Source of the DNA: an uncultured Solirubrobacteraceae bacterium
Lineage (GTDB): Bacteria > Actinomycetota > Thermoleophilia > Solirubrobacterales > Solirubrobacteraceae
Assembly: GCA_902806175.1 (NCBI GenBank)
Contig: CADCVQ010000070.1
Span: 1-64,000, forward strand
Length of the DNA stretch: 64,000 nt
Direction of reading: 5' to 3'
Shown here: in pieces, positions 1 through 64,000 of the stretch
Position numbering within the stretch: position 1 is the first letter of the stretch
Layout of the letters: each line of letters starts with the position of its first letter
Position numbers and translations under genes: made by a program
The notes under the pieces: generated by a model
Seen by the model: only the letters and a program-made list of their open reading frames with translations
The model's database searches: none
Told to the model about the DNA's origin: nothing

Positions 1-722
1 ACCGACCGCGGCGCCGCGGCGACCGGCTCGGGCTCAGGCTCGCGCTTCTTCGCGGCCTTGGCCTTGGCCTTCGCCGGGGCCGGCTCGGAGGCGGCGGGTG
101 CCGTCGCCGGGGCCTCGGAGGGCGCGCCCTCGGCGGCCTCAGGAGCGGTCGCGGTGGCGTCGGCCTCGTTGCCGGCCTCCTTGCCCGGGCCGAGCATCAT
201 CGTCATGTTGCGCCCGTCCTGCTGGGGGCGCTGCTCGACGACGGCCAGCTCTCCGAGCTCCTCGGCCAGGCGGTTGAGGATGATCTCGCCGCGCTCCGGG
301 TGCGCGACCTCGCGCCCGCGGAACATGATCGTGACCTTGACCTTGTCGCGATGGTTGAGGAACCGCGTGACGTGGCCCTTCTTGGTCGCGTAGTCGTGCT
401 CGGCGATCTTCGGGCGGAACTTGATCTCGCGCACCGTGATCTGCGTCTGGTGCTTGCGGGCCTGCTTCTCGCGCTGGTTCTTCTCGTACTTGTACTTCGA
501 GTAGTCCAGGACGCGGCAGACGGGCGGCTTGGCGTCGGGCGCGACCTCGACGAGGTCCAGCTCCCGGCTCTGCGCGTAGGCGAGGGCCTCGGACGTCTTC
601 ATGACGCCGACCTGCTCACCGTCGTCGCCGATGAGACGCACCTCGGGGACCCGGATGCGCTCGTTGATGCGGGTGTTGTCTCGCTCCGGCGGCTGCCGGT
701 CGAACCTGCGAGGGACCGGCAC
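1..722 (-). CDS. infC: Translation initiation factor IF-3 (partial, 3' end off the left edge)
   Basis: IF-3 binds the 30S subunit, prevents 70S association and checks start-codon pairing. The N-terminal domain begins with NTRINERIRVPEVRLIGDDG, typical of the family, and the C-terminal domain carries ITVREIKFRP and the MTMMLGPG end. After that the frame runs at least 60 residues more in an Ala/Pro/Glu/Lys-rich tail to the window edge with no stop; the usual length is about 180 residues. The start is taken as GTG at 722; no ATG lies between the upstream stop and the conserved core, and the ribosome site is weak. It follows thrS by 57 bases in the same reading frame, the classical thrS-infC order; rpmI and rplT would be expected next, outside the window. 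Confidence 0.93.
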   Translation of the reverse strand, partial: MPVPRRFDRQPPERDNTRINERIRVPEVRLIGDDGEQVGVMKTSEALAYAQSRELDLVEVAPDAKPPVCRVLDYSKYKYEKNQREKQARKHQTQITVREIKFRPKIAEHDYATKKGHVTRFLNHRDKVKVTIMFRGREVAHPERGEIILNRLAEELGELAVVEQRPQQDGRNMTMMLGPGKEAGNEADATATAPEAAEGAPSEAPATAPAASEPAPAKAKAKAAKKREPEPEPVAAAPRS

Positions 723-779
723 TACGTGTGGTCGCGGGAGAGCCTCAGCAAGAGGGTGCCGCGGTGTTCGTCTGCGTGA

Positions 780-2732
780 TCAACGCTGCGAACTGTAGCG
801 CCTCTCGGCCACTTCGGCCAGCAGCCGCTCGGCCACCTCGTCGAGCGGGAAGGACCCGAGGTCGCCCTCGCCGTGGCGGCGCAGCGCCGCGCCGCCCGAC
901 TCGACGTCGCGCTCGCCGACCACGAGCATGTAGGGCACCTTGCGCAGCTCCGCCTCGCGGATCTTGCGCCCGACCGACTCGGTGCGCGAGTCGAGCTCGG
1001 CGCGCAGACCGGCGTCGCCCAGCGCGGCCGCCACGCGCGCGCCGTACTCGGCGTGGCGGTCGGCCACCGGCAGCACCGCCGCCTGCACCGGCGCCAGCCA
1101 CAGCGGGAACTCGCCCGCGTAGTGCTCGACGAGGATCCCGATGAAGCGCTCGAAGGAGCCCAGCAGCGCGCGGTGGATCATCACCGGCTGGTGGTCGGCG
1201 TCGTCGGCGCCCGTGAAGCTCAGATCGAAGCGCGCGGGCATCGAGTAGTCCAGTTGGACGGTTCCCAGCTGCCACGAGCGCCCGATCGAGTCGGTCATGT
1301 GCAAGTCGATCTTCGGGCCGTAGAAGGCGCCGTCGCCGGCGTTGACCTCGTAGGGCAGCCCGCGCGCGTCCAGCGCCCCCTGCAGGGCCGCCTCCGCGCG
1401 GTCCCACATCTCGTCGGTGCCGATCCGCTTGGCGGGCCGCGTCGAGAGCTCGAGCTTCGGCTCGAAGCCGAACAGGTCATACAGGAAGAAGCCGAAGTCC
1501 AGGCAGCCGATCACCTCCTGGCGGATCTGCTCCTCGCTGCAGAAGATGTGGGCGTCGTCCTGGGTGATGTGGCGCACGCGCAGCAGCCCGTGCAGCGTGC
1601 CGCTGGGCTCGTGGCGGTGCACGAGCCCCTGCTCTGAGTAGCGGATCGGCAGATCGCGGTAGGAGCGCCGCGCCTCCTTGAAGAGCTGGACGTGGGCCGG
1701 GCAGTTCATCGGCTTGAGGGCCATCGGCCGGTCCTCGACGTCGGTGAAGTACATGTTCTCGCGGTAGGTGTCCCAGTGGCCGGACTGCTTGAACAGCTCG
1801 ACGTCGTAGAGGATCGGCGTCTTGACCTCGCGGTAGCCGCGGCGGCGGTTCTCCTCGCGCCAGAGCTTGGACAGCTCGTTCCAGATCGCCATCCCCGCCG
1901 GCTGCCAGAACGGCGAGCCGGGCGACAGCTCGCTGAACATGAACAGCTCGAGCTCCCTGCCGAGCTTGCGGTGGTCGCGCGCGCGGGCCTGCTCGAGGCG
2001 CTCGAGGTACTGCGCGAGCTCCTCCTTGGAGAAGAACGCCGTGCCGTAGATGCGCGTCAGCTGCTGGCGCGCGGCGTCGCCGCGCCAGTAGGCGCCGGCG
2101 ACGGACTGCAGCTTGACGGCCTTGATGCGCTTCGTCGACGGGCCGTGCGGCCCGCGGCACAGGTCGGTGAAGGGGCCGTTCGTGTAGAGGCTGACGCTCT
2201 CGAGCGGATCGGCGGGGCCGGCGTCGGCGACGAGATCCTCGATCAGCTCGACCTTGTAGTCCTGGCCTTCCGCGCGGAAGCGTCGCAGCGCCTCGTCGAC
2301 GGTGACGTCCTCGCGCGCGAACTGCTCGTCGGCGTTGATGTGCTGGCGCATCCGCTCCTCGATGCGCCCGAAGTCGGCGTCGGAGACGGTCACGCCCGCG
2401 GGGAACTCGAAGTCGTAGTAGAAGCCGTTCTCGATCGGCGGGCCGATCGAGATCTTCACGCCCGGATAGAGCTCCATCACCGCGGCGGCGAGCACGTGCG
2501 CCGCGTCGTGGCGGATGACGTCGAGGGCGCCGTCGCTCTTGGCGGTGATGATCTCCAGCGGCTCGCCGCCGACGAGCGGGCGCGCGAGGTCGCGCACCTC
2601 GCCGTTCTGACGCACGGCCAGCGCCGCGCGCGCGAGGCCGGGACCGATCGCCGCGGCGGCGTCGGCGCCGGTCGCGCCGTCGTCGAGTTCGAGCTCGGTG
2701 CCGTCCGGGAGCGTGACGTTCACGCGGCGCAT
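780..2732 (-). CDS. thrS: Threonyl-tRNA synthetase
   Basis: Charges tRNA-Thr with threonine in the cytosol. The 650-residue product has the full class IIa architecture: TGS domain (about 1-65), editing domain with HDAAH at 75-79 and Cys192 in DLCRGPH, which hydrolyse Ser-tRNA, and a catalytic core with zinc ligands Cys344 (PMNCPAH) and His395 (DDAHIF), motif 2 around RHEPSGTLHGLLRVR, and motif 3 in PVMIHRALLGSFER. An anticodon-binding domain follows. The ATG at 2732 begins MRRVNVTLPDG, the family start; the frame is open much further upstream, but that part does not resemble the family. It is followed by infC. No T-box or other leader was recognised. Confidence 0.97.
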   Translation of the reverse strand: MRRVNVTLPDGTELELDDGATGADAAAAIGPGLARAALAVRQNGEVRDLARPLVGGEPLEIITAKSDGALDVIRHDAAHVLAAAVMELYPGVKISIGPPIENGFYYDFEFPAGVTVSDADFGRIEERMRQHINADEQFAREDVTVDEALRRFRAEGQDYKVELIEDLVADAGPADPLESVSLYTNGPFTDLCRGPHGPSTKRIKAVKLQSVAGAYWRGDAARQQLTRIYGTAFFSKEELAQYLERLEQARARDHRKLGRELELFMFSELSPGSPFWQPAGMAIWNELSKLWREENRRRGYREVKTPILYDVELFKQSGHWDTYRENMYFTDVEDRPMALKPMNCPAHVQLFKEARRSYRDLPIRYSEQGLVHRHEPSGTLHGLLRVRHITQDDAHIFCSEEQIRQEVIGCLDFGFFLYDLFGFEPKLELSTRPAKRIGTDEMWDRAEAALQGALDARGLPYEVNAGDGAFYGPKIDLHMTDSIGRSWQLGTVQLDYSMPARFDLSFTGADDADHQPVMIHRALLGSFERFIGILVEHYAGEFPLWLAPVQAAVLPVADRHAEYGARVAAALGDAGLRAELDSRTESVGRKIREAELRKVPYMLVVGERDVESGGAALRRHGEGDLGSFPLDEVAERLLAEVAERRYSSQR

Positions 2733-2831
2733 GCTAGTCGCGCGCGGCCCCCGGCCGGGCATTGGCTCGAACCCGCGACGCGGCGTGAATTGCGCGTTTG
2801 CGATCGCGCGATCAGGCCTATCCGGGGTGGC

Positions 2832-3815
2832 ATGACCGCGATCAGCAAGAGCACCAACGGCGGGCCACCGCGCGAGAACCTCGCCAAGGGCCTGGGCGTC
2901 TTCAGCTTCGCCCTCGGAATCCCGCAGATCCTCGCGCCGGGGCGGGTGAACCGGATGATCGGCGTCCGCGACGACGCCACGACGCGCGCCGCGATGCGCG
3001 CCGTCGGCGTGCGCGAGATCACCGCCGGCGTCGGCATCTTCAGCCAGCGCCGGCCGACCACGTGGCTGTGGGCCCGCGTCGCGGGCGACACGCTCGACCT
3101 CGCGCTGCTCGGCGCGGCCCTGCGCGGCAAGAGCCGGCAGCCGGGCCGAACGATGGCGGCCGCGGGCGCCGTCGCCGGCGCGCTCGCCGCCGACCTCGTC
3201 GACGCCGTCAAGCTCAGCCGCGGCGAGGCCCCGGCGGCAGCGCAGGAGCAGCCCAACTCGATGCACTTGAAGGCCGCGACCACCGTGCGCCGCGACGCCG
3301 ACGAGCTCTACGCGTTCTGGCGCGACCTCGAGCGCTTCCCGACGTTCATGGCGCACCTCGAGGCGGTCTCGGCAACGGAAGCGGAGCGCTCGCACTGGAA
3401 GGCGAAGGGCCCGCTCGGGATGAGCGTCGAGTGGGACGCCGAGATCACCGAGGACATCCCGGGCGAGCGGATCGCCTGGCGCTCGCTCGAGGGCGCGAAG
3501 GTCGACAACTCCGGCACCGTGCGCTTCGTCAAGGCGCCGGGCGATCAGGGGACCGAGGTCCACATCGAGATGCAGTACGCCGTCCCCGGCGGCTCGGTCG
3601 GCTCGCTGCTGGCCAAGCTCCTCGGCGAGGAGCCCGCGCTGCAGATCAAGGACGACCTGCGCCGCTTCAAGCAGATCGTCGAGACGGGCGAGATCGTGCG
3701 CTCCGACGGGTCACCCGAGGGCCAGCTCAACAAGCGCCAGCTCAAGCCCCGTCCGGCGCACCCGCTGCCTGACGAGGAGCGCGCGAGCGCGACGACCGCA
3801 GGAGAGACGTCATGA
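2832..3815 (+). CDS. SRPBCC-family (polyketide cyclase/dehydrase-like) protein with N-terminal membrane-like region
   Basis: A 327-residue protein. The first about 130 residues contain glycine/alanine-rich hydrophobic stretches resembling small membrane proteins often fused to or next to cyclase domains. From about residue 140 (MHLKAATTVRRDADELYAFW) comes an SRPBCC/START-like fold with the usual FMAHLEAV and GERIAWRSLEG motifs; these domains bind lipids or other hydrophobic ligands. The ATG at 2832 follows a purine-rich stretch. The stop overlaps the downstream alcohol dehydrogenase start by ATGA, so the two are probably co-translated. SRPBCC protein plus zinc dehydrogenase is a recurring actinobacterial pair whose substrate is unknown to me. 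Confidence 0.85.
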   Translation: MTAISKSTNGGPPRENLAKGLGVFSFALGIPQILAPGRVNRMIGVRDDATTRAAMRAVGVREITAGVGIFSQRRPTTWLWARVAGDTLDLALLGAALRGKSRQPGRTMAAAGAVAGALAADLVDAVKLSRGEAPAAAQEQPNSMHLKAATTVRRDADELYAFWRDLERFPTFMAHLEAVSATEAERSHWKAKGPLGMSVEWDAEITEDIPGERIAWRSLEGAKVDNSGTVRFVKAPGDQGTEVHIEMQYAVPGGSVGSLLAKLLGEEPALQIKDDLRRFKQIVETGEIVRSDGSPEGQLNKRQLKPRPAHPLPDEERASATTAGETS

Positions 3816-4984
3816 GAGCCACCGTCTGGTCGGGCCGCAACAAGGTCGCGGTCGAGAACGTGCCCGATCCGAAGATCCTCAGCGAGCGCGACGCGATCGT
3901 GAAGATCTCGTCGACGGCGATCTGCGGCTCGGACCTGCACCTCTACGACGGCTACATCCCGGCGATGCGCAAGGGCGACATCCTCGGCCACGAGTTCATG
4001 GGCGAGATCGTCGAGACCGGCAAGGGCGTGTCGAACCTCAAGGTCGGCGACCGTGTCGTGGTGCCGTTTCCGATTGCCTGCGGCTACTGCAACGCGTGCT
4101 CGCGCGGGCTGTTCTCGGTCTGCGAGAACTCCAACCCCAACGGCTCGATGGCCGAGAAGATGTTCGGCGACGCGCCATGCGGGATCTTCGGCTACTCGCA
4201 TCTCACCGGCGGCTACGCGGGCGGGCAGGCGGAGTACGCGCGGGTCCCGTTCGCCGACGTCGGGCCGATCAAGATCGACAACGGCCTCGAGGACGAGCAG
4301 GTGCTGTTTCTCTCCGACGTCTTTCCGACGGGCTGGATGGGCGCCGAGATGTGCAACATCCAGCCCGGCGACATCGTCGCCGTCTGGGGTTGCGGGCCCG
4401 TCGGGCAGTTTGCGATCGCGAGCGCGTACCTGCTGGGTGCCGAGCGGGTGATCGCGATCGACCGCTTCGAGTACCGCCTGAGGATGGCGCGCGAGAAGGC
4501 CGGCGCGGAGACGATCAACTACGAGCAGACGCCGGTCCGCGAGGCGCTGCGCGAGATGACCGGCGGCCGCGGGCCCGACCACTGCATCGAGGCCGTAGGC
4601 ATGGAGGCGCACCACCACAACCCCGGGATGTACGCCTACGACCGCGTCAAGCAGGCGGCGCGGATGGAGTCCGAGCGCGGCTACGCCGTGCGCGAGGCGA
4701 TCCTCAACTGCCGCAGCGGCGGCACGGTCTCGATCGCCGGCATCTACGGCGGCTTCATGGACAAGTTCCCGATCGGCGCCATCGTCAACAGGTCGCTGAC
4801 GATCAAGAGCGGGCAGTGCCACGTGCAGCGCTACCTGCGGCCGTTGCTCAACAGGATCGAGAACGGCGACATCGACCCGAGCTTCATCGTCACGCACCGG
4901 ATGTCGCTCGACGACGCCTCGAACGGCTACGAGACGTTCAAGCACAAGCAGGACGAGTGCGTGAAGGTCGTCCTCAAGCCATGA
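3812..4984 (+). CDS. Zinc-dependent alcohol dehydrogenase, glutathione-independent formaldehyde dehydrogenase-like
   Basis: Medium-chain NAD(P)-dependent dehydrogenase of 390 residues. The catalytic zinc ligands are Cys38 and His60 (with Glu61) in ICGSDLH and GHEFMGEIVE. Cys90, Cys93, Cys96 and Cys104 supply the structural zinc site. A Rossmann motif, VWGCGPVGQ, lies near residue 195. Long insertions around 105-130 and 265-300 match the formaldehyde/threonine dehydrogenase-like subgroup. The real substrate cannot be read from the sequence. It overlaps the SRPBCC gene by 4 bases and is followed by a strong hairpin, which makes a two-gene operon. Confidence 0.9.
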   Translation: MRATVWSGRNKVAVENVPDPKILSERDAIVKISSTAICGSDLHLYDGYIPAMRKGDILGHEFMGEIVETGKGVSNLKVGDRVVVPFPIACGYCNACSRGLFSVCENSNPNGSMAEKMFGDAPCGIFGYSHLTGGYAGGQAEYARVPFADVGPIKIDNGLEDEQVLFLSDVFPTGWMGAEMCNIQPGDIVAVWGCGPVGQFAIASAYLLGAERVIAIDRFEYRLRMAREKAGAETINYEQTPVREALREMTGGRGPDHCIEAVGMEAHHHNPGMYAYDRVKQAARMESERGYAVREAILNCRSGGTVSIAGIYGGFMDKFPIGAIVNRSLTIKSGQCHVQRYLRPLLNRIENGDIDPSFIVTHRMSLDDASNGYETFKHKQDECVKVVLKP

Positions 4985-4992
4985 CGGCGCGG

Positions 4993-5024
4993 CCGGCCGA
5001 TCCCGCTGCGGCGGGATCGGCCGG
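4993..5024 (+). terminator. Strong hairpin after the alcohol dehydrogenase gene
   Basis: A perfect 14-bp stem (CCGGCCGATCCCGC and its reverse complement) closes a four-base TGCG loop, starting 8 bases after the stop codon. There is no T-run, as is common for actinobacterial terminators. It separates the dehydrogenase operon from the Rpf-like gene. Confidence 0.7.
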
Positions 5025-5054
5025 TCCGTGACGTCGGTCACAGTTCGTACCCGA

Positions 5055-5072
5055 ACCGAACGGCTGTTCGGT
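5055..5072. promoter_or_regulatory. Inverted repeat, possible operator upstream of the Rpf-like gene
   Basis: ACCGAAC-GGCT-GTTCGGT is a 7+7 bp inverted repeat directly after the terminator and about 140 bases before the Rpf-like start. A TAGGGT hexamer 9 bases downstream could be a -10 element. The regulator is unknown; a short mRNA hairpin is the alternative. Confidence 0.35.
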
Positions 5073-5208
5073 CCGCTTGCTAGGGTCTTCTCCTCCAGCG
5101 GGCGATCACCAGGTGCCAATGGGCGCCGCAGCCCGCCGTAAACGACCGGCCACCTGCGCCGCGCGCACGTCGCGTGACGCCACCGGGCCGATGAAGGGCA
5201 CTACACAT

Positions 5209-5787
5209 ATGCGTCTCAGAACCCTGGGCGCCGTCTGCGTTTCGTGCGCAGCAGCGTCCACTTCCCCCGCAGCCGCGCAGTCTCCGAGCAGCAGCACCGA
5301 CGCGGCCGGCACCTCGACGGTCCGCCCTCCGGGCGACATGCACCGCGTCGCCAAGCGACAGCAGATCGACCGCCGGATGCACTACGCGCGCAAGCTCGCT
5401 CATCTGCGCAGCGACCCGCTGACGCGCGCCGAGCGCAGCCGCAAGCGCGCCGCCTTGCACACCTTCACCCTGAACGAGCTGCGCGCGTCGACGCGTCGCG
5501 CCGCGCGCGAGGTGCGACAGACGCGCAGCCGCCGCTTCGGCGGCGCGCCGAACGTGCCGATTCCGCCCGTGCTCGAGTCGATCGCGCAGTGCGAGTCGCA
5601 CGCCAATCCGCGCGCGATCTCCGCGGGCGGGACGTATCGCGGCAAGTACCAGTTCTCCTTCTCGACGTGGGCATCGGTGGGCGGCAGGGGCGATCCCGCC
5701 GCCGCGTCGGAGACCGAGCAGGATCGCCGCGCCGCGATGCTCTACAAGACCGGCGGCGCCGGCCACTGGCCCGTCTGCGGGCGCTGA
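5209..5787 (+). CDS. Secreted transglycosylase / resuscitation-promoting-factor-like protein
   Basis: A 192-residue protein with an N-terminal export signal ending near AAAQS, a basic middle rich in Arg and Ala, and a C-terminal Rpf/transglycosylase-like domain (about 125-192). Within it, IAQCESHANPRAIS carries the expected catalytic Glu, followed by GKYQFSFSTW and the closing GHWPVCGR. Family members cut peptidoglycan glycan strands and help dormant actinobacteria regrow. The start at 5209 is preferred over ATG 5191 because AAGGG lies about 10 bases upstream and the signal peptide then begins correctly. It appears monocistronic, with a leader of over 100 bases that I could not assign to a known riboswitch. 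Confidence 0.85.
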   Translation: MRLRTLGAVCVSCAAASTSPAAAQSPSSSTDAAGTSTVRPPGDMHRVAKRQQIDRRMHYARKLAHLRSDPLTRAERSRKRAALHTFTLNELRASTRRAAREVRQTRSRRFGGAPNVPIPPVLESIAQCESHANPRAISAGGTYRGKYQFSFSTWASVGGRGDPAAASETEQDRRAAMLYKTGGAGHWPVCGR

Positions 5788-5825
5788 AGCGTGCACGTGT
5801 GAGCGTCCCACTAGCCTGGCGGGGC

Positions 5826-6902
5826 ATGGACCCCGCCGGGCTGCGCGCCGAGTTTCCCGTCTTCGAGCAGTTCGCCTACCTCAACGCCGGCACGTGCGGG
5901 CCGCTTCCCGCCGCGAGCGTGCAGGCCGTCACCGACGTGCTCGCGCAGGCCGCCGCGGACGGCCGCAGCCAGACGTACTTCACCGGGATGCTCGACACGC
6001 GCGGGCGCCTGCGCGATGCCTACGCGCAGCTGCTCGGCGCGGCTTCCGAAGATGTCGCGCTGACGACGAGCACGAGCGAGGGAATCGTGCGCGTGCTCGC
6101 CGCCCTGGAGCTGCAGCCCGGCGACGAGGTGCTCACGTCCGACGAGGAGCACCCGGGCCTGCAGGGTCCGCTTGCGGCGGCGCGCACGCAGCGCGGCATC
6201 ACGATCCGCGTCGTGCCGTTCGCGCAGATCGCCGACGCCGTAGGACCCGACACGAAGCTCGTCGCCTGCTCGCATGTCAGCTGGGTCAACGGGTGCGTGG
6301 TGCAGGACCTGTCCGGGGTCGGCGACGTGCCCGTCCTGCTCGACGGCGCGCAGGGGATCGGCGCGATCGCGACGGACGTGTCCTCGCTGCGCTGCGCCTT
6401 CTACGCCGGATCGGGCCAGAAGTGGCTCTGCGGCCCCGTCGGCAGCGGGATGCTCTGGGTCTCACCCGACTGGAACGAGCGCGTGCCCGCGAGCGGCCCG
6501 ACCTACCTCAACCTCGCCGAGCCCAGCGCCGGCCTCGATGCGGTTCCCCACGCGGGGGCCGCGCGCCACGACACGTCGGCGCAGTCGCTGGAGACGACGG
6601 CCGCCGCGCTGGCCGCGCTCGGCGTGCTGAGCGACGCCGGCTGGGCCGAGGTGCACGAGCAGGCCGCGGCGCTCGCGGGGTCGCTTGCCGACGCGCTCGC
6701 CGAGCGCGGCCGCGAGGTCGCGCCGCGCGATCGCACGACGCTCGTGTCCTGGAAGGACGACGATCCCGCCGCCACGCGGGTGAAGCTCGCGCAGGACGGT
6801 GTGATCATCCGCGACCTGCCGGGCACGGGGCTGCTGCGAGCATCCGTCGGCGCGTGGAACGACGCATCCGACGTCGATCGGCTGCTCTGCGCCCTGGCGT
6901 GA
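5826..6902 (+). CDS. PLP-dependent aminotransferase class V / cysteine desulfurase-like protein
   Basis: A 358-residue fold-type I PLP enzyme. Lys199 in YAGSGQKWLCGP should form the Schiff base, Asp173 (LLDGAQ) should contact the pyridine nitrogen and His109 in DEEHPG should stack on the ring. The family includes cysteine desulfurases, isopenicillin N epimerases and kynureninases. No mobile-loop cysteine typical of IscS/SufS was seen, so aminotransferase or epimerase activity is as likely. A TAGCCT hexamer ends 8 bases before the ATG, suggesting a leaderless transcript. The stop overlaps the DUF2332 start by GTGA. Confidence 0.85.
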   Translation: MDPAGLRAEFPVFEQFAYLNAGTCGPLPAASVQAVTDVLAQAAADGRSQTYFTGMLDTRGRLRDAYAQLLGAASEDVALTTSTSEGIVRVLAALELQPGDEVLTSDEEHPGLQGPLAAARTQRGITIRVVPFAQIADAVGPDTKLVACSHVSWVNGCVVQDLSGVGDVPVLLDGAQGIGAIATDVSSLRCAFYAGSGQKWLCGPVGSGMLWVSPDWNERVPASGPTYLNLAEPSAGLDAVPHAGAARHDTSAQSLETTAAALAALGVLSDAGWAEVHEQAAALAGSLADALAERGREVAPRDRTTLVSWKDDDPAATRVKLAQDGVIIRDLPGTGLLRASVGAWNDASDVDRLLCALA

Positions 6903-7960
6903 TCGGCGAGCTGCTGCGCTCCCGCGCGGCGGCGCTCGAGCGCGCGCGGCGCTCGCGCCTGTATGTCGAGCTCATGCGCGGCGCGGCTGACGACGCCGAT
7001 GCAGGCGGGATCGTCGCTTCGATCTTCGAAGGCGATCCGCTGACGCCGGCTTCCGTTCCCGAGCTGCGGCTGCTCGCCGCGCTGCATCACCTCGTGCTGC
7101 GCGGCGACGCGCCGCAGCTCGCGCGGTTCTTCCCGAGCGCAGGGGGCGCCGAGCCGCCGGCGGGCGCGTGGGAGGTCGCCCGGCAGACGCTGGCCGCGCA
7201 CGCACCATGCATCCGCGACCGCATCGGGCGCACGGTGCAGACCAACGAGCCGGGTCGCTGCGTCGCGCTCTACGGCGGGCTGCTGTGGCTCTCGGAGCGT
7301 CACCGGCTGCCGATCCGGCTGCTGGAGATCGGCGCGAGCGCGGGCCTGAACCTCAACGCCGACAGGTTTGCCTACGTGGTCGGCGGCGCGACGCTGGGAG
7401 AACCGGCGAGCCTTCTGACCTTCAACGAGCCGTGGGAGGGGCTGCCGGTCGCCGATCCCGTCGTGGCGGCGGCGCGGCTGCAGGTCGCCGAGCGCGCCGG
7501 CTGCGACCGCGCGCCGCTGGATTCGACGACCGGCGAGGGCCGGCTGGCGCTGCAGTCCTACATCTGGCCCGACGAGCCCGAGCGCTTGGCCCGCGTCGCG
7601 CACGCGGCACGGATCGCCGCGCGTCATCCGGTCAGGGTCGAGCAGCGCGACGCCGCGGTCTGGCTCGCCGGACGCCTCGCCGACGCCAAGCCGGACATGC
7701 TCACCGTCGTGTGGCAGTCCGTCGTCAACCAGTACCTCGAAGACGACGAGCGCGCGGCGATCCTCAGCGCCTTCACCAGCGCCGGCGCCGCGCCGCTGGC
7801 GTGGCTCACGCTCGAGCCGCCGGCCACCGCCGACGGCAGCGACCGCTTCGAGCTGCGCTGCCGCGAGCGCCCCGAGGGCAACGGCAGCGGCGAGGCGCCC
7901 GTGATCGCGCGCGCCGGCTACCACGGGCCGCCGGTGGTGTGGCAGGTGCCGGGGTCCTAG
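6899..7960 (+). CDS. DUF2332 family protein
   Basis: A 353-residue protein matching the actinobacterial DUF2332 family: YVELMRGAADD near the start, LLEIGASAGLNLNADRF in the middle and VWQSVVNQYL towards the C-terminus. The middle motif resembles the SAM-binding loop of methyltransferases, so a methyltransferase-like fold is possible, but no activity is established to my knowledge. It starts with GTG overlapping the upstream stop (GTGA), so it is translationally coupled to the PLP enzyme. Hairpins follow the stop. Confidence 0.85.
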   Translation: MIGELLRSRAAALERARRSRLYVELMRGAADDADAGGIVASIFEGDPLTPASVPELRLLAALHHLVLRGDAPQLARFFPSAGGAEPPAGAWEVARQTLAAHAPCIRDRIGRTVQTNEPGRCVALYGGLLWLSERHRLPIRLLEIGASAGLNLNADRFAYVVGGATLGEPASLLTFNEPWEGLPVADPVVAAARLQVAERAGCDRAPLDSTTGEGRLALQSYIWPDEPERLARVAHAARIAARHPVRVEQRDAAVWLAGRLADAKPDMLTVVWQSVVNQYLEDDERAAILSAFTSAGAAPLAWLTLEPPATADGSDRFELRCRERPEGNGSGEAPVIARAGYHGPPVVWQVPGS

Positions 7961-8005
7961 CCGCCGCTGTGGCGGCGGGCGGGTATCTGCCCCCCGTCGA
8001 CGGGG
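7961..8005 (+). terminator. Tandem GC hairpins after the DUF2332 gene
   Basis: CCGCCGC-TGTG-GCGGCGG starts on the base after the stop codon, and the palindrome CCCCGTCGACGGGG follows 13 bases later. No T-tract is present. They probably end the two-gene transcript. Confidence 0.55.
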
Positions 8006-8032
8006 CGGGGCTACGCCCTTCTAACAGGCGCA

Positions 8033-8336
8033 ATCGTGGGGCTGTGCTGCACCACACGCAGCAGCATTGGCGCCACACCGCGAGCCGTTCACAAGCGCCG
8101 CCGCGGTGACGTGAACCACGCACGCATCGCACGTTGGTCGCACTGGAGGCGGTGGCTAGGAGCGCGTGCGCCGGAGTGCGAGCGACGTTCTCGCCTCGCA
8201 GGCTCCTGGGTTGCCACCCGCGTGCGCGACGTTGTGGCGTATTTGCTGCGTATGGCACAGCATTCGCGCCACGACCGCACGCGCCCACGGGGTCATGGCG
8301 ATGTGCCTGCGCCATACGCAGCATTCGCGCCACGAC
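8033..8336. repeat. Three degenerate copies of a hairpin repeat of about 45 bp in a gene-free stretch
   Basis: The gene-free stretch 8006-8351 holds three related units at about 8033-8079, 8232-8275 and 8293-8336. The second and third share the identical 18 bases CAGCATTCGCGCCACGAC (8258-8275 and 8319-8336); the first has CAGCATTGGCGCCACACC. Each begins with GTGG or TGGCG and ends with CGCCA(C), so each can fold. Their centres are swapped in orientation: the second reads CTGCGTATGGC and the third GCCATACGCAG. They resemble REP/BIME-type elements. No coding sequence is recognisable here. Confidence 0.6.
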
Positions 8337-8351
8337 TGCCCGCCGCGCGCG

Positions 8352-8568
8352 CTACCGCTTCACCCACGCCCGCGGGTCGGCCGTCAGCGCCGCCAGGTGC
8401 TCGGGCAGCGCGCTCGACGCCACCTCCGCCATCGTGACCTCCTCGAGCAGGTTGCGCAGCATCGAGCGCACCGCGATCCAGACGTCCTTCGTCGCCTCCG
8501 CGCTGCCGGTGAACGAGAGCTCGTCGGGGTGCCTGCCGAACACGCCGGCGAGCGGCCGCCAAACCGAG
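8352..8568 (-). pseudogene. Orphan C-terminal coding remnant, unknown family
   Basis: A minus-strand frame ending at 8352 reads as ordinary protein (SMLRNLLEEVTMAEVASSAL, then LPEHLAAL and PRAWVKR) but has no start of its own. It runs straight out of a decayed ABC ATPase fragment in a different frame. It is most likely the tail of a lost gene. I do not recognise the family. Confidence 0.4.
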
Positions 8569-8720
8569 CCCGACGAAGCCCATGACGAACGGTTGGCGGG
8601 CCGCTTGTAGAGGTCGTCCGGCGTGCCGGTCTGCTCGATCCGCCCGTGTGCATGGCCGCCACCTGCTGGGCGATCTCGACCGCCCCTCAGCGCGTCGACA
8701 GAGCGCGTGACGATGCCCTT
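8569..8720 (-). pseudogene. Remnant of an ABC transporter ATP-binding subunit
   Basis: Read with two single-base corrections, this stretch gives EIAQQVAAMHTG, RIEQTGTPDDLYKRPAN and FVMGFVGLG in order. That is the post-H-loop segment of sugar/sulfate-type ABC ATPases (usual form GRIEQVGTPDELYERPAN-FVMGFVG). The base losses fall near 8641 and 8588. The Walker motifs and the rest of the gene are gone. Confidence 0.65.
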
Positions 8721-8778
8721 CGTCGGCGCGGAGTTGCAGTCGGACATCGTCCCCGGCACCCCGCGTATTTGTGGCTGT

Positions 8779-9381
8779 TCAGCGCGCCCAGCTCAGAAAG
8801 CCACCTCGCATAACGATCTCGGCGAGCTGCGCGTAGCCACCTGCGGCGGGGTGCGCGCCGTCGCCGGCGGCGGCCTCACGCGACCAGTCGGGGCCGTCGC
8901 GCAACGCGGCGAACGTCTCCACGAACGGCACGTCGCGGCCGGCGGCGAGCTGCGCGAACTGCGCCGCCAGCGCCTGGACGCGCTCGTCCTGCGCGGGTTC
9001 GCCGGCGGGCGGCGGGCCGACGACGAAGACGTCGAGGCCGATCGCGCGTGCCGCGTCGATCATCCGGGTGAGGTTGTCGAGGGCGAGCGCGGGCTCGACG
9101 CGGACGCGGCCCTCCGCCTCGGTGGTGTCGTTGACGCCCAGCGCGAGCACGACGCCGTAGCTCGCATCGGGCGCGTTCATCCGCGCCCGCGTCTCGCTGC
9201 GCCACCGCGCCGCCACGTCCGCCGACGTGTCGCGCCGGACGCCGAGGTTGTAGGCCGTCAGCGGCTGTCCGGCAGCAAACGCGGCCGCGACGACGCGCCC
9301 GACCCAGCCCAGGCCCGTGGGGTCGCCGACGGCGGCGACGAACGAGTCGCCGAAGAACAGGATCCTCCGGTCGCGGGTCAG
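8779..9381 (-). CDS. SGNH/GDSL-family hydrolase (start uncertain)
   Basis: The frame holds all SGNH blocks: RRILFFGDSFVAA (block I, nucleophile Ser in GDS), the Gly block in TAYNLGVRRDT, LALGVNDTTEAEG (block III Asn) and DGAHPAAGGYAQLAE (block V Asp/His). Such enzymes are esterases or lipases of small substrates. The frame is open from 9414 but has no ATG, GTG or TTG before the GDS block. I place the start at CTG 9381 as a guess. The first usual start, GTG at 9216, would remove the nucleophile. It is divergent from the alpha/beta hydrolase, with less than 50 bases between them. Confidence 0.72.
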   Translation of the reverse strand: MTRDRRILFFGDSFVAAVGDPTGLGWVGRVVAAAFAAGQPLTAYNLGVRRDTSADVAARWRSETRARMNAPDASYGVVLALGVNDTTEAEGRVRVEPALALDNLTRMIDAARAIGLDVFVVGPPPAGEPAQDERVQALAAQFAQLAAGRDVPFVETFAALRDGPDWSREAAAGDGAHPAAGGYAQLAEIVMRGGFLSWAR

Positions 9382-9426
9382 CGGATCGGCTCCATCACGG
9401 GCGCGAATGTACCTTCATGGCCACAC

Positions 9427-10026
9427 ATGATCGTCATGGACTTCGAGACCCCGCACGGCGCAGCCCGCGCCCAGGTCCATCCGGTGGCCGGCGCGCGCGG
9501 CGCGCTCATCCTCGGCCACGGCGCGGGCGGCGGCGTCGAGGCGCCCGACCTCGCCGCGGCGACGCGGGCAGCGCACATGGTGGGCGTCAGCGTCGCGCTC
9601 GTCGAGCAGCCCTATCGCGTTGCGGGGCGGCGCTCGCCGCCGCGCGCTCCGACCCTGGACGCGGCCTGGATCTCCGTGATCGAGCAGCTCGCGGCCAAGA
9701 AGCTCGCGGGCCTCGCGCTCGCCGTCGGCGGACGCTCGTCGGGGGCGCGCGTCGCGTGCCGCACGGCGGGCGCGACGGGCGCGCTGGGGGTGCTGTGCCT
9801 GGCGTTTCCGCTCGTCTCGCCTTCGGGCGTGTCGCGCCAGGACGAACTCGACGCCACGGGGGTCCCCACGCTCGTCGTGCAGGGCGCCAGCGATCGCTTC
9901 GGCATGCCGGAGTCGACGGACACGCGGTCGGTGGTCGTCGTGAAGGGCGATCATGGCCTGAAGTCCGACCTGCCGGGGATCGGCGTGGCGGTGGCCGGCT
10001 GGCTGCGGCAGGTGCTGTCGCTGTGA
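9427..10026 (+). CDS. Alpha/beta hydrolase, KANL3/Tex30-like
   Basis: A 199-residue alpha/beta hydrolase. GHGAGGG near residue 29 is the oxyanion loop, GGRSSGARVA holds the nucleophile elbow (GRSSG, central Ser), and the acid and His come from VVQGASDRFG and VKGDHGLK near the C-terminus. Small hydrolases of this type are widespread and their substrate is unknown. A second in-frame ATG at 9436 is an alternative start; TACCTT lies 11 bases upstream of the first. Confidence 0.85.
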   Translation: MIVMDFETPHGAARAQVHPVAGARGALILGHGAGGGVEAPDLAAATRAAHMVGVSVALVEQPYRVAGRRSPPRAPTLDAAWISVIEQLAAKKLAGLALAVGGRSSGARVACRTAGATGALGVLCLAFPLVSPSGVSRQDELDATGVPTLVVQGASDRFGMPESTDTRSVVVVKGDHGLKSDLPGIGVAVAGWLRQVLSL

Positions 10027-10052
10027 CGCGCCGGCGGGCGGCGCACTCAGCG

Positions 10053-10316
10053 CTACATCCGGAAGACGGGCGGTCGATCACCCGTCGTCCCACTGGCGCG
10101 CGGCGGCGTAGTACGGGTGGCCCTGCGCCTCGTACTGCGCTCGCGTGCGGTGGCGCAGCGCGTCGATGTCGGCAGGGTCGCGGTCGGCTGCGCCGACCGA
10201 GCCGAGCACCGTCGCCGCCTGCTCGCCGCCCATCACCGAGATCCGCGCGTTGGGCCACATCCACACAAAGCGCGGGTCGTAGCGCGGCCTCCACGAGCGG
10301 CGGCCCGGCGGTCGGC
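10053..10316 (-). pseudogene. Shrunken copy of an acyl-CoA carboxylase beta-subunit gene
   Basis: The minus strand reads [15 protein letters not shown] and on through [14 protein letters not shown], close to the C-terminal region of the intact carboxylase beta gene at 22496-24094 (long DNA stretches are near-identical). Towards the 5' side the match jumps to AGPPLVEAA, which in the intact gene lies much further upstream. At the 3' side VID is joined directly to a frameshifted copy of the RRPVFRM end (stop at 10055-10053). This is a gene reduced by at least two internal deletions and a frameshift. Confidence 0.8.
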
Positions 10317-10328
10317 TAGTCTGCCCCG

Positions 10329-11210
10329 ATGACGGGCGTGATCGAGACGTCGCAAGCGCTGTTCATGCGCGACGAGGTCGTGGCGGAGTACGCCACGTTC
10401 GACTTTCTCCTCGAACCCGAGCGGGTCATCCTGCGAAGGCTGGACGAGCTGTCTGCGATGCGGGTGCTCGACCTCGGCGTGGGCGGCGGCCGCACCACCT
10501 CCCAGCTGCTGGGGCGCGTCGGCCGATACGTCGGCGTGGACATGTCGCCGCTGATGGTGCAGGCGTGTCGTGAGCGCTTCGCCGACCGGCTCGGGAGCGA
10601 CGTGCGGTTCGCCGTCTGTGACGCGAGGGACCTGAGCGCGTTCGCGGACGACTCCTTCGACCTGGTCCTCTTCACGTTCAACGGCATCGACAGCGTCGTC
10701 CGCGACGACGATCGGCGCCGTGTGCTGCACGAGGTGCGGCGGGTGTGTGCCCCGGGTGCGACGTTCGCGTTCTCCAGCGACAACCTGCTCTTCGCCCGCC
10801 GGCGGATGCGCTTCGGCCCGGCGCTGCGGGCCGGGCTCGCCGGCGACGGCGGGCGCAGCCGGCTCGCGACCACCCGTCATGCCGTGGCTGGGACGTGGCG
10901 GCTGCGACGGGCCAACGCCCCGCTCCGGGGCCTGGATGGGCCGTACGCGCGATACGTCGTCGAGCGACCGGTGTTCGAGCTCAGCCCGCAGCACGTCGAG
11001 CGTCCCGGGGAACGGATCTGCGTCGACGGCTACTGCGTCGAGCCCGACGAGCAGCGCCGCCAGCTGCTGACGAGCGGGTTTGAGCGGGTTGAGCTGTTCG
11101 GCGTCGACGGAAGCGACGTGACGGGCGCGCCGGCAGAGCGGTTGGCCCGGTTCTCCTGGCTGTACTACGCGTGCCGCGCAGGGACGCCCGCAGCGCCCAG
11201 AGCAGGTTAG
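10329..11210 (+). CDS. SAM-dependent methyltransferase, first of two sister genes
   Basis: A 293-residue class I methyltransferase. [15 protein letters not shown] (about 47-60) is the SAM-binding motif [12 protein letters not shown] gives the acidic residue after beta-2, and [15 protein letters not shown] is the post-motif. The C-terminal third (from about 190, with [18 protein letters not shown]) is shared with the next gene and is not a standard SAM domain, so it may form the acceptor site. TAGTCT ends 6 bases before the ATG, giving a leaderless start. It is followed directly by its sister gene and an acyltransferase, just upstream of the lasso-type locus, where tailoring is possible but unproven. 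Confidence 0.85.
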
Positions 11211-12056
11211 ATGCACATCGAGTCGCCCGCAACGCACTTCGAGCGCGCGGACGTCGTCGCGGAGTACGGCTCGTTCGACTTCCTGCTCGCGCCCGAAGAG
11301 GACCTGTTGCGCGAGCACGCGAGCGAGCTGCCGCGGTGGCGCATGCTTGACGTGGGCGTCGGCGCGGGCCGCACGAGCGCGCACCTCATGGAGCGAGTGC
11401 GCGAGTACGTGGGCATCGACTGCTCAGCGGCGATGGTGCAGCGGTGCCACGAGCGCTTCGCCGGCCGCATGCCGGTCACCGCCTCCTTCCGGCAGGCCGA
11501 CGTGCGCACCCTCGTGGACTTCGACGAGGGCAGCTTCGACTTCGTGCTGTTCAGCTTCAACGGGCTCGACACCGTCGGCGACGGGAGCGAGCGCGCGCAG
11601 GCGCTGCGCGCGATCGCCCGCGTCTGCGCACCGGGAGCGCTGTTCTGCTTCTCCGCCCACAACCTGCTCTGGTTTCGCCGCTCGATCTCCCCGCTGCGCG
11701 CGGCCGCCGGTGCGCTCCCCGCTGCGCGACGCCATCCACGGGCACCGCTTCGCGCAGCGCGCGAGGCGCTGCACCGGCGGCGCCTGAACGCGCCCGGCGG
11801 CGGCCGCGGCGAGGAGCGCGTCATCATCGAGGAGCGGCCTCGTTACGAGCTCGCGCGCACGTTCTACCAGGCGCCCGACGAGCGGATCCTGATCAGCCGC
11901 TACACGACGACGCCCAAGCGGCAGGAGGAGAGGCTCGTCGCGGCCGGCTTCCGCGACTTGCGCATCCTCGACCTCCGCGGCAACGCGGTGGCCGCGGCCG
12001 ACGAGCGCTCGCAATGGCTGCACTACGTCTGCCGCCGGGCCGGAGACGACCGTTGA
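11211..12056 (+). CDS. SAM-dependent methyltransferase, second of two sister genes
   Basis: A 281-residue paralogue of the preceding gene. The two share the N-terminal ADVVAEYGSFDFLLAPEEDL-type block, motif I MLDVGVGAGRTSAHL, YVGIDCSAAMVQRC and the C-terminal RPRYELARTFYQAPDERILI block. The ATG is on the base after the preceding stop. Tandem paralogous methyltransferases suggest two methylations of one or two related substrates. The stop overlaps the TTG start of the acyltransferase. Confidence 0.85.
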   Translation: MHIESPATHFERADVVAEYGSFDFLLAPEEDLLREHASELPRWRMLDVGVGAGRTSAHLMERVREYVGIDCSAAMVQRCHERFAGRMPVTASFRQADVRTLVDFDEGSFDFVLFSFNGLDTVGDGSERAQALRAIARVCAPGALFCFSAHNLLWFRRSISPLRAAAGALPAARRHPRAPLRAAREALHRRRLNAPGGGRGEERVIIEERPRYELARTFYQAPDERILISRYTTTPKRQEERLVAAGFRDLRILDLRGNAVAAADERSQWLHYVCRRAGDDR

Positions 12057-13102
12057 GGGCGCGGGAACTGGCGCCCGCCGCGGACGCCCTCGAGCTGTTG
12101 TCGCTGCAGGGCGGTCCCTTCGATCACCCCGACGTGCGCGCCGCGCTCGCGGCAGCGTTTCCCGGCTGGCGCGAGGCCAGCTTCGGCACGCGCTTCGCGG
12201 ACGGCACCCTCGCCGCCATCGCGCTGCTGTGCGACGGCGCCCGCGCGGTGTCGCTTCCGTTCAACTACGGCGGCGTGCACGCGACCCGCGGTCTCGACGG
12301 CCGGGAGCTCCGGGCCCTCCTGGACGCCGCCCGCCGCAGCGCGGGCGCCCACACGATCGTGGTGCGCACGGTCGTACCGGGGACGCCCGGCGGGCACGAC
12401 AGGCACTTCGGCGGGCGGGTGGTCGGATGGACGTCCGTCGTGCGAATCGACACGACGGGCGACATCGAGGCGCGCGCGACGCGACTGGCGCGCAAGGCCA
12501 TCCGCCGCGCCCGCGAGCGCGGGGCGGCCGCTGCCCTCAGCGGCAGCCCCGAAGGCTTCCTCGCGCTGTACCGGACAGGCTCCGAAGCGCACTGGCTGCG
12601 CTATCCCGAGGGGCTGGTGCGCGACCTCGTTCACCACGACCGCGCAATGTGCTTCGACGTGCGCCTCGGCAACCGCGTGATCTCGTCGGTGCTCGCGCTC
12701 AAGGGCGCCTCGCACTGGATCGCGTGGCTCGCCGCGCAGGACGAAGCCGGGCGGGCGATCGGCGCCAACTACCTCGCCACCGCGACGCTGCTGGCGCATG
12801 CACAGGCGGCACACGTCCGTGCCGTGGACCTCGGCTCGAGCACGGGCACGCCGGGGGTCGCGCTGTTCAAACGCCGCTTCGGCGCGTTCGACGTCGCCGT
12901 GCACGAGTTCCGGCAGTCCTCGCCGCGGGGGCTCGCGGCGGCCCAGACCGCGATCGCGCGCGAGCGCCTCGTGCGGGCAGGGCGGCGGGCGCGGCGCCGC
13001 GCGCTGCGCCGGGCTCGATCCACGGCGGGCGGGCGGGCGAAGGCGCCGGCGGCGATCGCGTCGACGCGCGCAGCGGCGCTTCGGCGGGCACCTGCCGGCT
13101 AG
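12053..13102 (+). CDS. FemAB/GNAT-type acyltransferase
   Basis: A 349-residue protein. DALELLSLQGGPFDHPDVRA near the start and the C-terminal half (LYRTGSEAHWLRYPEGLVRD, ALKGASHWIAWLAA, IGANYLATATLLAHA, VDLGSSTGTPGVALFKRRFG) match the BioF2/FemAB-like acetyltransferase fold, in which GVALFKRRFG is the typical closing motif. Such enzymes transfer acyl or aminoacyl groups to amines in cell-wall or natural-product assembly. The TTG start overlaps the previous stop (TTGA), so it is coupled to the two methyltransferases. It ends 27 bases before the promoter of the lasso-type precursor. Confidence 0.75.
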   Translation: MRARELAPAADALELLSLQGGPFDHPDVRAALAAAFPGWREASFGTRFADGTLAAIALLCDGARAVSLPFNYGGVHATRGLDGRELRALLDAARRSAGAHTIVVRTVVPGTPGGHDRHFGGRVVGWTSVVRIDTTGDIEARATRLARKAIRRARERGAAAALSGSPEGFLALYRTGSEAHWLRYPEGLVRDLVHHDRAMCFDVRLGNRVISSVLALKGASHWIAWLAAQDEAGRAIGANYLATATLLAHAQAAHVRAVDLGSSTGTPGVALFKRRFGAFDVAVHEFRQSSPRGLAAAQTAIARERLVRAGRRARRRALRRARSTAGGRAKAPAAIASTRAAALRRAPAG

Positions 13103-13128
13103 AAATGGACCGTCCTGACCGAGAAACA

Positions 13129-13158
13129 TTGACGCCGTCTGAAGCCCGGGCGTAGTAT
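13129..13158 (+). promoter_or_regulatory. Sigma70-type promoter of the lasso-type locus
   Basis: TTGACG at 13129-13134 and TAGTAT at 13153-13158 are separated by 18 bases, an unusually good match for this GC-rich DNA. It lies about 80 bases before the precursor ATG, leaving a 5' leader of about 74 bases. Confidence 0.65.
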
Positions 13159-13238
13159 GCGCGGCCACGTAGCCGGAATACGGGGCATCGCTTGGGCGGC
13201 TGGGTGCAGGAGTGTCGACGATGGATGAAGGAGCGCGG

Positions 13239-13388
13239 ATGAAGATCGCATACGAGGCGCCGGAGATCGCCGACTACGGTTCGATCGCCGACCATACGTT
13301 CGACAATCCCGGTCAGGGCAACAAGTCCGCTACTCCGATGGCCACAGACAAGTTCGGGGAGTTCTCACACCCGTTCACGAGCCCGTAG
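13239..13388 (+). CDS. Lasso-type RiPP precursor peptide
   Basis: Encodes 49 residues; AAGGAG lies 5 bases before the ATG (ATG 13221 is an in-frame alternative). The leader MKIAYEAPEIADYGSIADHT fits the lasso rule YxxPxLxxxGxxxxxT recognised by the B1 protein, with Thr20 expected at leader position -2. The region after Phe21 is 28 residues (22-49): DNPGQGNKSATPMA (22-35), then TDKFGEFSHPFTSP (36-49). Measured from Asp22, positions 7-9 are Asn, Lys and Ser, so the usual Asp/Glu ring acceptor is missing. If cleavage instead fell before Lys29, Ser30 or Ala31, Asp37 would sit at position 9, 8 or 7. Cyclase, RRE, kinase, peptidase and exporter genes follow on the same strand. Confidence 0.82.
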   Translation: MKIAYEAPEIADYGSIADHTFDNPGQGNKSATPMATDKFGEFSHPFTSP

Positions 13389-13424
13389 ATCGCCGAGCTC
13401 GATTCGGCGTCATCAGTGATCGAC

Positions 13425-13450
13425 GATCGGGTCCCTTCAGGGATCTGATT
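13425..13450 (+). terminator. Hairpin between precursor and cyclase, possible attenuator
   Basis: An 11-bp stem with three G-T pairs closes a TTCA loop 36 bases after the precursor stop and is followed by CGTTTCG. A partial terminator here would keep precursor mRNA in excess over the enzyme genes, as is usual in lasso clusters. Confidence 0.5.
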
Positions 13451-13497
13451 CGTTTCGGGCAGGCTGGTCGATCCGGCGCGTCCGAGGCAGGGATGTC

Positions 13498-15273
13498 ATG
13501 GGAGCGATAGGGGCGTACCTCGCCGCCTCGGCGCGGCCGTCGACACGCCCCGCCGAGGCGATGACCGCCGCCGTGCCGCACCGCGGCGAGCGCCGCGAGA
13601 CGTTCTTGCATGGCCGGTGCGCGCTCGCCTGCGTCAACGGCGCAGGCCCCGACGACGCCGAACTGGGCGTGGCGTGCGGAATCGCCGCGGCCTTCGCCGG
13701 GACGCTCGACAACGCCGCCGATGTCGAGCGCGACCTTGTCCGGCGGCGGTTGCTCGCCGCCGGAAGCAGCCGTGCCGAGCTGATCGCGACTGGATTCGCC
13801 GCCTACGGCGAGGATCTCCCCGGCCGCCTGCGCGGCGTGTTCTCCGCCATCGTCACGGACGGCCGGCGAGCGTACGCCTTCCGCGACCACCTCGGCTACG
13901 GCCTGCTGTTCTACCGAGAGGACGCGCACGGCTTCTACGCCGCGACCGAGGCAAAGCAGGTCGTCGCGGGCGCTGGGATCCGCCGCGAGCCCGACCTCGA
14001 CGTCGTCGACAGCATCTTCTTCAACACCTACGGCGACGACACGCCGTGCGCGCTGCGCGGCGTCCGCCGGCTGCCGAAGTCCCACGGCATCACCGCCGGC
14101 CCCGCCGGCCTGAAGCTTCGGCGCTATTGGGATCCCGAGGCGCTGCTCGAGAGCGCCCGGATCTCCGACGTCGACCTCCAGGATCGCTTCGCGGAGCTGT
14201 TCGACCAGGCGGTGTCGCGCTGCCTGACCGGCGCCGACGTCATATCGCTCAGCGGCGGGATCGACTCCCCAGCCGTCGCGGCGTTCGCGGCACCACGCCA
14301 CCTCGAGCTGAGCGGGCGCCCGCTGCAGGCCCTGTCGGCCGTCTACCCGCGCTATCCGTCCGTCGACGAGCGGGCGTACATCGAGCTGCTCGCCGAGCAC
14401 TTCCAGATCCCGCTGCACACGTTCGAGCAGCAGGCCAACATGCTTGACGACCTCGCCCACTGGGTGGCCCTGTCGGACGGTCCGTTTCCCGCCGCCGCTC
14501 TGGCGCACTACGCCGAGGACTACGGGCTGGCGCGCCGACTCGGCTTTCGGAGCATCCTGACCGGCGAGCATGCGGAGTTCGTCTTCGCGCTCAACTGGTA
14601 CGTCGTCGACCACTACCTGAGCCACGGCCGGCTGCACGACCTCCGGCGCCACCTCGACGCGCGCCGCGCGAAGGGCGCATCCTGGCGACGGCTGGCCAAA
14701 GACGTCGCGCGCGGCGTGGCGCCGGGCAGGCTGCTCGCGGCACGCGAACGCCGCACCCGGCTCGGGTTGCCGGCCTGGATCGACAGCGCCAGGGCCAGCG
14801 AGGGCCTGGCGAACGGCATCGCCTCCGCGCGTCAGCGCTGGCGGCGACTGCAGCTATCGGCCTTTTACGGTCCCGGGCTGTCGGCGGAGGCCGAAGCGAT
14901 CTGCCAGGCCGCGTGCGGCGTTCGTGCCCGGCGGCCATGGACCGACGTCGACCTGTTCGAGCTCTTCCTCGGCCTGCCCGCCGCGCAGAAGTTTCCGGAC
15001 CTGGGGGGCAAGAGCCTCGTCAAGCGCTTCATGCGCGGCCGCGTCCCCGACGCGATCCTCGACCGCAAGGGCAAGACGGTCTTCGACGAGGCGCTGCTCG
15101 CACAGATCGACTACGTGACGCTGCGACGCTTCCTGATCGAGCCTGCGCACCGGCTGGCCGGCGTCGACTACAGGGCGCTCGCCGAGCGGCTGCGTCGCGA
15201 GGATCTCGAACGGGCGGACTACCAGTACGCCAGGCAGCTCGCCGGCGTGCACGCGTTCCTCGCGCAATGGTGA
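13498..15273 (+). CDS. Lasso-type macrolactam cyclase (asparagine synthase-like, C protein)
   Basis: A 591-residue asparagine-synthase-like protein. The N-terminal third resembles the Ntn glutaminase domain but lacks the N-terminal catalytic Cys, as expected for a cyclase that does not use glutamine. The ATP-pyrophosphatase loop SLSGGIDS is intact at about 250-257. The second motif, GEGADE in asparagine synthetase, reads LTGEHAEF at 354-361: the first Glu is kept, but Asp and the following Glu have become Glu and Phe. In lasso clusters this enzyme adenylates the acceptor carboxylate and closes the ring on the core N-terminus. Its stop overlaps the ABC ATPase start (TGATG). Confidence 0.85.
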   Translation: MGAIGAYLAASARPSTRPAEAMTAAVPHRGERRETFLHGRCALACVNGAGPDDAELGVACGIAAAFAGTLDNAADVERDLVRRRLLAAGSSRAELIATGFAAYGEDLPGRLRGVFSAIVTDGRRAYAFRDHLGYGLLFYREDAHGFYAATEAKQVVAGAGIRREPDLDVVDSIFFNTYGDDTPCALRGVRRLPKSHGITAGPAGLKLRRYWDPEALLESARISDVDLQDRFAELFDQAVSRCLTGADVISLSGGIDSPAVAAFAAPRHLELSGRPLQALSAVYPRYPSVDERAYIELLAEHFQIPLHTFEQQANMLDDLAHWVALSDGPFPAAALAHYAEDYGLARRLGFRSILTGEHAEFVFALNWYVVDHYLSHGRLHDLRRHLDARRAKGASWRRLAKDVARGVAPGRLLAARERRTRLGLPAWIDSARASEGLANGIASARQRWRRLQLSAFYGPGLSAEAEAICQAACGVRARRPWTDVDLFELFLGLPAAQKFPDLGGKSLVKRFMRGRVPDAILDRKGKTVFDEALLAQIDYVTLRRFLIEPAHRLAGVDYRALAERLRREDLERADYQYARQLAGVHAFLAQW

Positions 15274-16307
15274 TGTCCGGTTCAATAGGCGAGATGACCG
15301 ACGTCGCTGACGCCGACGCGACGCCAGCACCGGCTCGGCGCGCCGCGGTCGCCGGCCCGGCGGTCCTCGATGCTCGCGAGGTGTCGCAGCGCTTCGGGCC
15401 GACGACGGTCCTGCGCGATGTCTCGCTGACGATCCGCGCCGGCGAGATCCACGCGCTGCTCGGGCCCAACGGCGCCGGCAAGACGACGCTCATCCGGATC
15501 CTGGCAGGACTCCAGCACCCGACGGCCGGCAGCGTCGAGATCGCCGGCTTTCACCCATCGGCGAACGCGCGCCTGTTCCGGCAGCAGATCGGGTTCGTCG
15601 CCTCCGGCGACCGAACCTTCTACCTGCGGATCTCCGGGCTCGAGAACCTCGTGTTCTTCGCCCGCCTGCACGGCATGACACGCCGTCAGGCGATCCGCCG
15701 CTCCGAGGAGGTGCTCGCGGATGTGGGGCTCGCCGAGGCGACGCGAAAGCCGGTCGGCACATACTCCCACGGCATGCAGAAGCGGCTCTCGGTGGCGCGC
15801 GCGCTGCTGACCTCTCCCGCGGTCATGCTGATCGACGAGGCGACGCACGACCTCGATCCCGACGCCGCGCGGCGCGTGCGCGAGCTCGTGGCCGCGGCCG
15901 CGGCGCGCGGGGCCGCGGTCGTCTGGGTGACCCAGCGTCTGGAGGAGATCCGCGGGTTCGCGGACGAGGTCACGCTCCTGGACGCCGGCCGGGTGCGATT
16001 CTCCGGCACCGTGCCGCAGCTCATGTCCCACGCCGCGCCGCGGCGCTACCTTCTTCACCTCGAGCACGACGGCCACGACTCGCGCGTGCTGCTCGCCGCG
16101 CGGGCGGCGCTGGCGCCGCGGGCGACCCTCACCCCGATCGGCGACGGTGCGTCCGGCCACCACGCGCTGTCGCTCGCCGCGGAGGTCGTCCTCGGTGACG
16201 CGCTCGGCACCCTGGCCGCGGCCGGGGTGCGGCTGCTCTCCTGCCAGGAGGAACGGTCGGAGATCGAGGAGGCGTTCCTGCTGCTGGTGGACGAGGGCGG
16301 CGCATGA
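15273..16307 (+). CDS. ABC transporter ATP-binding protein of the lasso-type locus
   Basis: A 344-residue ATPase. Walker A is GPNGAGKTT, the signature is YSHGMQKRLSVARAL, and Walker B is VMLIDEATHDLDP, where Ala replaces the usual Pro. The switch position reads WVTQRLEEI, with Gln in place of the conserved His. The C-terminal extension resembles DrrA/CcmA-type drug exporters. The start ATG 15273 overlaps the cyclase stop; ATG 15294 is an alternative. With the permease it probably exports the mature peptide and may give self-immunity. Confidence 0.88.
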   Translation: MSGSIGEMTDVADADATPAPARRAAVAGPAVLDAREVSQRFGPTTVLRDVSLTIRAGEIHALLGPNGAGKTTLIRILAGLQHPTAGSVEIAGFHPSANARLFRQQIGFVASGDRTFYLRISGLENLVFFARLHGMTRRQAIRRSEEVLADVGLAEATRKPVGTYSHGMQKRLSVARALLTSPAVMLIDEATHDLDPDAARRVRELVAAAAARGAAVVWVTQRLEEIRGFADEVTLLDAGRVRFSGTVPQLMSHAAPRRYLLHLEHDGHDSRVLLAARAALAPRATLTPIGDGASGHHALSLAAEVVLGDALGTLAAAGVRLLSCQEERSEIEEAFLLLVDEGGA

Positions 16308-17152
16308 CCACGGTGCCGTTGCCGACCGGGCCGCTGGCCACGATTCGCGGCGAGGCCGGCAAGCTGTCGGCGTTCCTGCGGCGCGACCTCCTCGAGGCCT
16401 GGAGCTACCGGCTCGCGTTCGTCGCCGACGCCGTCAACATGGGGCTGCAGGCACTGCTGTTCTTCTACATCGGCCGGATCGTCGATCCGAGCGCGCTGCC
16501 CTCCTACGGAGACGGGCAGATCAGCTACTTCGAGTTCGTGCTCGTCGGCATCGCGATCACGATGGTCGTCGGTGTCGGCATGTTCCGCGCGGCAGCCGCG
16601 TTTCGCAACGAGCAGCTCATGGGCACCCTCGAGGTGCTCCTGATGACGCCGACGAGCGCCGCCACGATTCAGATCGGCTCCGTCGTCTACGACCTGGTGT
16701 ACGTGCCGCTGCGGACCGGGCTGTTCTTCCTTGCCGTCACGCTGGCCGCCGACGTCGACGTCAACGCGGCGGGGATCCTGCCGGCCATCGTGGCGCTGCT
16801 GTGCTTCATCCCGTTCGTGTGGGGCCTGGGCATCCTCTACGCGGCGTCCACGGTGACGTTCAAGGTGGCCGGCGGCGGCTTCGCCGTGTCCATCCTCACG
16901 ATGACGTCAGGGGCCTACTTCCCGCTCTCGGTGCTGCCCGGCTGGCTGGCGCAGCTATCCGAGCTGAACCCGATGACCCTTGCGGTCGACGCGATGCGCG
17001 AGACGCTTCTGGGGCAGGGCGGATGGTCGGAGGTCGGCGGCGCGCTGCTCGTCCTCGGGCCGGCTTCCCTCTTGACGCTCGCTGCGGGCATCGTCGCCTT
17101 CCGCGCCGCGCTCGTGCGGGAGCGGCGCCGCGGAACGCTCGGCCTCTACTGA
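16304..17152 (+). CDS. ABC-2 type permease of the lasso-type locus
   Basis: A 282-residue integral membrane protein with about six hydrophobic segments (for example ALLFFYIGRIV, GLFFLAVTLAA, AIVALLCFIPFVWGLGILYA) typical of the ABC-2 family. GAYFPLSVLPGWLAQLSELN is the common motif before the last segments. The ATG overlaps the ATPase stop by ATGA. It should form the membrane half of the exporter with the preceding ATPase. Confidence 0.87.
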   Translation: MTTVPLPTGPLATIRGEAGKLSAFLRRDLLEAWSYRLAFVADAVNMGLQALLFFYIGRIVDPSALPSYGDGQISYFEFVLVGIAITMVVGVGMFRAAAAFRNEQLMGTLEVLLMTPTSAATIQIGSVVYDLVYVPLRTGLFFLAVTLAADVDVNAAGILPAIVALLCFIPFVWGLGILYAASTVTFKVAGGGFAVSILTMTSGAYFPLSVLPGWLAQLSELNPMTLAVDAMRETLLGQGGWSEVGGALLVLGPASLLTLAAGIVAFRAALVRERRRGTLGLY

Positions 17153-17164
17153 AAGCAGGCGCCC

Positions 17165-17449
17165 TTGATCGGTCCCGAATCCAAGCTCCGCCGCAACCCG
17201 GATGTGGTTTCGCGCGATCTCGCCGAGGGCGAGGGCGGCGTGCTGCTGCACATGGTCTCGGGCCAGTACCACGGCGTCAATCCCGTCGGCCTGGCCATCT
17301 GGAAGCTCATCGAGGACGGCTGCACGGTGGGGAGCGTCATCGATCGCCTGCGCGATCGCGTGGAGGAGCCCCCGGCGAACCTCGACGATGACGTCCTGCG
17401 CTTCCTGACGAGCGTCCACGAGCGAGACCTCCTCGTCGTCGAGCGGTGA
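17165..17449 (+). CDS. PqqD-like RiPP recognition element (lasso B1 protein)
   Basis: A 94-residue winged-helix RRE. It has the PqqD pattern: GGVLLHMVSGQYHGVNPVG, the AIWKLIEDGCTV helix and DDVLRFLTSVHERDLLV. In lasso systems this protein binds the YxxPxLxxxG leader motif and hands the precursor to the B2 peptidase and the cyclase. The TTG start at 17165 lies 12 bases after the permease stop, with a weak AGG ribosome site. The stop overlaps the kinase GTG start (GTGA). Confidence 0.83.
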   Translation: MIGPESKLRRNPDVVSRDLAEGEGGVLLHMVSGQYHGVNPVGLAIWKLIEDGCTVGSVIDRLRDRVEEPPANLDDDVLRFLTSVHERDLLVVER

Positions 17450-18357
17450 CGACCGAGCCCAGCCCGGGGACGTGCTTCGGGTTCGCCGTCCGCTCGTCGC
17501 TGCCGTTTGAGTACCTTCGCGTGGGCGCCGGCACGCCGCTCGACGTCTCGGCTTCCTCAGCCGTGCCGGACGGCGACGGCGGCGAGGTGCTCTTGCAATG
17601 GGCACCGTCGTCGCGCTTCCCGCTGGCGGGACGCCTCATCCGTGCCGCCCCGGGCTTCCGCCTCTGGGTCGACACGTGGGGCTGGTTCCTCGTCGATCCC
17701 GATGCCCCGCGCGTGACGCTGCCGGACACGCCGAACGTCATCCGTCGCGAGGAGCGTCTGTGGAGCATCCCGGCGATGCTCTGCTTCCTCGCGCGCGGTG
17801 ACACCGCCCTGCACGCCGCCGCCGTGGAGGTCGACGGGCAGGCGGTGGTGCTCGCCGCCCCTGGGACCTGCGGCAAGACGACGCTCGCCGCCGCCTTCCA
17901 TTCCGCCGGCTACCGGCTGCTCAGCGAGGACACGACCTGCGTGCGGGCGCACGATCGACCGCTCGTCGTTCCCGGACCCGCCATGCTGCGCCTGCGCCAC
18001 GACGTCGCCGACCAGCTCGAGGTCCCGAACGCGACGCCGGTCGGCAACGTCGAGGACGATCGCGTCCATCTGGCGCTGGATCCCGCGACGCGCGGTGACG
18101 GCAGCCCGCTCGCACTTCGCGCGATCGTCCTGCTGCGGCAGGCCGACGACGGCTTGCGCATGCAACGCGTCCCGGCGCCGCACGCCTTGCGCGACCTGTG
18201 GGCGCTCAGCTTCCGGTTGCCCACGGACCGCGATCGGGCGCGATGCTTCGCGGCCGTGGCGGATCTCGCCCGCGCGGTGCCGCTCTGGAACCTCTACCGG
18301 CCGCTGACGATACGCGACCTCCCGGCCACCGTGGAGTTCGTGGCTCGCCATGCCTAG
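17446..18357 (+). CDS. HPr-kinase-like peptide kinase of the lasso-type locus
   Basis: A 303-residue protein. The second half has the HPr kinase/phosphorylase fold: ALHAAAVEVDG, then a P-loop at 138-146 (APGTCGKTT), then RLLSEDTTCV with the metal-binding acids. The first about 110 residues are typical of RiPP-cluster kinases and absent from true HprK. Homologues in paeninodin-type clusters phosphorylate the C-terminal Ser of a lasso precursor. Here the precursor ends Thr-Ser-Pro, so Ser48 is penultimate. It starts with GTG overlapping the B1 stop and overlaps the B2 gene by 8 bases. Confidence 0.8.
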   Translation: MTTEPSPGTCFGFAVRSSLPFEYLRVGAGTPLDVSASSAVPDGDGGEVLLQWAPSSRFPLAGRLIRAAPGFRLWVDTWGWFLVDPDAPRVTLPDTPNVIRREERLWSIPAMLCFLARGDTALHAAAVEVDGQAVVLAAPGTCGKTTLAAAFHSAGYRLLSEDTTCVRAHDRPLVVPGPAMLRLRHDVADQLEVPNATPVGNVEDDRVHLALDPATRGDGSPLALRAIVLLRQADDGLRMQRVPAPHALRDLWALSFRLPTDRDRARCFAAVADLARAVPLWNLYRPLTIRDLPATVEFVARHA

Positions 18358-18760
18358 GGGGGTGCCCGGGCGGCTGCGGTTCTGGCACAAGGTGCGTCTC
18401 GCCGTCCGCGTGTGGCGGACGTACGCTCGGGTCAAGGTGGGGCTCCGGCGCCGGCCCCTGCCCGCGTTGGTCGGAGAGCTTGGCCGCACGGCTGTCCGCG
18501 GCGACGCGCACCCGCCCGCGCGGCTGAGCGTGGCCGTGCACCGCGGCCTCCGGTTCGGGCCGCTTCGCCCCCGATGTCTCACGAGCTCGCTGGTCCTCTA
18601 CCGGCTGCTGCGGGAGCAGGGCGACGAGGCCGAGCTGGTCATCGGCCTGCCACCGGACGCGCGCGAACATGCCGCTCATGCGTGGATCGAGCTCGCCCAG
18701 CGCGACGTCGGCCCGCCGCCCGGGCGTGGCCGCCACGATCCGATCGCGCGCTTCCCGTGA
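18350..18760 (+). CDS. Lasso-type leader peptidase (transglutaminase-like B2 protein)
   Basis: A 136-residue transglutaminase-like cysteine protease. Cys76 in PRCLTSSLVLYRLLREQG and His110 in AHAWIEL occupy the catalytic positions. The third residue, usually an Asp shortly after the HAW motif, is not obvious, and the C-terminus is Pro/Arg-rich. B2 removes the leader, normally two residues after the conserved Thr. It is the last gene of the locus. 50 bases separate it from the convergent metallopeptidase gene. Confidence 0.83.
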   Translation: MPRGVPGRLRFWHKVRLAVRVWRTYARVKVGLRRRPLPALVGELGRTAVRGDAHPPARLSVAVHRGLRFGPLRPRCLTSSLVLYRLLREQGDEAELVIGLPPDAREHAAHAWIELAQRDVGPPPGRGRHDPIARFP

Positions 18761-18810
18761 GGGGGACGAGCCTGCGCGCCCGTCGCGGATGTACCGCGGT
18801 CAGGCGCAGC

Positions 18811-21800
18811 TCATCTGACCGTGAAACGAACCTTCCTCGCAGCGGAGCGGTTGCGCGCCGCGTCGGTCGCGACGAGCGTCGCGGTGTAGCTGCCGCGGCG
18901 CAGACCCGCCGCGCTCAGCGCCAGCACGCCGGCGCCCGCCTTCATCGAGCGCGTCGTCGTGCCCGCCGGCGCCTGGCGCGTGCAGCGCCTGCCCTTGCGC
19001 AAGAGCGCGACGCAGCGCGTGCCTCGGCGCACGCCCCGCGCCGAGCGGGTCAGCACGACCTTGACCGCCGCCGGCTCGCTGAGCCTGAACCGCAAGGTCG
19101 CCCGCCGGCGGCCGCGGCGCGTGGCCCTGGTCAGCCGCACGGCCAGGCCGCTCAACACCGGCTTGACGCGATCGCCGTCCGGGCTCACGTCCGGCCGCGG
19201 CGCGGTCGGGGCCGTCCCACCGCCGCCGTCCGCCGCCGCTGTCGTGAACGTGGCGTCGGTGCCCGCCACCGCCACGACGCCGCCCTCGCGGATCGCCTCA
19301 GCGCGGTAGTGGTACGTCGTGCTCGCAGCCAGGCCGGTGAGCGCCGCGACCCCGGCGACCGCGGCGTCGCCGGCGCCGACGTCCTGCACCGCGGTGCTCG
19401 CGCCGTACGCCGGCGTCGTGCCGTAGGAGAAGCGCAGCCCCGTAGCGCGGCCGTTGGGTGCGACGCTGCCGTTGAGCGTCGCCGCGGCGGCGCCGACGCC
19501 CGTCGCGCTGCCGGTCGCCGCGGCGGGAATCTCGACGCGCCCGCAGGGGACCTGCGGCGAGTCCAGGCCCCAGCGCCGCAGCTGACCGCTGTCGGACGGG
19601 AACGTGTCGGTGATCCGCAGCGTCCACGTCCCGGCCGCCGGCTGCCCGTCGAAGGCCGACAGCAGACCGGCCGGCCGCACCCTCCCCGTGATCGGGGCGG
19701 TTGCCGTGCTCGGCAGCGCGGCGGCCTCGTCGTCGAAGATCGCGTCGATGATGTCATCGCCCGCGAAGTTCGCGTTGCCGAACCGGTCGGTGATGACGAC
19801 CGTGACCCCGTTGTGCACGAGCGCGATCTGGAGGTCTCCCAGGAAGCTGTGGCGCAGCTCGTCGATGCGCAGGTTGACGTCGGTGATCGCGCCGCCGACC
19901 GGGACGGTGAACGGCGCCGCGACCGTCTGCGCGACCGGCGCCTCCGATGTCCCCCTGGCGTCTGCGAGTGCGACAACGGTGTCGGAGGCCGGGCGCGGGT
20001 CGACCCTGGCGCTCGCGACGGCGCCGCCCTCGCTCGACGTCACCGTGATCGTCAGCGGGCTCGCCGTCGCGCACGTGTCCGCCGGCAGGCGGGCGGCGAG
20101 CTCGTCGCCGTTGACGGCGCTGCGCCCCCTGCCGAGCAGCGGCCACGCGGCGCTGGCGTCCTCGATCGTCACGGCCGGGTTCGTGGAGCTCAGCGTGCCC
20201 GTCACGCCGGACAGGTCGCCGAGCCCGATCCCCTGGATCGACTGGTCGACGAGGAAGCGCTCGCCGGGCTCGATCCGCCCGTCGTTGTCACCTCCGGGAT
20301 AGGGATCGCGCAGCGTCGCCGAGCGCGCCCGCAACCCGGCGGGCGCTGCGAAGCCCTCCGTCGGGTTCGTCGTCGCCGCGCTGGGCGTGCTGGCGTTCGC
20401 GCCCATTCCGCGAGCGGCGAAGATCGCCCACAGCGCCCCGTAGTGATCGTCGGCGGCGCCCGGGGCACTGCGCATGGCGATCGCCTGCTGCAGGATCGCG
20501 TCGCGCATGTCGAGCATCGACGGATTGGGTGCGGATAGTCGCATCCCGCCGGTGATGAGCGCCAGCGCGACGTTGCGGCCGAGCGCGCTGCGGATGTCCC
20601 ACAGCGTCTGCGTCCACACCTCGCCGCCGTTGTGCGGCGTGGTGTTGTTCGTGACCGCGAGATCGCCGTACGTGTAGCCGCCGGGCACCGACGTCGCCGT
20701 GCCGTTGGCGTTGCAGCCGGCGATGCCGGCCGGGTCGACGGGGCAATCGGTCGGCTTGCGGCGCACACCGCCGGGGATGACGTATCCGCCTGACGTCACC
20801 TCCGCGGGAGCGGCGGTGTCGACGACCGAGCCCTCGGCCTCGAGCAGGTCGAGGGCGTAGAGGTCACTCCAGGCCTCCCCCATCATGGAACCCTGGATCG
20901 AGCTCAGCGTCGAGCTGCCGGACGCGTTGACGACGAGCCGGTTGCTCAGGCCGTGGCCGTACTCGTGGTAGACGATGTCGGCGATGTCGCTGCCGTTCGC
21001 GTCGCGCGTCGTGAACAGGAACATCTGCATGCGCGGTGCCAGCCCGTCGGGCGGCGTCGACATGTTCGCGTTGTTGACGCCCTGGCCGTCGTTGACCTCG
21101 CTGCGGACGTAATCGCCCCCGAGGCCCTGGCCGCTCGTGTTCGTGCGCTGGAAGTTGCCGGCGGCCTCGTCGAAGCCGATCGGCGCCGCCGCGAGATGGT
21201 CGTGGAAGCGGCTGACGAGGACGTGCAGGTTCGAGCCCGCCTGGAACTGGTTGGTGGCGCGCGTCGTCACGTCGTCGGAGTTCCACGTGCAACCGGTGGC
21301 CGGGCACGGCGTGGCCCCCGGGAAGCTGTGACTCTGGGTGTAGAGCCAGTCGGGCGCGGCTGGAGCGCCGCCGCTGGCGGGGATCTGCACGCGCGTGCCG
21401 CCGGCCTCGTCGCCGGCGGCCGGGTCCTCATCGGCGGGGTCGACGTACGTGCGCGAGAACTGACCCCACAGGCGTGTGCCGCTTGCGTGTTCGTCATACC
21501 ACGCCGGCGGCATGGTGACCTGCGTGGGGACGGGCGTGTGATCGGGATCGCGCGCGAAGTACCGGTTCTCGCCGAGATGGTGCGTGAGGTCCTGGCGGCG
21601 CAGCAGCGCGCCGTCGCGGGCGCCCACGAGGACCTCGTAGCCGTGACCGTCGTCGCCCTCGGTGATCACCTGCCAGGCGAGGACGGGCCCGGCCGCGGTC
21701 GCGCTCCAGCGCAGCCGCGCGCGCTCGCCGGTGGCGAACGTCGTGATCCGGCTCGGGCCGGGCGAGATCTCGGTCGGGCGGGGCGGAAGCCCGGCGCCGC

Positions 21801-22416
21801 GCGCGGCACGGCGGGCCGCACCCAGGCCGGCGAGCGCATCGAGCGCAGGCTTGGTGGTGGCGAGCTCGGCCCCCGGCAGCGGCGCGCCGGCGACGCTGAT
21901 GAGCCGGCCGTCCCTGGTCACGTGCGCCGCGAGGCCGCTGTCGAAGGCGTGGATGGCGTCCAGGACCTGGTTGAAGCGCAGGTGCGTGATGCCGTCCGGG
22001 CTGACGTCGCGCGCGACCAGCACGAGGTTGTCGACGTCGGCCTTCGCCAGTCCGAAGACCTCGCCGTGATCGCGGACGTAGTCCAGCGCGATCTGGCGCG
22101 GATCGTCTGACGAGGGTCCGGTGAGCAGGCCCGAGGGGCTGCCGACGTACGACACGGCGCCGCTCGCGGGGGCCGTGCGGACGTCCCCGAGCGGACCCAG
22201 GTCGCGCTCCAGGGCGCGCCGCGCGGCCCGCGTCTGGCGCGGCACGGTGGCGGGGGCCGCCGCGCGCCGGTCGATGTTCGGCAGGCCCTCCTGCGCGGGT
22301 GCCGGCGCAGACGCGGCGATGCCCGGCGGCGCGGTAAGCGCCGTCACCAGCACGACCAGGGCGCAGGTGAGCAGGCGTCTTTGAGTCATCGCGGCGCGGC
22401 GCTTCCGGATTGGCAT
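18811..22416 (-). CDS. Secreted M36 (fungalysin-type) zinc metallopeptidase with C-terminal domains
   Basis: A 1201-residue exported protease. A basic N-terminus and a hydrophobic stretch ending near GIAAS form the signal peptide (ATG 22389 is an alternative start). An FTP-type propeptide follows. The zinc motif HEYGH is at 484-488, with EAWSD as the third-ligand region. After the catalytic domain come a P/proprotein-convertase-like beta domain (LRIDELRHSFLGDLQIALVH, ending WTLRITD), a fibronectin-like domain (YGTTPAYGAS, TTYHYRAEA) and a basic C-terminal beta domain ending RKVRFTVR. It should digest extracellular protein. It lies 79 bases after the carboxylase beta gene on the same strand but probably has its own promoter. 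Confidence 0.9.
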   Translation of the reverse strand: MPIRKRRAAMTQRRLLTCALVVLVTALTAPPGIAASAPAPAQEGLPNIDRRAAAPATVPRQTRAARRALERDLGPLGDVRTAPASGAVSYVGSPSGLLTGPSSDDPRQIALDYVRDHGEVFGLAKADVDNLVLVARDVSPDGITHLRFNQVLDAIHAFDSGLAAHVTRDGRLISVAGAPLPGAELATTKPALDALAGLGAARRAARGAGLPPRPTEISPGPSRITTFATGERARLRWSATAAGPVLAWQVITEGDDGHGYEVLVGARDGALLRRQDLTHHLGENRYFARDPDHTPVPTQVTMPPAWYDEHASGTRLWGQFSRTYVDPADEDPAAGDEAGGTRVQIPASGGAPAAPDWLYTQSHSFPGATPCPATGCTWNSDDVTTRATNQFQAGSNLHVLVSRFHDHLAAAPIGFDEAAGNFQRTNTSGQGLGGDYVRSEVNDGQGVNNANMSTPPDGLAPRMQMFLFTTRDANGSDIADIVYHEYGHGLSNRLVVNASGSSTLSSIQGSMMGEAWSDLYALDLLEAEGSVVDTAAPAEVTSGGYVIPGGVRRKPTDCPVDPAGIAGCNANGTATSVPGGYTYGDLAVTNNTTPHNGGEVWTQTLWDIRSALGRNVALALITGGMRLSAPNPSMLDMRDAILQQAIAMRSAPGAADDHYGALWAIFAARGMGANASTPSAATTNPTEGFAAPAGLRARSATLRDPYPGGDNDGRIEPGERFLVDQSIQGIGLGDLSGVTGTLSSTNPAVTIEDASAAWPLLGRGRSAVNGDELAARLPADTCATASPLTITVTSSEGGAVASARVDPRPASDTVVALADARGTSEAPVAQTVAAPFTVPVGGAITDVNLRIDELRHSFLGDLQIALVHNGVTVVITDRFGNANFAGDDIIDAIFDDEAAALPSTATAPITGRVRPAGLLSAFDGQPAAGTWTLRITDTFPSDSGQLRRWGLDSPQVPCGRVEIPAAATGSATGVGAAAATLNGSVAPNGRATGLRFSYGTTPAYGASTAVQDVGAGDAAVAGVAALTGLAASTTYHYRAEAIREGGVVAVAGTDATFTTAAADGGGGTAPTAPRPDVSPDGDRVKPVLSGLAVRLTRATRRGRRRATLRFRLSEPAAVKVVLTRSARGVRRGTRCVALLRKGRRCTRQAPAGTTTRSMKAGAGVLALSAAGLRRGSYTATLVATDAARNRSAARKVRFTVR

Positions 22417-22495
22417 GATCAGTGCACTATGCCGGTCCGCGCGGGCCGCGAGGGTTTTTCGTCACATTGCGCTGGTATTACCATGCAACGCGTCC

Positions 22496-24094
22496 CTACA
22501 TCCTGAACACGGGCCGCCTGATCTCCCCCAGCGGCGCGTTCGCGCACGCCGACAGCGCCAGGCCGAGGACGTCGCGCGTCGCGAGCGGGTCGATCACCCC
22601 GTCGTCCCACAAGCGCGCGGTCGCGTAGTACGGGTGACCCTGCGCCTCGTACTGCGCGCGAATGCGCTCGCGCAGCGCCGCAAGCTGCGCGGGATCGCGC
22701 TCGGCGGCGCCGACCGAGCCGAGCACGGTCGCCGCCTGCTCGCCGCCCATCACCGAGATCCGCGCGTTGGGCCACATCCACAGAAAGCGCGGGTCGTAGG
22801 CGCGGCCGCACATGCCGTAGTTGCCGGCACCGTAGGAGCCGCCGACGATCACCGTCAGCTTCGGCACCCGCGCGCACGACACCGCGGCCACCATCTTCGC
22901 GCCGTCGCGGGCGATCCCGCCGGCTTCGGCGTCGCGGCCGACCATGAAGCCCATGACGTTCTGCAAGAACAGCAGCGGGATGGCGCGCCGGTCGCACAAC
23001 TGCACGAAGTGCGCGGCCTTGCGCGCCGACTCGGCGAACAGCACGCCCTGGTTGGCGAGGATCCCGACCGGATGGCCGTGGATGTGCGCAACGCCGCACA
23101 CGATCGTCTTGGCGTACAGCGCCTTGAACTCGTGCCAGCGCGAGCCGTCGACGATCCGCGCGATGATCTCGCGCGGGTTGTAGGCCTTGCGCGACCCGAC
23201 GGGCACCGCGCCGTAGAGCTGCGACGGGTCGACCGCCGGCTCCTCGGCGTCGCGGCGCTCCCACGGCGGCGCGCAGGACGACCCCGCCGGCCCGAGCGTG
23301 GCGACGATCGAGCGCACGATCTCCAGCGCCTCGCGGTCGTCCTCGGCGAGATGGTCGACCACGCCCGAGCGGCGGCTGTGCAGGTCGCCGCCGCCGAGCT
23401 CCTCGGCGCTGACCTCCTCCCCCGTCGCGGCCTTCACGAGCGGCGGCCCGGCGAGGAAGATCGTGCCCTGGTTGCGGACGATGACCGTCTCGTCGCTCAT
23501 CGCCGGGACGTACGCGCCGCCGGCCGTGCAGGAGCCCATGACCGCCGCGATCTGGGCGATCCCGGCGGCCGACAGATTGGCCTGGTTGAAGAAGATCCGG
23601 CCGAAGTGCTCGCGGTCGGGAAAGATCTCGTCCTGCAGGGGCAGGTAGGCGCCGCCCGAGTCGACGAGGTAGATGCAGGGCAGGCGGTTGCGCAGCGCGA
23701 TCTCCTGCGCGCGCAGGTGCTTCTTCACGGTCATCGGGAAGTACGCGCCGCCCTTGACCGTGGCGTCGTTGGCCGCGATGACGCACTCGCGCCCGGCGAC
23801 GCGGCCGACGCCGGCGATCATGCCCGCGCCCGGCGCGGCGCCGTCGTAGAGCCCGTGCGCCGCCAGCGGCGAGAGCTCGAGCAACGGCGCCCCGGCGTCG
23901 AGCAGCTGCTCGACGCGCTCGCGCGGCAGCAGCTTGCCGCGCGCCACGTGGCGCGCGCGGGCGCGCTCGCCGCCGCCGGCGCGGACGCGCTCGAGCTGCC
24001 TGTTGAGGTCCGCGACGAGCGCGCGGTGCGCCGCCTCGTTGGCGGCGAACGCCTCCGACGACGGGCGCACGCCGCTGCTGAGCACGACGCTCAC
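22496..24094 (-). CDS. mccB: Methylcrotonoyl-CoA carboxylase beta subunit (carboxyltransferase)
   Basis: A 532-residue carboxyltransferase with N- and C-terminal crotonase-like domains ([59 protein letters not shown]). It transfers a carboxyl group from biotin to 3-methylcrotonyl-CoA in leucine breakdown. The assignment rests on the operon with acyl-CoA dehydrogenase and HMG-CoA lyase. The ATG overlaps the lyase stop by ATGA. The biotin-carrying alpha subunit is not in the window. A shrunken copy lies at 10053-10316. Confidence 0.92.
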
Positions 24095-25008
24095 CCGTTG
24101 CGCTTCCAGTCCACCGGGCCCGCGATGAGCGTGTGCGATCCGAGCTCGCGCGCGAGGACGGCGCGCACGGCGTTGGCCGCGTGCAGCAGCGCGAGCAGGT
24201 CGATGCCGGTCGCGATGCCCATCTCGTGCAGCATCGAGACGAGGTCCTCGGTCGCGATGTTGCCGGTCGCACCGGCCGGGACGGGGCAGCCGCCGAGCTC
24301 GCCGAAGCTCGATTCGAACGAGGCGCAGCCCGCGTCCAGCGCCGCGAGCACGTTCGCGAGGCCCTGGCCGCGCGTGTTGTGGAAGTGCGCGGTCAGCTGC
24401 ACGTCGCCGAGCGACGCCACCGCCTCCTCGAAGTGCTCGCGGACCTGGACCGGGTTCGCCATCCCGGTCGTGTCGCCGAAGGCGATCTCCTGTGCGCCGG
24501 CGTCGGCCAGGTGCCGCGCGAGCGCCAGCACGCGCGGGCGCGGGACGACGCCCTCATACGGGCAGCCGAAGCTCGTCGAGATGATCGCCTCGACGCGCAG
24601 GCCGGCGTCACGGGCGCGGCCGATGACCGCCTCGAGCTCCGCGAGCGACTGCTCGACGGTGCGGTTGACGTTGCGCCAGTTGTGCTCGGGGCTGGCCGAC
24701 ATGAACACGCCGACCTCCTCGAAGTGCTCGCACAGCTCGAGCGCGCGATCCAGGCCGACGGCGTTGGGCACGAGCACGCTGCGCGAGACGCCGGGCGGCA
24801 CGTCGATCGCGGTCAGCACCGCGGCCGCGTCGGCGAGCTGCGGGATCACCGAGGGACGCACGAAGCTCGTGACCTCGATGCGCTTCAGGCCCGTCCGCGC
24901 GAGGCGGTCGATCAGCGCGACCTTGTCGGCCGTCGCGATGATCTCGGGCTCGTTCTGAAAGCCGTCGCGCGGACCGACCTCGCGGATCTCGACCGAGGTT
25001 GGAAGCAC
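24091..25008 (-). CDS. Hydroxymethylglutaryl-CoA lyase
   Basis: A 305-residue TIM-barrel lyase that splits HMG-CoA to acetoacetate and acetyl-CoA, the last step of leucine degradation. It has [11 protein letters not shown] at the start, [20 protein letters not shown] with the metal-binding His pair, and [19 protein letters not shown] carrying the cysteine motif. The start is GTG at 25008, overlapping the acyl-CoA dehydrogenase stop (TAGTG). Isopropylmalate-synthase relatives are excluded by these motifs. Confidence 0.93.
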
Positions 25009-26156
25009 TACGCCCCTAGGGCTTTGGCGATCACCATCTGCTGGATCTCGTCGGTGCCCTCGCCGATCGTGAGGATCTTCGCGTCGCGGTACATGCGGCA
25101 GACCGGGTACTCCTCGATGTAGCCGTAGCCGCCGTGGATCTGCACGGCCTCCTCGGCGCAGCGCACGGCGAGGCGACCGGTCTTGAGCTTGGCCTGCGCG
25201 GCGGCCAAGCTGAAGTCGCGGCCGGCGTCCTTCAGCAGCGCCGCGCGGTAGACGAGCAGCCGCCCGGCCTCGATCTCCGTCGCCATGTCGGCGAGCTTGA
25301 CCTGGATCGCCTGGAACTTCGAGATCGGCCTGCCGAACGCGCGCCGCTGCCTCGCGTACGCGAGCGCCTGGTCCAGGGCGCCCTGCGCGAGGCCGAGGCC
25401 CATCGCCGCGACGCCGATGCGGCCGATCGCGAGCACGTGCAGAAACTGCCTGAAGCCGTCGCCGCGCGGGCCGAGCAGGTTCTGCTCGGGCACGCGACAG
25501 TCGTCGAAGGTCAGCGGGCGCGTGTCGGAGGCGTGCCAGCCCATCTTGCGATACGGCTCGCCCTGCTCGTAGCCGGGCGTGCCGTTGGGCACGAGCAGGT
25601 TCGAGATCTCCGGCCCGCCCGCTGCTGCCTCCCCCGTCAGCGCCGTGATGGTGACGAGGCCCGAGATGCCCGTGCCGGCGTTCGTGATGAACTGCTTGGC
25701 GCCGTCGATCACCCACTCGCCGCCGTCGAGGCGGGCGCGCGTCTTCGTGTTCTGCGCGTCCGATCCGGCCTCGGCCTCGGTCAGCCCGAAGGCGCCGAGG
25801 ATCTCGCCGCTGCACAGTCGCGGCATCCAGTCCTGCTTGTGCTGCTCGCTGCCGTAGAGGTAGATCGGCTGCGTGCCCAGCGACGTGTGGGCGCAGAGCG
25901 TGATCGCGACGGAGGAGTCGACGCGGGTGAGCTCCTCGACGGCCAGCGCATAGGCGAGCGTGTCGCTGCCCGCGCCGCCGTAGCGCTCGGGGAACGGGAT
26001 CCCCATGAGGTTCAGGGCGCCGAGCTTGGCGATGATCTCGTAGGGGATCTGCTTCGAACGGTCAAGCTCCTCGGCGACGGGCGCCACCTCGCCCTCGGCG
26101 AAGTCGCGCACCGTGCGGCGCAGCAGCTCGTGATCGTCGGACAGATCGAAGTTCAT
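25008..26156 (-). CDS. Acyl-CoA dehydrogenase, probably isovaleryl-CoA dehydrogenase
   Basis: A 382-residue FAD enzyme with GAFGLTEAEAGSDAQNTKT and the C-terminal QIHGGYGYIEEYPVCRMYRD and ILTIGEGTDEIQQMVIA motifs. The operon context (HMG-CoA lyase, carboxylase beta) points to isovaleryl-CoA in leucine catabolism, although short-chain acyl-CoA is possible from sequence alone. The start MNFDLSDDHELLRRTV is the family start; an upstream ATG at 26198 would add a stretch that does not resemble the family. Divergent from tetR across a palindromic site. Confidence 0.92.
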   Translation of the reverse strand: MNFDLSDDHELLRRTVRDFAEGEVAPVAEELDRSKQIPYEIIAKLGALNLMGIPFPERYGGAGSDTLAYALAVEELTRVDSSVAITLCAHTSLGTQPIYLYGSEQHKQDWMPRLCSGEILGAFGLTEAEAGSDAQNTKTRARLDGGEWVIDGAKQFITNAGTGISGLVTITALTGEAAAGGPEISNLLVPNGTPGYEQGEPYRKMGWHASDTRPLTFDDCRVPEQNLLGPRGDGFRQFLHVLAIGRIGVAAMGLGLAQGALDQALAYARQRRAFGRPISKFQAIQVKLADMATEIEAGRLLVYRAALLKDAGRDFSLAAAQAKLKTGRLAVRCAEEAVQIHGGYGYIEEYPVCRMYRDAKILTIGEGTDEIQQMVIAKALGA

Positions 26157-26170
26157 GTGCGGGCCGAGTA

Positions 26171-26184
26171 TGAACGACCGTTCA
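26171..26184. promoter_or_regulatory. Palindromic operator between the leucine-degradation operon and tetR
   Basis: TGAACG-AC-CGTTCA is a 14-base inverted repeat 15 bases upstream of the acyl-CoA dehydrogenase start and 45 bases upstream of tetR. Its position suits autoregulation and control of the operon by the TetR protein, with an acyl-CoA as a plausible ligand. Confidence 0.6.
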
Positions 26185-26229
26185 CGCAGAAGCAACACCG
26201 TCCAGCCCGGTCCCGTAAGGTGTCAGCGC

Positions 26230-26844
26230 GTGGTAGTGAACATCCGCTCATCGAACCAGACGCGCGAGCGCATCCACGATGCCGGCCTGGCGCTCTTCAA
26301 CGAGCGCGGCTACACCGGCACGACGGTGCGCGAGCTCGCCGATGCCGTCGATCTGACGCCCGGCGCGATCTACAACCACTACCCCTCCAAGGAGTCGCTG
26401 CTGTTCGCGATCATCGATCGCGTCCACGACGAGGCCGACACGATCCTCAGCGAGACGCTGCGCGGCGTCGGCAACGACCCGGTCGCGCAGCTCGAGGCGC
26501 TGGCGTGCGCCTTCACGGCGTTTCACATCGCCCGCCCGCGCGAGACGCGGGTCGCCAATCGCGACTACATCTACCTGCCGTCCGGCGAGCGTGACAGCGT
26601 CGTTCGCCGCCGCCGCCGTGTCCGCGCGCTGTTTGCCGAGGTGCTGCGCGACGGCGAGCGCCGCGGCCACTTCTCCTTCGGCGATCTGGGCAGCGAGGAC
26701 GCCGTGCAGGCCGCCAGCATGGCGATCCTCAACATGGTCGTGCTCGTCGCCGAGTGGTTCGATCCGGCGGGCCCGCGCAGCGCGGACGACACGTCGGCGC
26801 TGCACGGCCGGCTCGCGCTGCGGATCGCGCGCGGCGGGCGCTGA
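26230..26844 (+). CDS. TetR-family transcriptional regulator
   Basis: A 204-residue regulator with an N-terminal TetR HTH: RIHDAGLALFNERGYTGTTV, then RELADAVDLTPGAIYNHYPS and KESLLFAIIDR. The C-terminal ligand domain resembles the TetR_C group found beside acyl-CoA dehydrogenase genes. TAAGGT ends 8 bases before GTG 26230, so the message is probably leaderless; GTG 26236 is an alternative start. It is divergent from the leucine-degradation operon and likely represses it in the absence of an acyl-CoA ligand (inference from context). Confidence 0.9.
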   Translation: MVVNIRSSNQTRERIHDAGLALFNERGYTGTTVRELADAVDLTPGAIYNHYPSKESLLFAIIDRVHDEADTILSETLRGVGNDPVAQLEALACAFTAFHIARPRETRVANRDYIYLPSGERDSVVRRRRRVRALFAEVLRDGERRGHFSFGDLGSEDAVQAASMAILNMVVLVAEWFDPAGPRSADDTSALHGRLALRIARGGR

Positions 26845-26854
26845 GCGCCCGCCG
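26832..26854. terminator. Bidirectional hairpin with the tetR stop codon as its loop
   Basis: CGGCGGGCGC-TGA-GCGCCCGCCG is a perfect 10-bp stem whose three-base loop is the tetR stop codon. It lies between convergent tetR and the small basic protein gene, so it can end both transcripts. Confidence 0.65.
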
Positions 26855-26859
26855 TCGGG

Positions 26860-27060
26860 TCAGCTGTCGGCGAGCGCCGGCTGACGCGTCGACTCGTCGC
26901 TCTCCTGGTCGGTGAGCGCGTCGTCGGTCGCGTCGACCGGATTGGCGGCCGCGTGCTTGCGCGCGTCCTTGCGGGCCTGCTTGTCCATCCGGCGCTCGCG
27001 CATCCGTCGCTCGCGATCGAGCTTTGCCATCGTGGTCTTCTTCTTGCCGCTTGATGCCAT
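26860..27060 (-). CDS. Small highly charged protein
   Basis: A 66-residue protein, Lys/Arg-rich in the first half (KLDRERRMRERRMDKQARKD) and acidic in the second. It looks helical and partly disordered, with no recognised domain. AAGGGAG 8 bases before the ATG supports translation. Function unknown; nucleic-acid binding by the basic half is possible. Confidence 0.65.
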   Translation of the reverse strand: MASSGKKKTTMAKLDRERRMRERRMDKQARKDARKHAAANPVDATDDALTDQESDESTRQPALADS

Positions 27061-27230
27061 GCGTGTGCTCCCTTGTCGTGGGCGCGAGCGGTACCGAGAG
27101 GCGCTCTGTGCCTTGCGTCGGTGTGTGCAGTCGCAGCCAGGTGCGGGTGACGACGATCGGTGCCGTTTCAGAACCCTTCTTGAGAGTCTATGCCACGCGA
27201 CGGGCGAGTCCGCCCGGCTCGCGGCATGCA

Positions 27231-27800
27231 CTATTGCGGCGGGTCGACGATCCGCCCTAGGGTCTGCCCGAGTTCATCGACGATCTCCTGCACTGCCGTG
27301 CCCACATCGCCAACCGTGTCCTTCAGCTTGTTGCCAAGCACCTGCGTGCGCTCCTTCGCCGTCGGCCCGCGAGCCGTGACCGGCGGCGGCGGGGGCGGGG
27401 GCGGCGGGTCGATGACGGGCGGCTCGGGCGGGCGCACGATCGCCGGCCCCTGCGGATCGATGGCCGGCCGGCGGTCCGGCGACCTCGCGGACGGCGGCCG
27501 TCGTGCGCTGCGGCGAGCGCTCGAACGCTCGCGGGGCTGCGCTCGCAGCCGCGCGTTCTCGTCGGCGTCGACGGGCGCAACCGGCGCGACGTCACGCCCC
27601 TGCGCCGGATCGGCCGACGCGAGGCGCTCTGCAGGGGTCACCTGCGGCCCCGTCAGCAGCTGGCCCAGCGACCCGAGTCCGCCGAAGCCGCCCGCGCCGA
27701 TCAGCACCACGACGAGCGCTGCGACGATCGCTGCGGGCACGAGCGCCGCGGCCGTCCCGGCCTTGAGCAACTGGCGCAGCCATGCGCCGACGAGATCCAT
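27231..27800 (-). CDS. Membrane-anchored proline-rich protein
   Basis: A 189-residue protein with one N-terminal membrane segment (AALVPAAIVAALVVVLIG, about 19-36), an Arg-rich linker, a run of nine prolines near 140, and a C-terminal amphipathic helix (NKLKDTVGDVGTAVQEIVDE). It is divergent from the hybrid kinase gene with 6 bases between the start codons. It could have a role at the envelope near that sensor, but I do not recognise a family. Confidence 0.65.
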   Translation of the reverse strand: MDLVGAWLRQLLKAGTAAALVPAAIVAALVVVLIGAGGFGGLGSLGQLLTGPQVTPAERLASADPAQGRDVAPVAPVDADENARLRAQPRERSSARRSARRPPSARSPDRRPAIDPQGPAIVRPPEPPVIDPPPPPPPPPVTARGPTAKERTQVLGNKLKDTVGDVGTAVQEIVDELGQTLGRIVDPPQ

Positions 27801-27806
27801 ATCCGG

Positions 27807-30314
27807 ATGATAGGCGCGCCGCAGGTCTCCGCGAGGCGCTCGATCGCCCGCACCCTGCGGCTCGCGCTGCTCGGGCTGACGATCGTGCTGGCGATCATCG
27901 GCGCAATCGGCATCGCGGCGCTCTACGACGCCCGCCAGACCTACGAGAACGAGCTCACCGCGGCGTCCGCGCTCGAGGTCTCGGCGGCCAATCTGCTCGC
28001 CGCCACGGTCGCGCTCGAGGCCAACCTCGCACGGCCGCGCTCGCGCCGCGCGGCGCGCTTCGTGCAGAGCGCGGCGCGCAGCTTCGAGGACGCCGCCGGG
28101 CGCCTGGAGCGGCTGTCGCGCGACGACGCGGCAACCCGGGCGCTGGCCCGCCGGCTCACCCCCGCGCGGCGGGCTGCCCGCGGCCTCGCCGTGCACCCGA
28201 CGATCGCCGCGACGCGGACGTCGGCGCGCCGCGACCTGCCCGCCGTGCGCGCGGCCGTGCAGCAAGTCGCCGCCCGCCAGGGAGCCCGCCGCGAAGCCGC
28301 GCGCGACACCGCTCAGCGCCGCTCCAGGACGGCGCTCATCACGATCGCGCTCGGCGCCGGGCTCGCGCTCGCCGGCGTGCTCGCCTTCCTCACGCTGCTG
28401 ATCGGCGCGATGCGCCGGCCGCTCGACGACCTCGTCGTCGCGACGCGGCGGATGTCCGCGGGCGACCTGCGCGCGCGCGTGGAGGCGACGGGGCCGAAGG
28501 AGCTGCAGGAGCTCGGCGTCGCGTTCAACGCGATGGGCGCCGAACTGGCAACGGCCAGCGAGCGCCTCGAGACGCAGCGCCAGCGCCTCGCGACGACGAT
28601 CCAGAGCCTCGGCGACGGCCTGGTGATGTGCGACAACGGCGACCGCGTCACCTCGATGAACCCGCGCGCGAGCGAGCTCGTGCCGGGGCTGCGGGTCGGC
28701 TGCGCCGCGCACGGGCCCGACAGCCCGCTGCCGCCGCTCGCCGAGGCGCTGGCGGGCGAGGTCACGCTGCGCCGCGGGGACGACCTCGCACTCGCGGTCA
28801 CCGCGGCACGTCTCGCCGGACCCGACGGCGGCACCGTCTGGACGCTGCGCGACATCACCGAGCGCGCACGCCTGGAGCAGGCCAAGAGCGACTTCGTCGC
28901 AACCGCGTCGCACGAGCTGCGCAGCCCGCTGACGTCGATCAAGGGCTTCATCGAGCTGCTCGAGCAGACGAACTCCGAGAACCTCTCCGAGCGCCAGCGC
29001 GAGTTCATCGCGATCGTCCTGAAGTCCACGGACCGGCTCGTCGAGCTCGTCAACGACCTGCTCGACATCGCCCGCATCGAGTCCGGCCAGTTCGAGATCC
29101 ACACCCGCAGCGTCGACCTGCGCGAGACGATCGAGGAGGTCGCCGCGCTGATGGCGCCGCGCCTGGAGGGCAAGCGCCAGCGCCTGGAGGTGCAGATCTA
29201 CGATCCGCGCCCTCCCGCGCTCGCCGATCCGGCGCGCATGCGCCAGGTCGTGACGAACCTCGTGACGAACGCCCACCTCTACACAGAGGAGCAGGGCACG
29301 ATCACGCTGCGCCTCGAAGGCGATGCGCGCGAGACGAAGATCACGGTCGCCGACACGGGCCGCGGCATGGCTCCCGAGGATGCGCGCAGGGTCTTCGATC
29401 GCTTCTACCGCGGCTCGGCGGATGAGCGCAAGAGCCCGGGCACCGGCCTCGGCCTGGCGATCGTGAAGTCGCTCGTCGACATGCACGGCGGCACGATCGA
29501 CGTCGCGAGCGAGCTCGGGCGCGGCACGACGTTCATGGTCCGGTTGCCCGCGACGACGATCGGCGACGGACGTCCCGCTCCGGCCGCCGTGATCGCGCAC
29601 ACCGGCATCGGCGCTCGGCGCGTGCTGATCGTCGACGACGAGCCCGCGCTGGCGACGCTGATCGCCCAGCAGCTGCAGCCGCTGGACGTGCAGACCGTGC
29701 AGGTCAACTCCGGCGCGGAGGCGATCGCGCGGCTGCGCGCCGAGCACTTCGACGCGATGACGCTCGACATCCTGATGCCCGGGATGAACGGCTTCGACGT
29801 CCTCAACGCGGTCCGCGGCGACCCGCAGCTGCGCGATATCCCGGTGATCTTCGTGTCGGTGTCCGAGCGCGCGCCGGAGCTCGAAGGCGAGTGGGCGGTC
29901 CCCAAGCCGATCGACCGCCGGCGTCTGATCGACGTGCTCGACGCGGCGATCCAGGCCAAGCGCTCGCGCGTGCTCGTCGTCGCGCCCGACGCGCTGCGCG
30001 ACGCGCTCGCGCCGTCGCTGGCGGCGCTCGGCATCGACCATCGCTGGGAGACGACCGCCGAAGGGGCGGCACGCGCCGGCGCCGAGGAGCTCTTCGAGGT
30101 TGCACTCGTGCATGCAAGCCTGGCCACGACGAGCGCGTTGTTGGACGGCAGCGGCCTGCGCGGGCGCCGGCGCGGTCGTTCGGTCATCCTCTTCTCGACG
30201 GACGGCGCGGGGCAGAACACGTCGGTCGGAGTCGGAATGCCGGTGCTCGGCATCACGCAGGCGGTCAGCGCGCTGCGCTCGGCGCTCGGCGAGGCACCCA
30301 CGGCTGGAGGATGA
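27807..30314 (+). CDS. Membrane hybrid sensor histidine kinase with two receiver-like domains
   Basis: An 835-residue kinase. Two membrane segments (about 18-42 and 175-200) enclose an extracytoplasmic helical sensor. HAMP follows (MRRPLDDLVVATRRMSAGDL), then a PAS-like segment, HisKA with phospho-His369 in ATASHELRSPLTSI, HATPase_c with N box NLVTNAHLY and G boxes DTGRGM and GTGLGLAIVKS, a receiver with Asp654 (FDAMTLDILMPGMNG), and a C-terminal receiver-like domain without a clear phospho-Asp. It is followed at once by the HD-GYP gene. The signal is unknown. Confidence 0.92.
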   Translation: MIGAPQVSARRSIARTLRLALLGLTIVLAIIGAIGIAALYDARQTYENELTAASALEVSAANLLAATVALEANLARPRSRRAARFVQSAARSFEDAAGRLERLSRDDAATRALARRLTPARRAARGLAVHPTIAATRTSARRDLPAVRAAVQQVAARQGARREAARDTAQRRSRTALITIALGAGLALAGVLAFLTLLIGAMRRPLDDLVVATRRMSAGDLRARVEATGPKELQELGVAFNAMGAELATASERLETQRQRLATTIQSLGDGLVMCDNGDRVTSMNPRASELVPGLRVGCAAHGPDSPLPPLAEALAGEVTLRRGDDLALAVTAARLAGPDGGTVWTLRDITERARLEQAKSDFVATASHELRSPLTSIKGFIELLEQTNSENLSERQREFIAIVLKSTDRLVELVNDLLDIARIESGQFEIHTRSVDLRETIEEVAALMAPRLEGKRQRLEVQIYDPRPPALADPARMRQVVTNLVTNAHLYTEEQGTITLRLEGDARETKITVADTGRGMAPEDARRVFDRFYRGSADERKSPGTGLGLAIVKSLVDMHGGTIDVASELGRGTTFMVRLPATTIGDGRPAPAAVIAHTGIGARRVLIVDDEPALATLIAQQLQPLDVQTVQVNSGAEAIARLRAEHFDAMTLDILMPGMNGFDVLNAVRGDPQLRDIPVIFVSVSERAPELEGEWAVPKPIDRRRLIDVLDAAIQAKRSRVLVVAPDALRDALAPSLAALGIDHRWETTAEGAARAGAEELFEVALVHASLATTSALLDGSGLRGRRRGRSVILFSTDGAGQNTSVGVGMPVLGITQAVSALRSALGEAPTAGG

Positions 30315-31069
30315 TGAACGCGGTGAACACCGAGCAGCAGCTTCAGAAGCGGATCTCAGAGCTCGAATCCGAGCTGGCCAAGCGCGCACGCGATGCCGCC
30401 GAGAAGGAAAAGCAGCTCGAGCGCTACGCGGCCGATCTGCGCGAGACCTTCAAGCAGGAGCGCGCCCGCTCCCAGCAGCTGCGCGAGTCCTACATGCTCA
30501 CCGTGCGCGCGCTCGCAAGCGCCGTCGAGGCACGCGACTCCTACACGGCTCGCCACGCCGAGCGCGTCGCCGCCTACGGGCTGCAGCTGGCCGACACCTA
30601 CGGCATGCGCCTCGGGGACGATCCCGAGATCGAGTTTGGCTTCCTGCTGCACGACGCCGGCAAGATCGCGGTCCCCGACGCCATCCTCCTCAAGCCCGGG
30701 CGCCTGACGCACAGCGAGCGCCGGATCATCGAGGAACATCCCGCCAACGGCGCGAACATCGTGCGCGACATCGCGTTTCTCGGGGCGGCCCGTGACGTCA
30801 TCCGCCACCACCACGAGCGCTGGGACGGCACCGGCTACCCGGACAAGCTGGCCGGCGAGGAGATCCCGCTCGCAGCGCGGATCTTCGCGGTGGTCGACGT
30901 GCTCGATGCGCTGACGACGGAGCGTCCCTACCGGCGGGCATCGACGATCGCGGAGGCGCGTGTGATCATCCTGCAACAGGTGGGCACGCACTTCGATCCG
31001 ACGGTCATCGAGGCGTTCCAGCAGATGTCGGACGCCGAGATCGAACGCATCAAGCTGAGAATCGGCTGA
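30311..31069 (+). CDS. HD-GYP domain protein, cyclic-di-GMP phosphodiesterase-like
   Basis: A 252-residue cytosolic protein. The first 60 residues form a coiled coil (heptad-like Leu/Glu/Lys). The HD-GYP domain has HAERVAAYGL, the HD pair in LLHDAGKIAVPDAIL, HHHERWDGTGYP (the GYP motif) and DVLDALTTERPYR. Such proteins cleave c-di-GMP or serve as output modules. The start overlaps the kinase stop (ATGATGA; ATG 30314 is equally possible), and the receiver gene overlaps its own stop. Confidence 0.9.
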   Translation: MMNAVNTEQQLQKRISELESELAKRARDAAEKEKQLERYAADLRETFKQERARSQQLRESYMLTVRALASAVEARDSYTARHAERVAAYGLQLADTYGMRLGDDPEIEFGFLLHDAGKIAVPDAILLKPGRLTHSERRIIEEHPANGANIVRDIAFLGAARDVIRHHHERWDGTGYPDKLAGEEIPLAARIFAVVDVLDALTTERPYRRASTIAEARVIILQQVGTHFDPTVIEAFQQMSDAEIERIKLRIG

Positions 31070-31455
31070 TGGCCGCACAGCACACGGTGTTGATCGTCGA
31101 CGACGACCCGTTCATCCGCAGGCTGATCGTGACGACCCTGGAGGGCGTCTCGACCTTTGACCTGCACGAGGCCTGCGACGGCGAGGACGCGGTGCAGGCC
31201 GCGCGTCGCGAGGCCCCGCGCCTGGTCTTCCTGGACATCGACATGCCGCGCCTGGACGGGATCGAGGCCTGCCGCCAGATGCGCGGCCAGCCGACGATGG
31301 CGGGCGCGAAGATCGTGATGCTGACGGCGTCGGCCGATGACAGCGCGCGCGAACGGGCCACCGCCGCGGGCGCCGATCGCTTTCTGACGAAGCCGTTCAG
31401 CCCGCTGGACCTGCTGCGGCTCGTCGACGAACTCGACAACGGCATGGCCAGATGA
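31069..31455 (+). CDS. Single-domain response regulator (CheY-like)
   Basis: A 128-residue receiver with acidic pocket DDDPF (11-13), phospho-Asp56 in LVFLDIDMPRLDG, Thr in MLTASADD and Lys in LTKPFSPLDLL. There is no output domain, so it acts by protein contact. The TGATG overlap with the HD-GYP gene indicates coupled translation. It is a likely phosphoacceptor of the hybrid kinase. Confidence 0.92.
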   Translation: MAAQHTVLIVDDDPFIRRLIVTTLEGVSTFDLHEACDGEDAVQAARREAPRLVFLDIDMPRLDGIEACRQMRGQPTMAGAKIVMLTASADDSARERATAAGADRFLTKPFSPLDLLRLVDELDNGMAR

Positions 31456-31500
31456 CGCGACGGATGTCGACCGCGGTCGTGGTGTGAGCGCGGGGCGGGG

Positions 31501-31848
31501 CTACGCGCCGAGCGGGCGGCGCAGGTCCGGATCGGGGCCCTGCAGGGTGACGTCGATGTGCAGCGTGCGCGTGCGCAGCAGCTCGGGAAGCATCTCGGCG
31601 ACGATCTGCGACGCGCGCTGGACGGCGTCCCAGGCCGTGGGCGCCTCGAGCTCCAGCCAGCTGAGCTTCAGCTCGCTGTGATCGATCTGCATCTGCAGGT
31701 CGGCGGCGGGCAGCTGGCTGACGGGGCGCTCGCCCGCCGCGTCTGACAACAGCCAGTCGTCGATGACGCCCTTCGCGCGCATCGCCCAGCGCATCTCGGC
31801 CGGGATGACGAAGTTCACCTCGAAGATGACCGGCGGCAGCGCGGCCAT
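31501..31848 (-). CDS. Conserved hypothetical protein
   Basis: A 115-residue protein starting MAALPPVIFEVNFVIPAEMRW. The sequence is of mixed alpha/beta type with no recognised domain. The ATG overlaps the stop of the lipoprotein gene by ATGA, so the two form an operon. Function unknown. Confidence 0.65.
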   Translation of the reverse strand: MAALPPVIFEVNFVIPAEMRWAMRAKGVIDDWLLSDAAGERPVSQLPAADLQMQIDHSELKLSWLELEAPTAWDAVQRASQIVAEMLPELLRTRTLHIDVTLQGPDPDLRRPLGA

Positions 31849-32264
31849 CAGCGCATGAACAGCCCGCCGGTGATCTTCCACTCGTCCGACAGCTTCTCCA
31901 GCTCGACGTCGGTCCCCGCACCCGTGACGGCGACGATGGCCTTGTCGCCGGTGATCCTCGCCTCCTCGACCTCGCCGTCCCTGAGCACGGCCCGGATCGG
32001 CTCGGTGAGCTGCGCGTGGACCTTGACGATCGCCTCCTCGCACGTCGCGGCCCTCACGGGCTGGATGATCGGCGGGTCGTTGGCGATCACCTTCAGGAGC
32101 TTGCGCTTGGCGGGCTCCGTGAGCTGCGCGCAGACCTTCTTCTCGTCGCCCTCGGCGAGGCCGCTGACCGCCTTGCTCGTGACCTCCTCCGGGCTCGGGG
32201 AGTCCTCGCCGCAGCCGGCGCCGAGCAGGGCGAGCAGGAGGATGGCGAGGAGCGCTGGGCGCAT
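31848..32264 (-). CDS. Predicted lipoprotein
   Basis: A 138-residue protein with an N-terminal signal and the lipobox LLGAGC, so Cys18 is probably lipidated. The mature part (KVCAQLTEPAKRKL, ARITGDKAIVAVTGAG, EWKITGGLF) resembles NTF2/DUF4878-like lumazine-type small domains of actinobacterial lipoproteins. TAGCCT ends 7 bases before the ATG, giving a leaderless start. It is followed in an operon by the 31501 gene. Confidence 0.75.
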   Translation of the reverse strand: MRPALLAILLLALLGAGCGEDSPSPEEVTSKAVSGLAEGDEKKVCAQLTEPAKRKLLKVIANDPPIIQPVRAATCEEAIVKVHAQLTEPIRAVLRDGEVEEARITGDKAIVAVTGAGTDVELEKLSDEWKITGGLFMR

Positions 32265-32323
32265 CGGCGCGAGGCTACCCCCTCGGCGCGCGCGCGGCAC
32301 GCGTTTGCCGGTACGTTCCCGGC

Positions 32324-32659
32324 GTGGCCATGACGCTCGACGAGGCCCTGCTCTCGCTCAACGACCGCCTCGGCCACGAGGTGACGGCGTGGGTGGAGGT
32401 CGCGCACGACACGCCGCTGCTGATCGCGTCGGGGCTGCTGGAGAACTGGAGCCAGGAGACGACCGGCCTGCCGGTCGAAGCCGCCCCGAGCCACTTCGAC
32501 CTGCGCGGCCACTACTCGATCGCCGATGCGCGCTTTGACCTCAGCGAGGCTCCGGTCGACTCCGTCAGCGAGCGTCCGGACGGCCTGACGTTCCGCATCC
32601 GGGGCGGGGTGCGGCTCGTCGTGACCTGGCAGCCGGTGCTCGGCGAGGACGCGACCTAG
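32324..32659 (+). CDS. Conserved hypothetical protein
   Basis: A 111-residue protein beginning at GTG 32324, chosen because TACGTT ends 6 bases upstream; the next possible start is ATG 32330. It reads as a small beta-rich domain (AWVEVAHDTPLLIASGLLEN, LTFRIRGGVRLVVTWQP) with no family I can name. The stop codon lies in the CTAGTGG repeat described separately. Confidence 0.6.
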   Translation: MAMTLDEALLSLNDRLGHEVTAWVEVAHDTPLLIASGLLENWSQETTGLPVEAAPSHFDLRGHYSIADARFDLSEAPVDSVSERPDGLTFRIRGGVRLVVTWQPVLGEDAT

Positions 32660-32728
32660 TGGCCCGTGACGAGACGGACCACTACTAGTGGGCCGCCGAC
32701 AAACGTTGCGTGGGCGACCCACTAGTGG
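32655..32728. repeat. CTAGTGGG inverted repeats after the 32324 gene
   Basis: CTAGTGGG at 32686-32693 and its complement CCCACTAG at 32718-32725 can pair across 24 bases; a further CTAGTGG overlaps the stop codon at 32656 and pairs with CCACTA at about 32679. The same arms recur at 33915-33926 and 57280-57302, each at the end of a gene. Probably a terminator class. The rest of 32660-32887 holds nothing else I can identify. Confidence 0.5.
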
Positions 32729-32887
32729 ACCCGTCCGCAAGTTCTGCGGGTTTTCCGGGCGCCCGATCCGCGCCTGACGTCCGCCGGCGCCCGCCGGCGT
32801 GCCACCAGCACGAAGGCGGGACACCGTCGACCGTCAGATCACGGCCGGGCATCCCGCAAAACCTCGCACAACTTCCGGACGCGCCCA

Positions 32888-33424
32888 CTAGCTTGGAGCG
32901 GAGCCCGGTCCGGCCCCGCGGACGGCGACGACGAACGCCGCGACGCGTGCGGCGAGCGCGCGGCACTCCTCGTCGTCGAAGCCCGACAGCCGCTCGGCGA
33001 GCGGGCCGAGCGACTCGGTCGCCGTCAGCAGCTGCGCGGCGATGCCGCGCTTGAAGCTCTTCTCGACGTGCAGCAGCTCGCGCGGGCCGACCGTCTCGGG
33101 CAGAAACGGCAGCGGCGTCTCGGTGACGATCGGCAGGTCGTAGCTGATGCCCTCCGGCAGCTGTGCCTCGGCGTCGGCGGCGAGCTCGGCGAGCTCCGTG
33201 CGCAGGGCGCGGATCGTCTCGGTCTGCGCATTGGCGGTCGCGCGCGCATCCTTCATCTCGTCGTCCTCGTCGTCGCGGCCGAGCGCCTGCGCGGCGTCGG
33301 TCAGCCACTCGGTGTGGTGGCGCATCACCGCGTCGAACGCAAACAGCGCCGAGAGCCCGCCGCTGGCGTCGGCAAGCGTCAGCAGGGCCTGGTCGGGCGG
33401 TACCGCGAAGCGCAGGGCGGACAT
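32888..33424 (-). CDS. Hypothetical protein with coiled-coil segment
   Basis: A 178-residue protein with no recognised domain. Residues about 50-85 ([20 protein letters not shown] and on) are likely coiled coil, and the rest is mainly helical with a Gly/Ala-rich C-terminus. TACCGT ends 9 bases before the ATG, suggesting a near-leaderless message. Divergent from rnhA. Function unknown. Confidence 0.6.
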
Positions 33425-33468
33425 GCTGCTGGGACGGTACTGCGTGCCCGGCGCCTACCGTTTCGGTC

Positions 33469-33921
33469 GTGCAACTCGAGCTGTGGAGCGACGGAGCGTG
33501 CTCCGGCAACCCCGGGCCCGGAGGGTGGGCGGCGATCCTGATCGCGCGCCGGCCCGACGGGACGATTGCCAAGGAGCGCGAGCTCTGCGGCGGTGCGCCG
33601 GCCACGACGAACAACCGCATGGAGCTGCAGGCGGTCATCGAAGGGCTGCGGGCGCTGCAACAGCCGTCGGCGGTGACGGTCTACATCGACTCGACCTACG
33701 TCATGGACGCGATCGCCAAGCGCTGGTACGTGAGCTGGGTTGCCCGCGGGTGGCGAACCGCGGCCAAGCAGCCCGTCAAGAACCGCGAGCTGTGGGAGGC
33801 GCTGCTCGAACTGCTCGAGCTGCACACGGTGACGTGGAAGAAGGTGAAGGGCCACGCCGGCGTCGCGCTCAACGAGCGCTGCGACGAGCTGGCGGTGGCG
33901 GCCTGCCGCGCGGCGCACTAG
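33469..33921 (+). CDS. rnhA: Ribonuclease HI
   Basis: A 150-residue endonuclease that removes RNA from RNA-DNA hybrids. The DEDD residues are present: Asp in [16 protein letters not shown], Glu in NNRMELQAV, Asp in [10 protein letters not shown] and Asp in [10 protein letters not shown]; the handle region [12 protein letters not shown] is the E. coli-like basic protrusion. The start is GTG 33469, 7 bases after TACCGT, so probably leaderless. The stop codon lies in the CACTAGTG palindrome. A second RNase H is at 63560-63964. Confidence 0.92.
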
Positions 33922-34022
33922 TGGGCGCGGGCCGCCTCAGCCTGCCTGTGCGGCGATCGCAGCTCCAGTTCCCGATCGAGCGCAGGACAGCCGTCCGCCA
34001 GGATGGCCGCGGCGCGCGTCAT
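33918..34022 (-). CDS. Possible 34-residue protein or gene remnant
   Basis: The ATG at 34022 is preceded closely by GGGAGG. The frame reads [20 protein letters not shown] and ends in a TAG that shares its bases with the rnhA stop on the other strand (palindrome CTAG). Codon use looks coding, and the frame stays open upstream, so it may be the tail of a decayed gene. Weak evidence. Confidence 0.25.
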
Positions 34023-34045
34023 CGCCTCCCAGCGGGAGGGGTGGC

Positions 34046-34945
34046 TCAGTCCTGCGGGCACCTCGACGGTAGTGGGACGACGCCGAGCACGCACCGGTCG
34101 GTTCGCACGGGTAGCCGTCCGCGAACGATCCTGAAGCTCGTGAACTTTCCGATCCGGCCGACGTTGACGACGTAGAGGCGCAGGACGGTCCCCGTGCGAA
34201 AGGCGCGCTCGAAGCCGCGCACGCGGACGATGCGGACCTGCCCGCTGGGCCCTCGCACCTGCTCGATGCGCTGTGAGTATGGGCAGCGCCTTGCCCCGCC
34301 GAGGCAGCGACTGACGATCGAGTCGCCGACCCCGGTGCGCACGGTCATCAGGATGATCTTCACGCCGCCCCTCGTCGTTCGACCGACGACGCGGATGACC
34401 GGAAACGGGCTCAGCAGCCGGCCGGGCGACGTCGCGGGAGGCTGTGTTCGAGGCCGCGCCGGCGTGACGACGACGTTCTCTCTGGGATCGTTGCAGGCCC
34501 CTGCCACAGGCAGGTTGTTCGCGTCCCCCGAGTAGGTCGCCCGCCAGCGATAGGTTCCGGGCGAGGCCGGCGCGAGCGCCGCCGACGACACCGGTCCGCC
34601 GCCGACCGGGTAGGGCACGTTGATCGACTGAAACAACGGCGGGCCCATGCACCTGGCGTCATCCGGGCCGTACAGGGCGAAGTCGATCGTCGCGCCGGGC
34701 TGCGGGTTGACCCGTCCGGTCACGAACGCCGTGTCGGTCAGCAGGCCGGCGCCGAGCTCGATGTTGGGCGACGCGATCGTCGTGATCGTCGGCGTTGCCC
34801 GCAGGTCGTTCGTGATCGGCGGGTTGGGCTGCTGGCTTGCGGTCGCCTCGGCTTCGCCGGGCAGCGCGCCATACGCGCACGCCGCGACGAGCGCGACCGC
34901 CAGCCGCGCGCCGCCAAGTCGCACGACGTGCGCAGGCACGCGCAT
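34046..34945 (-). CDS. Secreted protein with Ig-like domain
   Basis: A 299-residue exported protein with a signal peptide (RLAVALVAACAYGALPG). A domain around 45-160 follows the bacterial Ig-like pattern used in actinobacterial surface proteins (VTGRVNPQPGATIDFALYG, PGTYRWRATYSGD). The C-terminal part is basic and Val-rich (VVGRTTRGGVKIILMTVRTG) with four cysteines. ATG 34945 is used, since frames upstream of it do not look coding. Role unknown; probably an extracellular or wall protein. Confidence 0.7.
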   Translation of the reverse strand: MRVPAHVVRLGGARLAVALVAACAYGALPGEAEATASQQPNPPITNDLRATPTITTIASPNIELGAGLLTDTAFVTGRVNPQPGATIDFALYGPDDARCMGPPLFQSINVPYPVGGGPVSSAALAPASPGTYRWRATYSGDANNLPVAGACNDPRENVVVTPARPRTQPPATSPGRLLSPFPVIRVVGRTTRGGVKIILMTVRTGVGDSIVSRCLGGARRCPYSQRIEQVRGPSGQVRIVRVRGFERAFRTGTVLRLYVVNVGRIGKFTSFRIVRGRLPVRTDRCVLGVVPLPSRCPQD

Positions 34946-35039
34946 CGTCTTGCCTACAGCTCCCGCCGCTGTGCCCGGGCCGCCCACGCCTGTTACACCG
35001 TATCGCGGTGCGTGAGCCGGTGGCAACGGGGCCGATGCT

Positions 35040-35455
35040 GCGCCCCACGGTACACAGGCAGCGTATGAGCAGCTCGACGCCATCCGCGCTCTGAGCGATC
35101 TCGGCGACGTCCGCAGCGGCAATTCGTCGGCCGAGGATGGTCGGCCGGCCACTCAGGCGGGCTGGGTCGACTTCGATGTGCTGCAGGTCGGGCAACGTGC
35201 GTACTGCCCAGCCGCCGCGGCGCAGTTGCCCGCGGATGCGGTCGCCAGCGGCGCTTCGGTCAGCGGCCAGTCGCCATAGGCGCCTTCGAGCACACTGATC
35301 GCGCGGCGGATGTCAAGGTGCTTCACGCCGCGATCGAGCAGCTCGTGCACGACCATCGCCTCGGCGACGTCGTGGAACCCGTAGATCCGCGGCAGGCCTG
35401 GCGACACGGACGAACGGATGTAGCCTCGTCGCGCCCGCTGGCCCATCTTCTGACC
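35040..35455 (-). pseudogene. Frameshifted DUF433/MerR-like antitoxin-type gene
   Basis: One frame (35153 upward) carries GYIRSSVSPGLPRIYGFHDV and a helix region RGVKHLDIRRAISVLE like MerR-type DNA-binding domains. The adjoining frame carries DLQHIEVDPARLSGRPTILG and RRIAAADVAEIAQ, the DUF433 core. The two parts follow in family order, but a frameshift near 35200 separates them and the second part lacks a proper end. DUF433 proteins are often antitoxins; no intact toxin gene lies next to it. The remaining bases up to the tRNA show nothing else. Confidence 0.6.
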
Positions 35456-35624
35456 GCTGACGCCAGCCAGTTTGCCCGACCTCCCACGCCAGCTACCGGC
35501 CACGCGGTGGCAGTCGTATGAACTCTCCCATGGCGCAGGCCAAGGCCACTCCGATGCAGGCGCCTTCGCGTGGGCCCGATGGCTTGCCGGGGAACTGGGA
35601 CCTCGAGAACGCAATCTCCAAGGC

Positions 35625-35650
35625 GAAAGACCGCCTGAGCGGGTCTTTCT
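35625..35650 (-). terminator. Hairpin after tRNA-Val
   Basis: AAAGACCCGC-TCAG-GCGGTCTTT on the minus strand pairs with one bulge and ends in CTTTC, immediately after the tRNA 3' end. Confidence 0.65.
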
Positions 35651-35653
35651 TCA

Positions 35654-35726
35654 TGGGCGATACTGGGCTCGAACCAGTGACCTCCGCCTTGTCGAGGCGG
35701 CGCTCTCCCAGCTGAGCTAATCGCCC
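35654..35726 (-). tRNA. tRNA-Val (anticodon GAC)
   Basis: A 73-base cloverleaf: acceptor GGGCGAT pairs with ATCGCCC, D-arm GCTCAGCTGGGAGAGC, anticodon stem CCGCC/GGCGG closing the loop TCGACAA, T-arm CTGGTTCGAGCCCAG, discriminator A. The CCA end is not encoded. The base before the anticodon (position 33) is C, where U is nearly universal. Confidence 0.88.
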
Positions 35727-35793
35727 TGGGAGCGGCGAGGATATCAACGCCGACACAGCATCACGTCTGTCCGCGGATAGTCTCGCGAGCGTC

Positions 35794-36639
35794 ATGCGGA
35801 TCACGCTCGCACAGGCGGCAAGCCAGCTCGGCGACGTCGAGGCGAACCTCGCGCGCGCGAAGGAGATCGTCCGCCAGGCCGGCCGCGAGCGCAGCGACCT
35901 CGTCGTCTTTCCGGAGTTGTTCGTGACGGGCTATGCGCTGGGCCGCGTCGACGAGGACGTCGCGATGGGCGCCGACGACCCGCGCCTGACGGGGCTCAAC
36001 GCGCACGCGCTGCGCACGGACGTCCTGATGGGCCTCTACGAGGACGGCCTCGGCGTGCACAGCTACAACTCGGCGGCCTACTACGACGCGAGCGGGCTCG
36101 TCCATTCCCACCGCAAGCTCTACCTGCCGACCTACGACGTCTTCGAGGAGCGCAAGCACTTCTCGCCCGGCCAGACGATGCGCGCCTTCGACACCCGGCA
36201 CGGCCGGATGGCGACGCTGATCTGCAACGACGCGTGGCAGCCCCAGCTCGCGTTCCTCGCGGTGCAGGACGGGGCGCGCGTGCTGTTGATGCCGACGAAC
36301 TCCTCGCAGAGCCGCTTTCCCGAGCGCTATGACTCGCAGACCTACTGGCGCGACATCACGGTCTTCTACGCCCGGATGTTCCAGTGCTACGTCGTCTTCT
36401 GCAATCGCGTCGGCGACGAGGGCGAGCACCTGCGCTTCTGGGGTGGCTCGCACGTCGTCGACCCCTGGGGCGAGATCGTCTGCTCGCTGCCCGACGACGA
36501 GGAGGCGATCGTGACGGCAGACATCAATCTCGCCAATGTCCGCAAGCGCCGCCGCGAGGTGCCGCTCGTGCGCGAGGCCCGCCTTGGGCTGCTCGCGCGC
36601 GAGGCGTCGCGGCTGGCCGAGGAGGGCGGCGACGCCTGA
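35794..36639 (+). CDS. Carbon-nitrogen hydrolase (nitrilase superfamily)
   Basis: A 281-residue amidase/nitrilase-fold enzyme. The catalytic triad is visible: Glu in VVFPELFVTGY, Lys in HRKLYLPTYDVFEE and Cys in TLICNDAWQP. It cleaves C-N bonds in amides or carbamoyl compounds; the substrate cannot be told from sequence. The glutaminase domain of NAD synthase is a related alternative, but no synthetase domain follows. TAGTCT lies 10 bases before the ATG. Confidence 0.9.
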   Translation: MRITLAQAASQLGDVEANLARAKEIVRQAGRERSDLVVFPELFVTGYALGRVDEDVAMGADDPRLTGLNAHALRTDVLMGLYEDGLGVHSYNSAAYYDASGLVHSHRKLYLPTYDVFEERKHFSPGQTMRAFDTRHGRMATLICNDAWQPQLAFLAVQDGARVLLMPTNSSQSRFPERYDSQTYWRDITVFYARMFQCYVVFCNRVGDEGEHLRFWGGSHVVDPWGEIVCSLPDDEEAIVTADINLANVRKRRREVPLVREARLGLLAREASRLAEEGGDA

Positions 36640-37028
36640 GCACGGCCGCGTCCGTCAGGGAGCTCGGCGCGGTATCCGGAGGCGAGGGTACCGGCATGGC
36701 GGGAGGAAGCGCCGGCCGCGGGATGACGAGCACAGGCGGTGCGACGAAGGCCGGTAGGCCGCCGAACGCGCCGCATCCGGGGCCCACATGTCCGGTGTCC
36801 GGAACGAGTCCCGAGACGCCGAGCATGTTCCGCGCGGCACCGGCACACGCCCACGGCGCGCACCGCCGCGCAATCACAGGACGAGGCGCTCAGCCGCCAC
36901 GCGACGTCGAGCGGCTCGCCGGCGGCGACGGCGAGGCGGTCGCCATCAAGACGCGAGCGGGCCATCGTGCTGAGCTTGTCGCGAGCATCCGATCCTGTGA
37001 CGCTCGGTACCCTTCCCCGGTCTCTCCC
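36640..37028. other. 389 bases without a recognisable gene
   Basis: Frames here are open because of high GC, but none has a homologous-looking product or ribosome site. I saw no strong hairpin or repeat. It lies between the nitrilase gene and tRNA-Cys and may hold the tRNA promoter. Confidence 0.5.
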
Positions 37029-37099
37029 GGCGCCGTGGCGGAGTGGCTACGCAGCGGCCTGCAAAGCCGTTTACTCCGGTTCGAGTCCGGACGGCGCCT
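37029..37099 (+). tRNA. tRNA-Cys (anticodon GCA)
   Basis: A 71-base cloverleaf: GGCGCCG pairs with CGGCGCC, the anticodon loop is CTGCAAA with GCA, the T-arm is CTCCGGTTCGAGTCCGGA, and the discriminator is U as required for Cys. CCA is not encoded. Confidence 0.92.
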
Positions 37100-37178
37100 T
37101 GCCCCGAACGCCTGTAGTCCGGTTCGGTTGGCGCGGCCTTGCTCGTCACACGTCCGCTGCGCCGCATAGCCTGCGGCC

Positions 37179-37270
37179 ATGACCAAGACACTCATATCGT
37201 CAGGTTCCACGCTGTGAACGGGATCATCCACCGCGCGGCGGCGGTCGGGCAGAAGCGCAAGGCGGCCTGA
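37179..37270 (+). CDS. Two possible overlapping micro-ORFs (12 and 18 codons)
   Basis: TAGCCT (37167-37172) ends 6 bases before ATG 37179, which begins a 12-codon frame (MTKTLISSGSTL). Its stop at 37215-37217 overlaps GTG 37214, which begins an 18-codon frame (VNGIIHRAAAVGQKRKAA) ending at 37270. The 74-residue gene starts 3 bases later. This could be a leader-peptide arrangement, or one decayed small gene. Evidence is positional only. Confidence 0.3.
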
Positions 37271-37273
37271 GCC

Positions 37274-37498
37274 ATGCCCATCGCGATCGGCATGGTGGAC
37301 GGAACGATCTTCCGGCTGGACGCCAGCATCGAGTCGTTCACGCAGGCGACGCCCCCCACGGCGGGCTGGGTCTATCTCGATGAGGGTGAGCGCACGCTCA
37401 AGCGCTACATCAACCCCGCCAACATCGCCTACGTCATCGAGGTCGAGACGGGCGAGGAGGAGCCGCTCGCGGAGATCTTTCCTCCCATCACCGACTGA
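37274..37498 (+). CDS. Small conserved-looking protein, unknown
   Basis: A 74-residue acidic protein starting MPIAIGMVDGTIFRLDAS and ending EPLAEIFPPITD. It is predicted beta-rich (WVYLDEGERTLKRYINPANI, YVIEVETGEEE), with no named family. AAGG lies about 11 bases upstream. It may be co-transcribed with the preceding micro-ORFs. Confidence 0.6.
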   Translation: MPIAIGMVDGTIFRLDASIESFTQATPPTAGWVYLDEGERTLKRYINPANIAYVIEVETGEEEPLAEIFPPITD

Positions 37499-37597
37499 TC
37501 TGCGACGTTCGGACGCGCTGGGGGCGCCGTCGGAGAGGACGTTCGCCATTCGTCCAGGTGCGCGTCCTGCGCGGTTGACCTGGGTAGTCCGAGCGGC

Positions 37598-37840
37598 ATG
37601 GTCATTGCTGCTGTAGCCGTCTTCTGCGTACTGCTGCTGGTTGTCGCGTTCGTCTTTCCGCGACTGTCCCGTCATCCCCAGCGCGGAGGCCACAAGGCCG
37701 TCGGCGTCGGCCAACGCGGCGCAGGCAAGGCGCCCGGAAAGCTCGGTCACTGGTTCTCCAAGCCGTTCAACACGGCCCAGAAGGCGATCGGCAAGAGCGG
37801 CTCGGCCGGCCGTCGCGGCCGCGGCAAGATGCCGCTGTAG
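37598..37840 (+). CDS. Small membrane protein with basic tail
   Basis: An 80-residue protein with one N-terminal hydrophobic segment (VIAAVAVFCVLLLVVAFVF) and a strongly basic Gly/Lys/Arg-rich cytosolic tail. TAGTCC ends 7 bases before the ATG. Function unknown. Confidence 0.65.
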   Translation: MVIAAVAVFCVLLLVVAFVFPRLSRHPQRGGHKAVGVGQRGAGKAPGKLGHWFSKPFNTAQKAIGKSGSAGRRGRGKMPL

Positions 37841-37894
37841 CCGTCTCGCCACGAGCCCGCAACAGTCTCAGCGGTCAGGCCGTCGGGCCGCCGC

Positions 37895-38809
37895 TCACCC
37901 CTCGCGGCCGCGCATCTGCCCCAGCCGGCCCGCCACCCGGCGAGGCAGTCGGCGCGCGTCCGCGACGGCGAGCGCGTCGCGCGCCGAGCGCAGCGCGCTC
38001 GCCTCGCGCTGGAGCATGTGCACCTGCCAGCGCAGCGCGGCGATCTCACGCGGCTCGCGCGCAGCGTCGATCTTCTCGAGCATCTGCGCGCTGACCGCGA
38101 CGTCCGAGCGGCGGCGCAGGAGCACGAGGCCATGCTCGCGCGGCGCGCTGCCCTCGCGCAACTCGACGATGTCGAACGCGCGGCCCCAGTGCTCGCGCAG
38201 CCACCACGGCGAGTGAAAGACGGTCGGCCCCCCGAGCTCCCAGTCCTGACCGTGGTTGAGCACCGTCATGCCGATCCGGTCGGGCTCCCACGGCTCGTCG
38301 TTCCAGACCTCGTACATCGCGCCACCGAGAAAGGAGATGATCGCCTGGCCGCCGGGCTTGAGCACCCGGTGAAGCTCCGCGAGCCAGCCGGCCCAGTGAT
38401 CGGTCAGATGCGTGAAGACCGACACCGACCACACGAGATCGAATGACTGCGGCGGCTGGTCCAGCGGCGGCGCGTCGCCGTTGGCGAAGGCGCTCAGCGG
38501 CGGATGCAGCTCTGCGTTGATCCAGTCGATCGAGCGCCGGTCGATGTCGCAGCCCCACAGCTCCGCGTCCTGCGCCTCGGGCAGGAAGTGGCGCATGACC
38601 TTGCCCGAGCCGCAGCCGAAGTCGAGCACGCGCTTGCCGGCGAAGGACCACGACGCACCGAGCAGATCGAGGATCGTCGCGCGCGAGTCGCGACCGACGG
38701 CGCGGTAGGAGGCGATGACGTCGGCGGGATCGGGCACGCCGGCCCGGATCGCCAGCGCGCGCGGCGGCAGCGCCGCCGTCCGTTCGAGTCTCTCTGCGAG
38801 ATCGCTCAC
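37895..38809 (-). CDS. SAM-dependent methyltransferase with C-terminal coiled coil
   Basis: A 304-residue class I methyltransferase: [17 protein letters not shown] (motif I), [32 protein letters not shown] and [17 protein letters not shown] are the standard blocks. The last about 60 residues ([20 protein letters not shown]) form a coiled coil. The pattern is common for sugar or glycan methyltransferases in polysaccharide clusters, but no such cluster surrounds it. It starts with GTG, 8 bases after TAGTCT, and is divergent from the macro-domain gene. Confidence 0.87.
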
Positions 38810-38829
38810 GCGGGTTCAGACTACGAACC

Positions 38830-39336
38830 ATGGGAGCCATCACGCTTCACCGCGGCGACATCACGACCGACGGCGGCGCCGACGCGATCGTCAACGCCGC
38901 GAACCCGACGCTGCTCGGCGGCGGCGGCGTCGACGGCGCGATCCATCGTGCGGCGGGGCCGCAGCTGCTCGCGGAGTGCCGCAGCCTGGGTGGCTGCGAC
39001 CCCGGGGACGCGAAGATCACCGGCGCCGGCAACCTGCCCGTCAAGCACGTCATCCACGCGGTCGGCCCGATCTGGAAGGGGGGCCAGGACGGCGAGGCCG
39101 AGCTGCTTGGCTCCTGCTATCGCCGCTGCATCGCCCTGGCGGCGCAGCACGGCTGCGCCCGCGTGGCGTTTCCCGCGATCTCCGCGGGCGTCTACGGCTA
39201 TCCGCTCGATCGCGCGGCCGCCGTCGCGATCGCGGCGACGCGCGAGGCGCTCGAAACGCATCCCCTGGTGCAGGAAGCGCGCTTCTGGCTGTTCGGCGAC
39301 GCGGCCTGCGCCGCCTTCGAGAACGCCCTGCGGTGA
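38830..39336 (+). CDS. Macro-domain protein, O-acetyl-ADP-ribose deacetylase-like
   Basis: A 168-residue macro domain with [45 protein letters not shown] and [16 protein letters not shown]. It is the MacroD/YmdB type, which hydrolyses O-acetyl-ADP-ribose or mono-ADP-ribose from proteins. The stop overlaps the mobA GTG start, forming an operon with the next two genes. Confidence 0.93.
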
Positions 39337-40127
39337 GGGTTGGCGCCATCGTCCTCGCCGGCGGGCAGTCCAAGCGCATGGGACGGCCGAAGGCCACGCT
39401 CGACTGGCACGGCTCGACGCTCGTGCGTCGCGCGGCGGGAATCGTGGCGCGAGTCGCGGACGGGCCCGTCGTCGTCGTGCGCGCGGCGCGCCAGGAGTTG
39501 CCGGCGCTGCCCGCGGCGGTCGAGGTCACGCAGGACGCACGCGACGCGCGCGGGCCGCTACAGGGGATCGCCGCGGGCCTCGCGGCGGTCGGCGACCGCG
39601 CCGGCGCGGTCTTCGTCTGCGGCATCGACGCGCCGCTACTGCACCCGGCACTGATCGGCGCGGTCGTCGCCGCGCTGGCGGCCGACGAGCAGATCGATGT
39701 CGTGCTGCCGGTCGCACACGGGTTCCCCCACCCGCTTTTCGCCGCCTACCGCACGTCGATCGCGCGCGACCTGCACGACCTGCTCGAGCAGGATCTGCTC
39801 GGCACGAAGCCGCTGCTGCAGCGCTGCCGCGTGCGCCGCCTCGACGCGACGGCCCTGCTCGCCGACGCCGCCGTCGCCGAGCACGATCCGGCGCTCGACT
39901 CGCTGCTGAACCTCAACGAGCCCGAGGAGTACGAGGCCGCCCGCGCCCGTCCGGCGCCGCGGGTGACCGTCATCGGTCGCGGCGACGTCCGCGCGGCCAC
40001 GCTCAGCGCCGCGGGCGAGGGCGCCGCGACGGTCAACGGCCGCGCCACCAGCGATCCCGAGGAGCCGCTCGTCGGCGGCGACGTGGTCGCCTTCGTCATG
40101 CGCCCCCGCTACCGTCCCGCTCCATGA
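39333..40127 (+). CDS. mobA: Molybdenum cofactor guanylyltransferase fused to a MoaD/ThiS-like domain
   Basis: A 264-residue protein. The N-terminal nucleotidyltransferase (about 1-195) starts [19 protein letters not shown], the MobA signature, with [11 protein letters not shown] as the metal-binding Asp. The last about 70 residues ([40 protein letters not shown]) look like a beta-grasp MoaD/ThiS domain, but the chain ends RPAP without the C-terminal Gly-Gly needed for sulfur transfer. It would attach GMP to molybdopterin. The GTG start overlaps the macro gene stop; the next gene overlaps by ATGA. Confidence 0.85.
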
Positions 40128-40672
40128 GCCGAACTGCCCTGATCGGCGCCTGCGCCGCGCTGCTCTTCGCCGCCGCCGCGAGCGCTGCCGCCGCGGCCAC
40201 GACGATCCGCTGGAAGAACGGAGCTGTCACGCACATCGGCGACCTCAGCCTGTCGCGCACGCCCACGATCGCGCGCGCGGGCGCGGCGCTCGGCGCGCCG
40301 ACGAAGACGCGACTGACGAGCACCGAGACGTGCGTCGTCGACTGGACGCCGCTGGCGTTGCGCGGCAACTTCGTCAACCTCGGCGGGTCACGACCCGGGC
40401 AGACCACGTGCTCGCCGACCTTGGGCAAACTGCAGAGCGCGGAGATCCGCGGGCCGGCGTTGCAGACGCAGAACGGGTTGCGCGTCGGCGACACGCTCGC
40501 GCGGCTGCGCAAGCTTCATCCCGCGGCGCGCAGGCGCGGCGGGAGCTGGTGGCTGGCCACTGCGCCGAACGTCTTCGGCACCCCCGGCACGCGGATCTCG
40601 ATCGTGCGCGCGAACATCAGGGACGGCAAGGTCTCGGCCTTCGTCCTGTGGATCGGCGCCGCGGGCGAGTAG
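40124..40672 (+). CDS. Secreted hypothetical protein
   Basis: A 182-residue exported protein with an Ala-rich signal peptide ending near AAAAAT. The mature domain (IRWKNGAVTHIGDLSLSRTP, GLRVGDTLARLRKLHPAARR) is a pattern seen in small actinobacterial secreted proteins. It has two cysteines that could form a disulfide. It overlaps the mobA stop by ATGA. Function unknown. Confidence 0.7.
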   Translation: MSRTALIGACAALLFAAAASAAAAATTIRWKNGAVTHIGDLSLSRTPTIARAGAALGAPTKTRLTSTETCVVDWTPLALRGNFVNLGGSRPGQTTCSPTLGKLQSAEIRGPALQTQNGLRVGDTLARLRKLHPAARRRGGSWWLATAPNVFGTPGTRISIVRANIRDGKVSAFVLWIGAAGE

Positions 40673-40733
40673 AGGCGCCCCTCGATCGTGTACGTTGCGG
40701 CCCCTGGCCCGGGGTCGAAACGAGGTTCGCCAC

Positions 40734-41759
40734 ATGAGTGCACAGCCGACGATCGCCAGCGAACCCGTACAGGTGGGTGGGCCCTACTGGGAGGAGCTGT
40801 CGGTCGGCGCGCGCTACGTCGAGTTCCCGGCGATGACCCTCAACGAGGGACATGCGGCGCTGCACCAGTCGATCGTCGGAGACCGCCTGCGCCTGGCGCT
40901 CGACGCGACCCTCTCCGAGCGCGTCGCCGGACGCCGCCTCGCGCACCCGATGCTCGTCTGCGACGTCTCGATCGGACAGTCCACGCTGCCGACGCAGCGC
41001 GTCATCGGCAACCTCTTCTACCGCCGCCTCATGCTGCGCCGCCTGCCCGCGATCGGCGACACGCTGAAGACGACGACCGAGATCGTCGCGCTCAAGCGCA
41101 ACACGATCAAGGCGGGACGCACGCCGACCGGCCTCGCCGTCCTGCACATCGTCACGACCGACCAGGAGGACCGACCGATCCTCGACTACTGGCGCTGCGC
41201 GATGCTGCCGATCGGCGACGTCGGCGCCTCGCAGCCGCACGCCGACGACCTCGATCGGTTTCCCGCCGACCTGCCCGCCGACGCGCTGCACGCGCCGCTC
41301 GACGGGATCGACCTGGGTGCCTATCGCGACGCCGTGCCGGGCGTGCACTTCGCCGGCCTCACCGCGCCGACGACGTGGGCCCTCGACGGCGGCGACAGCG
41401 TCACCGCCGCAACCGAGCTCGTGCGCCTGTCGCTGAACCTCGCCAAGGCGCATTCCGACCCGGGCTCACATCACTCCGGCAAGCGCCTCGTCTACGGCGG
41501 CCACACGATCGGCATCGCCGCAGGGCACCTCACGAGGACGCTGCCCAACCTCGTGACGATCATCGGCTGGCATCACTGCAATCACCTCGGCCCCGTCTTC
41601 GAGGGCGACGTGCTGCGCAGCACCGTCCACCTCGAGGGCACCGAAGCGCTGCCCGGTGGCGGCGGCCTCGTGACGCTGCGCATCGAGGTCTCGGCGCAGC
41701 GTGCCGACGGGGCACTGGACGGCGTTTTGGACTGGCGACTCGTGGGAGCGATGGCATGA
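40734..41759 (+). CDS. MaoC-family dehydratase, mesaconyl-CoA hydratase-like
   Basis: A 341-residue double hot-dog protein. The N-terminal half has YVEFPAMTLNEGHAALHQSI and the C-terminal half SDPGSHHSGKRLVYGGHTIG and NLVTIIGWHHCNHLGPVFEG. Length and partner fit the mesaconyl-C4-CoA hydratase of the 3-hydroxypropionate bicycle and related pathways, although other enoyl-CoA hydratases of this fold are possible. The stop overlaps the CoA-transferase start by ATGA, so they form one unit. Confidence 0.82.
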   Translation: MSAQPTIASEPVQVGGPYWEELSVGARYVEFPAMTLNEGHAALHQSIVGDRLRLALDATLSERVAGRRLAHPMLVCDVSIGQSTLPTQRVIGNLFYRRLMLRRLPAIGDTLKTTTEIVALKRNTIKAGRTPTGLAVLHIVTTDQEDRPILDYWRCAMLPIGDVGASQPHADDLDRFPADLPADALHAPLDGIDLGAYRDAVPGVHFAGLTAPTTWALDGGDSVTAATELVRLSLNLAKAHSDPGSHHSGKRLVYGGHTIGIAAGHLTRTLPNLVTIIGWHHCNHLGPVFEGDVLRSTVHLEGTEALPGGGGLVTLRIEVSAQRADGALDGVLDWRLVGAMA

Positions 41760-42940
41760 GCGAGGGGATTCTCAACGGGGTGCGCGTGATCGAGGGCTCG
41801 GCGTTCGTCGCGGCCCCGACGGCCGGCATGACGCTCGCGCAGCTCGGCGCCGACGTCATCCGCTTCGACGCGCCCGGCGGCGGCCTGGACTGGAAGCGCT
41901 GGCCGTTGACGTCGGCTGGCGACAGCCTGTTCTGGTCGGGCCTGCAGAAGGGCAAGCGCTCGATCGAGATCGACCTGCGCTCCGAGGAGGGCCGCGAGCA
42001 GCTCGCGCAGCTCATCACGCTGCCGGGCCCCGGCAACGGCATCTTCATGACGAACTTCCCCGCGCGCGGCTGGATGAGCTACGAAAAGCTCAAGGAGCGC
42101 CGCGAGGACCTGATCATGGTCGTCATGACGGGCAACCACGACGGCTCGTCGGAGGTCGACTACACCGTCAACCCGTCGGCCGGCTTTCCCGAGGCGATGG
42201 GACCGCGTGACTCCGCGGTGCCGACGAACAGCCTGATGCCGGCGTGGGACTCGATCATGGGCGGGCTGGCCGTCGTCGGCCTGCTCGCCGCGCTGCGCCA
42301 CCGCGACCAGACCGGCGAAGGGCAACTCGTCGAGATCGCGCTCTCCGACGTCGCGTTTGCGACGGTCGGCAACCTCGGGCGCATCGCCGAGGTCCAGCTC
42401 GAGGGGCGCGAGCAGCCGCGCGACGGCAACTTCCTCTACGGCGCGTTCGGCGGCGACTTCCCGACCGCCGACGAGCGCCGCGTGATGGTCGTCGCGCTGA
42501 CCGGCCGCCAGTGGAAGGCGCTGAAAGAGGCGACGGGGACCGAGGAGCTGTTCGACAGGGTCTGTGAGGCGACCGGGCACGACTTCCGCGGCGAGGCCGG
42601 GCGCTACAAGGGCCGCGACCTCATCCGCGAGCTGCTGACGCCGTGGTTCGCCGGGCGCACGCTCGAGCAGATCCGGGCTGCGTTCGACGGCACCGGCGTC
42701 TCCTGGGGGCCCTACCAGACGTTCAAGCAGCTCGTCGACGAGGACCCGCGCTGCTCGACCGCCAACCCGATGTTCTCCATGGTCGAGCACCCCGTCGGGA
42801 CCTACCTCACCCCCGCCTCGCCGCTGAACTTCAGCGTCTCGGGGCGCGTCCCGGCGAAGCCGTCGCCGCACCTGGGCGAGCACACCGAGGACGTCCTGTC
42901 GGAGCTCGCTGCCTCCGGGGAGCAGGCAGCAGCGACGTAG
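41756..42940 (+). CDS. CaiB/BaiF family CoA-transferase, mesaconyl-CoA C1-C4 CoA transferase-like
   Basis: A 394-residue family III CoA transferase. VRVIEGSAFVAAPTAGMTLA is the family start, and the catalytic Asp lies in LMPAWDSIMGGLAVVGLLAA, followed by HRDQTGEGQLVEIALSD. Paired with the MaoC hydratase it would move CoA within mesaconyl-CoA, which is then hydrated to citramalyl-CoA. The other genes of that pathway (citramalyl-CoA lyase, methylmalyl-CoA dehydratase) are not in the window. Confidence 0.83.
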   Translation: MSEGILNGVRVIEGSAFVAAPTAGMTLAQLGADVIRFDAPGGGLDWKRWPLTSAGDSLFWSGLQKGKRSIEIDLRSEEGREQLAQLITLPGPGNGIFMTNFPARGWMSYEKLKERREDLIMVVMTGNHDGSSEVDYTVNPSAGFPEAMGPRDSAVPTNSLMPAWDSIMGGLAVVGLLAALRHRDQTGEGQLVEIALSDVAFATVGNLGRIAEVQLEGREQPRDGNFLYGAFGGDFPTADERRVMVVALTGRQWKALKEATGTEELFDRVCEATGHDFRGEAGRYKGRDLIRELLTPWFAGRTLEQIRAAFDGTGVSWGPYQTFKQLVDEDPRCSTANPMFSMVEHPVGTYLTPASPLNFSVSGRVPAKPSPHLGEHTEDVLSELAASGEQAAAT

Positions 42941-43155
42941 AAGGTCGCCGGCTGGGGGTTGTTCCTACCCATTCGGCCAGTACCCTCCGGACGCCGCAGG
43001 CCCGAGCATGCAGCGTGGCAGCTTGGATTCCCCGCGTGGCGTCCGATCGGCCCGCGTGCCCCGCGGTCGTCGCCCCACGACGCTGGGCATGCAGTGCGCG
43101 TGGAGGCGGAGCCAGGGACGGCACCGCCTCCACGACGTCGTCCGCTGGACGAGTG

Positions 43156-43413
43156 CTAGCTGAGCTGGCGAAAATGCGTCCGCTTGACGAGCGGCTTTCC
43201 CGCGTCGCGCGGCGGCACGGAGTGGACCGCGTCCTCCGGCAGCGGAACCTCCTGCTGGGCGACGAGGTCCACCGCGGTCATCGGAGAGTCGGCCGGCAGC
43301 CCGGCGAGCTCGCGCATCTCCGCCACGGAGATCGTGTCCTTGTCCCAGGAATGGATCCTGTCGTCGATCCAGACCTCGTACCTCGGCTCGCCGGCCGCTG
43401 CGTCGGCACTCAT
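43156..43413 (-). CDS. Multiubiquitin-domain-like small protein
   Basis: An 85-residue protein: YEVWIDDRIHSWDKDTISVA, then EMRELAGLPADSPM, then VDLVAQQEVPLPEDAV. This matches the bacterial multiubiquitin fold (I-D-G-K-x-y-x-w then I-T-x-x-E-I-r-x-L-A-G), here as a single copy. It ends HFRQLS, without a C-terminal diglycine. In other bacteria such proteins lie beside E1/E2/JAB-like enzymes, none of which is here. GGGAGG lies about 6 bases before the ATG. Role unknown. Confidence 0.68.
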   Translation of the reverse strand: MSADAAAGEPRYEVWIDDRIHSWDKDTISVAEMRELAGLPADSPMTAVDLVAQQEVPLPEDAVHSVPPRDAGKPLVKRTHFRQLS

Positions 43414-43565
43414 GTCAACCTCCCGATCGTTGCCTCTGTGATCCGCATCAGCCGCGTACCCGAGCGGCCGCAGGCAGCAACGCGCGCCCCGGCGTGCCGG
43501 ACGCAGAGCGCCGGCGCTGGAACGCGGGCGCCCCGGCACGCGTTGCGCGATCGCGCGAGCTGTCG

Positions 43566-44240
43566 TCAGGCTGCTACCGGCATCCGCGCGCGCGCCGCGG
43601 TGAGCGGGCTCGAGTCCAGCCGCCGCAGCTCGGCGCACATCGTGCGCCGGCCGCGGTGGTGCAGCCCGTACACCGAGCTGTTGGTGCGACCGAGCCGCTC
43701 GGCGATCTCGACGGGCGACAGCCCGAGCACGTGGCGCAGCACGACGACCTCGCGCTGGTCCTCCGGCAGCGCGGCGAACGCCGCGTGCAATGCGCGAGCG
43801 CGCTCGGGCTCGTCCTCGCTGACCGCGTCAGGTCCGAAGATCTCGCTCGCGGGCGTCGCGCGCCGCGCACGCATGGCATCGACGGCCACGTTGTGCGACA
43901 TCCGCAGCAGCCATGCGACGAAGGGCACGCCACGCGGCTCGTACTTCGCGATCGCGGTGATGAGCTTGGCGAACACCTGCTGGGTGACGTCCTCGGCGTC
44001 ATGGTGGTCGCGCACGATCGTGCGGACGTAGCCGAAGACGTTGTCGGCGTAGCGCAGGTACAGGAAGCGGACGGCATCGCGGTCGCCCTGCTTGGCGCGC
44101 ACGACCGCACGGGCCACGAGCCGCTCGATCTGCGGTGACGAGTCGACGCTGGACATGGCGACGAGTCGATCCTTCGTCCTGCCGGCCCAGGGTGTGTTCA
44201 CCTCGGGCATCGGAAGCGCTTTGCGTGGCGCACGATCCAT
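43566..44240 (-). CDS. RNA polymerase sigma factor, sigma70/ECF family
   Basis: A 224-residue two-domain sigma factor. Region 2 has AVRFLYLRYADNVFGYVRTI and HHDAEDVTQQVFAKL; region 4 has LPEDQREVVVLRHVLGLSPV and EIAERLGRTNSSVYGLHHRG. No anti-sigma gene is adjacent. ATG 44240 is preferred because GAGGGGAAG lies 8 bases upstream; ATG 44210 and ATG 44156 are alternatives. It lies downstream of two LuxR-type regulators on the same strand. Confidence 0.87.
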   Translation of the reverse strand: MDRAPRKALPMPEVNTPWAGRTKDRLVAMSSVDSSPQIERLVARAVVRAKQGDRDAVRFLYLRYADNVFGYVRTIVRDHHDAEDVTQQVFAKLITAIAKYEPRGVPFVAWLLRMSHNVAVDAMRARRATPASEIFGPDAVSEDEPERARALHAAFAALPEDQREVVVLRHVLGLSPVEIAERLGRTNSSVYGLHHRGRRTMCAELRRLDSSPLTAARARMPVAA

Positions 44241-44308
44241 GTGTTCGCTTCCCCTCGTGTCGGCGCTCTCGTGGAGCCGGGCTTCATGCCCCCTCGCGGA
44301 TCCCACGC

Positions 44309-44959
44309 TCAGCAGGCAACTGCCTCGGCGACGGCGACGAGGTTGTTGACGTGCGCGTAGCGACTGGCCTCGGTGCGGTTGGCCACGCCGAGCTTGCGGT
44401 ACGTGTTGGACAGATGGAACTTCACCGTCTGCTCGGTGACCCAGAGCATGCGGGCGATCTGGCCATTCGTCGCGCCCTCGGCGACGAGCGCGAGAATCTC
44501 CTTCTCGCGCAGCGTCAGCGGGCAGTCGGCGATGACGGCCGCCGAACGGCGCTCGAAGCGGTGCACGACGTTGCCGCGCACGACCTCGCGCAGCATCGTC
44601 CCGAGGCTGACGGGGTGCATCGACTTCGACAGGACCGCGTGCGCGCCGGCCTCGAAGACCTCGTTCATCCAGTCCTCGTCCATGCGCAGGGTCAGCAGCA
44701 GGCGCTGGGCGCCGGGCACGTGCTCGGCGGCCTCGCGCAGGCGCGCCAGCGCGTGATCGGGCTCGCGCGCCTCCGCGGTCCGCGGATCGTGCATGTCGTC
44801 GACGAGGACGACGTCGGGGCGCATCTCCAGCAGCGCGTCGCGCGCGCTCGCCCGGCCGTCGATCACGCCGATGACCTGGAAGCCGACCGTCTGCTTGAGG
44901 GCAAGCCGGATGGAGTGCGCGACCAGCGAGTGGTCTGCGACGATCAGTAGGCGCTTCAT
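44309..44959 (-). CDS. LuxR-family response regulator
   Basis: A 216-residue NarL-type regulator. The receiver has its phospho-Asp in DVVLVDDMHDPRT (54 or 55), and the C-terminal LuxR HTH reads LTLREKEILALVAEGATNGQ, then TVKFHLSNTYRKLGVANRTE. The conserved Lys of the receiver is probably in AVLSKSMHPVSL. No cognate kinase is adjacent. It pairs with a paralogue immediately upstream. Confidence 0.9.
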   Translation of the reverse strand: MKRLLIVADHSLVAHSIRLALKQTVGFQVIGVIDGRASARDALLEMRPDVVLVDDMHDPRTAEAREPDHALARLREAAEHVPGAQRLLLTLRMDEDWMNEVFEAGAHAVLSKSMHPVSLGTMLREVVRGNVVHRFERRSAAVIADCPLTLREKEILALVAEGATNGQIARMLWVTEQTVKFHLSNTYRKLGVANRTEASRYAHVNNLVAVAEAVAC

Positions 44960-44996
44960 GCCCGTGCCTCTCCTGTGTGCTGCGTGTGGGTAGACG

Positions 44997-45692
44997 TCAT
45001 CGCCCGCTTCCTTCCGTGGTCGCGTAAGCAGGTGGCACGTCGATCAGGCCGAGGCCCAACCCCGCGCCCGAGTGGACGATCAGATCGGCGGCCTCGTTGC
45101 GCGAGCGCACGCCGAGCTTTGAGAAGGCCGACGAGAGGTGGCACTTCACGGTGCTCTCGGCGAGGTAGAGCTTCGCGGCGATCGCCTTGTTGCTGAGCCC
45201 CATGACGACCATGCCGAGGACCTGCTTCTCGCGGCCCGAGAGCGTCGGGCGGTCGACCTCGTGGCGGGCGGCCGCCGGCACTGCCGTCTGCCCTGCGAGC
45301 ACGGCGCCGACGGTCCATGTCAGCGCGGCCTCGATTTCGGTGTCGAAGACGACGCCGTCGGCGCCGGCCTCCAGCGCGCGGCGCACGCCGCGTCGCGAAT
45401 CCTCGGGCAGGACGGCGATCAGATGGGTGTCGGGCAGGCTCTTGCGCAGCCGCCGCATATGCCCGTCGCGCTCGGTGATCCCGCGACCGAAGGCGACGAC
45501 GAGCACGTCGGGGTCCGCGGCGGCGCCGTGGCCCAGTTCCTCGACGCTGAGGCCGCGTGTCTCGACGAGCATGCCGTCGGCCTCGAGAACATCCTCGATC
45601 CGCCGGGCCGCGAGCTCATCCTCGGCGACGGCGACGATCAGCGGCGTGCTGACGAAGCGTGCCGTGGCCACATCTCTGCAATCCACGCTCAT
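44997..45692 (-). CDS. LuxR-family regulator with degenerate receiver
   Basis: A 231-residue paralogue of the next gene. The HTH is intact (LSGREKQVLGMVVMGLSNKA, ESTVKCHLSSAFSKLGVRSR). The receiver-like domain starts LIVAVAEDELAARRIEDVLE, but the strand where the phospho-Asp should be reads DVLVVAFGRGITE, so it probably does not take a phosphate. The start at ATG 45692 gives the family N-terminus; longer versions look non-coding. Confidence 0.87.
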   Translation of the reverse strand: MSVDCRDVATARFVSTPLIVAVAEDELAARRIEDVLEADGMLVETRGLSVEELGHGAAADPDVLVVAFGRGITERDGHMRRLRKSLPDTHLIAVLPEDSRRGVRRALEAGADGVVFDTEIEAALTWTVGAVLAGQTAVPAAARHEVDRPTLSGREKQVLGMVVMGLSNKAIAAKLYLAESTVKCHLSSAFSKLGVRSRNEAADLIVHSGAGLGLGLIDVPPAYATTEGSGR

Positions 45693-45940
45693 ACGTCCCT
45701 GTCCATGAGTCGTGGGCACTCCTTGCCGTTCGGCCCGTGCACGTTGGCTGCGTCTGGCAGCATGGTTCTTTGCCCCTATTCCGTTGGCCCCTGGCCACTC
45801 CTGTGACCTCAACGTCTAGGAGATTGGCAGGGCGATCGAGCCGTCGCATCGGAGCTAGCCCCCAGGTTTGCTGCCGTTGTACGCGCATCGGTTGCGGGCT
45901 TTACCCAGGCAGAACTGCAGCGTTCTGGCGAGGTCTCGCA

Positions 45941-45970
45941 GCCGCCGTTGCAGGATCCTGCAACGGCGGC
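45941..45970. repeat. 30-bp perfect palindrome
   Basis: GCCGCCGTTGCAGGA is followed without a gap by its exact reverse complement. In RNA it could form a stem of 13 bp with the four central bases as loop. No T-run follows on either strand. It could be a terminator for transcripts from either side, or a site for a dimeric protein. Confidence 0.6.
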
Positions 45971-46088
45971 CCGGCGTCAGGTCCGCTCGTCGAGCTCCAG
46001 AAGCGTCCGACGATGTGCAACCGCGTCCTGCGCGGGTCCCGGCGCCCGTCCGGCAACCTGGTCGTGGAGGCTGAAGTCGCCGCAGGGC

Positions 46089-46094
46089 TATAAT
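46089..46094 (+). promoter_or_regulatory. TATAAT -10 element of tRNA-Gly
   Basis: A consensus TATAAT lies 10 bases before the mature tRNA 5' end. No clear -35 box is seen at 16-18 bases upstream. Confidence 0.6.
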
Positions 46095-46104
46095 CGCGCC
46101 CTTC

Positions 46105-46178
46105 GCGGATGTAGCTCAGTTGGCTAGAGCGTCTGCTTGCCATGCAGAAGGTCGAGGGTTCGAGTCCCTTCATCCGCT
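46105..46178 (+). tRNA. tRNA-Gly (anticodon GCC)
   Basis: A 74-base cloverleaf: GCGGATG pairs with CATCCGC, the anticodon loop TTGCCAT carries GCC, T-arm GAGGGTTCGAGTCCCTT, discriminator U. CCA is not encoded. Confidence 0.93.
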
Positions 46179-46181
46179 TGC

Positions 46182-46213
46182 ACCGGGGCCCGCCCCCTTA
46201 AGCGGGCCCCGGT
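46182..46213 (+). terminator. Terminator of tRNA-Gly
   Basis: ACCGGGGCCCGC and its exact reverse complement form a 12-bp stem with an 8-base loop, followed by TCGTTG, 3 bases after the tRNA. Confidence 0.78.
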
Positions 46214-46233
46214 TCGTTGCGGCTGCCGGCGAC

Positions 46234-46659
46234 TTACGCGTCGCGCGCGAGCACGTAGACGCTCGAGCCGTGCTCGCCGACGTACAGCCCAAGCCGGCCC
46301 GGGACGCAGGAGACGAAGCCCGCGCCGTCCTGCATCAGCTGCTCGACGGCCTCGCGCAGCGACACCTCGTGGCCGTCCAGCGCGCCGTCGCTCACGACGA
46401 AGCACGCCGCGGGAGCGCCGGCCTCGACGAGCAACAGGTAGACGCTGTCGAGGTGGCGCACCTGTTTGGTGCGCGGTGCGCGCGGCCGCGCGTGCCGCGG
46501 ATCGAGCCGCCGCTCGAAGTGCCCGAGCTCGCCGCGCAGGTCGCGCCGCAACCGCGGCTTGGCCAGCATTGCCAGGAAGCGCGCGCGCCGGTTGGGCTTG
46601 AGAAAGCGCGCGAGCCCTTGCTCGTGTGCGGCGCGCGATGCGCTCTGGTGCGGGGTCAT
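46234..46659 (-). CDS. Conserved hypothetical protein
   Basis: A 141-residue protein starting at ATG 46659 (MTPHQSASRAAHEQGLARFL). The N-terminal half is basic and helical; the C-terminal half (DSVYLLLVEAGAPAACFVVS, GFVSCVPGRLGLYVGEHGSS) looks like a small alpha/beta domain. I do not recognise a family. It is divergent from the LysR gene and convergent with tRNA-Gly. Confidence 0.6.
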   Translation of the reverse strand: MTPHQSASRAAHEQGLARFLKPNRRARFLAMLAKPRLRRDLRGELGHFERRLDPRHARPRAPRTKQVRHLDSVYLLLVEAGAPAACFVVSDGALDGHEVSLREAVEQLMQDGAGFVSCVPGRLGLYVGEHGSSVYVLARDA

Positions 46660-46797
46660 GTGAGCATGATGCGCGTGTGCGAGCCGGCCGCTTTCTGCGG
46701 CCGCCTCGAAGACTGCGTGCCTCACCCCATGACGAGCGTCAGAGGGTGACGGGTCGGTTCTTAGGAAATCGCTGGTTTGCTCAGTAAGGTACGGGTT

Positions 46798-47727
46798 GTG
46801 TCTATAACACTGACGCAACTGCGCAGCTTCCTCGCGGTCATGCGCGGCGGATCGGTCACCGCCGCGGCCGACGAGCTCGTCGTGACGCAGCCCTCCGTCT
46901 CGGCTGCCGTCGCCGCCCTGTCGCGCGAGCTCGGGACGCCGGTGACCGAGCGCGAGGGTCGCGGCATCCGGCCGACCGCCGCGGGAAACGCGTTCGCGCC
47001 GTTCGCGGCCGACGTCATCGGGCTGCTCGAAGAGGGCCGCCGCGCCGCGCGCGAGGCAGCGGACCTTGCCGATCGCCGCCTGCGCCTCGCCGCCGTGACG
47101 ACCGCGGCCGAGTCCTTCGTCCCGCCGCTCATGCGAGCGTTCTCCACGAGCAACGACTCGATCGGGCTGACGCTCGCCGTCGGCAACCGCGAGCAGGTCC
47201 TCGACCTCGTCCTCGACCACCGCGCCGACGTCGCGATCGGCGGGCGCCCGCCGCGCGACGCGCGCCTCCAGGCGACCCCGATCCTCCCCAACGACTTCGT
47301 CCTGATCACCGCCCCGGACGACCCGAACGCCGGCGGCGGCAGCGTCGACGCCGCCGAGCTCGAGCGCCGCGTCTGGCTGCTGCGCGAATCGGGCTCGGGG
47401 ACGCGGGTCGTCAACGAGGAGTTCCTCGCCACGGCCGGGCTGCAGCCGCAGACGCTGACGCTCGGCTCAAACGGCGCGATCAAGCAGGCGGCTCGGGCGG
47501 GCCTCGGCGTCGCGTTCATCTCGCAGCACGCTGTCGCGCTCGAACTCGACAACGGGCTGCTCGCCGCGCTGCCGGTGCGCCACCGCCCCGCTTCGCGGCG
47601 CTGGTACGCGATGTGCTCGACGGTCGGCCCGCGCCGAGCAGCCGTCGAGCGCTTCATGGCGTTCGCCGCTTCACCTGCAGCTCGCGACGCGCTCGACGAC
47701 CGGCCCGCGCGGCCAGCGGCGGAGTAA
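46798..47727 (+). CDS. LysR-type transcriptional regulator, probably CbbR
   Basis: A 309-residue regulator with the LysR HTH (TQLRSFLAVMRGGSVTAAAD, QPSVSAAVAALSREL) and a substrate-binding effector domain (DLVLDHRADVAIGGRPPRD, LGSNGAIKQAARAGLGVAFI), which resembles CbbR/CysB-like proteins. GTG 46798 is chosen because TAAGGT ends 7 bases upstream. It is the only LysR gene near the cbb operon, whose last gene ends about 1 kb away, so it is the best candidate for the CbbR that activates RuBisCO genes. Confidence 0.82.
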   Translation: MSITLTQLRSFLAVMRGGSVTAAADELVVTQPSVSAAVAALSRELGTPVTEREGRGIRPTAAGNAFAPFAADVIGLLEEGRRAAREAADLADRRLRLAAVTTAAESFVPPLMRAFSTSNDSIGLTLAVGNREQVLDLVLDHRADVAIGGRPPRDARLQATPILPNDFVLITAPDDPNAGGGSVDAAELERRVWLLRESGSGTRVVNEEFLATAGLQPQTLTLGSNGAIKQAARAGLGVAFISQHAVALELDNGLLAALPVRHRPASRRWYAMCSTVGPRRAAVERFMAFAASPAARDALDDRPARPAAE

Positions 47728-47751
47728 GCGAGGCGCGCCGCTGTCAGCTGG

Positions 47752-48177
47752 TCACGTCGGAGCTCCTATCCGCCCGGATTTCGCAGCGTCGCGCCTGCGA
47801 GTTCGCGCCTGCGTCCAGCAGCGGACGATGTCGCGCATCGAGAGGATGCCGACGACCTCGGAGCCGTCGAGCACGACCACGTGGCGGAAGCGGCCGCGGA
47901 CCATCTCCTCGGCGGCCTGCTCGAGCGGCCACTCCACCGCGGCATAGGTGAGCCGCTGAGCCATGTGATCGCCGACGTGCTCGCGGTCGAGATCGTCGCC
48001 GCGACCGCACGCGTGCAACAGGTCGCGCTCGGTGAGGATGCCCGGCCCCTCACCGTCGGGGTCGAGCACGACAGCGGCGCCGACCTCCGCAGCGGTCATG
48101 CGCCGTGCGGCCTCACGTAGGGTGTGGTGCGGCCCGACGGTCACCACGACTCGGTTCATGCCATCGCGTACGTCCAC
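47752..48177 (-). CDS. Two-CBS-domain protein
   Basis: A 141-residue pair of CBS domains (HTLREAARRMTAAEVGAAVV, GILTERDLLHACGRGDDLDR, HVVVLDGSEVVGILSMRDIV). Such Bateman modules bind adenylates and act as energy sensors or partners of other proteins. It starts at GTG 48177 with GGAGGC upstream, and a 22-base palindrome lies just upstream of that. Confidence 0.88.
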   Translation of the reverse strand: MDVRDGMNRVVVTVGPHHTLREAARRMTAAEVGAAVVLDPDGEGPGILTERDLLHACGRGDDLDREHVGDHMAQRLTYAAVEWPLEQAAEEMVRGRFRHVVVLDGSEVVGILSMRDIVRCWTQARTRRRDAAKSGRIGAPT

Positions 48178-48192
48178 GGGATGCCTCCAGAC

Positions 48193-48214
48193 GCTCGTAT
48201 CAGTTGATACGAGC
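48193..48214. promoter_or_regulatory. 22-base palindrome upstream of the CBS-domain gene
   Basis: GCTCGTATCA-GT-TGATACGAGC has 10-bp arms and a 2-base centre, 16 bases upstream of the GTG. It is probably the operator of a dimeric regulator. The regulator is not identifiable from the window. Confidence 0.55.
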
Positions 48215-48360
48215 TTACTCGTCTGGGTGGACGCGATTCAAGTTCGAGGACCGGGGCGCTGCTCGACCACCTCACTCGAGATGTGGATGGGGGCCCGCTG
48301 AGCGATCACGACGGTCATCGGCGACCGCCGGCGAGGCGGCCAGCCGCTACGATGCTCGTC

Positions 48361-48582
48361 ATGGAAGCCCCTCCGGCCGTCTGGACCGTCGCCCGCGGAG
48401 CCGACGAGGGCGAGGCAAAGGATCTGCTGGACCGCCTCGCCGCTCACCTCGGCATCCAGCCTCCCCAGATCACGAACGGCATGGTCATGCTGCCGGCCAA
48501 CTATCCGCGCGTCGCCGATGCGCTCGACGAGGTGCAGCCAGACTGGCGCGACGAGCGCGTGCTGATCCCGCCGATGCCCTGA
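48361..48582 (+). CDS. Small hypothetical protein
   Basis: A 73-residue protein (MEAPPAVWTVARGADEGEAK). TACGAT ends 7 bases before the ATG, so the message is likely leaderless; ATG 48352 overlaps the hexamer and is less likely. No recognised domain. Confidence 0.6.
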   Translation: MEAPPAVWTVARGADEGEAKDLLDRLAAHLGIQPPQITNGMVMLPANYPRVADALDEVQPDWRDERVLIPPMP

Positions 48583-48712
48583 CCTGCGCCGGCGCGACGC
48601 TGTCTGAACTCCACGCGGCGTGCAGCAGCCCCCGTTGTCGGCCCGCGGGGTCGATGATGTCAGGCGCCGGGCCCGCGGGCCCGCGGTAGGCGGCGCTCGG
48701 CGCCGGCCGCGG

Positions 48713-49669
48713 CTACTCCTGTGCAGCGGTGGCCGGCGCCTTGGCATCCCCGTGGTCTGCGCGCGTTCCCTCGCCGCCGAGCGCGACGGTGGCCCGCGCC
48801 GTGACGAGGTGGTAGAGCACGAGCACCTGCACGATCGCGAGCGACTCCGAGCGATGCAGCTCGGTGCCGACGGTGAACTCGCCAAGGCGCTCGGAGCGCA
48901 GGTGACTGGCGAAGTGCATCCGCTCCCAGACGGACTCCTCGATCTCCGCGCCGCGCGCCGGATCGATCTCGCCGCGGACGAACAGCCGGTGCTCAGTGTC
49001 GCTCTCGTCGACGCGGATGCTGCTGCCGTCGTCCGCGGAGAACTCCGACAGGTCTGGATGCACGAGCCCCTTGCGCAGCACGATCTCTGCATCGAGGTGC
49101 TCCTGATCGCCGCGCTTGCCGGGCCTGAAGGAGACGACGATGTCCGACCAGCGCTGCTGCGGGCGGATGTACAGCTCGGAGTCGGGCTCGCGGCGGTCGA
49201 GCTCCTCGAGCACCTGGTCGGTCGTATAGCCGCGCCGCGAGCAGTCGCGCTGGACCTTCCAGGCGCGACGCAGCTTCTCGGGCGGGGCGAGGAAGACGCG
49301 CACGTCGTAGCAGTTGCGCAGCGCCTCGGTGTGGTAGCCGAGCAGCCCCTCGATCAGGGTGAACTGCTTGGGCTGCGTGTACACGGGGGGGCCGAACGTG
49401 CCGTCCTTGTGCCCGTAGACGGGCTTGAGGATCGCGTTGCCGGCCCGCAGCTCGGCGAAGTGGCGCTCCATGATGTCGATGTAGTTGCAGTCCGGATGCA
49501 GCGGCGTGATGCCGTGCTCGGCGCGCTGACGGCGGTCGTAGCGGTGGTAGTCGTCGGCCGCCACGTGCGTGACGTTGTTCTCGCCGAGCATCCGGACGAG
49601 GCCACGGCTGAGCGTCGTCTTGCCGCTGGCGGAATCTCCAACGACGCCGAGGATGATCGGTCGGGGCAT
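48713..49669 (-). CDS. prk: Phosphoribulokinase
   Basis: A 318-residue kinase that makes ribulose-1,5-bisphosphate from ribulose-5-phosphate for RuBisCO. P-loop GDSASGKTT (about 11-19), VAADDYHRYDR with the catalytic Asp, YGHKDGTFGPP, and TLIEGLLGYHTEALRNCYDV are the family blocks. ATG 49669 is chosen because AGGAG lies 8 bases upstream; ATG 49699 is also in frame. It is the last gene of the cbb operon, after cbbX. Confidence 0.93.
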   Translation of the reverse strand: MPRPIILGVVGDSASGKTTLSRGLVRMLGENNVTHVAADDYHRYDRRQRAEHGITPLHPDCNYIDIMERHFAELRAGNAILKPVYGHKDGTFGPPVYTQPKQFTLIEGLLGYHTEALRNCYDVRVFLAPPEKLRRAWKVQRDCSRRGYTTDQVLEELDRREPDSELYIRPQQRWSDIVVSFRPGKRGDQEHLDAEIVLRKGLVHPDLSEFSADDGSSIRVDESDTEHRLFVRGEIDPARGAEIEESVWERMHFASHLRSERLGEFTVGTELHRSESLAIVQVLVLYHLVTARATVALGGEGTRADHGDAKAPATAAQE

Positions 49670-49726
49670 CTGTGCTGCTCCTAGCTCATGGGTGGGCATG
49701 CCTGCGCAACGGCGCAGCCGGCTGGC

Positions 49727-50848
49727 TCAGCTCGAGGCCTCTGCCTTCTCGGGCTTGGCAGCGTCGTCGGGATCGGCGTCGACGTCATACCCCGGTATCG
49801 GCTGGTCGTCGAAGACGCTGCTGCGGCGGATGTCCTCGGCCTCGATCCTGATCAGCTCGTCGCGGCCGAGCGGCCGGTCGGCCTCGAACAGACGCATCGC
49901 CTGCCGCATGCGGCCACGCTCGATCGCGTTGCGGATGCTGCGCCCGTGCGCGAAGCGCGGCTGGTCGACGCGGCGCTCGATGTAGTCGCGCATCGCCTCC
50001 TTGGCCTCCTCGCTGAACTCGTAGCCCTGCTGCTCGATCATCATCGCGGCGATCTCCATGAGCTCGTCGGGCTTGTAGTCCGGGAAGTGGATGTGGTGCG
50101 CGATGCGCGAACCCATGCCCGGGTTGGCGAGGAAGAACTCGTTCATGGGTTCCGCGTAGCCGGCCATGACGACGACGAGGTTGTGGCGCTCGGACTCCAT
50201 GACCTGCAGCAGCACCTCGATGGCCTCCTGGCCGTAGTCGCGCTCGTTCTCGGGCCGGTGCAGGTAGTAGGCCTCATCGATGAACAGCACACCGCCGAGG
50301 GCCTTCTTGACGACCTCCTTGGTCTTCGGCGCCGTGTGCCCCACGTACTGGCCCACCAGGTCGTCGCGCGTGACGGTCACGAGCTGGTTCTTCTCGATGT
50401 ACCCGAGCCGGTACAGGATCGAGGCGATCCGCAGCGACACGGTCGTCTTGCCCGTGCCGGGGTTTCCGGTGAAGGCCATGTGCAGCGTAGGCCGTTCCGA
50501 GGTCAGGCCCATCTCGTTGCGCAGCTTGTCGATGACGAGCAGCGCGGCCATCTCGCGGATGCGCCGCTTGACGGCCTGCAGACCGACGAGGTTGCGGTCC
50601 ATCTCCTCGAGCACCTCGTGCACGCGCGAGTCCTTGACCACCTTCTGGACGTCGGCCTTGCCGTCGGACACGGCCTCGCCGAAATCGACGCGCTCGACGG
50701 CAGCGCCCGCGTCCTCGTCATCTGAGGCTTTGGTCACCCTGCCGCTGAACTCGTCGTCGAGCTCCTGGGCCGCCCGGTCCTGCCTGGCCCCGTCCGATTC
50801 GGGATCAAGCCATTTGCCGTGGGTGTCGCGGCCCTGGAGCTCAGCCAT
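49727..50848 (-). CDS. cbbX: CbbX, red-type RuBisCO activase
   Basis: A 373-residue AAA+ protein that removes inhibitory sugar phosphates from red-type RuBisCO by pulling on the large-subunit C-terminus. Walker A is GNPGTGKTTVSLR, Walker B is GGVLFIDEAYYLHRPE, and FLANPGMGSRIAHHIHFPDY carries the Arg finger region. The first about 70 residues are an acidic Asp/Glu-rich extension not normal for CbbX. The ATG overlaps the cbbS stop. Confidence 0.95.
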   Translation of the reverse strand: MAELQGRDTHGKWLDPESDGARQDRAAQELDDEFSGRVTKASDDEDAGAAVERVDFGEAVSDGKADVQKVVKDSRVHEVLEEMDRNLVGLQAVKRRIREMAALLVIDKLRNEMGLTSERPTLHMAFTGNPGTGKTTVSLRIASILYRLGYIEKNQLVTVTRDDLVGQYVGHTAPKTKEVVKKALGGVLFIDEAYYLHRPENERDYGQEAIEVLLQVMESERHNLVVVMAGYAEPMNEFFLANPGMGSRIAHHIHFPDYKPDELMEIAAMMIEQQGYEFSEEAKEAMRDYIERRVDQPRFAHGRSIRNAIERGRMRQAMRLFEADRPLGRDELIRIEAEDIRRSSVFDDQPIPGYDVDADPDDAAKPEKAEASS

Positions 50849-51420
50849 CAGGACTCGCCGGCGCCTTCGTCGCTGGCGGCCTCGAGGTCGCCGTCGCCGT
50901 CACCGTCGCCGCTCTGCGCGAACTTCGGTGAGTCGGGCCCCGGCACGCCCTCCTGCACGGTCCCGATGTGGCGACCGACGCTGAGGCTGCCCTCGTTGCC
51001 GTAGCGCCGGCCCGGCGGATCGTCCAGCGCGTACGCAGTGAGCGTGTAGTTGATCGTCCGGTCGTGCGTCTCCGTGCGCTCGAGGCGGTAGCCGGGCTCG
51101 TGGTCGGGCCGGTTGACGATGAACGACAGCGCGGATGTCTGGCGTCCGAGCGAGCTGTCGTACGCGACCACCTTGATGTAGTGGTTCGGGTACGTCTCCC
51201 GGCAGGCCTGCAGATCCTTCAGCGCCTCTCCGGCGTCCTCGGGCTCGAGGTCGAAGTTCGGCTGCCTCCACATGTCCCAGAGGGAGTTGCGCGGATGCGG
51301 GTCGTCCGTGTACTCGAACATGATCGCCCAGCCGTTGTCGAGCGCGTAGCGGATCTGCGCCTCGATCTCCTCGTCGGTGAACTCCGGCAGGTACGAGAAC
51401 GTGCCTTGTGTGACTCTCAT
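50848..51420 (-). CDS. cbbS: RuBisCO small subunit, red type
   Basis: A 190-residue small subunit. [40 protein letters not shown] and LDPEDA-like [20 protein letters not shown] are diagnostic of the red (IC/ID) form, which ends in a C-terminal beta hairpin near 140. About 50 extra residues follow, ending in an acidic stretch rich in Gly, Asp and Glu. It lies 24 bases after cbbL and is co-transcribed with cbbX. Confidence 0.95.
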
Positions 51421-51444
51421 TGAACTTCTCCTGTTCGCCGCTGG

Positions 51445-52957
<1,513 letters not shown>

Positions 52958-52975
52958 AGCAAAACATAACCAAGT

Positions 52976-53725
52976 TCATATCGACTTATGGCTATAGGTC
53001 TCGGTCGGTTCATCGACCGCGGACGCGCTCGTTCGCCCGGTCGTCGGCGCCATCTCGATGACCGCGACCCCGTCCACCGTCTCTGCCAGCCGCGGCACCG
53101 CACCCACGATCGACTCCTGCGCGCAGAACGCGATATCCGACTCCAGGCCCACGTGTCGCAGCCCGACCGCGCCCGCGCTCGCCTCCAGCGCCGCCAGCGG
53201 CGTCGGATACGCCGCGGCGACCGCCTCGGCGACGTGCGCCGCGTCGCTGCGCGGCCCGCCGAGCGCCGCGCTGAGACGCCCGGCGACGTAGACGTCCTCG
53301 ATGCTCACGCGCCCGTCGGTGCCGGCGCACACCAGCAGGACGTCGCCAGCGCCGATCTGCTCCGCGACCGCGGCGAGGTTCAGCATCGACGCCAGCAGCA
53401 CCTCCTCGGCGACCTGCGCCGACGCGACGATCGCCGGCGCACCGTTCGTCGTCGCCAGCACGAGCTCGGTGCCGCGCGGCTGGAGTGTCTCCTCCGGCGA
53501 GTTGCCGAGATCGAAGCCGGGTGCCCGTGCGCATTGCACCTCGCCGGCGAGCGTGCGCTGCGGCGCGCGCAGGTCCACCGCCTCGTCGATGCTGCCGGCC
53601 ACGAGCACGCGCTCGTAGCCCGACACCAATGCGAGGGTGATCGTCGACGTTGCGCGAAGCACGTCGATGACGACGGCCGTCGCCGTCGGCCGCACGTCGG
53701 TGCCGAGAAAGGCGACGTCGATCAT
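52976..53725 (-). CDS. 2-phosphosulfolactate phosphatase family protein (ComB-like)
   Basis: A 249-residue ComB-family protein: VVIDVLRATSTITLALVSGY, LAGEVQCARAPGFDLGNSPE, ELVLATTNGAPAIV, VSIEDVYVAGRL and ESDIAFCAQE are its conserved blocks. The founding enzyme cleaves phosphosulfolactate in coenzyme M synthesis, which is not expected in an actinobacterium. It sits between fba and cbbL, so a phosphatase role on a sugar phosphate of the Calvin cycle is possible. The stop is 77 bases before the cbbL start. Confidence 0.85.
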   Translation of the reverse strand: MIDVAFLGTDVRPTATAVVIDVLRATSTITLALVSGYERVLVAGSIDEAVDLRAPQRTLAGEVQCARAPGFDLGNSPEETLQPRGTELVLATTNGAPAIVASAQVAEEVLLASMLNLAAVAEQIGAGDVLLVCAGTDGRVSIEDVYVAGRLSAALGGPRSDAAHVAEAVAAAYPTPLAALEASAGAVGLRHVGLESDIAFCAQESIVGAVPRLAETVDGVAVIEMAPTTGRTSASAVDEPTETYSHKSI

Positions 53726-53761
53726 GGGAGCACGAGTCGTGCGTATCCCACGGCGCGCAAC

Positions 53762-54784
53762 CTACGCCGCCGAGCGCACGCCTGAGGCATAGCGCGCGGC
53801 CATGTCCTCGAGCGACATCGGCTTGTAGTCGCCGGCGTGGCCGGCCATGCCGAGCTCCTGCATGCGCTGCATGCAGATCAGCTTCTGGCCGGCGCGCGCC
53901 GCCTTGCCGACGCCGCGCGGATCCCAGTCGTCGGGGTTGTCGCGGAAGTGCTCGCGCATGAACGCGGTGATCGCCAGGCGGCCGTCGGTGTCGATGTTGA
54001 CCTTGCGCACGCCGTGCTCGATGCCGCGCTGGATCGCCGAGATCGGCACGCCGAAGCCGGCGTCGACCTCGCCGCCCGCCGCCTTCAGGCGCTCGACGAT
54101 GTCCTGCGGGACGCTCGAGGAGCCGTGCATGACGATGTGCGTGTCGGGCAGGCGGCGGTGGATGTCCTCGATGATCTCCATCGCCAGGATGTCGCCGTCG
54201 GGGGCGCGCGAGAACTTGTAGGCGCCGTGGCTCGTGCCGATCGCGACCGCGAGGGCGTCGACGCCCGTGCGCTCGACGAACTCCTCCGCCTGCGCGGGGT
54301 CGGTCAGGTTGATCTCGCCGGAGCCGACGCCGTCCTCCATGCCGCCGAGCGTGCCCAGCTCGCCCTCGACCGTGACGCCGCGCTCGTGGGCGTGGTCGAC
54401 GACCTTCCTCGTAACCGCGACGTTGTCCTCGAAGCTCAGGGGCGTCTTGGCGTCCTCGCCGAGGGATCCGTCCATCATCACGCTCGTGAACCCCAGCTCG
54501 ATCGCGCTGATGCACGTCTCCGGCGAGTTGCCGTGATCCTGGTGCAGCGCCACGGGGATGTCGGGGTAGGTCTCGGCCGCCGCGAGCATCATGTGGTAGA
54601 GGAAGTTGTCGCCGGCGTACTTGCGCGCGCCGCGCGACGCCTGCACGATCACCGGAGACTGCGTCTCCTGGGCGGCCTCCATGATGCCCTGGATCTGCTC
54701 GAGGTTGTTGACGTTGAAGGCCGCGACGCCGTAGCCCCCGGCGGCGGCCTCGTCGAGCAGCTGTCGCATGGTCACGAGCGGCAT
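53762..54784 (-). CDS. Class II fructose-bisphosphate aldolase
   Basis: A 340-residue zinc aldolase that joins dihydroxyacetone phosphate with glyceraldehyde-3-phosphate (or erythrose-4-phosphate) in the Calvin cycle. Metal and catalytic motifs: [54 protein letters not shown], and [12 protein letters not shown]. It lies 4 bases after the glpX stop and 36 bases before comB. Confidence 0.95.
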
Positions 54785-54788
54785 CTGG

Positions 54789-55793
54789 TCATCCTCCTGC
54801 GGAATCGGATTCTGGGGCGGGCGTGCTCTCCACGATCCTGCGGTAGGAGCCGGGCCGGACGATCAGCGACTGGGTCGATACCCAGCCGGCGGTGTAGCGG
54901 GGTGCACCGAGCATCGTGCCGCCGGTGATCCCGCAGGCGGCGAAGATCGCCGGCCCGCGTACGAGGTCCTCGGCGTCGAGGATCTCGTCGAGCGAGATCC
55001 CGGCCCCGACGACCGCATCGCGCTCCTCGTCGCTCTGCGGCGCGAGACGGGTCTGCATGCCGCCGCCGAGAACCTTGACGGCGCAGGCCGCCATGATCCC
55101 CTCCGGTGTGCCGCCGACGCCCATGAGCATGTCCACGCCGGTGCCGGGCAGCAGCGCGAACATCGCGCCGGCGACGTCGCCGGCGCTCGGCATGATCACG
55201 CTGACGCCGATCTCGCGCAGGCGCGCCGCCAGCTCCACGTGGCGCGGCTTGTCGAGGATCAGGACGCGCATCTCGTTCACCGGCTTGCCGAGGGCGGCGG
55301 CGACGCTCTTGACGTTCTGCTCGGGCTCCTCGCGCAGGTCGATCGCCTCACGCGCGGCGCGGCCGACGACGAGCTTGTCCTGATATAGGCCGGGTCCCGG
55401 CGACCACAGGCAGCCGTCGCCGGCGAAGGCGATCGTCGTCAGCGAGCCGGGCAGCCCGGCGGCGCAGAGATCGGTGCACTCGACGGGATCGACGGCGATG
55501 TCGAAGCGCGGCCCGTCGCCGTCGCCGAGTTCCTCGCGGTTGTAGAGCATCGGGGCGTTGTCCTTCTCGCCCTCGCCGATGATGACGGTGCCCAGGCCCT
55601 TCGTCTCACCGAGGATGATGCGCATCGCCTCGGTCGCGGCGCCGTCGGCGGCCTTGCCGTCGCCGGAACCGGCGTGCTCGGCAGCCGCGAGCGCGGCTGC
55701 GCGGACCGAGGTCAGTGCGAGCGACTCGAGGCTCGCGGCCAATGCATCGGGCGCGCTGCGAGCAGCGCCGACCGGGTCCTCCACCAGGGACAT
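54789..55793 (-). CDS. glpX: Class II fructose-1,6-/sedoheptulose-1,7-bisphosphatase (GlpX type)
   Basis: A 334-residue phosphatase that in autotrophs removes the C1 phosphate of both bisphosphates. [51 protein letters not shown]-like and [20 protein letters not shown] are family motifs. It is the first gene of the cbb operon, and its leader region is divergent from the persulfide dioxygenase gene. Confidence 0.95.
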
Positions 55794-55909
55794 TGCAACA
55801 TCCTCGCGTTCGCTGACTTCGGGTTCAAGCGAAATGTCAGGCTCTTTTGTTAGAACTACCTCTATGCGTCCCGGCCGTGCCGGGTGTGCGGGCTATGTAA
55901 CGTCACAGC

Positions 55910-57283
55910 ATGCTGTTCCGACAGGTCACCCACGACGATCTCGGCTGCGCGTCCTATCTCGTCGGTGACGACGACGCAGGACTCGCCGCCGTCATCGATC
56001 CGCGCTTTGAGATCGACATCTATCTGGACCTTGCACGGTACATGGGTGTGCGAATCGAGCACATCCTCGAGACCCACAACCACGCCGATCACGTCTCCGG
56101 GCACGGCCGCCTGGCGGTCGCGACAGGTGCCACGATCCACGTCCACCGCCTCGCCGAGCCCGAGTACGAGCACGAGCCGTTCGAGGACGGCTGGCAGCTC
56201 GAGTTGGGTGACGTCGTCATCCGCGCCCTGCACACGCCCGGGCATCGGCCCGAGCACACGGCGTTCGCGCTCGTCGACCGCGCGCGCGGCGACGAGCCCT
56301 GGGCGGTGCTGACCGGCGACTCGCTGTTCGTCGGCGACATCGCGCGACCGGATCTGGCGATCGACCGCGAGGAGGGCGCGCGCGGGATCTTCGCCAGCCT
56401 GCACGAGAAGCTGCTGTGTCTCCCGGACATCTGCGAGGTGTGGCCCGGTCATCTCGGCGGGTCGATGTGCGGCGGCCCGGGGATGGACATGAAGGTGTCC
56501 TCGACGATCGGCTACGAGCGCCTGCACAACGTGCTGCTCGCCGAGGCCGACGTCGGGCGCTTCGTCGAGCGCTCGCTCGCCACGCTCGGCCCGCAGCCGC
56601 CGAACTTCCAGGCGATCGTCGCGCTCAACCGAGGCGCGCTGATGACGACGGGCGTCGAGGCGCAGCCGCTCGCGCCACGGCAGGTCGATCTGAAGAACCG
56701 GGAGGGGGCGCTCGTCGTCGACGTGCGCACACCCGAGCAGTTCGACGAGGCGCACATCCCCGGCGCCGTCTGCCTCACCGCCCTGAGCGCCGGCTTCGGC
56801 ACGCGCCTGGCGTGGATCGCCGATCGCGCGCAGGAGATCGTGCTCGTCGGCCGCGACGACGGCGATGCGCTCGATGCCGCCAAGCTCGCCACGGCCGTCG
56901 GGATCCGGCGGATCGCCGGCTTCCTGCACGGCGGGATGACGAGCTGGCGCGCGGAGGGCCTCCCCGTCGCCCACGTCGAGCGACTGGCCGTCGACGACCT
57001 GCACGCCCGCTCCGGCGAGCTGCAGATCCTCGACGTGCGCGAGCAGTCTGAATGGGATGAAGGCCACATACCGGGATCGGTGCACGCCGCCTACCACGAC
57101 ATCAGACAGATCCCGGCCGGGATCGACGCGGCGCGGCCGGTGGCGGTCATCTGCGCGTCGGGCCAGCGCGCTGCCGTGGCGGCGAGCCTGCTCGCGCGCT
57201 ACGGCGCGGAGGATGTCGTCCACGTGATCGGTGGCGGCGTCGGGACCTGGCGGCGCGCAGGGCACCCGATCGAGTGCTCCTAG
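55910..57283 (+). CDS. Metallo-beta-lactamase-fold persulfide dioxygenase fused to two rhodanese domains
   Basis: A 457-residue protein. The N-terminal domain carries the iron/zinc motif THNHADH (56-61) and later GDSLFVGDIARPD, typical of ETHE1-like persulfide dioxygenases. Two rhodanese domains follow. The first (VVDVRTPEQFDEAHIPGAV) lacks the catalytic Cys at its active loop (LVGRDDGD). The second has Cys415 in VICASGQRAAV and should be active. It would oxidise persulfide sulfur to sulfite. A TauE-type exporter follows. Confidence 0.9.
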   Translation: MLFRQVTHDDLGCASYLVGDDDAGLAAVIDPRFEIDIYLDLARYMGVRIEHILETHNHADHVSGHGRLAVATGATIHVHRLAEPEYEHEPFEDGWQLELGDVVIRALHTPGHRPEHTAFALVDRARGDEPWAVLTGDSLFVGDIARPDLAIDREEGARGIFASLHEKLLCLPDICEVWPGHLGGSMCGGPGMDMKVSSTIGYERLHNVLLAEADVGRFVERSLATLGPQPPNFQAIVALNRGALMTTGVEAQPLAPRQVDLKNREGALVVDVRTPEQFDEAHIPGAVCLTALSAGFGTRLAWIADRAQEIVLVGRDDGDALDAAKLATAVGIRRIAGFLHGGMTSWRAEGLPVAHVERLAVDDLHARSGELQILDVREQSEWDEGHIPGSVHAAYHDIRQIPAGIDAARPVAVICASGQRAAVAASLLARYGAEDVVHVIGGGVGTWRRAGHPIECS

Positions 57284-57302
57284 TGGGCGGCCCACTAGTG
57301 GG
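57280..57302 (+). terminator. CTAGTGGG hairpin ending the persulfide dioxygenase gene
   Basis: CTAGTGGG-CGG-CCCACTAG forms an 8-bp stem in which the TAG is the stop codon. The second arm lies in the 12-base palindrome CCCACTAGTGGG (57291-57302). Same motif as at 32.7 and 33.9 kb. Confidence 0.55.
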
Positions 57303-57354
57303 TCTGCTCGCGCCGCCTGCCGCGGCGCGCCGCCCCGGCCAGGCCCGCTAGCTC

Positions 57355-58131
57355 TTGCTCGTCGTCGCCGCCGCGCTCGGCCTGGCGATCGGGCTCGTCG
57401 TCGGCTCGGTCGGCGGCGGCGGCGCGATCCTCGCGCTCCCCGTGCTCGTCTACGTGCTCGGCGAGCCCGTCGGCCCGGCGACGACGGGCTCGCTGATCGT
57501 CGTCGCCATCGCCGCGGCGGTCGGCGCCGGATCGCTCGCCCTCAAGGGCCAGGTCTGCTGGCGGATCGCGCTGAGCTTCGCCGGACCGGCGGCAGCCGGT
57601 GCCCTCCTGGGAACGGCGGCCGCGACGGCTGTCGGCGCGAGGCTGCTCGTGCTGCTGTTCGTGCCGGTGATGCTCGTCGCCGCGTTCGGCACCTGGCAGC
57701 GCGCCGGCGCGGGCCGCGACGAGTTCGACACCGGCTGTCCCCGGCCGGCGATCGCGCACGTGCTCCTGGCGGGCTTCGCCGTCGGGCTGCTGACGGGCTT
57801 CTTCGGCGTCGGCGGCGGCTTTGCGATCGTGCCCGTGCTCACCCTGTGGCTCGGCGCGGGCTTTCGCCGGGCGGTCGCGACCTCGCTCGTGATCATCACC
57901 TTCACCGGGCTCGTCGCGGTCGTGGCCCACCTCGCCGCCGGCAGCGAGATCGATGTCGCCGTGACCGCGGCGCTGGCGCTGCCGACGGCCATCGGCGCGT
58001 TCGTCGGGGCACAGGTCAGCGGGCGGCTGCCGGCCGCGGCGCTGGGGCGGGCGTTCGCGGTCGTCGTGTGCACGGTGGCGCTGCTGTTGCTGGTCGACGT
58101 GCTGGTGCTCGGGGGTCCTCCGGGGGCTTGA
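57355..58131 (+). CDS. TauE/SafE family sulfite/anion exporter
   Basis: A 258-residue integral membrane protein with about eight segments. The family repeats are visible as GLAIGLVVGSVGGGGAILAL and GFAVGLLTGFFGVGGGFAIV. It starts at TTG 57355, the first possible start after an in-frame stop at 57349. Following the persulfide dioxygenase gene, it would export the sulfite produced. Specificity is inferred from context. Confidence 0.87.
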   Translation: MLVVAAALGLAIGLVVGSVGGGGAILALPVLVYVLGEPVGPATTGSLIVVAIAAAVGAGSLALKGQVCWRIALSFAGPAAAGALLGTAAATAVGARLLVLLFVPVMLVAAFGTWQRAGAGRDEFDTGCPRPAIAHVLLAGFAVGLLTGFFGVGGGFAIVPVLTLWLGAGFRRAVATSLVIITFTGLVAVVAHLAAGSEIDVAVTAALALPTAIGAFVGAQVSGRLPAAALGRAFAVVVCTVALLLLVDVLVLGGPPGA

Positions 58132-58163
58132 CGTGCCCTACTTCGGCGCGGTCTGCTCACTCG

Positions 58164-58742
58164 TCATCCGCGCAGCTCCTCGAGTGCCTCCGGCGTATCG
58201 ACGTCGGCGGCCGAGCACAGCTGCGAGCACTCGATCGGATGCGCGCCGATCGCCTTGAGCACCTCGCGCGCGCCGACGTCACCGCGCAGCGCCGCGATCT
58301 GCTCGAAGTACTCGCGCCCGAGCACGACAGGATGGCCCGGCATGCCGTCATAGACGGCGCGCGCCCGCGCGTGCGAGCCGCGCTGGGCCGCCAGGTCGGC
58401 GAAGCGCTCGATGACCTGCGGCGTGATCCGCGGCATGTCGCCGAGCGTCAGCACCGCGGCCTCGGCGTCGGCGACCGCCGCGATCCCGCAGCGCAGCGAT
58501 GCCGCCTGGCCCTCGGCCCAGTCCTCGCAGACGACGACCTCGGCGGGGCCGAACTCGACGCCCGCGCGGATCTCCTCCGCGCGGGCGCCGAGCACGACGA
58601 CGATGCGGTCGATCGTCGGCACCGCCTCGACTGCGCGCAGCGCGTGTTCGAGCAGCGGGATGCCATCGAGCTCGGCGAGCTGCTTGGCGCTCGCGCCGAA
58701 GCGCGAGCCCGATCCCGCCGCCAGGACGACGGCTGCGATCAC
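58164..58742 (-). CDS. Molybdenum cofactor cytidylyltransferase (MocA/CoxI-like)
   Basis: A 192-residue NTP-transferase. AAVVLAAGSGSRFGASAKQL is the nucleotide-binding start and VLTLGDMPRITPQVIERFAD holds the metal Asp. It resembles enzymes that make the molybdopterin cytosine dinucleotide required by CoxL-type hydroxylases. It overlaps the coxM stop by ATGA and is therefore the last gene of the cox operon. Confidence 0.88.
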   Translation of the reverse strand: MIAAVVLAAGSGSRFGASAKQLAELDGIPLLEHALRAVEAVPTIDRIVVVLGARAEEIRAGVEFGPAEVVVCEDWAEGQAASLRCGIAAVADAEAAVLTLGDMPRITPQVIERFADLAAQRGSHARARAVYDGMPGHPVVLGREYFEQIAALRGDVGAREVLKAIGAHPIECSQLCSAADVDTPEALEELRG

Positions 58743-59581
58743 GCGGCGCTCGCCGTCGTCAGCGCGCGCTTTGTCAGCACCTGCGCCAGATGGCGCTTGT
58801 ACTCCGGCGACGCGTTGAGATCGCCGAGCGGCGACGTCCCCTCGGCGGCGAGCTGTGCCGCCGCCGCGATGTTCTCCGCGTCGAGCGGCTTGCCGCGCAG
58901 GGCATCCTCCGCGGCGCTGGCGCGCAGCGGCGTGGACGCCATGTGCGTCAGGCCGATCCGCACGTCCTCGCAGACGCCGCCAGAGGCCTTGACGAGCGCC
59001 GAGACGCCGACCATCGCCCAGTCCTCCGAGCGGCGGTTGAACTTCTCGTAGCCGTAGCCGTAGCCCGTCAGCGCGGGGATCCGGACCTCTGTGATCACCT
59101 CGCCGGGCATGACGGCCGTCGAGAGGTAGCCCTGGAACATGTCCTGCGCCTCGATCACGCGCTCGCCGTCGCGCGAGCGCACGGTCACCGAGCCCTCGAG
59201 CGCGAGCAGCACGCCCGGCAGGTCGGCGGCCGAGTCGCCGTTGGCGAGCGAGCCGCCGATCGTGCCGCGGTTGCGGACCTGTTGGTCGGCGATCTGCTTC
59301 GCGGCCGTGGCGATCAGGCCCATGTCATCTCGCACCTGCAGGTCCGCATGACGGGTCGCCGCCCCGATCCGGAACGAGTCGTCGCCGGTGTCGACCCCGC
59401 GCAGCTCACTGATCCGGCCGATGTCGACGAGCAGCGACGGGTGCGCGAAGCGCAGCTTCATGAGCGGCAGCAGCGAGTGCCCGCCGGCCAGCAGCTTGGC
59501 GTCCGCGCCGCCCTCGGCGAGCAGCCCGATCGCCTCGTCGACGGAGCCCGCGACCACGTAGTCGAACTCGCCCGGGATCAT
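58739..59581 (-). CDS. coxM: FAD-binding subunit of a CODH-like molybdenum hydroxylase
   Basis: A 280-residue medium subunit. LLAGGHSLLPLMKLRFAHPS and NRGTIGGSLANGDSAADLPG are the FAD-contact motifs of the xanthine dehydrogenase family. It transfers electrons from the iron-sulfur clusters to the acceptor. It follows coxL with ATGA overlap; the S-L-M order is that of form II CODH-like operons (form I is M-S-L). Confidence 0.92.
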   Translation of the reverse strand: MIPGEFDYVVAGSVDEAIGLLAEGGADAKLLAGGHSLLPLMKLRFAHPSLLVDIGRISELRGVDTGDDSFRIGAATRHADLQVRDDMGLIATAAKQIADQQVRNRGTIGGSLANGDSAADLPGVLLALEGSVTVRSRDGERVIEAQDMFQGYLSTAVMPGEVITEVRIPALTGYGYGYEKFNRRSEDWAMVGVSALVKASGGVCEDVRIGLTHMASTPLRASAAEDALRGKPLDAENIAAAAQLAAEGTSPLGDLNASPEYKRHLAQVLTKRALTTASAA

Positions 59582-62046
59582 GCCGCACCGCCTTCCGGCC
59601 GCGTCGGTCCGGAGCCCGCCGAGCCCTCGCCCTGCGGCGGCAGCGACACGCCCTGCTCGGTGGCGCGCGGGCCGTCGCCGCGGCCGCGCGCCTCCTCCAG
59701 CGCCTGCCAGACGCGCATCGGTGTGAGCGGCATGTCGATGTAGGAGATGCCCTCGTGGCGCAGCGCGTCGATGACCGCGTTGACGACGGCGGGCGTCGCC
59801 GCGATCGTGCCGGCCTCGCCGATGCCCTTGACGCCGAGCGAGTTCGACGGCGACTTCGTCTCGGTGCGGTCGGTCTCGAAGCTCGGGATCTCCTCCGCCG
59901 TCGGCAGCGCGTAGTCCAGGAACGTGCCGGTGATGAGCTGCCCGCGCTCGTCGTAGACGACCTGCTCGTACAGCGCCTGCCCGATGCCGTGCGTGACGCC
60001 GCCGTGCACCTGCCCGTCGATGAGCATCGGGTTGACCGCGGGGCCGCAGTCGTCGACCGCGACCCAGCGCACGACGCGGACCTTGCCCGTCTCCGCGTCG
60101 ACGTCGACGACGCAGACGTGCGTGCCGAACGGGAACACGAAGTTCGACGGGTCGTAGATCAGCGTCTGCTCCAGGCCGAGCTCCATGCCCTCGGGCATGT
60201 TCGTGGCGTCGATGTACGCACAGCCGGCGACCTCGCCGAGGGTCATTCCCTGGTCGGGGTCGCCCTTCAGCGAGAACTTGCCGTTGCGCAGCTCGATGTC
60301 CTCGGGATTTGCCTCGAGGTTGTGGGCGACGATCTCGCGGCACTTCTGGGCGATCTTCTCGGCTGCGTGCGCGCAGGCGACGCCGCCGATCGACAGGGAG
60401 CGCGAACCGTACGTGCCCAACCCCATCGGACCCTGGGCGGTGTCGCCGTGCACGACCTCGACGACGGCCGGGTCGACGCCGAAGCGGTCGGCGACGATCT
60501 GGGCAAAGCCCGTCTCATGGCCCTGGCCGTGCGGCGACGCCCCCGTGTAGACCGTCACCGAGCCGGTTGGGTGGACACGCACGATCGCCGACTCGTAGAG
60601 GCCGATGCCGAGGCCGAAGCCGCTCGGGCCGACGGCCCGCGACGGCGCCAGGCCGCAGATCTCCGTGTACGTCGAGAAGCCGATCCCGCGCAGGATGCCC
60701 TGGCTTCGCAGCGACGCCTGCTCGGCGCGGAACGCGTCCAGGTCGACGATCTCCAGCGCCCTGTCGAGCGCTGCCTCGTAGTTGCCCGAGTCGTACGTGA
60801 TGCCGTACGGCGTCTCGTACGGGAAGTCCGCCGCGGGGATGAAGTTCTTGCGGCGCAGCTCGATCGCATCCATCTCGAGCTCCTCGGCAAGCTGGTCGAT
60901 CATGACCTCGAGCATGTGCGTCATCTCGGGCCGGCCGGCGCCGCGGATCGCGTCCGTGAAGAACTTGTTCGTCAGGACGCCGGTGATGTCCGTCCGGACG
61001 ACCGGGATCTTGTAGCAGCCGGTCATCACGAAGGCCCCGAGCTCGGGGATCATCGGCGTCAACAGGCCGAAGTAGGCGCCGAGATCCTGGATGATGTTCG
61101 CGTGGAAGGCGGTGATCCTGCCGTCGCGCGTGGCGCCCATCCGCACGTAGTCGACCTGGTCGCGACCGTGGTGTGAGACCGCCATGTTCTCCGAGCGCGT
61201 CTCGATCCACTTCACCGGCCGGCCGAGCTGCTTGGAGGCCCAGGCGCACAGCGTCTCCTCGGCCATGATCTGCAGCTTGCCGCCGAAGCCGCCGCCGACC
61301 TCGGGCGCGATCACGCGGACCTTGTCCTCGCTGATGCCCATCTGCACGGCGAAGAACAGGCGCACGAGGTGCGGCACCTGCGTCGAGGACCAGACGGTCA
61401 GCCCGCCCGCGCGGTACTCGGCGATGACGCCGCGCGGCTCGATCGCCGCGCCCGCGGTGCGGTGGTTGACGATGCGCCGCTCGACGACGACCTCCGAGTC
61501 CGCGAGCGCCTGCTCGATGTCGCCGCCGCCGCCCATCGTCCATTCGTGCGCCTTGTTCGTGCCGAGCGACTCGTGGACGAGGATCTCGTCCTCGAGCGCC
61601 TGCTCGACGTCGACGACGACCGCCAGCGGCTCGTACTCGACCGCAACGTGCTCGGCGGCGTCGACGACGCCGTAGCGATCGTCGCCGATCACCATCGCGA
61701 CGGCCTCGCCGACGTGCGCGACGTGGCCGCGCGCCAGCGGCCAGCGCTCCGGCGTCTTGATCTCGACGCCCGGCGGCGCCCATGCCATCGGCAGCGGGGC
61801 GAGCAGGTCGCTCATGTCCGCGCCGGTGTAGACGGCCTTGATCCCGGGGCGGCCGAGCGCGGAGGAGGTGTCGATCGAGACGACGTTCGCGTGCGCCTCC
61901 GTCGAGCGGACGACCGCCATGTACAGCATCCCGGGGAGGGCGATGTCGTCGATGTAGCTCGCGCGGCCCGTGATCAGGCGCGGATCCTCCTTGCGGCGCA
62001 GCGAATGGCCGACGGACTTGCCGGCGGGAGCCTCGGTGATGCTCAT
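59578..62046 (-). CDS. coxL: Molybdopterin large subunit of a form II CODH-like hydroxylase
   Basis: An 822-residue xanthine dehydrogenase-family large subunit ([20 protein letters not shown] at the start; [20 protein letters not shown]; the C-terminal [20 protein letters not shown]). The active-site loop reads AIRGAGR at 366-372, close to the form II motif AYRGAGR. The Cys-containing AYxCSFR of true aerobic CO dehydrogenase is absent. CO may not be the natural substrate. The C-terminal about 30 residues are a variable tail. Confidence 0.92.
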
Positions 62047-62540
62047 GCGGTCACTCCTCGCTGTGCCTCGGCGGCAGCCTGGACGGCCTTGACGATGTTC
62101 TGATAGCCAGTGCAGCGGCAGAGGTTGCCCTCGAGGCCCTTGCGGACCTCCTCCTCGCTGATCGGACCGTCAGCCGTGCGGCGGGCGAGCAGGTCGGCGG
62201 CCGCCATGATCATGCCCGGCGTGCAGTAGCCGCACTGCAGGCCGTGGTGTGCCCAGAAGCCCTCCTGCAGGGGATGCAGCGCGCCGTCGTCGCCGGCCAT
62301 CCCCTCGATCGTCGTGATCTGGGCGCCGTCGCATTGGACGGCGAGTACCGTGCAGCTCTTCACCGACTCACCGTCGACGAGGCACGTGCAGGCCCCGCAG
62401 TTGGACGTGTCGCAGCCGACGTGCGTACCGGTCAGCTTGAGCTCGTCGCGCAGGTAGTGCACGAGCAGAAGTCGCGCCTGGACTTCGGACTCATGCGACT
62501 CGCCGTTGACGATCACCTGCAGGGGCACCGTCTGTCCCAT
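62043..62540 (-). CDS. coxS: 2Fe-2S small subunit of the CODH-like hydroxylase
   Basis: A 165-residue iron-sulfur subunit. The plant-type ferredoxin cluster is in [20 protein letters not shown] and [10 protein letters not shown], and the all-helical second cluster uses [16 protein letters not shown] and [14 protein letters not shown]. It is the first gene of the cox operon (S-L-M). The ATG is preceded by AGGAGGATC. Confidence 0.94.
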
Positions 62541-62673
62541 GCTGATCCTCCTTCAATCGATCCTGCTCTATGAGCCCATGGGGCTGATCATCGCATCCGG
62601 CCATGGGGTGCTCTCTGGATCCGACGCGCGGGCGCTCAGAGTCTGCACGCGGGGCTACATACCCGGCGCGGTT

Positions 62674-63657
62674 TCAGACAACCGCGCTCGTCGGAGCCCG
62701 GCGCGTCGCGATCACGATGCCCGCGAGGATGACCGCGACGCCGGCAAGCTGCAGCGGGCCGGGTTCCTCGCCGAGCAGGACGATCCCGAGCACGACAGAG
62801 CCGACGGGCTGCACCGTCAGCACGACCGACGTCAGCGACGCCGGCAGGCGCGGCAGGGCGACGGCGATCAGCAGCCACCCCAGCACCTGCGACGTCAGCG
62901 CCAGCGTGACGAGCCAGCCGTGGGCGGGCCAGGTCGGCGCGAAGTCGGCCTCCCCCAGCAGCGTCCCCGCGACGGCCGCGACCAGCGTCGCGGCGAGCGT
63001 GGCGGCGAACAGCGGCCCGGCGGGGCGGCGCAGGTCGCGGCCCATCTCGCGCAGGACGAGGATGAAGCCGGTGTAGGCGACGGCCGTCAGCACGCCGTAC
63101 AGCGCGCCGAGCAGCGGGTCGTCGCCGTAGGCGCCCTCGCCGACGACGCCGGAGATCAGCACGACGCCGGTGAACACGAGCGGCACGGCGAGCACGACGC
63201 GCGCGGACGGCCTCTCGCCGAGCAGCGCCCACGCCGCGACGGCGACGAGCACGACCTGGAGGTTGGCGATCGTCGTCGCCAGCCCCGCGCCGACGTCGCC
63301 GATCGCGTGGTGCCAGAGGATCAGGTCGGCGGCGAAGAACGCGCCCGCCGCGGCGCCGTAGCGCCAGTGGCGCGGCGGCGGCGCGCCGAAGCGGCGCTGC
63401 TCGCGCAGCGCGAGCCACGCGAGCACCGGCAGCGCGTAGCCGCAGCGAAAGATCGCCGCGGTCGACGGGCTGACGACGGCGAGGTCGACGAGGATCGCCG
63501 AGAACGCGATCGTGATCGCGCCCGCCAGCGCAGCGAGCGCGGGCCTCTGCGTCAGTGCGCTAATGCGCCGCGGAGTCGAGCGCCTGGTTGACGAGCGCGT
63601 CGGCGTCGGCGTTCTGTGCCCGCGGGACCGAGCGGATGCTCCAGCGCTCGAAGTCAC
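62674..63657 (-). CDS. EamA/DMT-family transporter (start uncertain)
   Basis: A drug/metabolite exporter with ten predicted membrane segments. Two EamA repeats are seen (AIFRCGYALPVLAWLAL; later SQVLGWLLIAVALPRLPASL; VLTVQPVGSVVLGIVLLGEE). The only usual start codon in frame is ATG 63657, which overlaps the RNase H gene by 98 bases. A CTG at 63555, just after the RNase H stop, would give a more typical short N-terminus. Substrate unknown. Confidence 0.82.
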   Translation of the reverse strand: MTSSAGASARSRGHRTPTPTRSSTRRSTPRRISALTQRPALAALAGAITIAFSAILVDLAVVSPSTAAIFRCGYALPVLAWLALREQRRFGAPPPRHWRYGAAAGAFFAADLILWHHAIGDVGAGLATTIANLQVVLVAVAAWALLGERPSARVVLAVPLVFTGVVLISGVVGEGAYGDDPLLGALYGVLTAVAYTGFILVLREMGRDLRRPAGPLFAATLAATLVAAVAGTLLGEADFAPTWPAHGWLVTLALTSQVLGWLLIAVALPRLPASLTSVVLTVQPVGSVVLGIVLLGEEPGPLQLAGVAVILAGIVIATRRAPTSAVV

Positions 63658-63964
63658 GCAGCGCCCGCAGCGCGGCCGCGTGCAGCGGCTTCATGTCGGT
63701 GTGCTTGACCTTGTAGGTCCCGTTGACCTGCTTGGCGACGAGCTCGGAGTCGTTGACGACCTCGACCTCGCTGGCGCCCATCTCGCGCGCCGTGCGCAGG
63801 CCGAGCAGCAGCCCGCGGTACTCGGCGACGTTGTTCGTCGCGACGCCGATCGTCTCCGACGCGTCAGCGATGACGTCGCCGGCGGGCGTCGAGACGACCG
63901 CGCCGGCGGCGGCCGGCCCAGGGTTGCCGCGCGCGCCGCCGTCGACGTGGACGACGACCTTCAC
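63560..63964 (-). CDS. RNase HI family protein (second RNase H)
   Basis: A 134-residue RNase H fold: VHVDGGARGNPGPAAAGAVV (first Asp), ATNNVAEYRGLLLGLRTA (Glu), VEVVNDSELVAKQVNGTYKV (Asp) and QNADADALVNQALD (last Asp). This short form lacks the basic handle present in the 33.5 kb gene and is the type often fused to or next to a zinc-ribbon protein in actinobacteria. The GTG start overlaps the stop of the cut-off gene at the edge (GTGA). Confidence 0.9.
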   Translation of the reverse strand: MKVVVHVDGGARGNPGPAAAGAVVSTPAGDVIADASETIGVATNNVAEYRGLLLGLRTAREMGASEVEVVNDSELVAKQVNGTYKVKHTDMKPLHAAALRALRDFERWSIRSVPRAQNADADALVNQALDSAAH

Positions 63965-64000
63965 TCCGATTCGATGCGCGGAAACTCGCCCGGCACGCGC
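63961..64000 (-). CDS. C-terminal end of a gene cut by the right edge
   Basis: The minus-strand frame reads RVPGEFPRIESE then TGA, overlapping the RNase H GTG start. Its position just upstream of this RNase H type would fit the zinc-ribbon protein commonly found there, but too little is visible to say. Confidence 0.4.
   Translation of the reverse strand, partial: RVPGEFPRIESE

Follow-up and report, generated by a model that had tools for sequence, protein, structure and literature searches.

The 64,000-nucleotide stretch of DNA analysed here (the window), from an uncultured Solirubrobacteraceae bacterium, holds one of eleven related loci whose precursor peptides combine a leader of the usual lasso geometry with a first conserved acid lying 7 to 22 residues further from that leader than in known lasso peptides. 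With the ring-closing acid at such a distance, the ring must either start at a new end or be made in a new way. We tentatively take these loci to represent a distinct clade of lasso-type RiPPs in which the core is displaced by a spacer and in which, for the window's precursor, a cut near Lys29 may allow a ring to form between Ser30 and Asp37.

The genome of the window comprises 4.12 Mb in 183 contigs; the features of the cluster are collected in Table 1. A preliminary description made from the sequence had listed a promoter, a 49-residue precursor, a cyclase, an RRE, a B2 peptidase, a kinase and an ABC exporter on one strand, and all of these were found again, on the + strand and where it had placed them. 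For the putative promoter, one site was found against 0.2 expected from shuffles. The precursor starts at an ATG with a ribosome-binding site, GAAGGAG, upstream, and its relatives start in register, which rules out a frameshift or a wrong start. A chance open reading frame is ruled out by the ten homologues together with the many synonymous codon changes between precursors of closest-relative pairs. A gap of 110 nt separates the precursor from the cyclase, which is followed by the ABC ATPase, the ABC-2 permease, the RRE, the HprK-like kinase and B2; these genes lie close together and in places overlap, and all of them are open. The upstream methyltransferases and GNAT protein (10329-13102) and the downstream M36 peptidase have no homologue in the ten other loci, and were ruled out as parts of the cluster.

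Table 1. Features of the lasso-type locus (positions within the window).
Feature	Position	Strand	Remarks
Putative sigma-70-like promoter	13129..13158	+	TTGACG-18 nt-TAGTAT; 9/12 consensus positions
Precursor peptide gene, 49 aa	13239..13388	+	ten other loci have a homologue adjoining this type of cyclase
Leader, residues 1-21	13239..13301	+	Y5..P8.I10...G14SI..H19T20F21; lasso spacing Y-17/P-14/I-12/T-2
Spacer, residues 22-29 (DNPGQGNK)	13302..13325	+	length and sequence vary among relatives; ends in recurrent Lys
Proposed 8-residue ring segment, S30-D37	13326..13349	+	acid conserved in 10/10 aligned relatives
Proposed loop/tail, KFGEFSHPFTSP	13350..13385	+	E41 at 13359-13361, S43 at 13365-13367
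Stable hairpin, precursor-cyclase gap	13422..13454	+	z -2.4; no terminator T-run
Asn-synthase-like macrocyclase (C protein)	13498..15273	+	PF00733, 99 bits
ABC exporter ATPase	15273..16307	+	start overlaps cyclase stop, TGATG
ABC-2 exporter permease	16304..17152	+	PF01061
Predicted RRE / B1 (PqqD-like leader-binding protein)	17165..17449	+	PF05402; TbiB1 5v1u E 3e-6
Predicted HprK-like peptide kinase	17446..18357	+	TIGR04352 E 9e-14, well under cut-off
Predicted B2 leader peptidase	18350..18760	+	NF033537 56.7 bits, cut-off 33

The synthetase half of the cyclase retains the SGGIDSP motif, while its N-terminus reads Met1-Gly2 instead of Met-Cys and so lacks the amidotransferase Cys nucleophile, a loss that is a trait of enzymes using an amine of their own substrate. 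An AlphaFold2 model of the cyclase, made from an alignment of the eleven clade members, reached a pLDDT of 90, and the solved folds nearest to it are the hydroxyamidotransferase TsnB9, beta-lactam synthetase and AsnB. Against the lasso model NF033535 the cyclase scores 125 bits, far under the cut-off of 525, and the RRE matches the lasso PqqD models with E 1e-8, yet under the curated cut-off; clear matches that fall short of narrow cut-offs are as expected of a remote clade. The predicted B2 retains the catalytic Cys (in RC[LI]) and His (in HAW) and has a clade-specific DxGPPPG segment. Every clade kinase has a GKT P-loop and an ED motif; nine of the eleven loci include the kinase, and none was seen for L092 and L106 within the stretches examined. 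No dedicated second protease common to the clade was found in the loci compared.

Since a search with the precursor across the order matched the window alone, relatives were sought through B2, over 399 genomes of the same class, and through the cyclase. This gave ten further loci (L065/L091, L072, L079/L090, L089, L092/L098, L096, L097, L105, L106 and L108) from Actinomycetota and Chloroflexota, L089 being in a Chloroflexota genome; no plasmid or viral relatives were found. Cyclases of the clade score 678-999 bits against a clade profile and those of other lasso loci at most 180, and in a tree of 30 cyclase sequences the eleven form one clade with support of 100/100. The rows nearest to the window are the Chloroflexota locus L089 and L105 and L106, from genomes of L089's class, a position which points to horizontal movement of the cluster between phyla. 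The sequences that follow the leader are, for the window, DNPGQGNKSATPMATDKFGEFSHPFTSP; L105, DNPGKGDKSSEPMETDKFGEYSHPFAS; L089, QTPGKGTKSTDTTFVTDKYHEFSHPASGS; L106, QTPGEGTKSSDTTYELDKYGEYSHPAGS; L096, DTPGVGDKGTCGYDPMFGEPSCPSD; L097, DTPPVGSPGGGDNKGFVNCRIEETNCELSHPGS; L065, ARAQIPITVCIPDPNPNQNKQGDTRICKLDKFCEYSCPS; L072, IHTNPQGHVVHKDHIVCETDKFGEYSCGSSHGGSCDNVKSR; L079, VHTNKTGHTVHKDHIVCETDKFGEYSCGSHGGSVGSSG; L092, TNTGEVPGVGPQGKDPHGCATTDKFGEPSCGDHGLS; and the divergent L108, RTPWRRTKWRHHHGENDHHDEECGLTPVLTTVTT.

The leader pattern of the clade is Y..P.[IVL]...GSI..[HR]TF. Thr stands exactly 15 residues past the Tyr (Phe in two) in every precursor compared, the eleven of the clade as well as 21 ordinary ones from the class; none of the eleven departs from T(-2)-F(-1), and NCBIfam leader models match the window's precursor, below cut-off. 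In the window, T20-F21 is followed by D N P G Q G N K S; N7, K8 and S9, counted from two after the leader Thr, thus occupy the positions where a lasso peptide has Asp or Glu. The preliminary description had counted Asn, Lys and Ser here, with Asp as first residue, and a recount agreed; Asp37 and Glu41, which it named as the first acids further on, are the only later ones in the precursor. The rule that it applied, closure on an acid at 7, 8 or 9, is valid for this class: such an acid is present in 19 of 21 ordinary lasso loci as against two of the eleven clade precursors (Fisher p 9e-5, for sequences that are not fully independent), so the rule holds in the class and the clade departs from it. 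The acceptor said to be missing is indeed absent from the window, but not from every member, as L105 and L096 both have Asp7. As the acceptor of the family Asp7 was ruled out, since the nearest relatives have N or T there, and a reversed Asp1-Lys8 bond was ruled out likewise, residue 1 elsewhere being Q, R, A, I, V or T. What had been treated as a matter of a single precursor is a feature of the clade.

The block [D/E]37-x3-4-E41-x-S43-[C/H]-[P/G] is present towards the C-terminus of ten of the eleven precursors, L108 lacking it, and its E-x-S-[CH]-[PG] part has per-sequence shuffle probabilities of 0.001-0.01; because the MAFFT alignment of the precursors misplaces L097, motif counts were anchored on E-x-S. 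Position 37 is Asp in nine of the ten aligned members and Glu in one, the acid lies 4 or 5 residues before the Glu (with a one-residue indel after the acid in two), and E41 and S43 are found in all ten. An alignment in which no acid of residues 22-49 is conserved, the outcome that the preliminary description had set against its own proposal, did not occur. Its choice of Asp37 as acceptor agrees with the conservation of that acid, but Glu41, conserved at least equally, is also a candidate.

A Lys precedes the acid in all ten block-bearing precursors. From leader to first acid the distance is 14-30 residues (sd 4.5), and from Lys to first acid 6-10 (sd about 1); counted from the residue after the Lys, it is 8 or 9 in eight of the ten, within the 7-9 that the preliminary description had named as support for its long leader, with 6 in L096 and 10 in L065. 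Tested post hoc, the pattern gave a corrected p of 0.02 for the ten sequences and 0.13-0.14 for seven less related ones, and the spacing is only suggestive of a meaning. In the closest pair, L072 and L079, the spacer carries 4 non-synonymous and 2 synonymous changes and the 17 codons after the Lys carry 0 and 8 (one-sided hypergeometric 0.015), amino-acid changes being confined to leader and spacer; this codon contrast was not seen in the pairs window/L105 or L089/L106. Furthermore, each of the six Cys-containing members has a Cys ahead of the first acid, at a distance of 3 residues (4 in one of them), and in five of the six it is accompanied by a Cys at E+3; the window, L105, L089 and L106 have lost the one as well as the other, so that the ring-side and tail-side Cys covary. 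Our favoured reading of these patterns is that the C-terminal block may be the functional unit and the spacer a dispensable linker, which favours a ring of 8-9 residues, most likely from just past Lys29 to Asp37. The longer leader proposed at the outset survives as a displaced core; the leader is, however, not simply longer, as T(-2) stands at the canonical distance from YxxP in every member.

While the genes, the clade, the usual leader geometry and the conserved displaced acids and Ser can be read from the sequences themselves, the route that follows is one that we infer, for cleavage, linkage, threading, phosphorylation and export alike. The RRE would bind the YxxPxI leader and pass the precursor to the kinase and the B2 peptidase. 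Ser43 would probably be phosphorylated by the kinase, and is proposed as its target because it is the only invariant hydroxyl residue of the block; HprK-like kinases phosphorylate lasso precursors at a C-terminal Ser or at Ser3, prior to leader removal (PMC10368454). B2 could produce the start of the core, at or just after Lys29, directly, or it could cut at Phe21/Asp22, with trimming as a second step. Asp37 would be adenylated by the cyclase and joined to the new N-terminus, Ser30, which would close a ring of 8 residues and leave KFGEFSHPFTSP as the tail; the core predicted is SATPMATDKFGEFSHPFTSP, minus water. In the relatives with cysteines a ring-tail disulfide would hold the tail, and the ABC-2 pair would export the product. 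The complete lasso gene set at the locus argues for this scheme. Against it, the invariant T(-2)-F(-1) predicts a cut at F21/D22, not after K29, the loci have no dedicated second protease in common, and the distances in L096 and L065 lie outside 7-9; lasso rings with determined structures have 7-9 residues (PMC13352647), and one of 10 residues was produced in vitro (PMC8498205).

If the invariant T(-2) is taken at face value, cleavage at the usual place would make Asp22 the first residue of the core, and either the ring would be large or the amine would come from Lys29. That the clade breaks the rule of a bond from the first residue to residue 7-9 in this way, the bond reaching after a canonical cut to an acid 14-34 residues off, has a lesser, though appreciable, probability. 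A large macrolactam, with B2 cutting at Phe21/Asp22 and the Asp22 amine bonded to Asp37 or Glu41, would not be a classical lasso and is taken alone unlikely. Its rings would count 16 or 20 residues in the window, and 14-30 or 19-34 across the clade. It fits the invariant T(-2) and the exactly canonical leader geometry (11/11), as well as the x-[NT]-P that recurs at residues 1-3 in several members, and makes an extra protease unnecessary; but it requires ring size to differ about two-fold inside one enzyme clade where known lasso ring structures have 7-9 residues (PMC13352647), takes part of the ring from the segment that is under least constraint in L072/L079, and leaves the recurrent Lys unexplained. 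Alternatively, after the same cut the side chain of Lys29 could be joined to Asp37 (or Glu41), residues 22-28 forming an N-terminal tail, and we consider such a Lys isopeptide less likely still. This bond would account for the invariant T(-2) as well as for the Lys 6-10 residues ahead of the acid, with no second cut, yet to our knowledge no lasso-type cyclase uses a Lys side chain as the amine, and the Lys pattern is weakly significant once corrected.

A ring closed on Glu41 is just as doubtful as the Lys bond. The core would then start at Met34 or one residue earlier, with an 8- or 9-residue ring and the tail FSHPFTSP; the core predicted is MATDKFGEFSHPFTSP, minus water, and the position of Met34 is Cys, Phe or Tyr in relatives. 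The invariance of Glu41 (10/10) and the Cys found exactly 7 or 8 residues ahead of it in all six Cys-containing members suit this ring, as does T32 at -2 of Met34. This Thr is not kept, however, in L105, L072, L079, L092 and L097, the tail of L065 would be five residues only, the Cys-Asp37 spacing is more constant than Cys-Glu41, and the conservation of Asp37 would go unexplained. It is very improbable that there is no ring at all and that a decayed or re-purposed cluster yields a phosphorylated linear peptide: the acid at 7-9 is lost and the kinase retained in nine loci, as this would have it, but all genes are open and the cyclase is conserved at full length in 11 loci, with SGGIDSP intact, and its fold is modelled with confidence.

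The ordinary lasso loci found in the class (for example L051, L052, L056, L055 of the window's genome) share the leader geometry and gene set of the clade, and differ in having, in 19 of 21, the acid at 7-9; their cyclases lie in other clades, with at most about 30% identity to the window's. Systems of the paeninodin, pseudomycoidin and Bradymonas BsfA type (split B1/B2, HprK-like kinase) have the same RRE, B2, Asn-synthase-like cyclase and kinase and the same YxxPxI leader at -17/-14/-12. In the clade, by contrast, the acceptor acid is not at 7-9 past the cleavage signal in nine of eleven members, and the P-loop and ED motif of the kinase differ from the published G-G-G-K-S-D-D pattern. Nor does the window have the C-terminal Ser that the paeninodin-type kinase modifies: a kinase is present, but Pro is the last residue of the precursor and the invariant Ser43 lies inside it. 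The class III lasso peptide BI-32169 has a ring Cys6, an acceptor Asp9 and a ring-tail disulfide, and L065, L072, L079 and L096 likewise show C-x-x-D and then a tail Cys; unlike it, the clade has a post-leader spacer, and Cys is absent from the precursors of the window and three relatives. The LPP RiPPs of Bacillota also have an RRE-recognised leader and a mapped phosphorylation site, but with a WxxP leader and the signal-peptidase-like LppS in place of YxxP, B2 and the cyclase (PMC13381572). The window has a YxxPxL/I leader with Thr at -2, B1/RRE, B2 and an Asn-synthase-like cyclase without the glutaminase Cys. We call the locus lasso-type and not that of a canonical lasso peptide: the pathway would run as a lasso pathway does and has every gene in common with it, yet in the canonical register no acid stands at the ring position. 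The open-access literature searched yielded no account of a lasso clade with a displaced core, which is not proof of absence.

Lasso genome-mining rules assume an acid 7-9 residues past the Thr(-2) cleavage site. In two phyla this clade has all of the machinery and keeps the Thr signal, yet its precursors mostly fail the rule, so that such clusters would be missed or assigned the wrong core. They raise the testable question of whether the register of cleavage and cyclisation is set by the leader Thr, by ring size or by the acceptor motif. If the ring is large or a Lys side chain is used, the enzyme family would make a new type of bond, and if the rule is indeed broken, the product would have a RiPP topology not described before.

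The B2 leader peptidases of eight loci with related cyclases, namely the window, L065, L072, L079, L089, L096, L097 and L105, all share, C-terminal to their catalytic His, a D-x-G-P-[PA]-P-G segment that is absent from the ordinary B2 proteins of the same class; this segment may be a mark of altered cleavage specificity. Some relatives also encode extra proteins (see table); in L089 the methyltransferase domain is fused to NTP_transf_5. Additional tailoring in L089, L097, L105 and L106 is possible. In L108, two HprK-like kinases lie on either side of a single cyclase and a divergent, His-rich precursor, and a second leader-like ORF is incomplete at the contig end.

For the metallopeptidase bordering the window's lasso operon, no counterpart was found in related loci, and the upstream methyltransferases and GNAT/FemAB-like protein showed no conservation near them. 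The same genome carries a second lasso locus, L055, which is of the ordinary type, with core VVQQGSEEVGVKSNVVKVA and Glu7/8.

Features of the lasso-type loci and their surroundings
Locus	Position	Strand	Feature	Remark
Window	10329-13102	+	Pair of class I methyltransferases, plus a GNAT/FemAB-like protein	Overlapping frames; immediately upstream of lasso operon
Window	18350-18760	+	B2	
Window	18811-22416	-	Fungalysin-like M36 metallopeptidase, secreted, carrying a P-domain	Convergent with lasso operon
L055	G000:C22:5829-22149		Own RRE, B2, kinase, cyclase	
L089	9085-11830		NTP_transf_5 and/or methyltransferase-domain protein	Between RRE and B2
L105	9066-10385		As L089	As L089
L106	1-2384		As L089	As L089
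L097	4047-5336		PRMT/PrmA-like methyltransferase	
L108	149-4065		Cyclase, two kinases, precursor	

Four further loci (L061, L068, L070 and L074), located via a B2 match, contain the leader-binding RRE, an Asn-synthase-like cyclase and an ABC pair. None of the four yielded an ORF with a YxxPx[ILV]xxxG leader, and they may encode another unusual precursor type; a separate cyclase clade is formed by L061, L063, L068 and L074.
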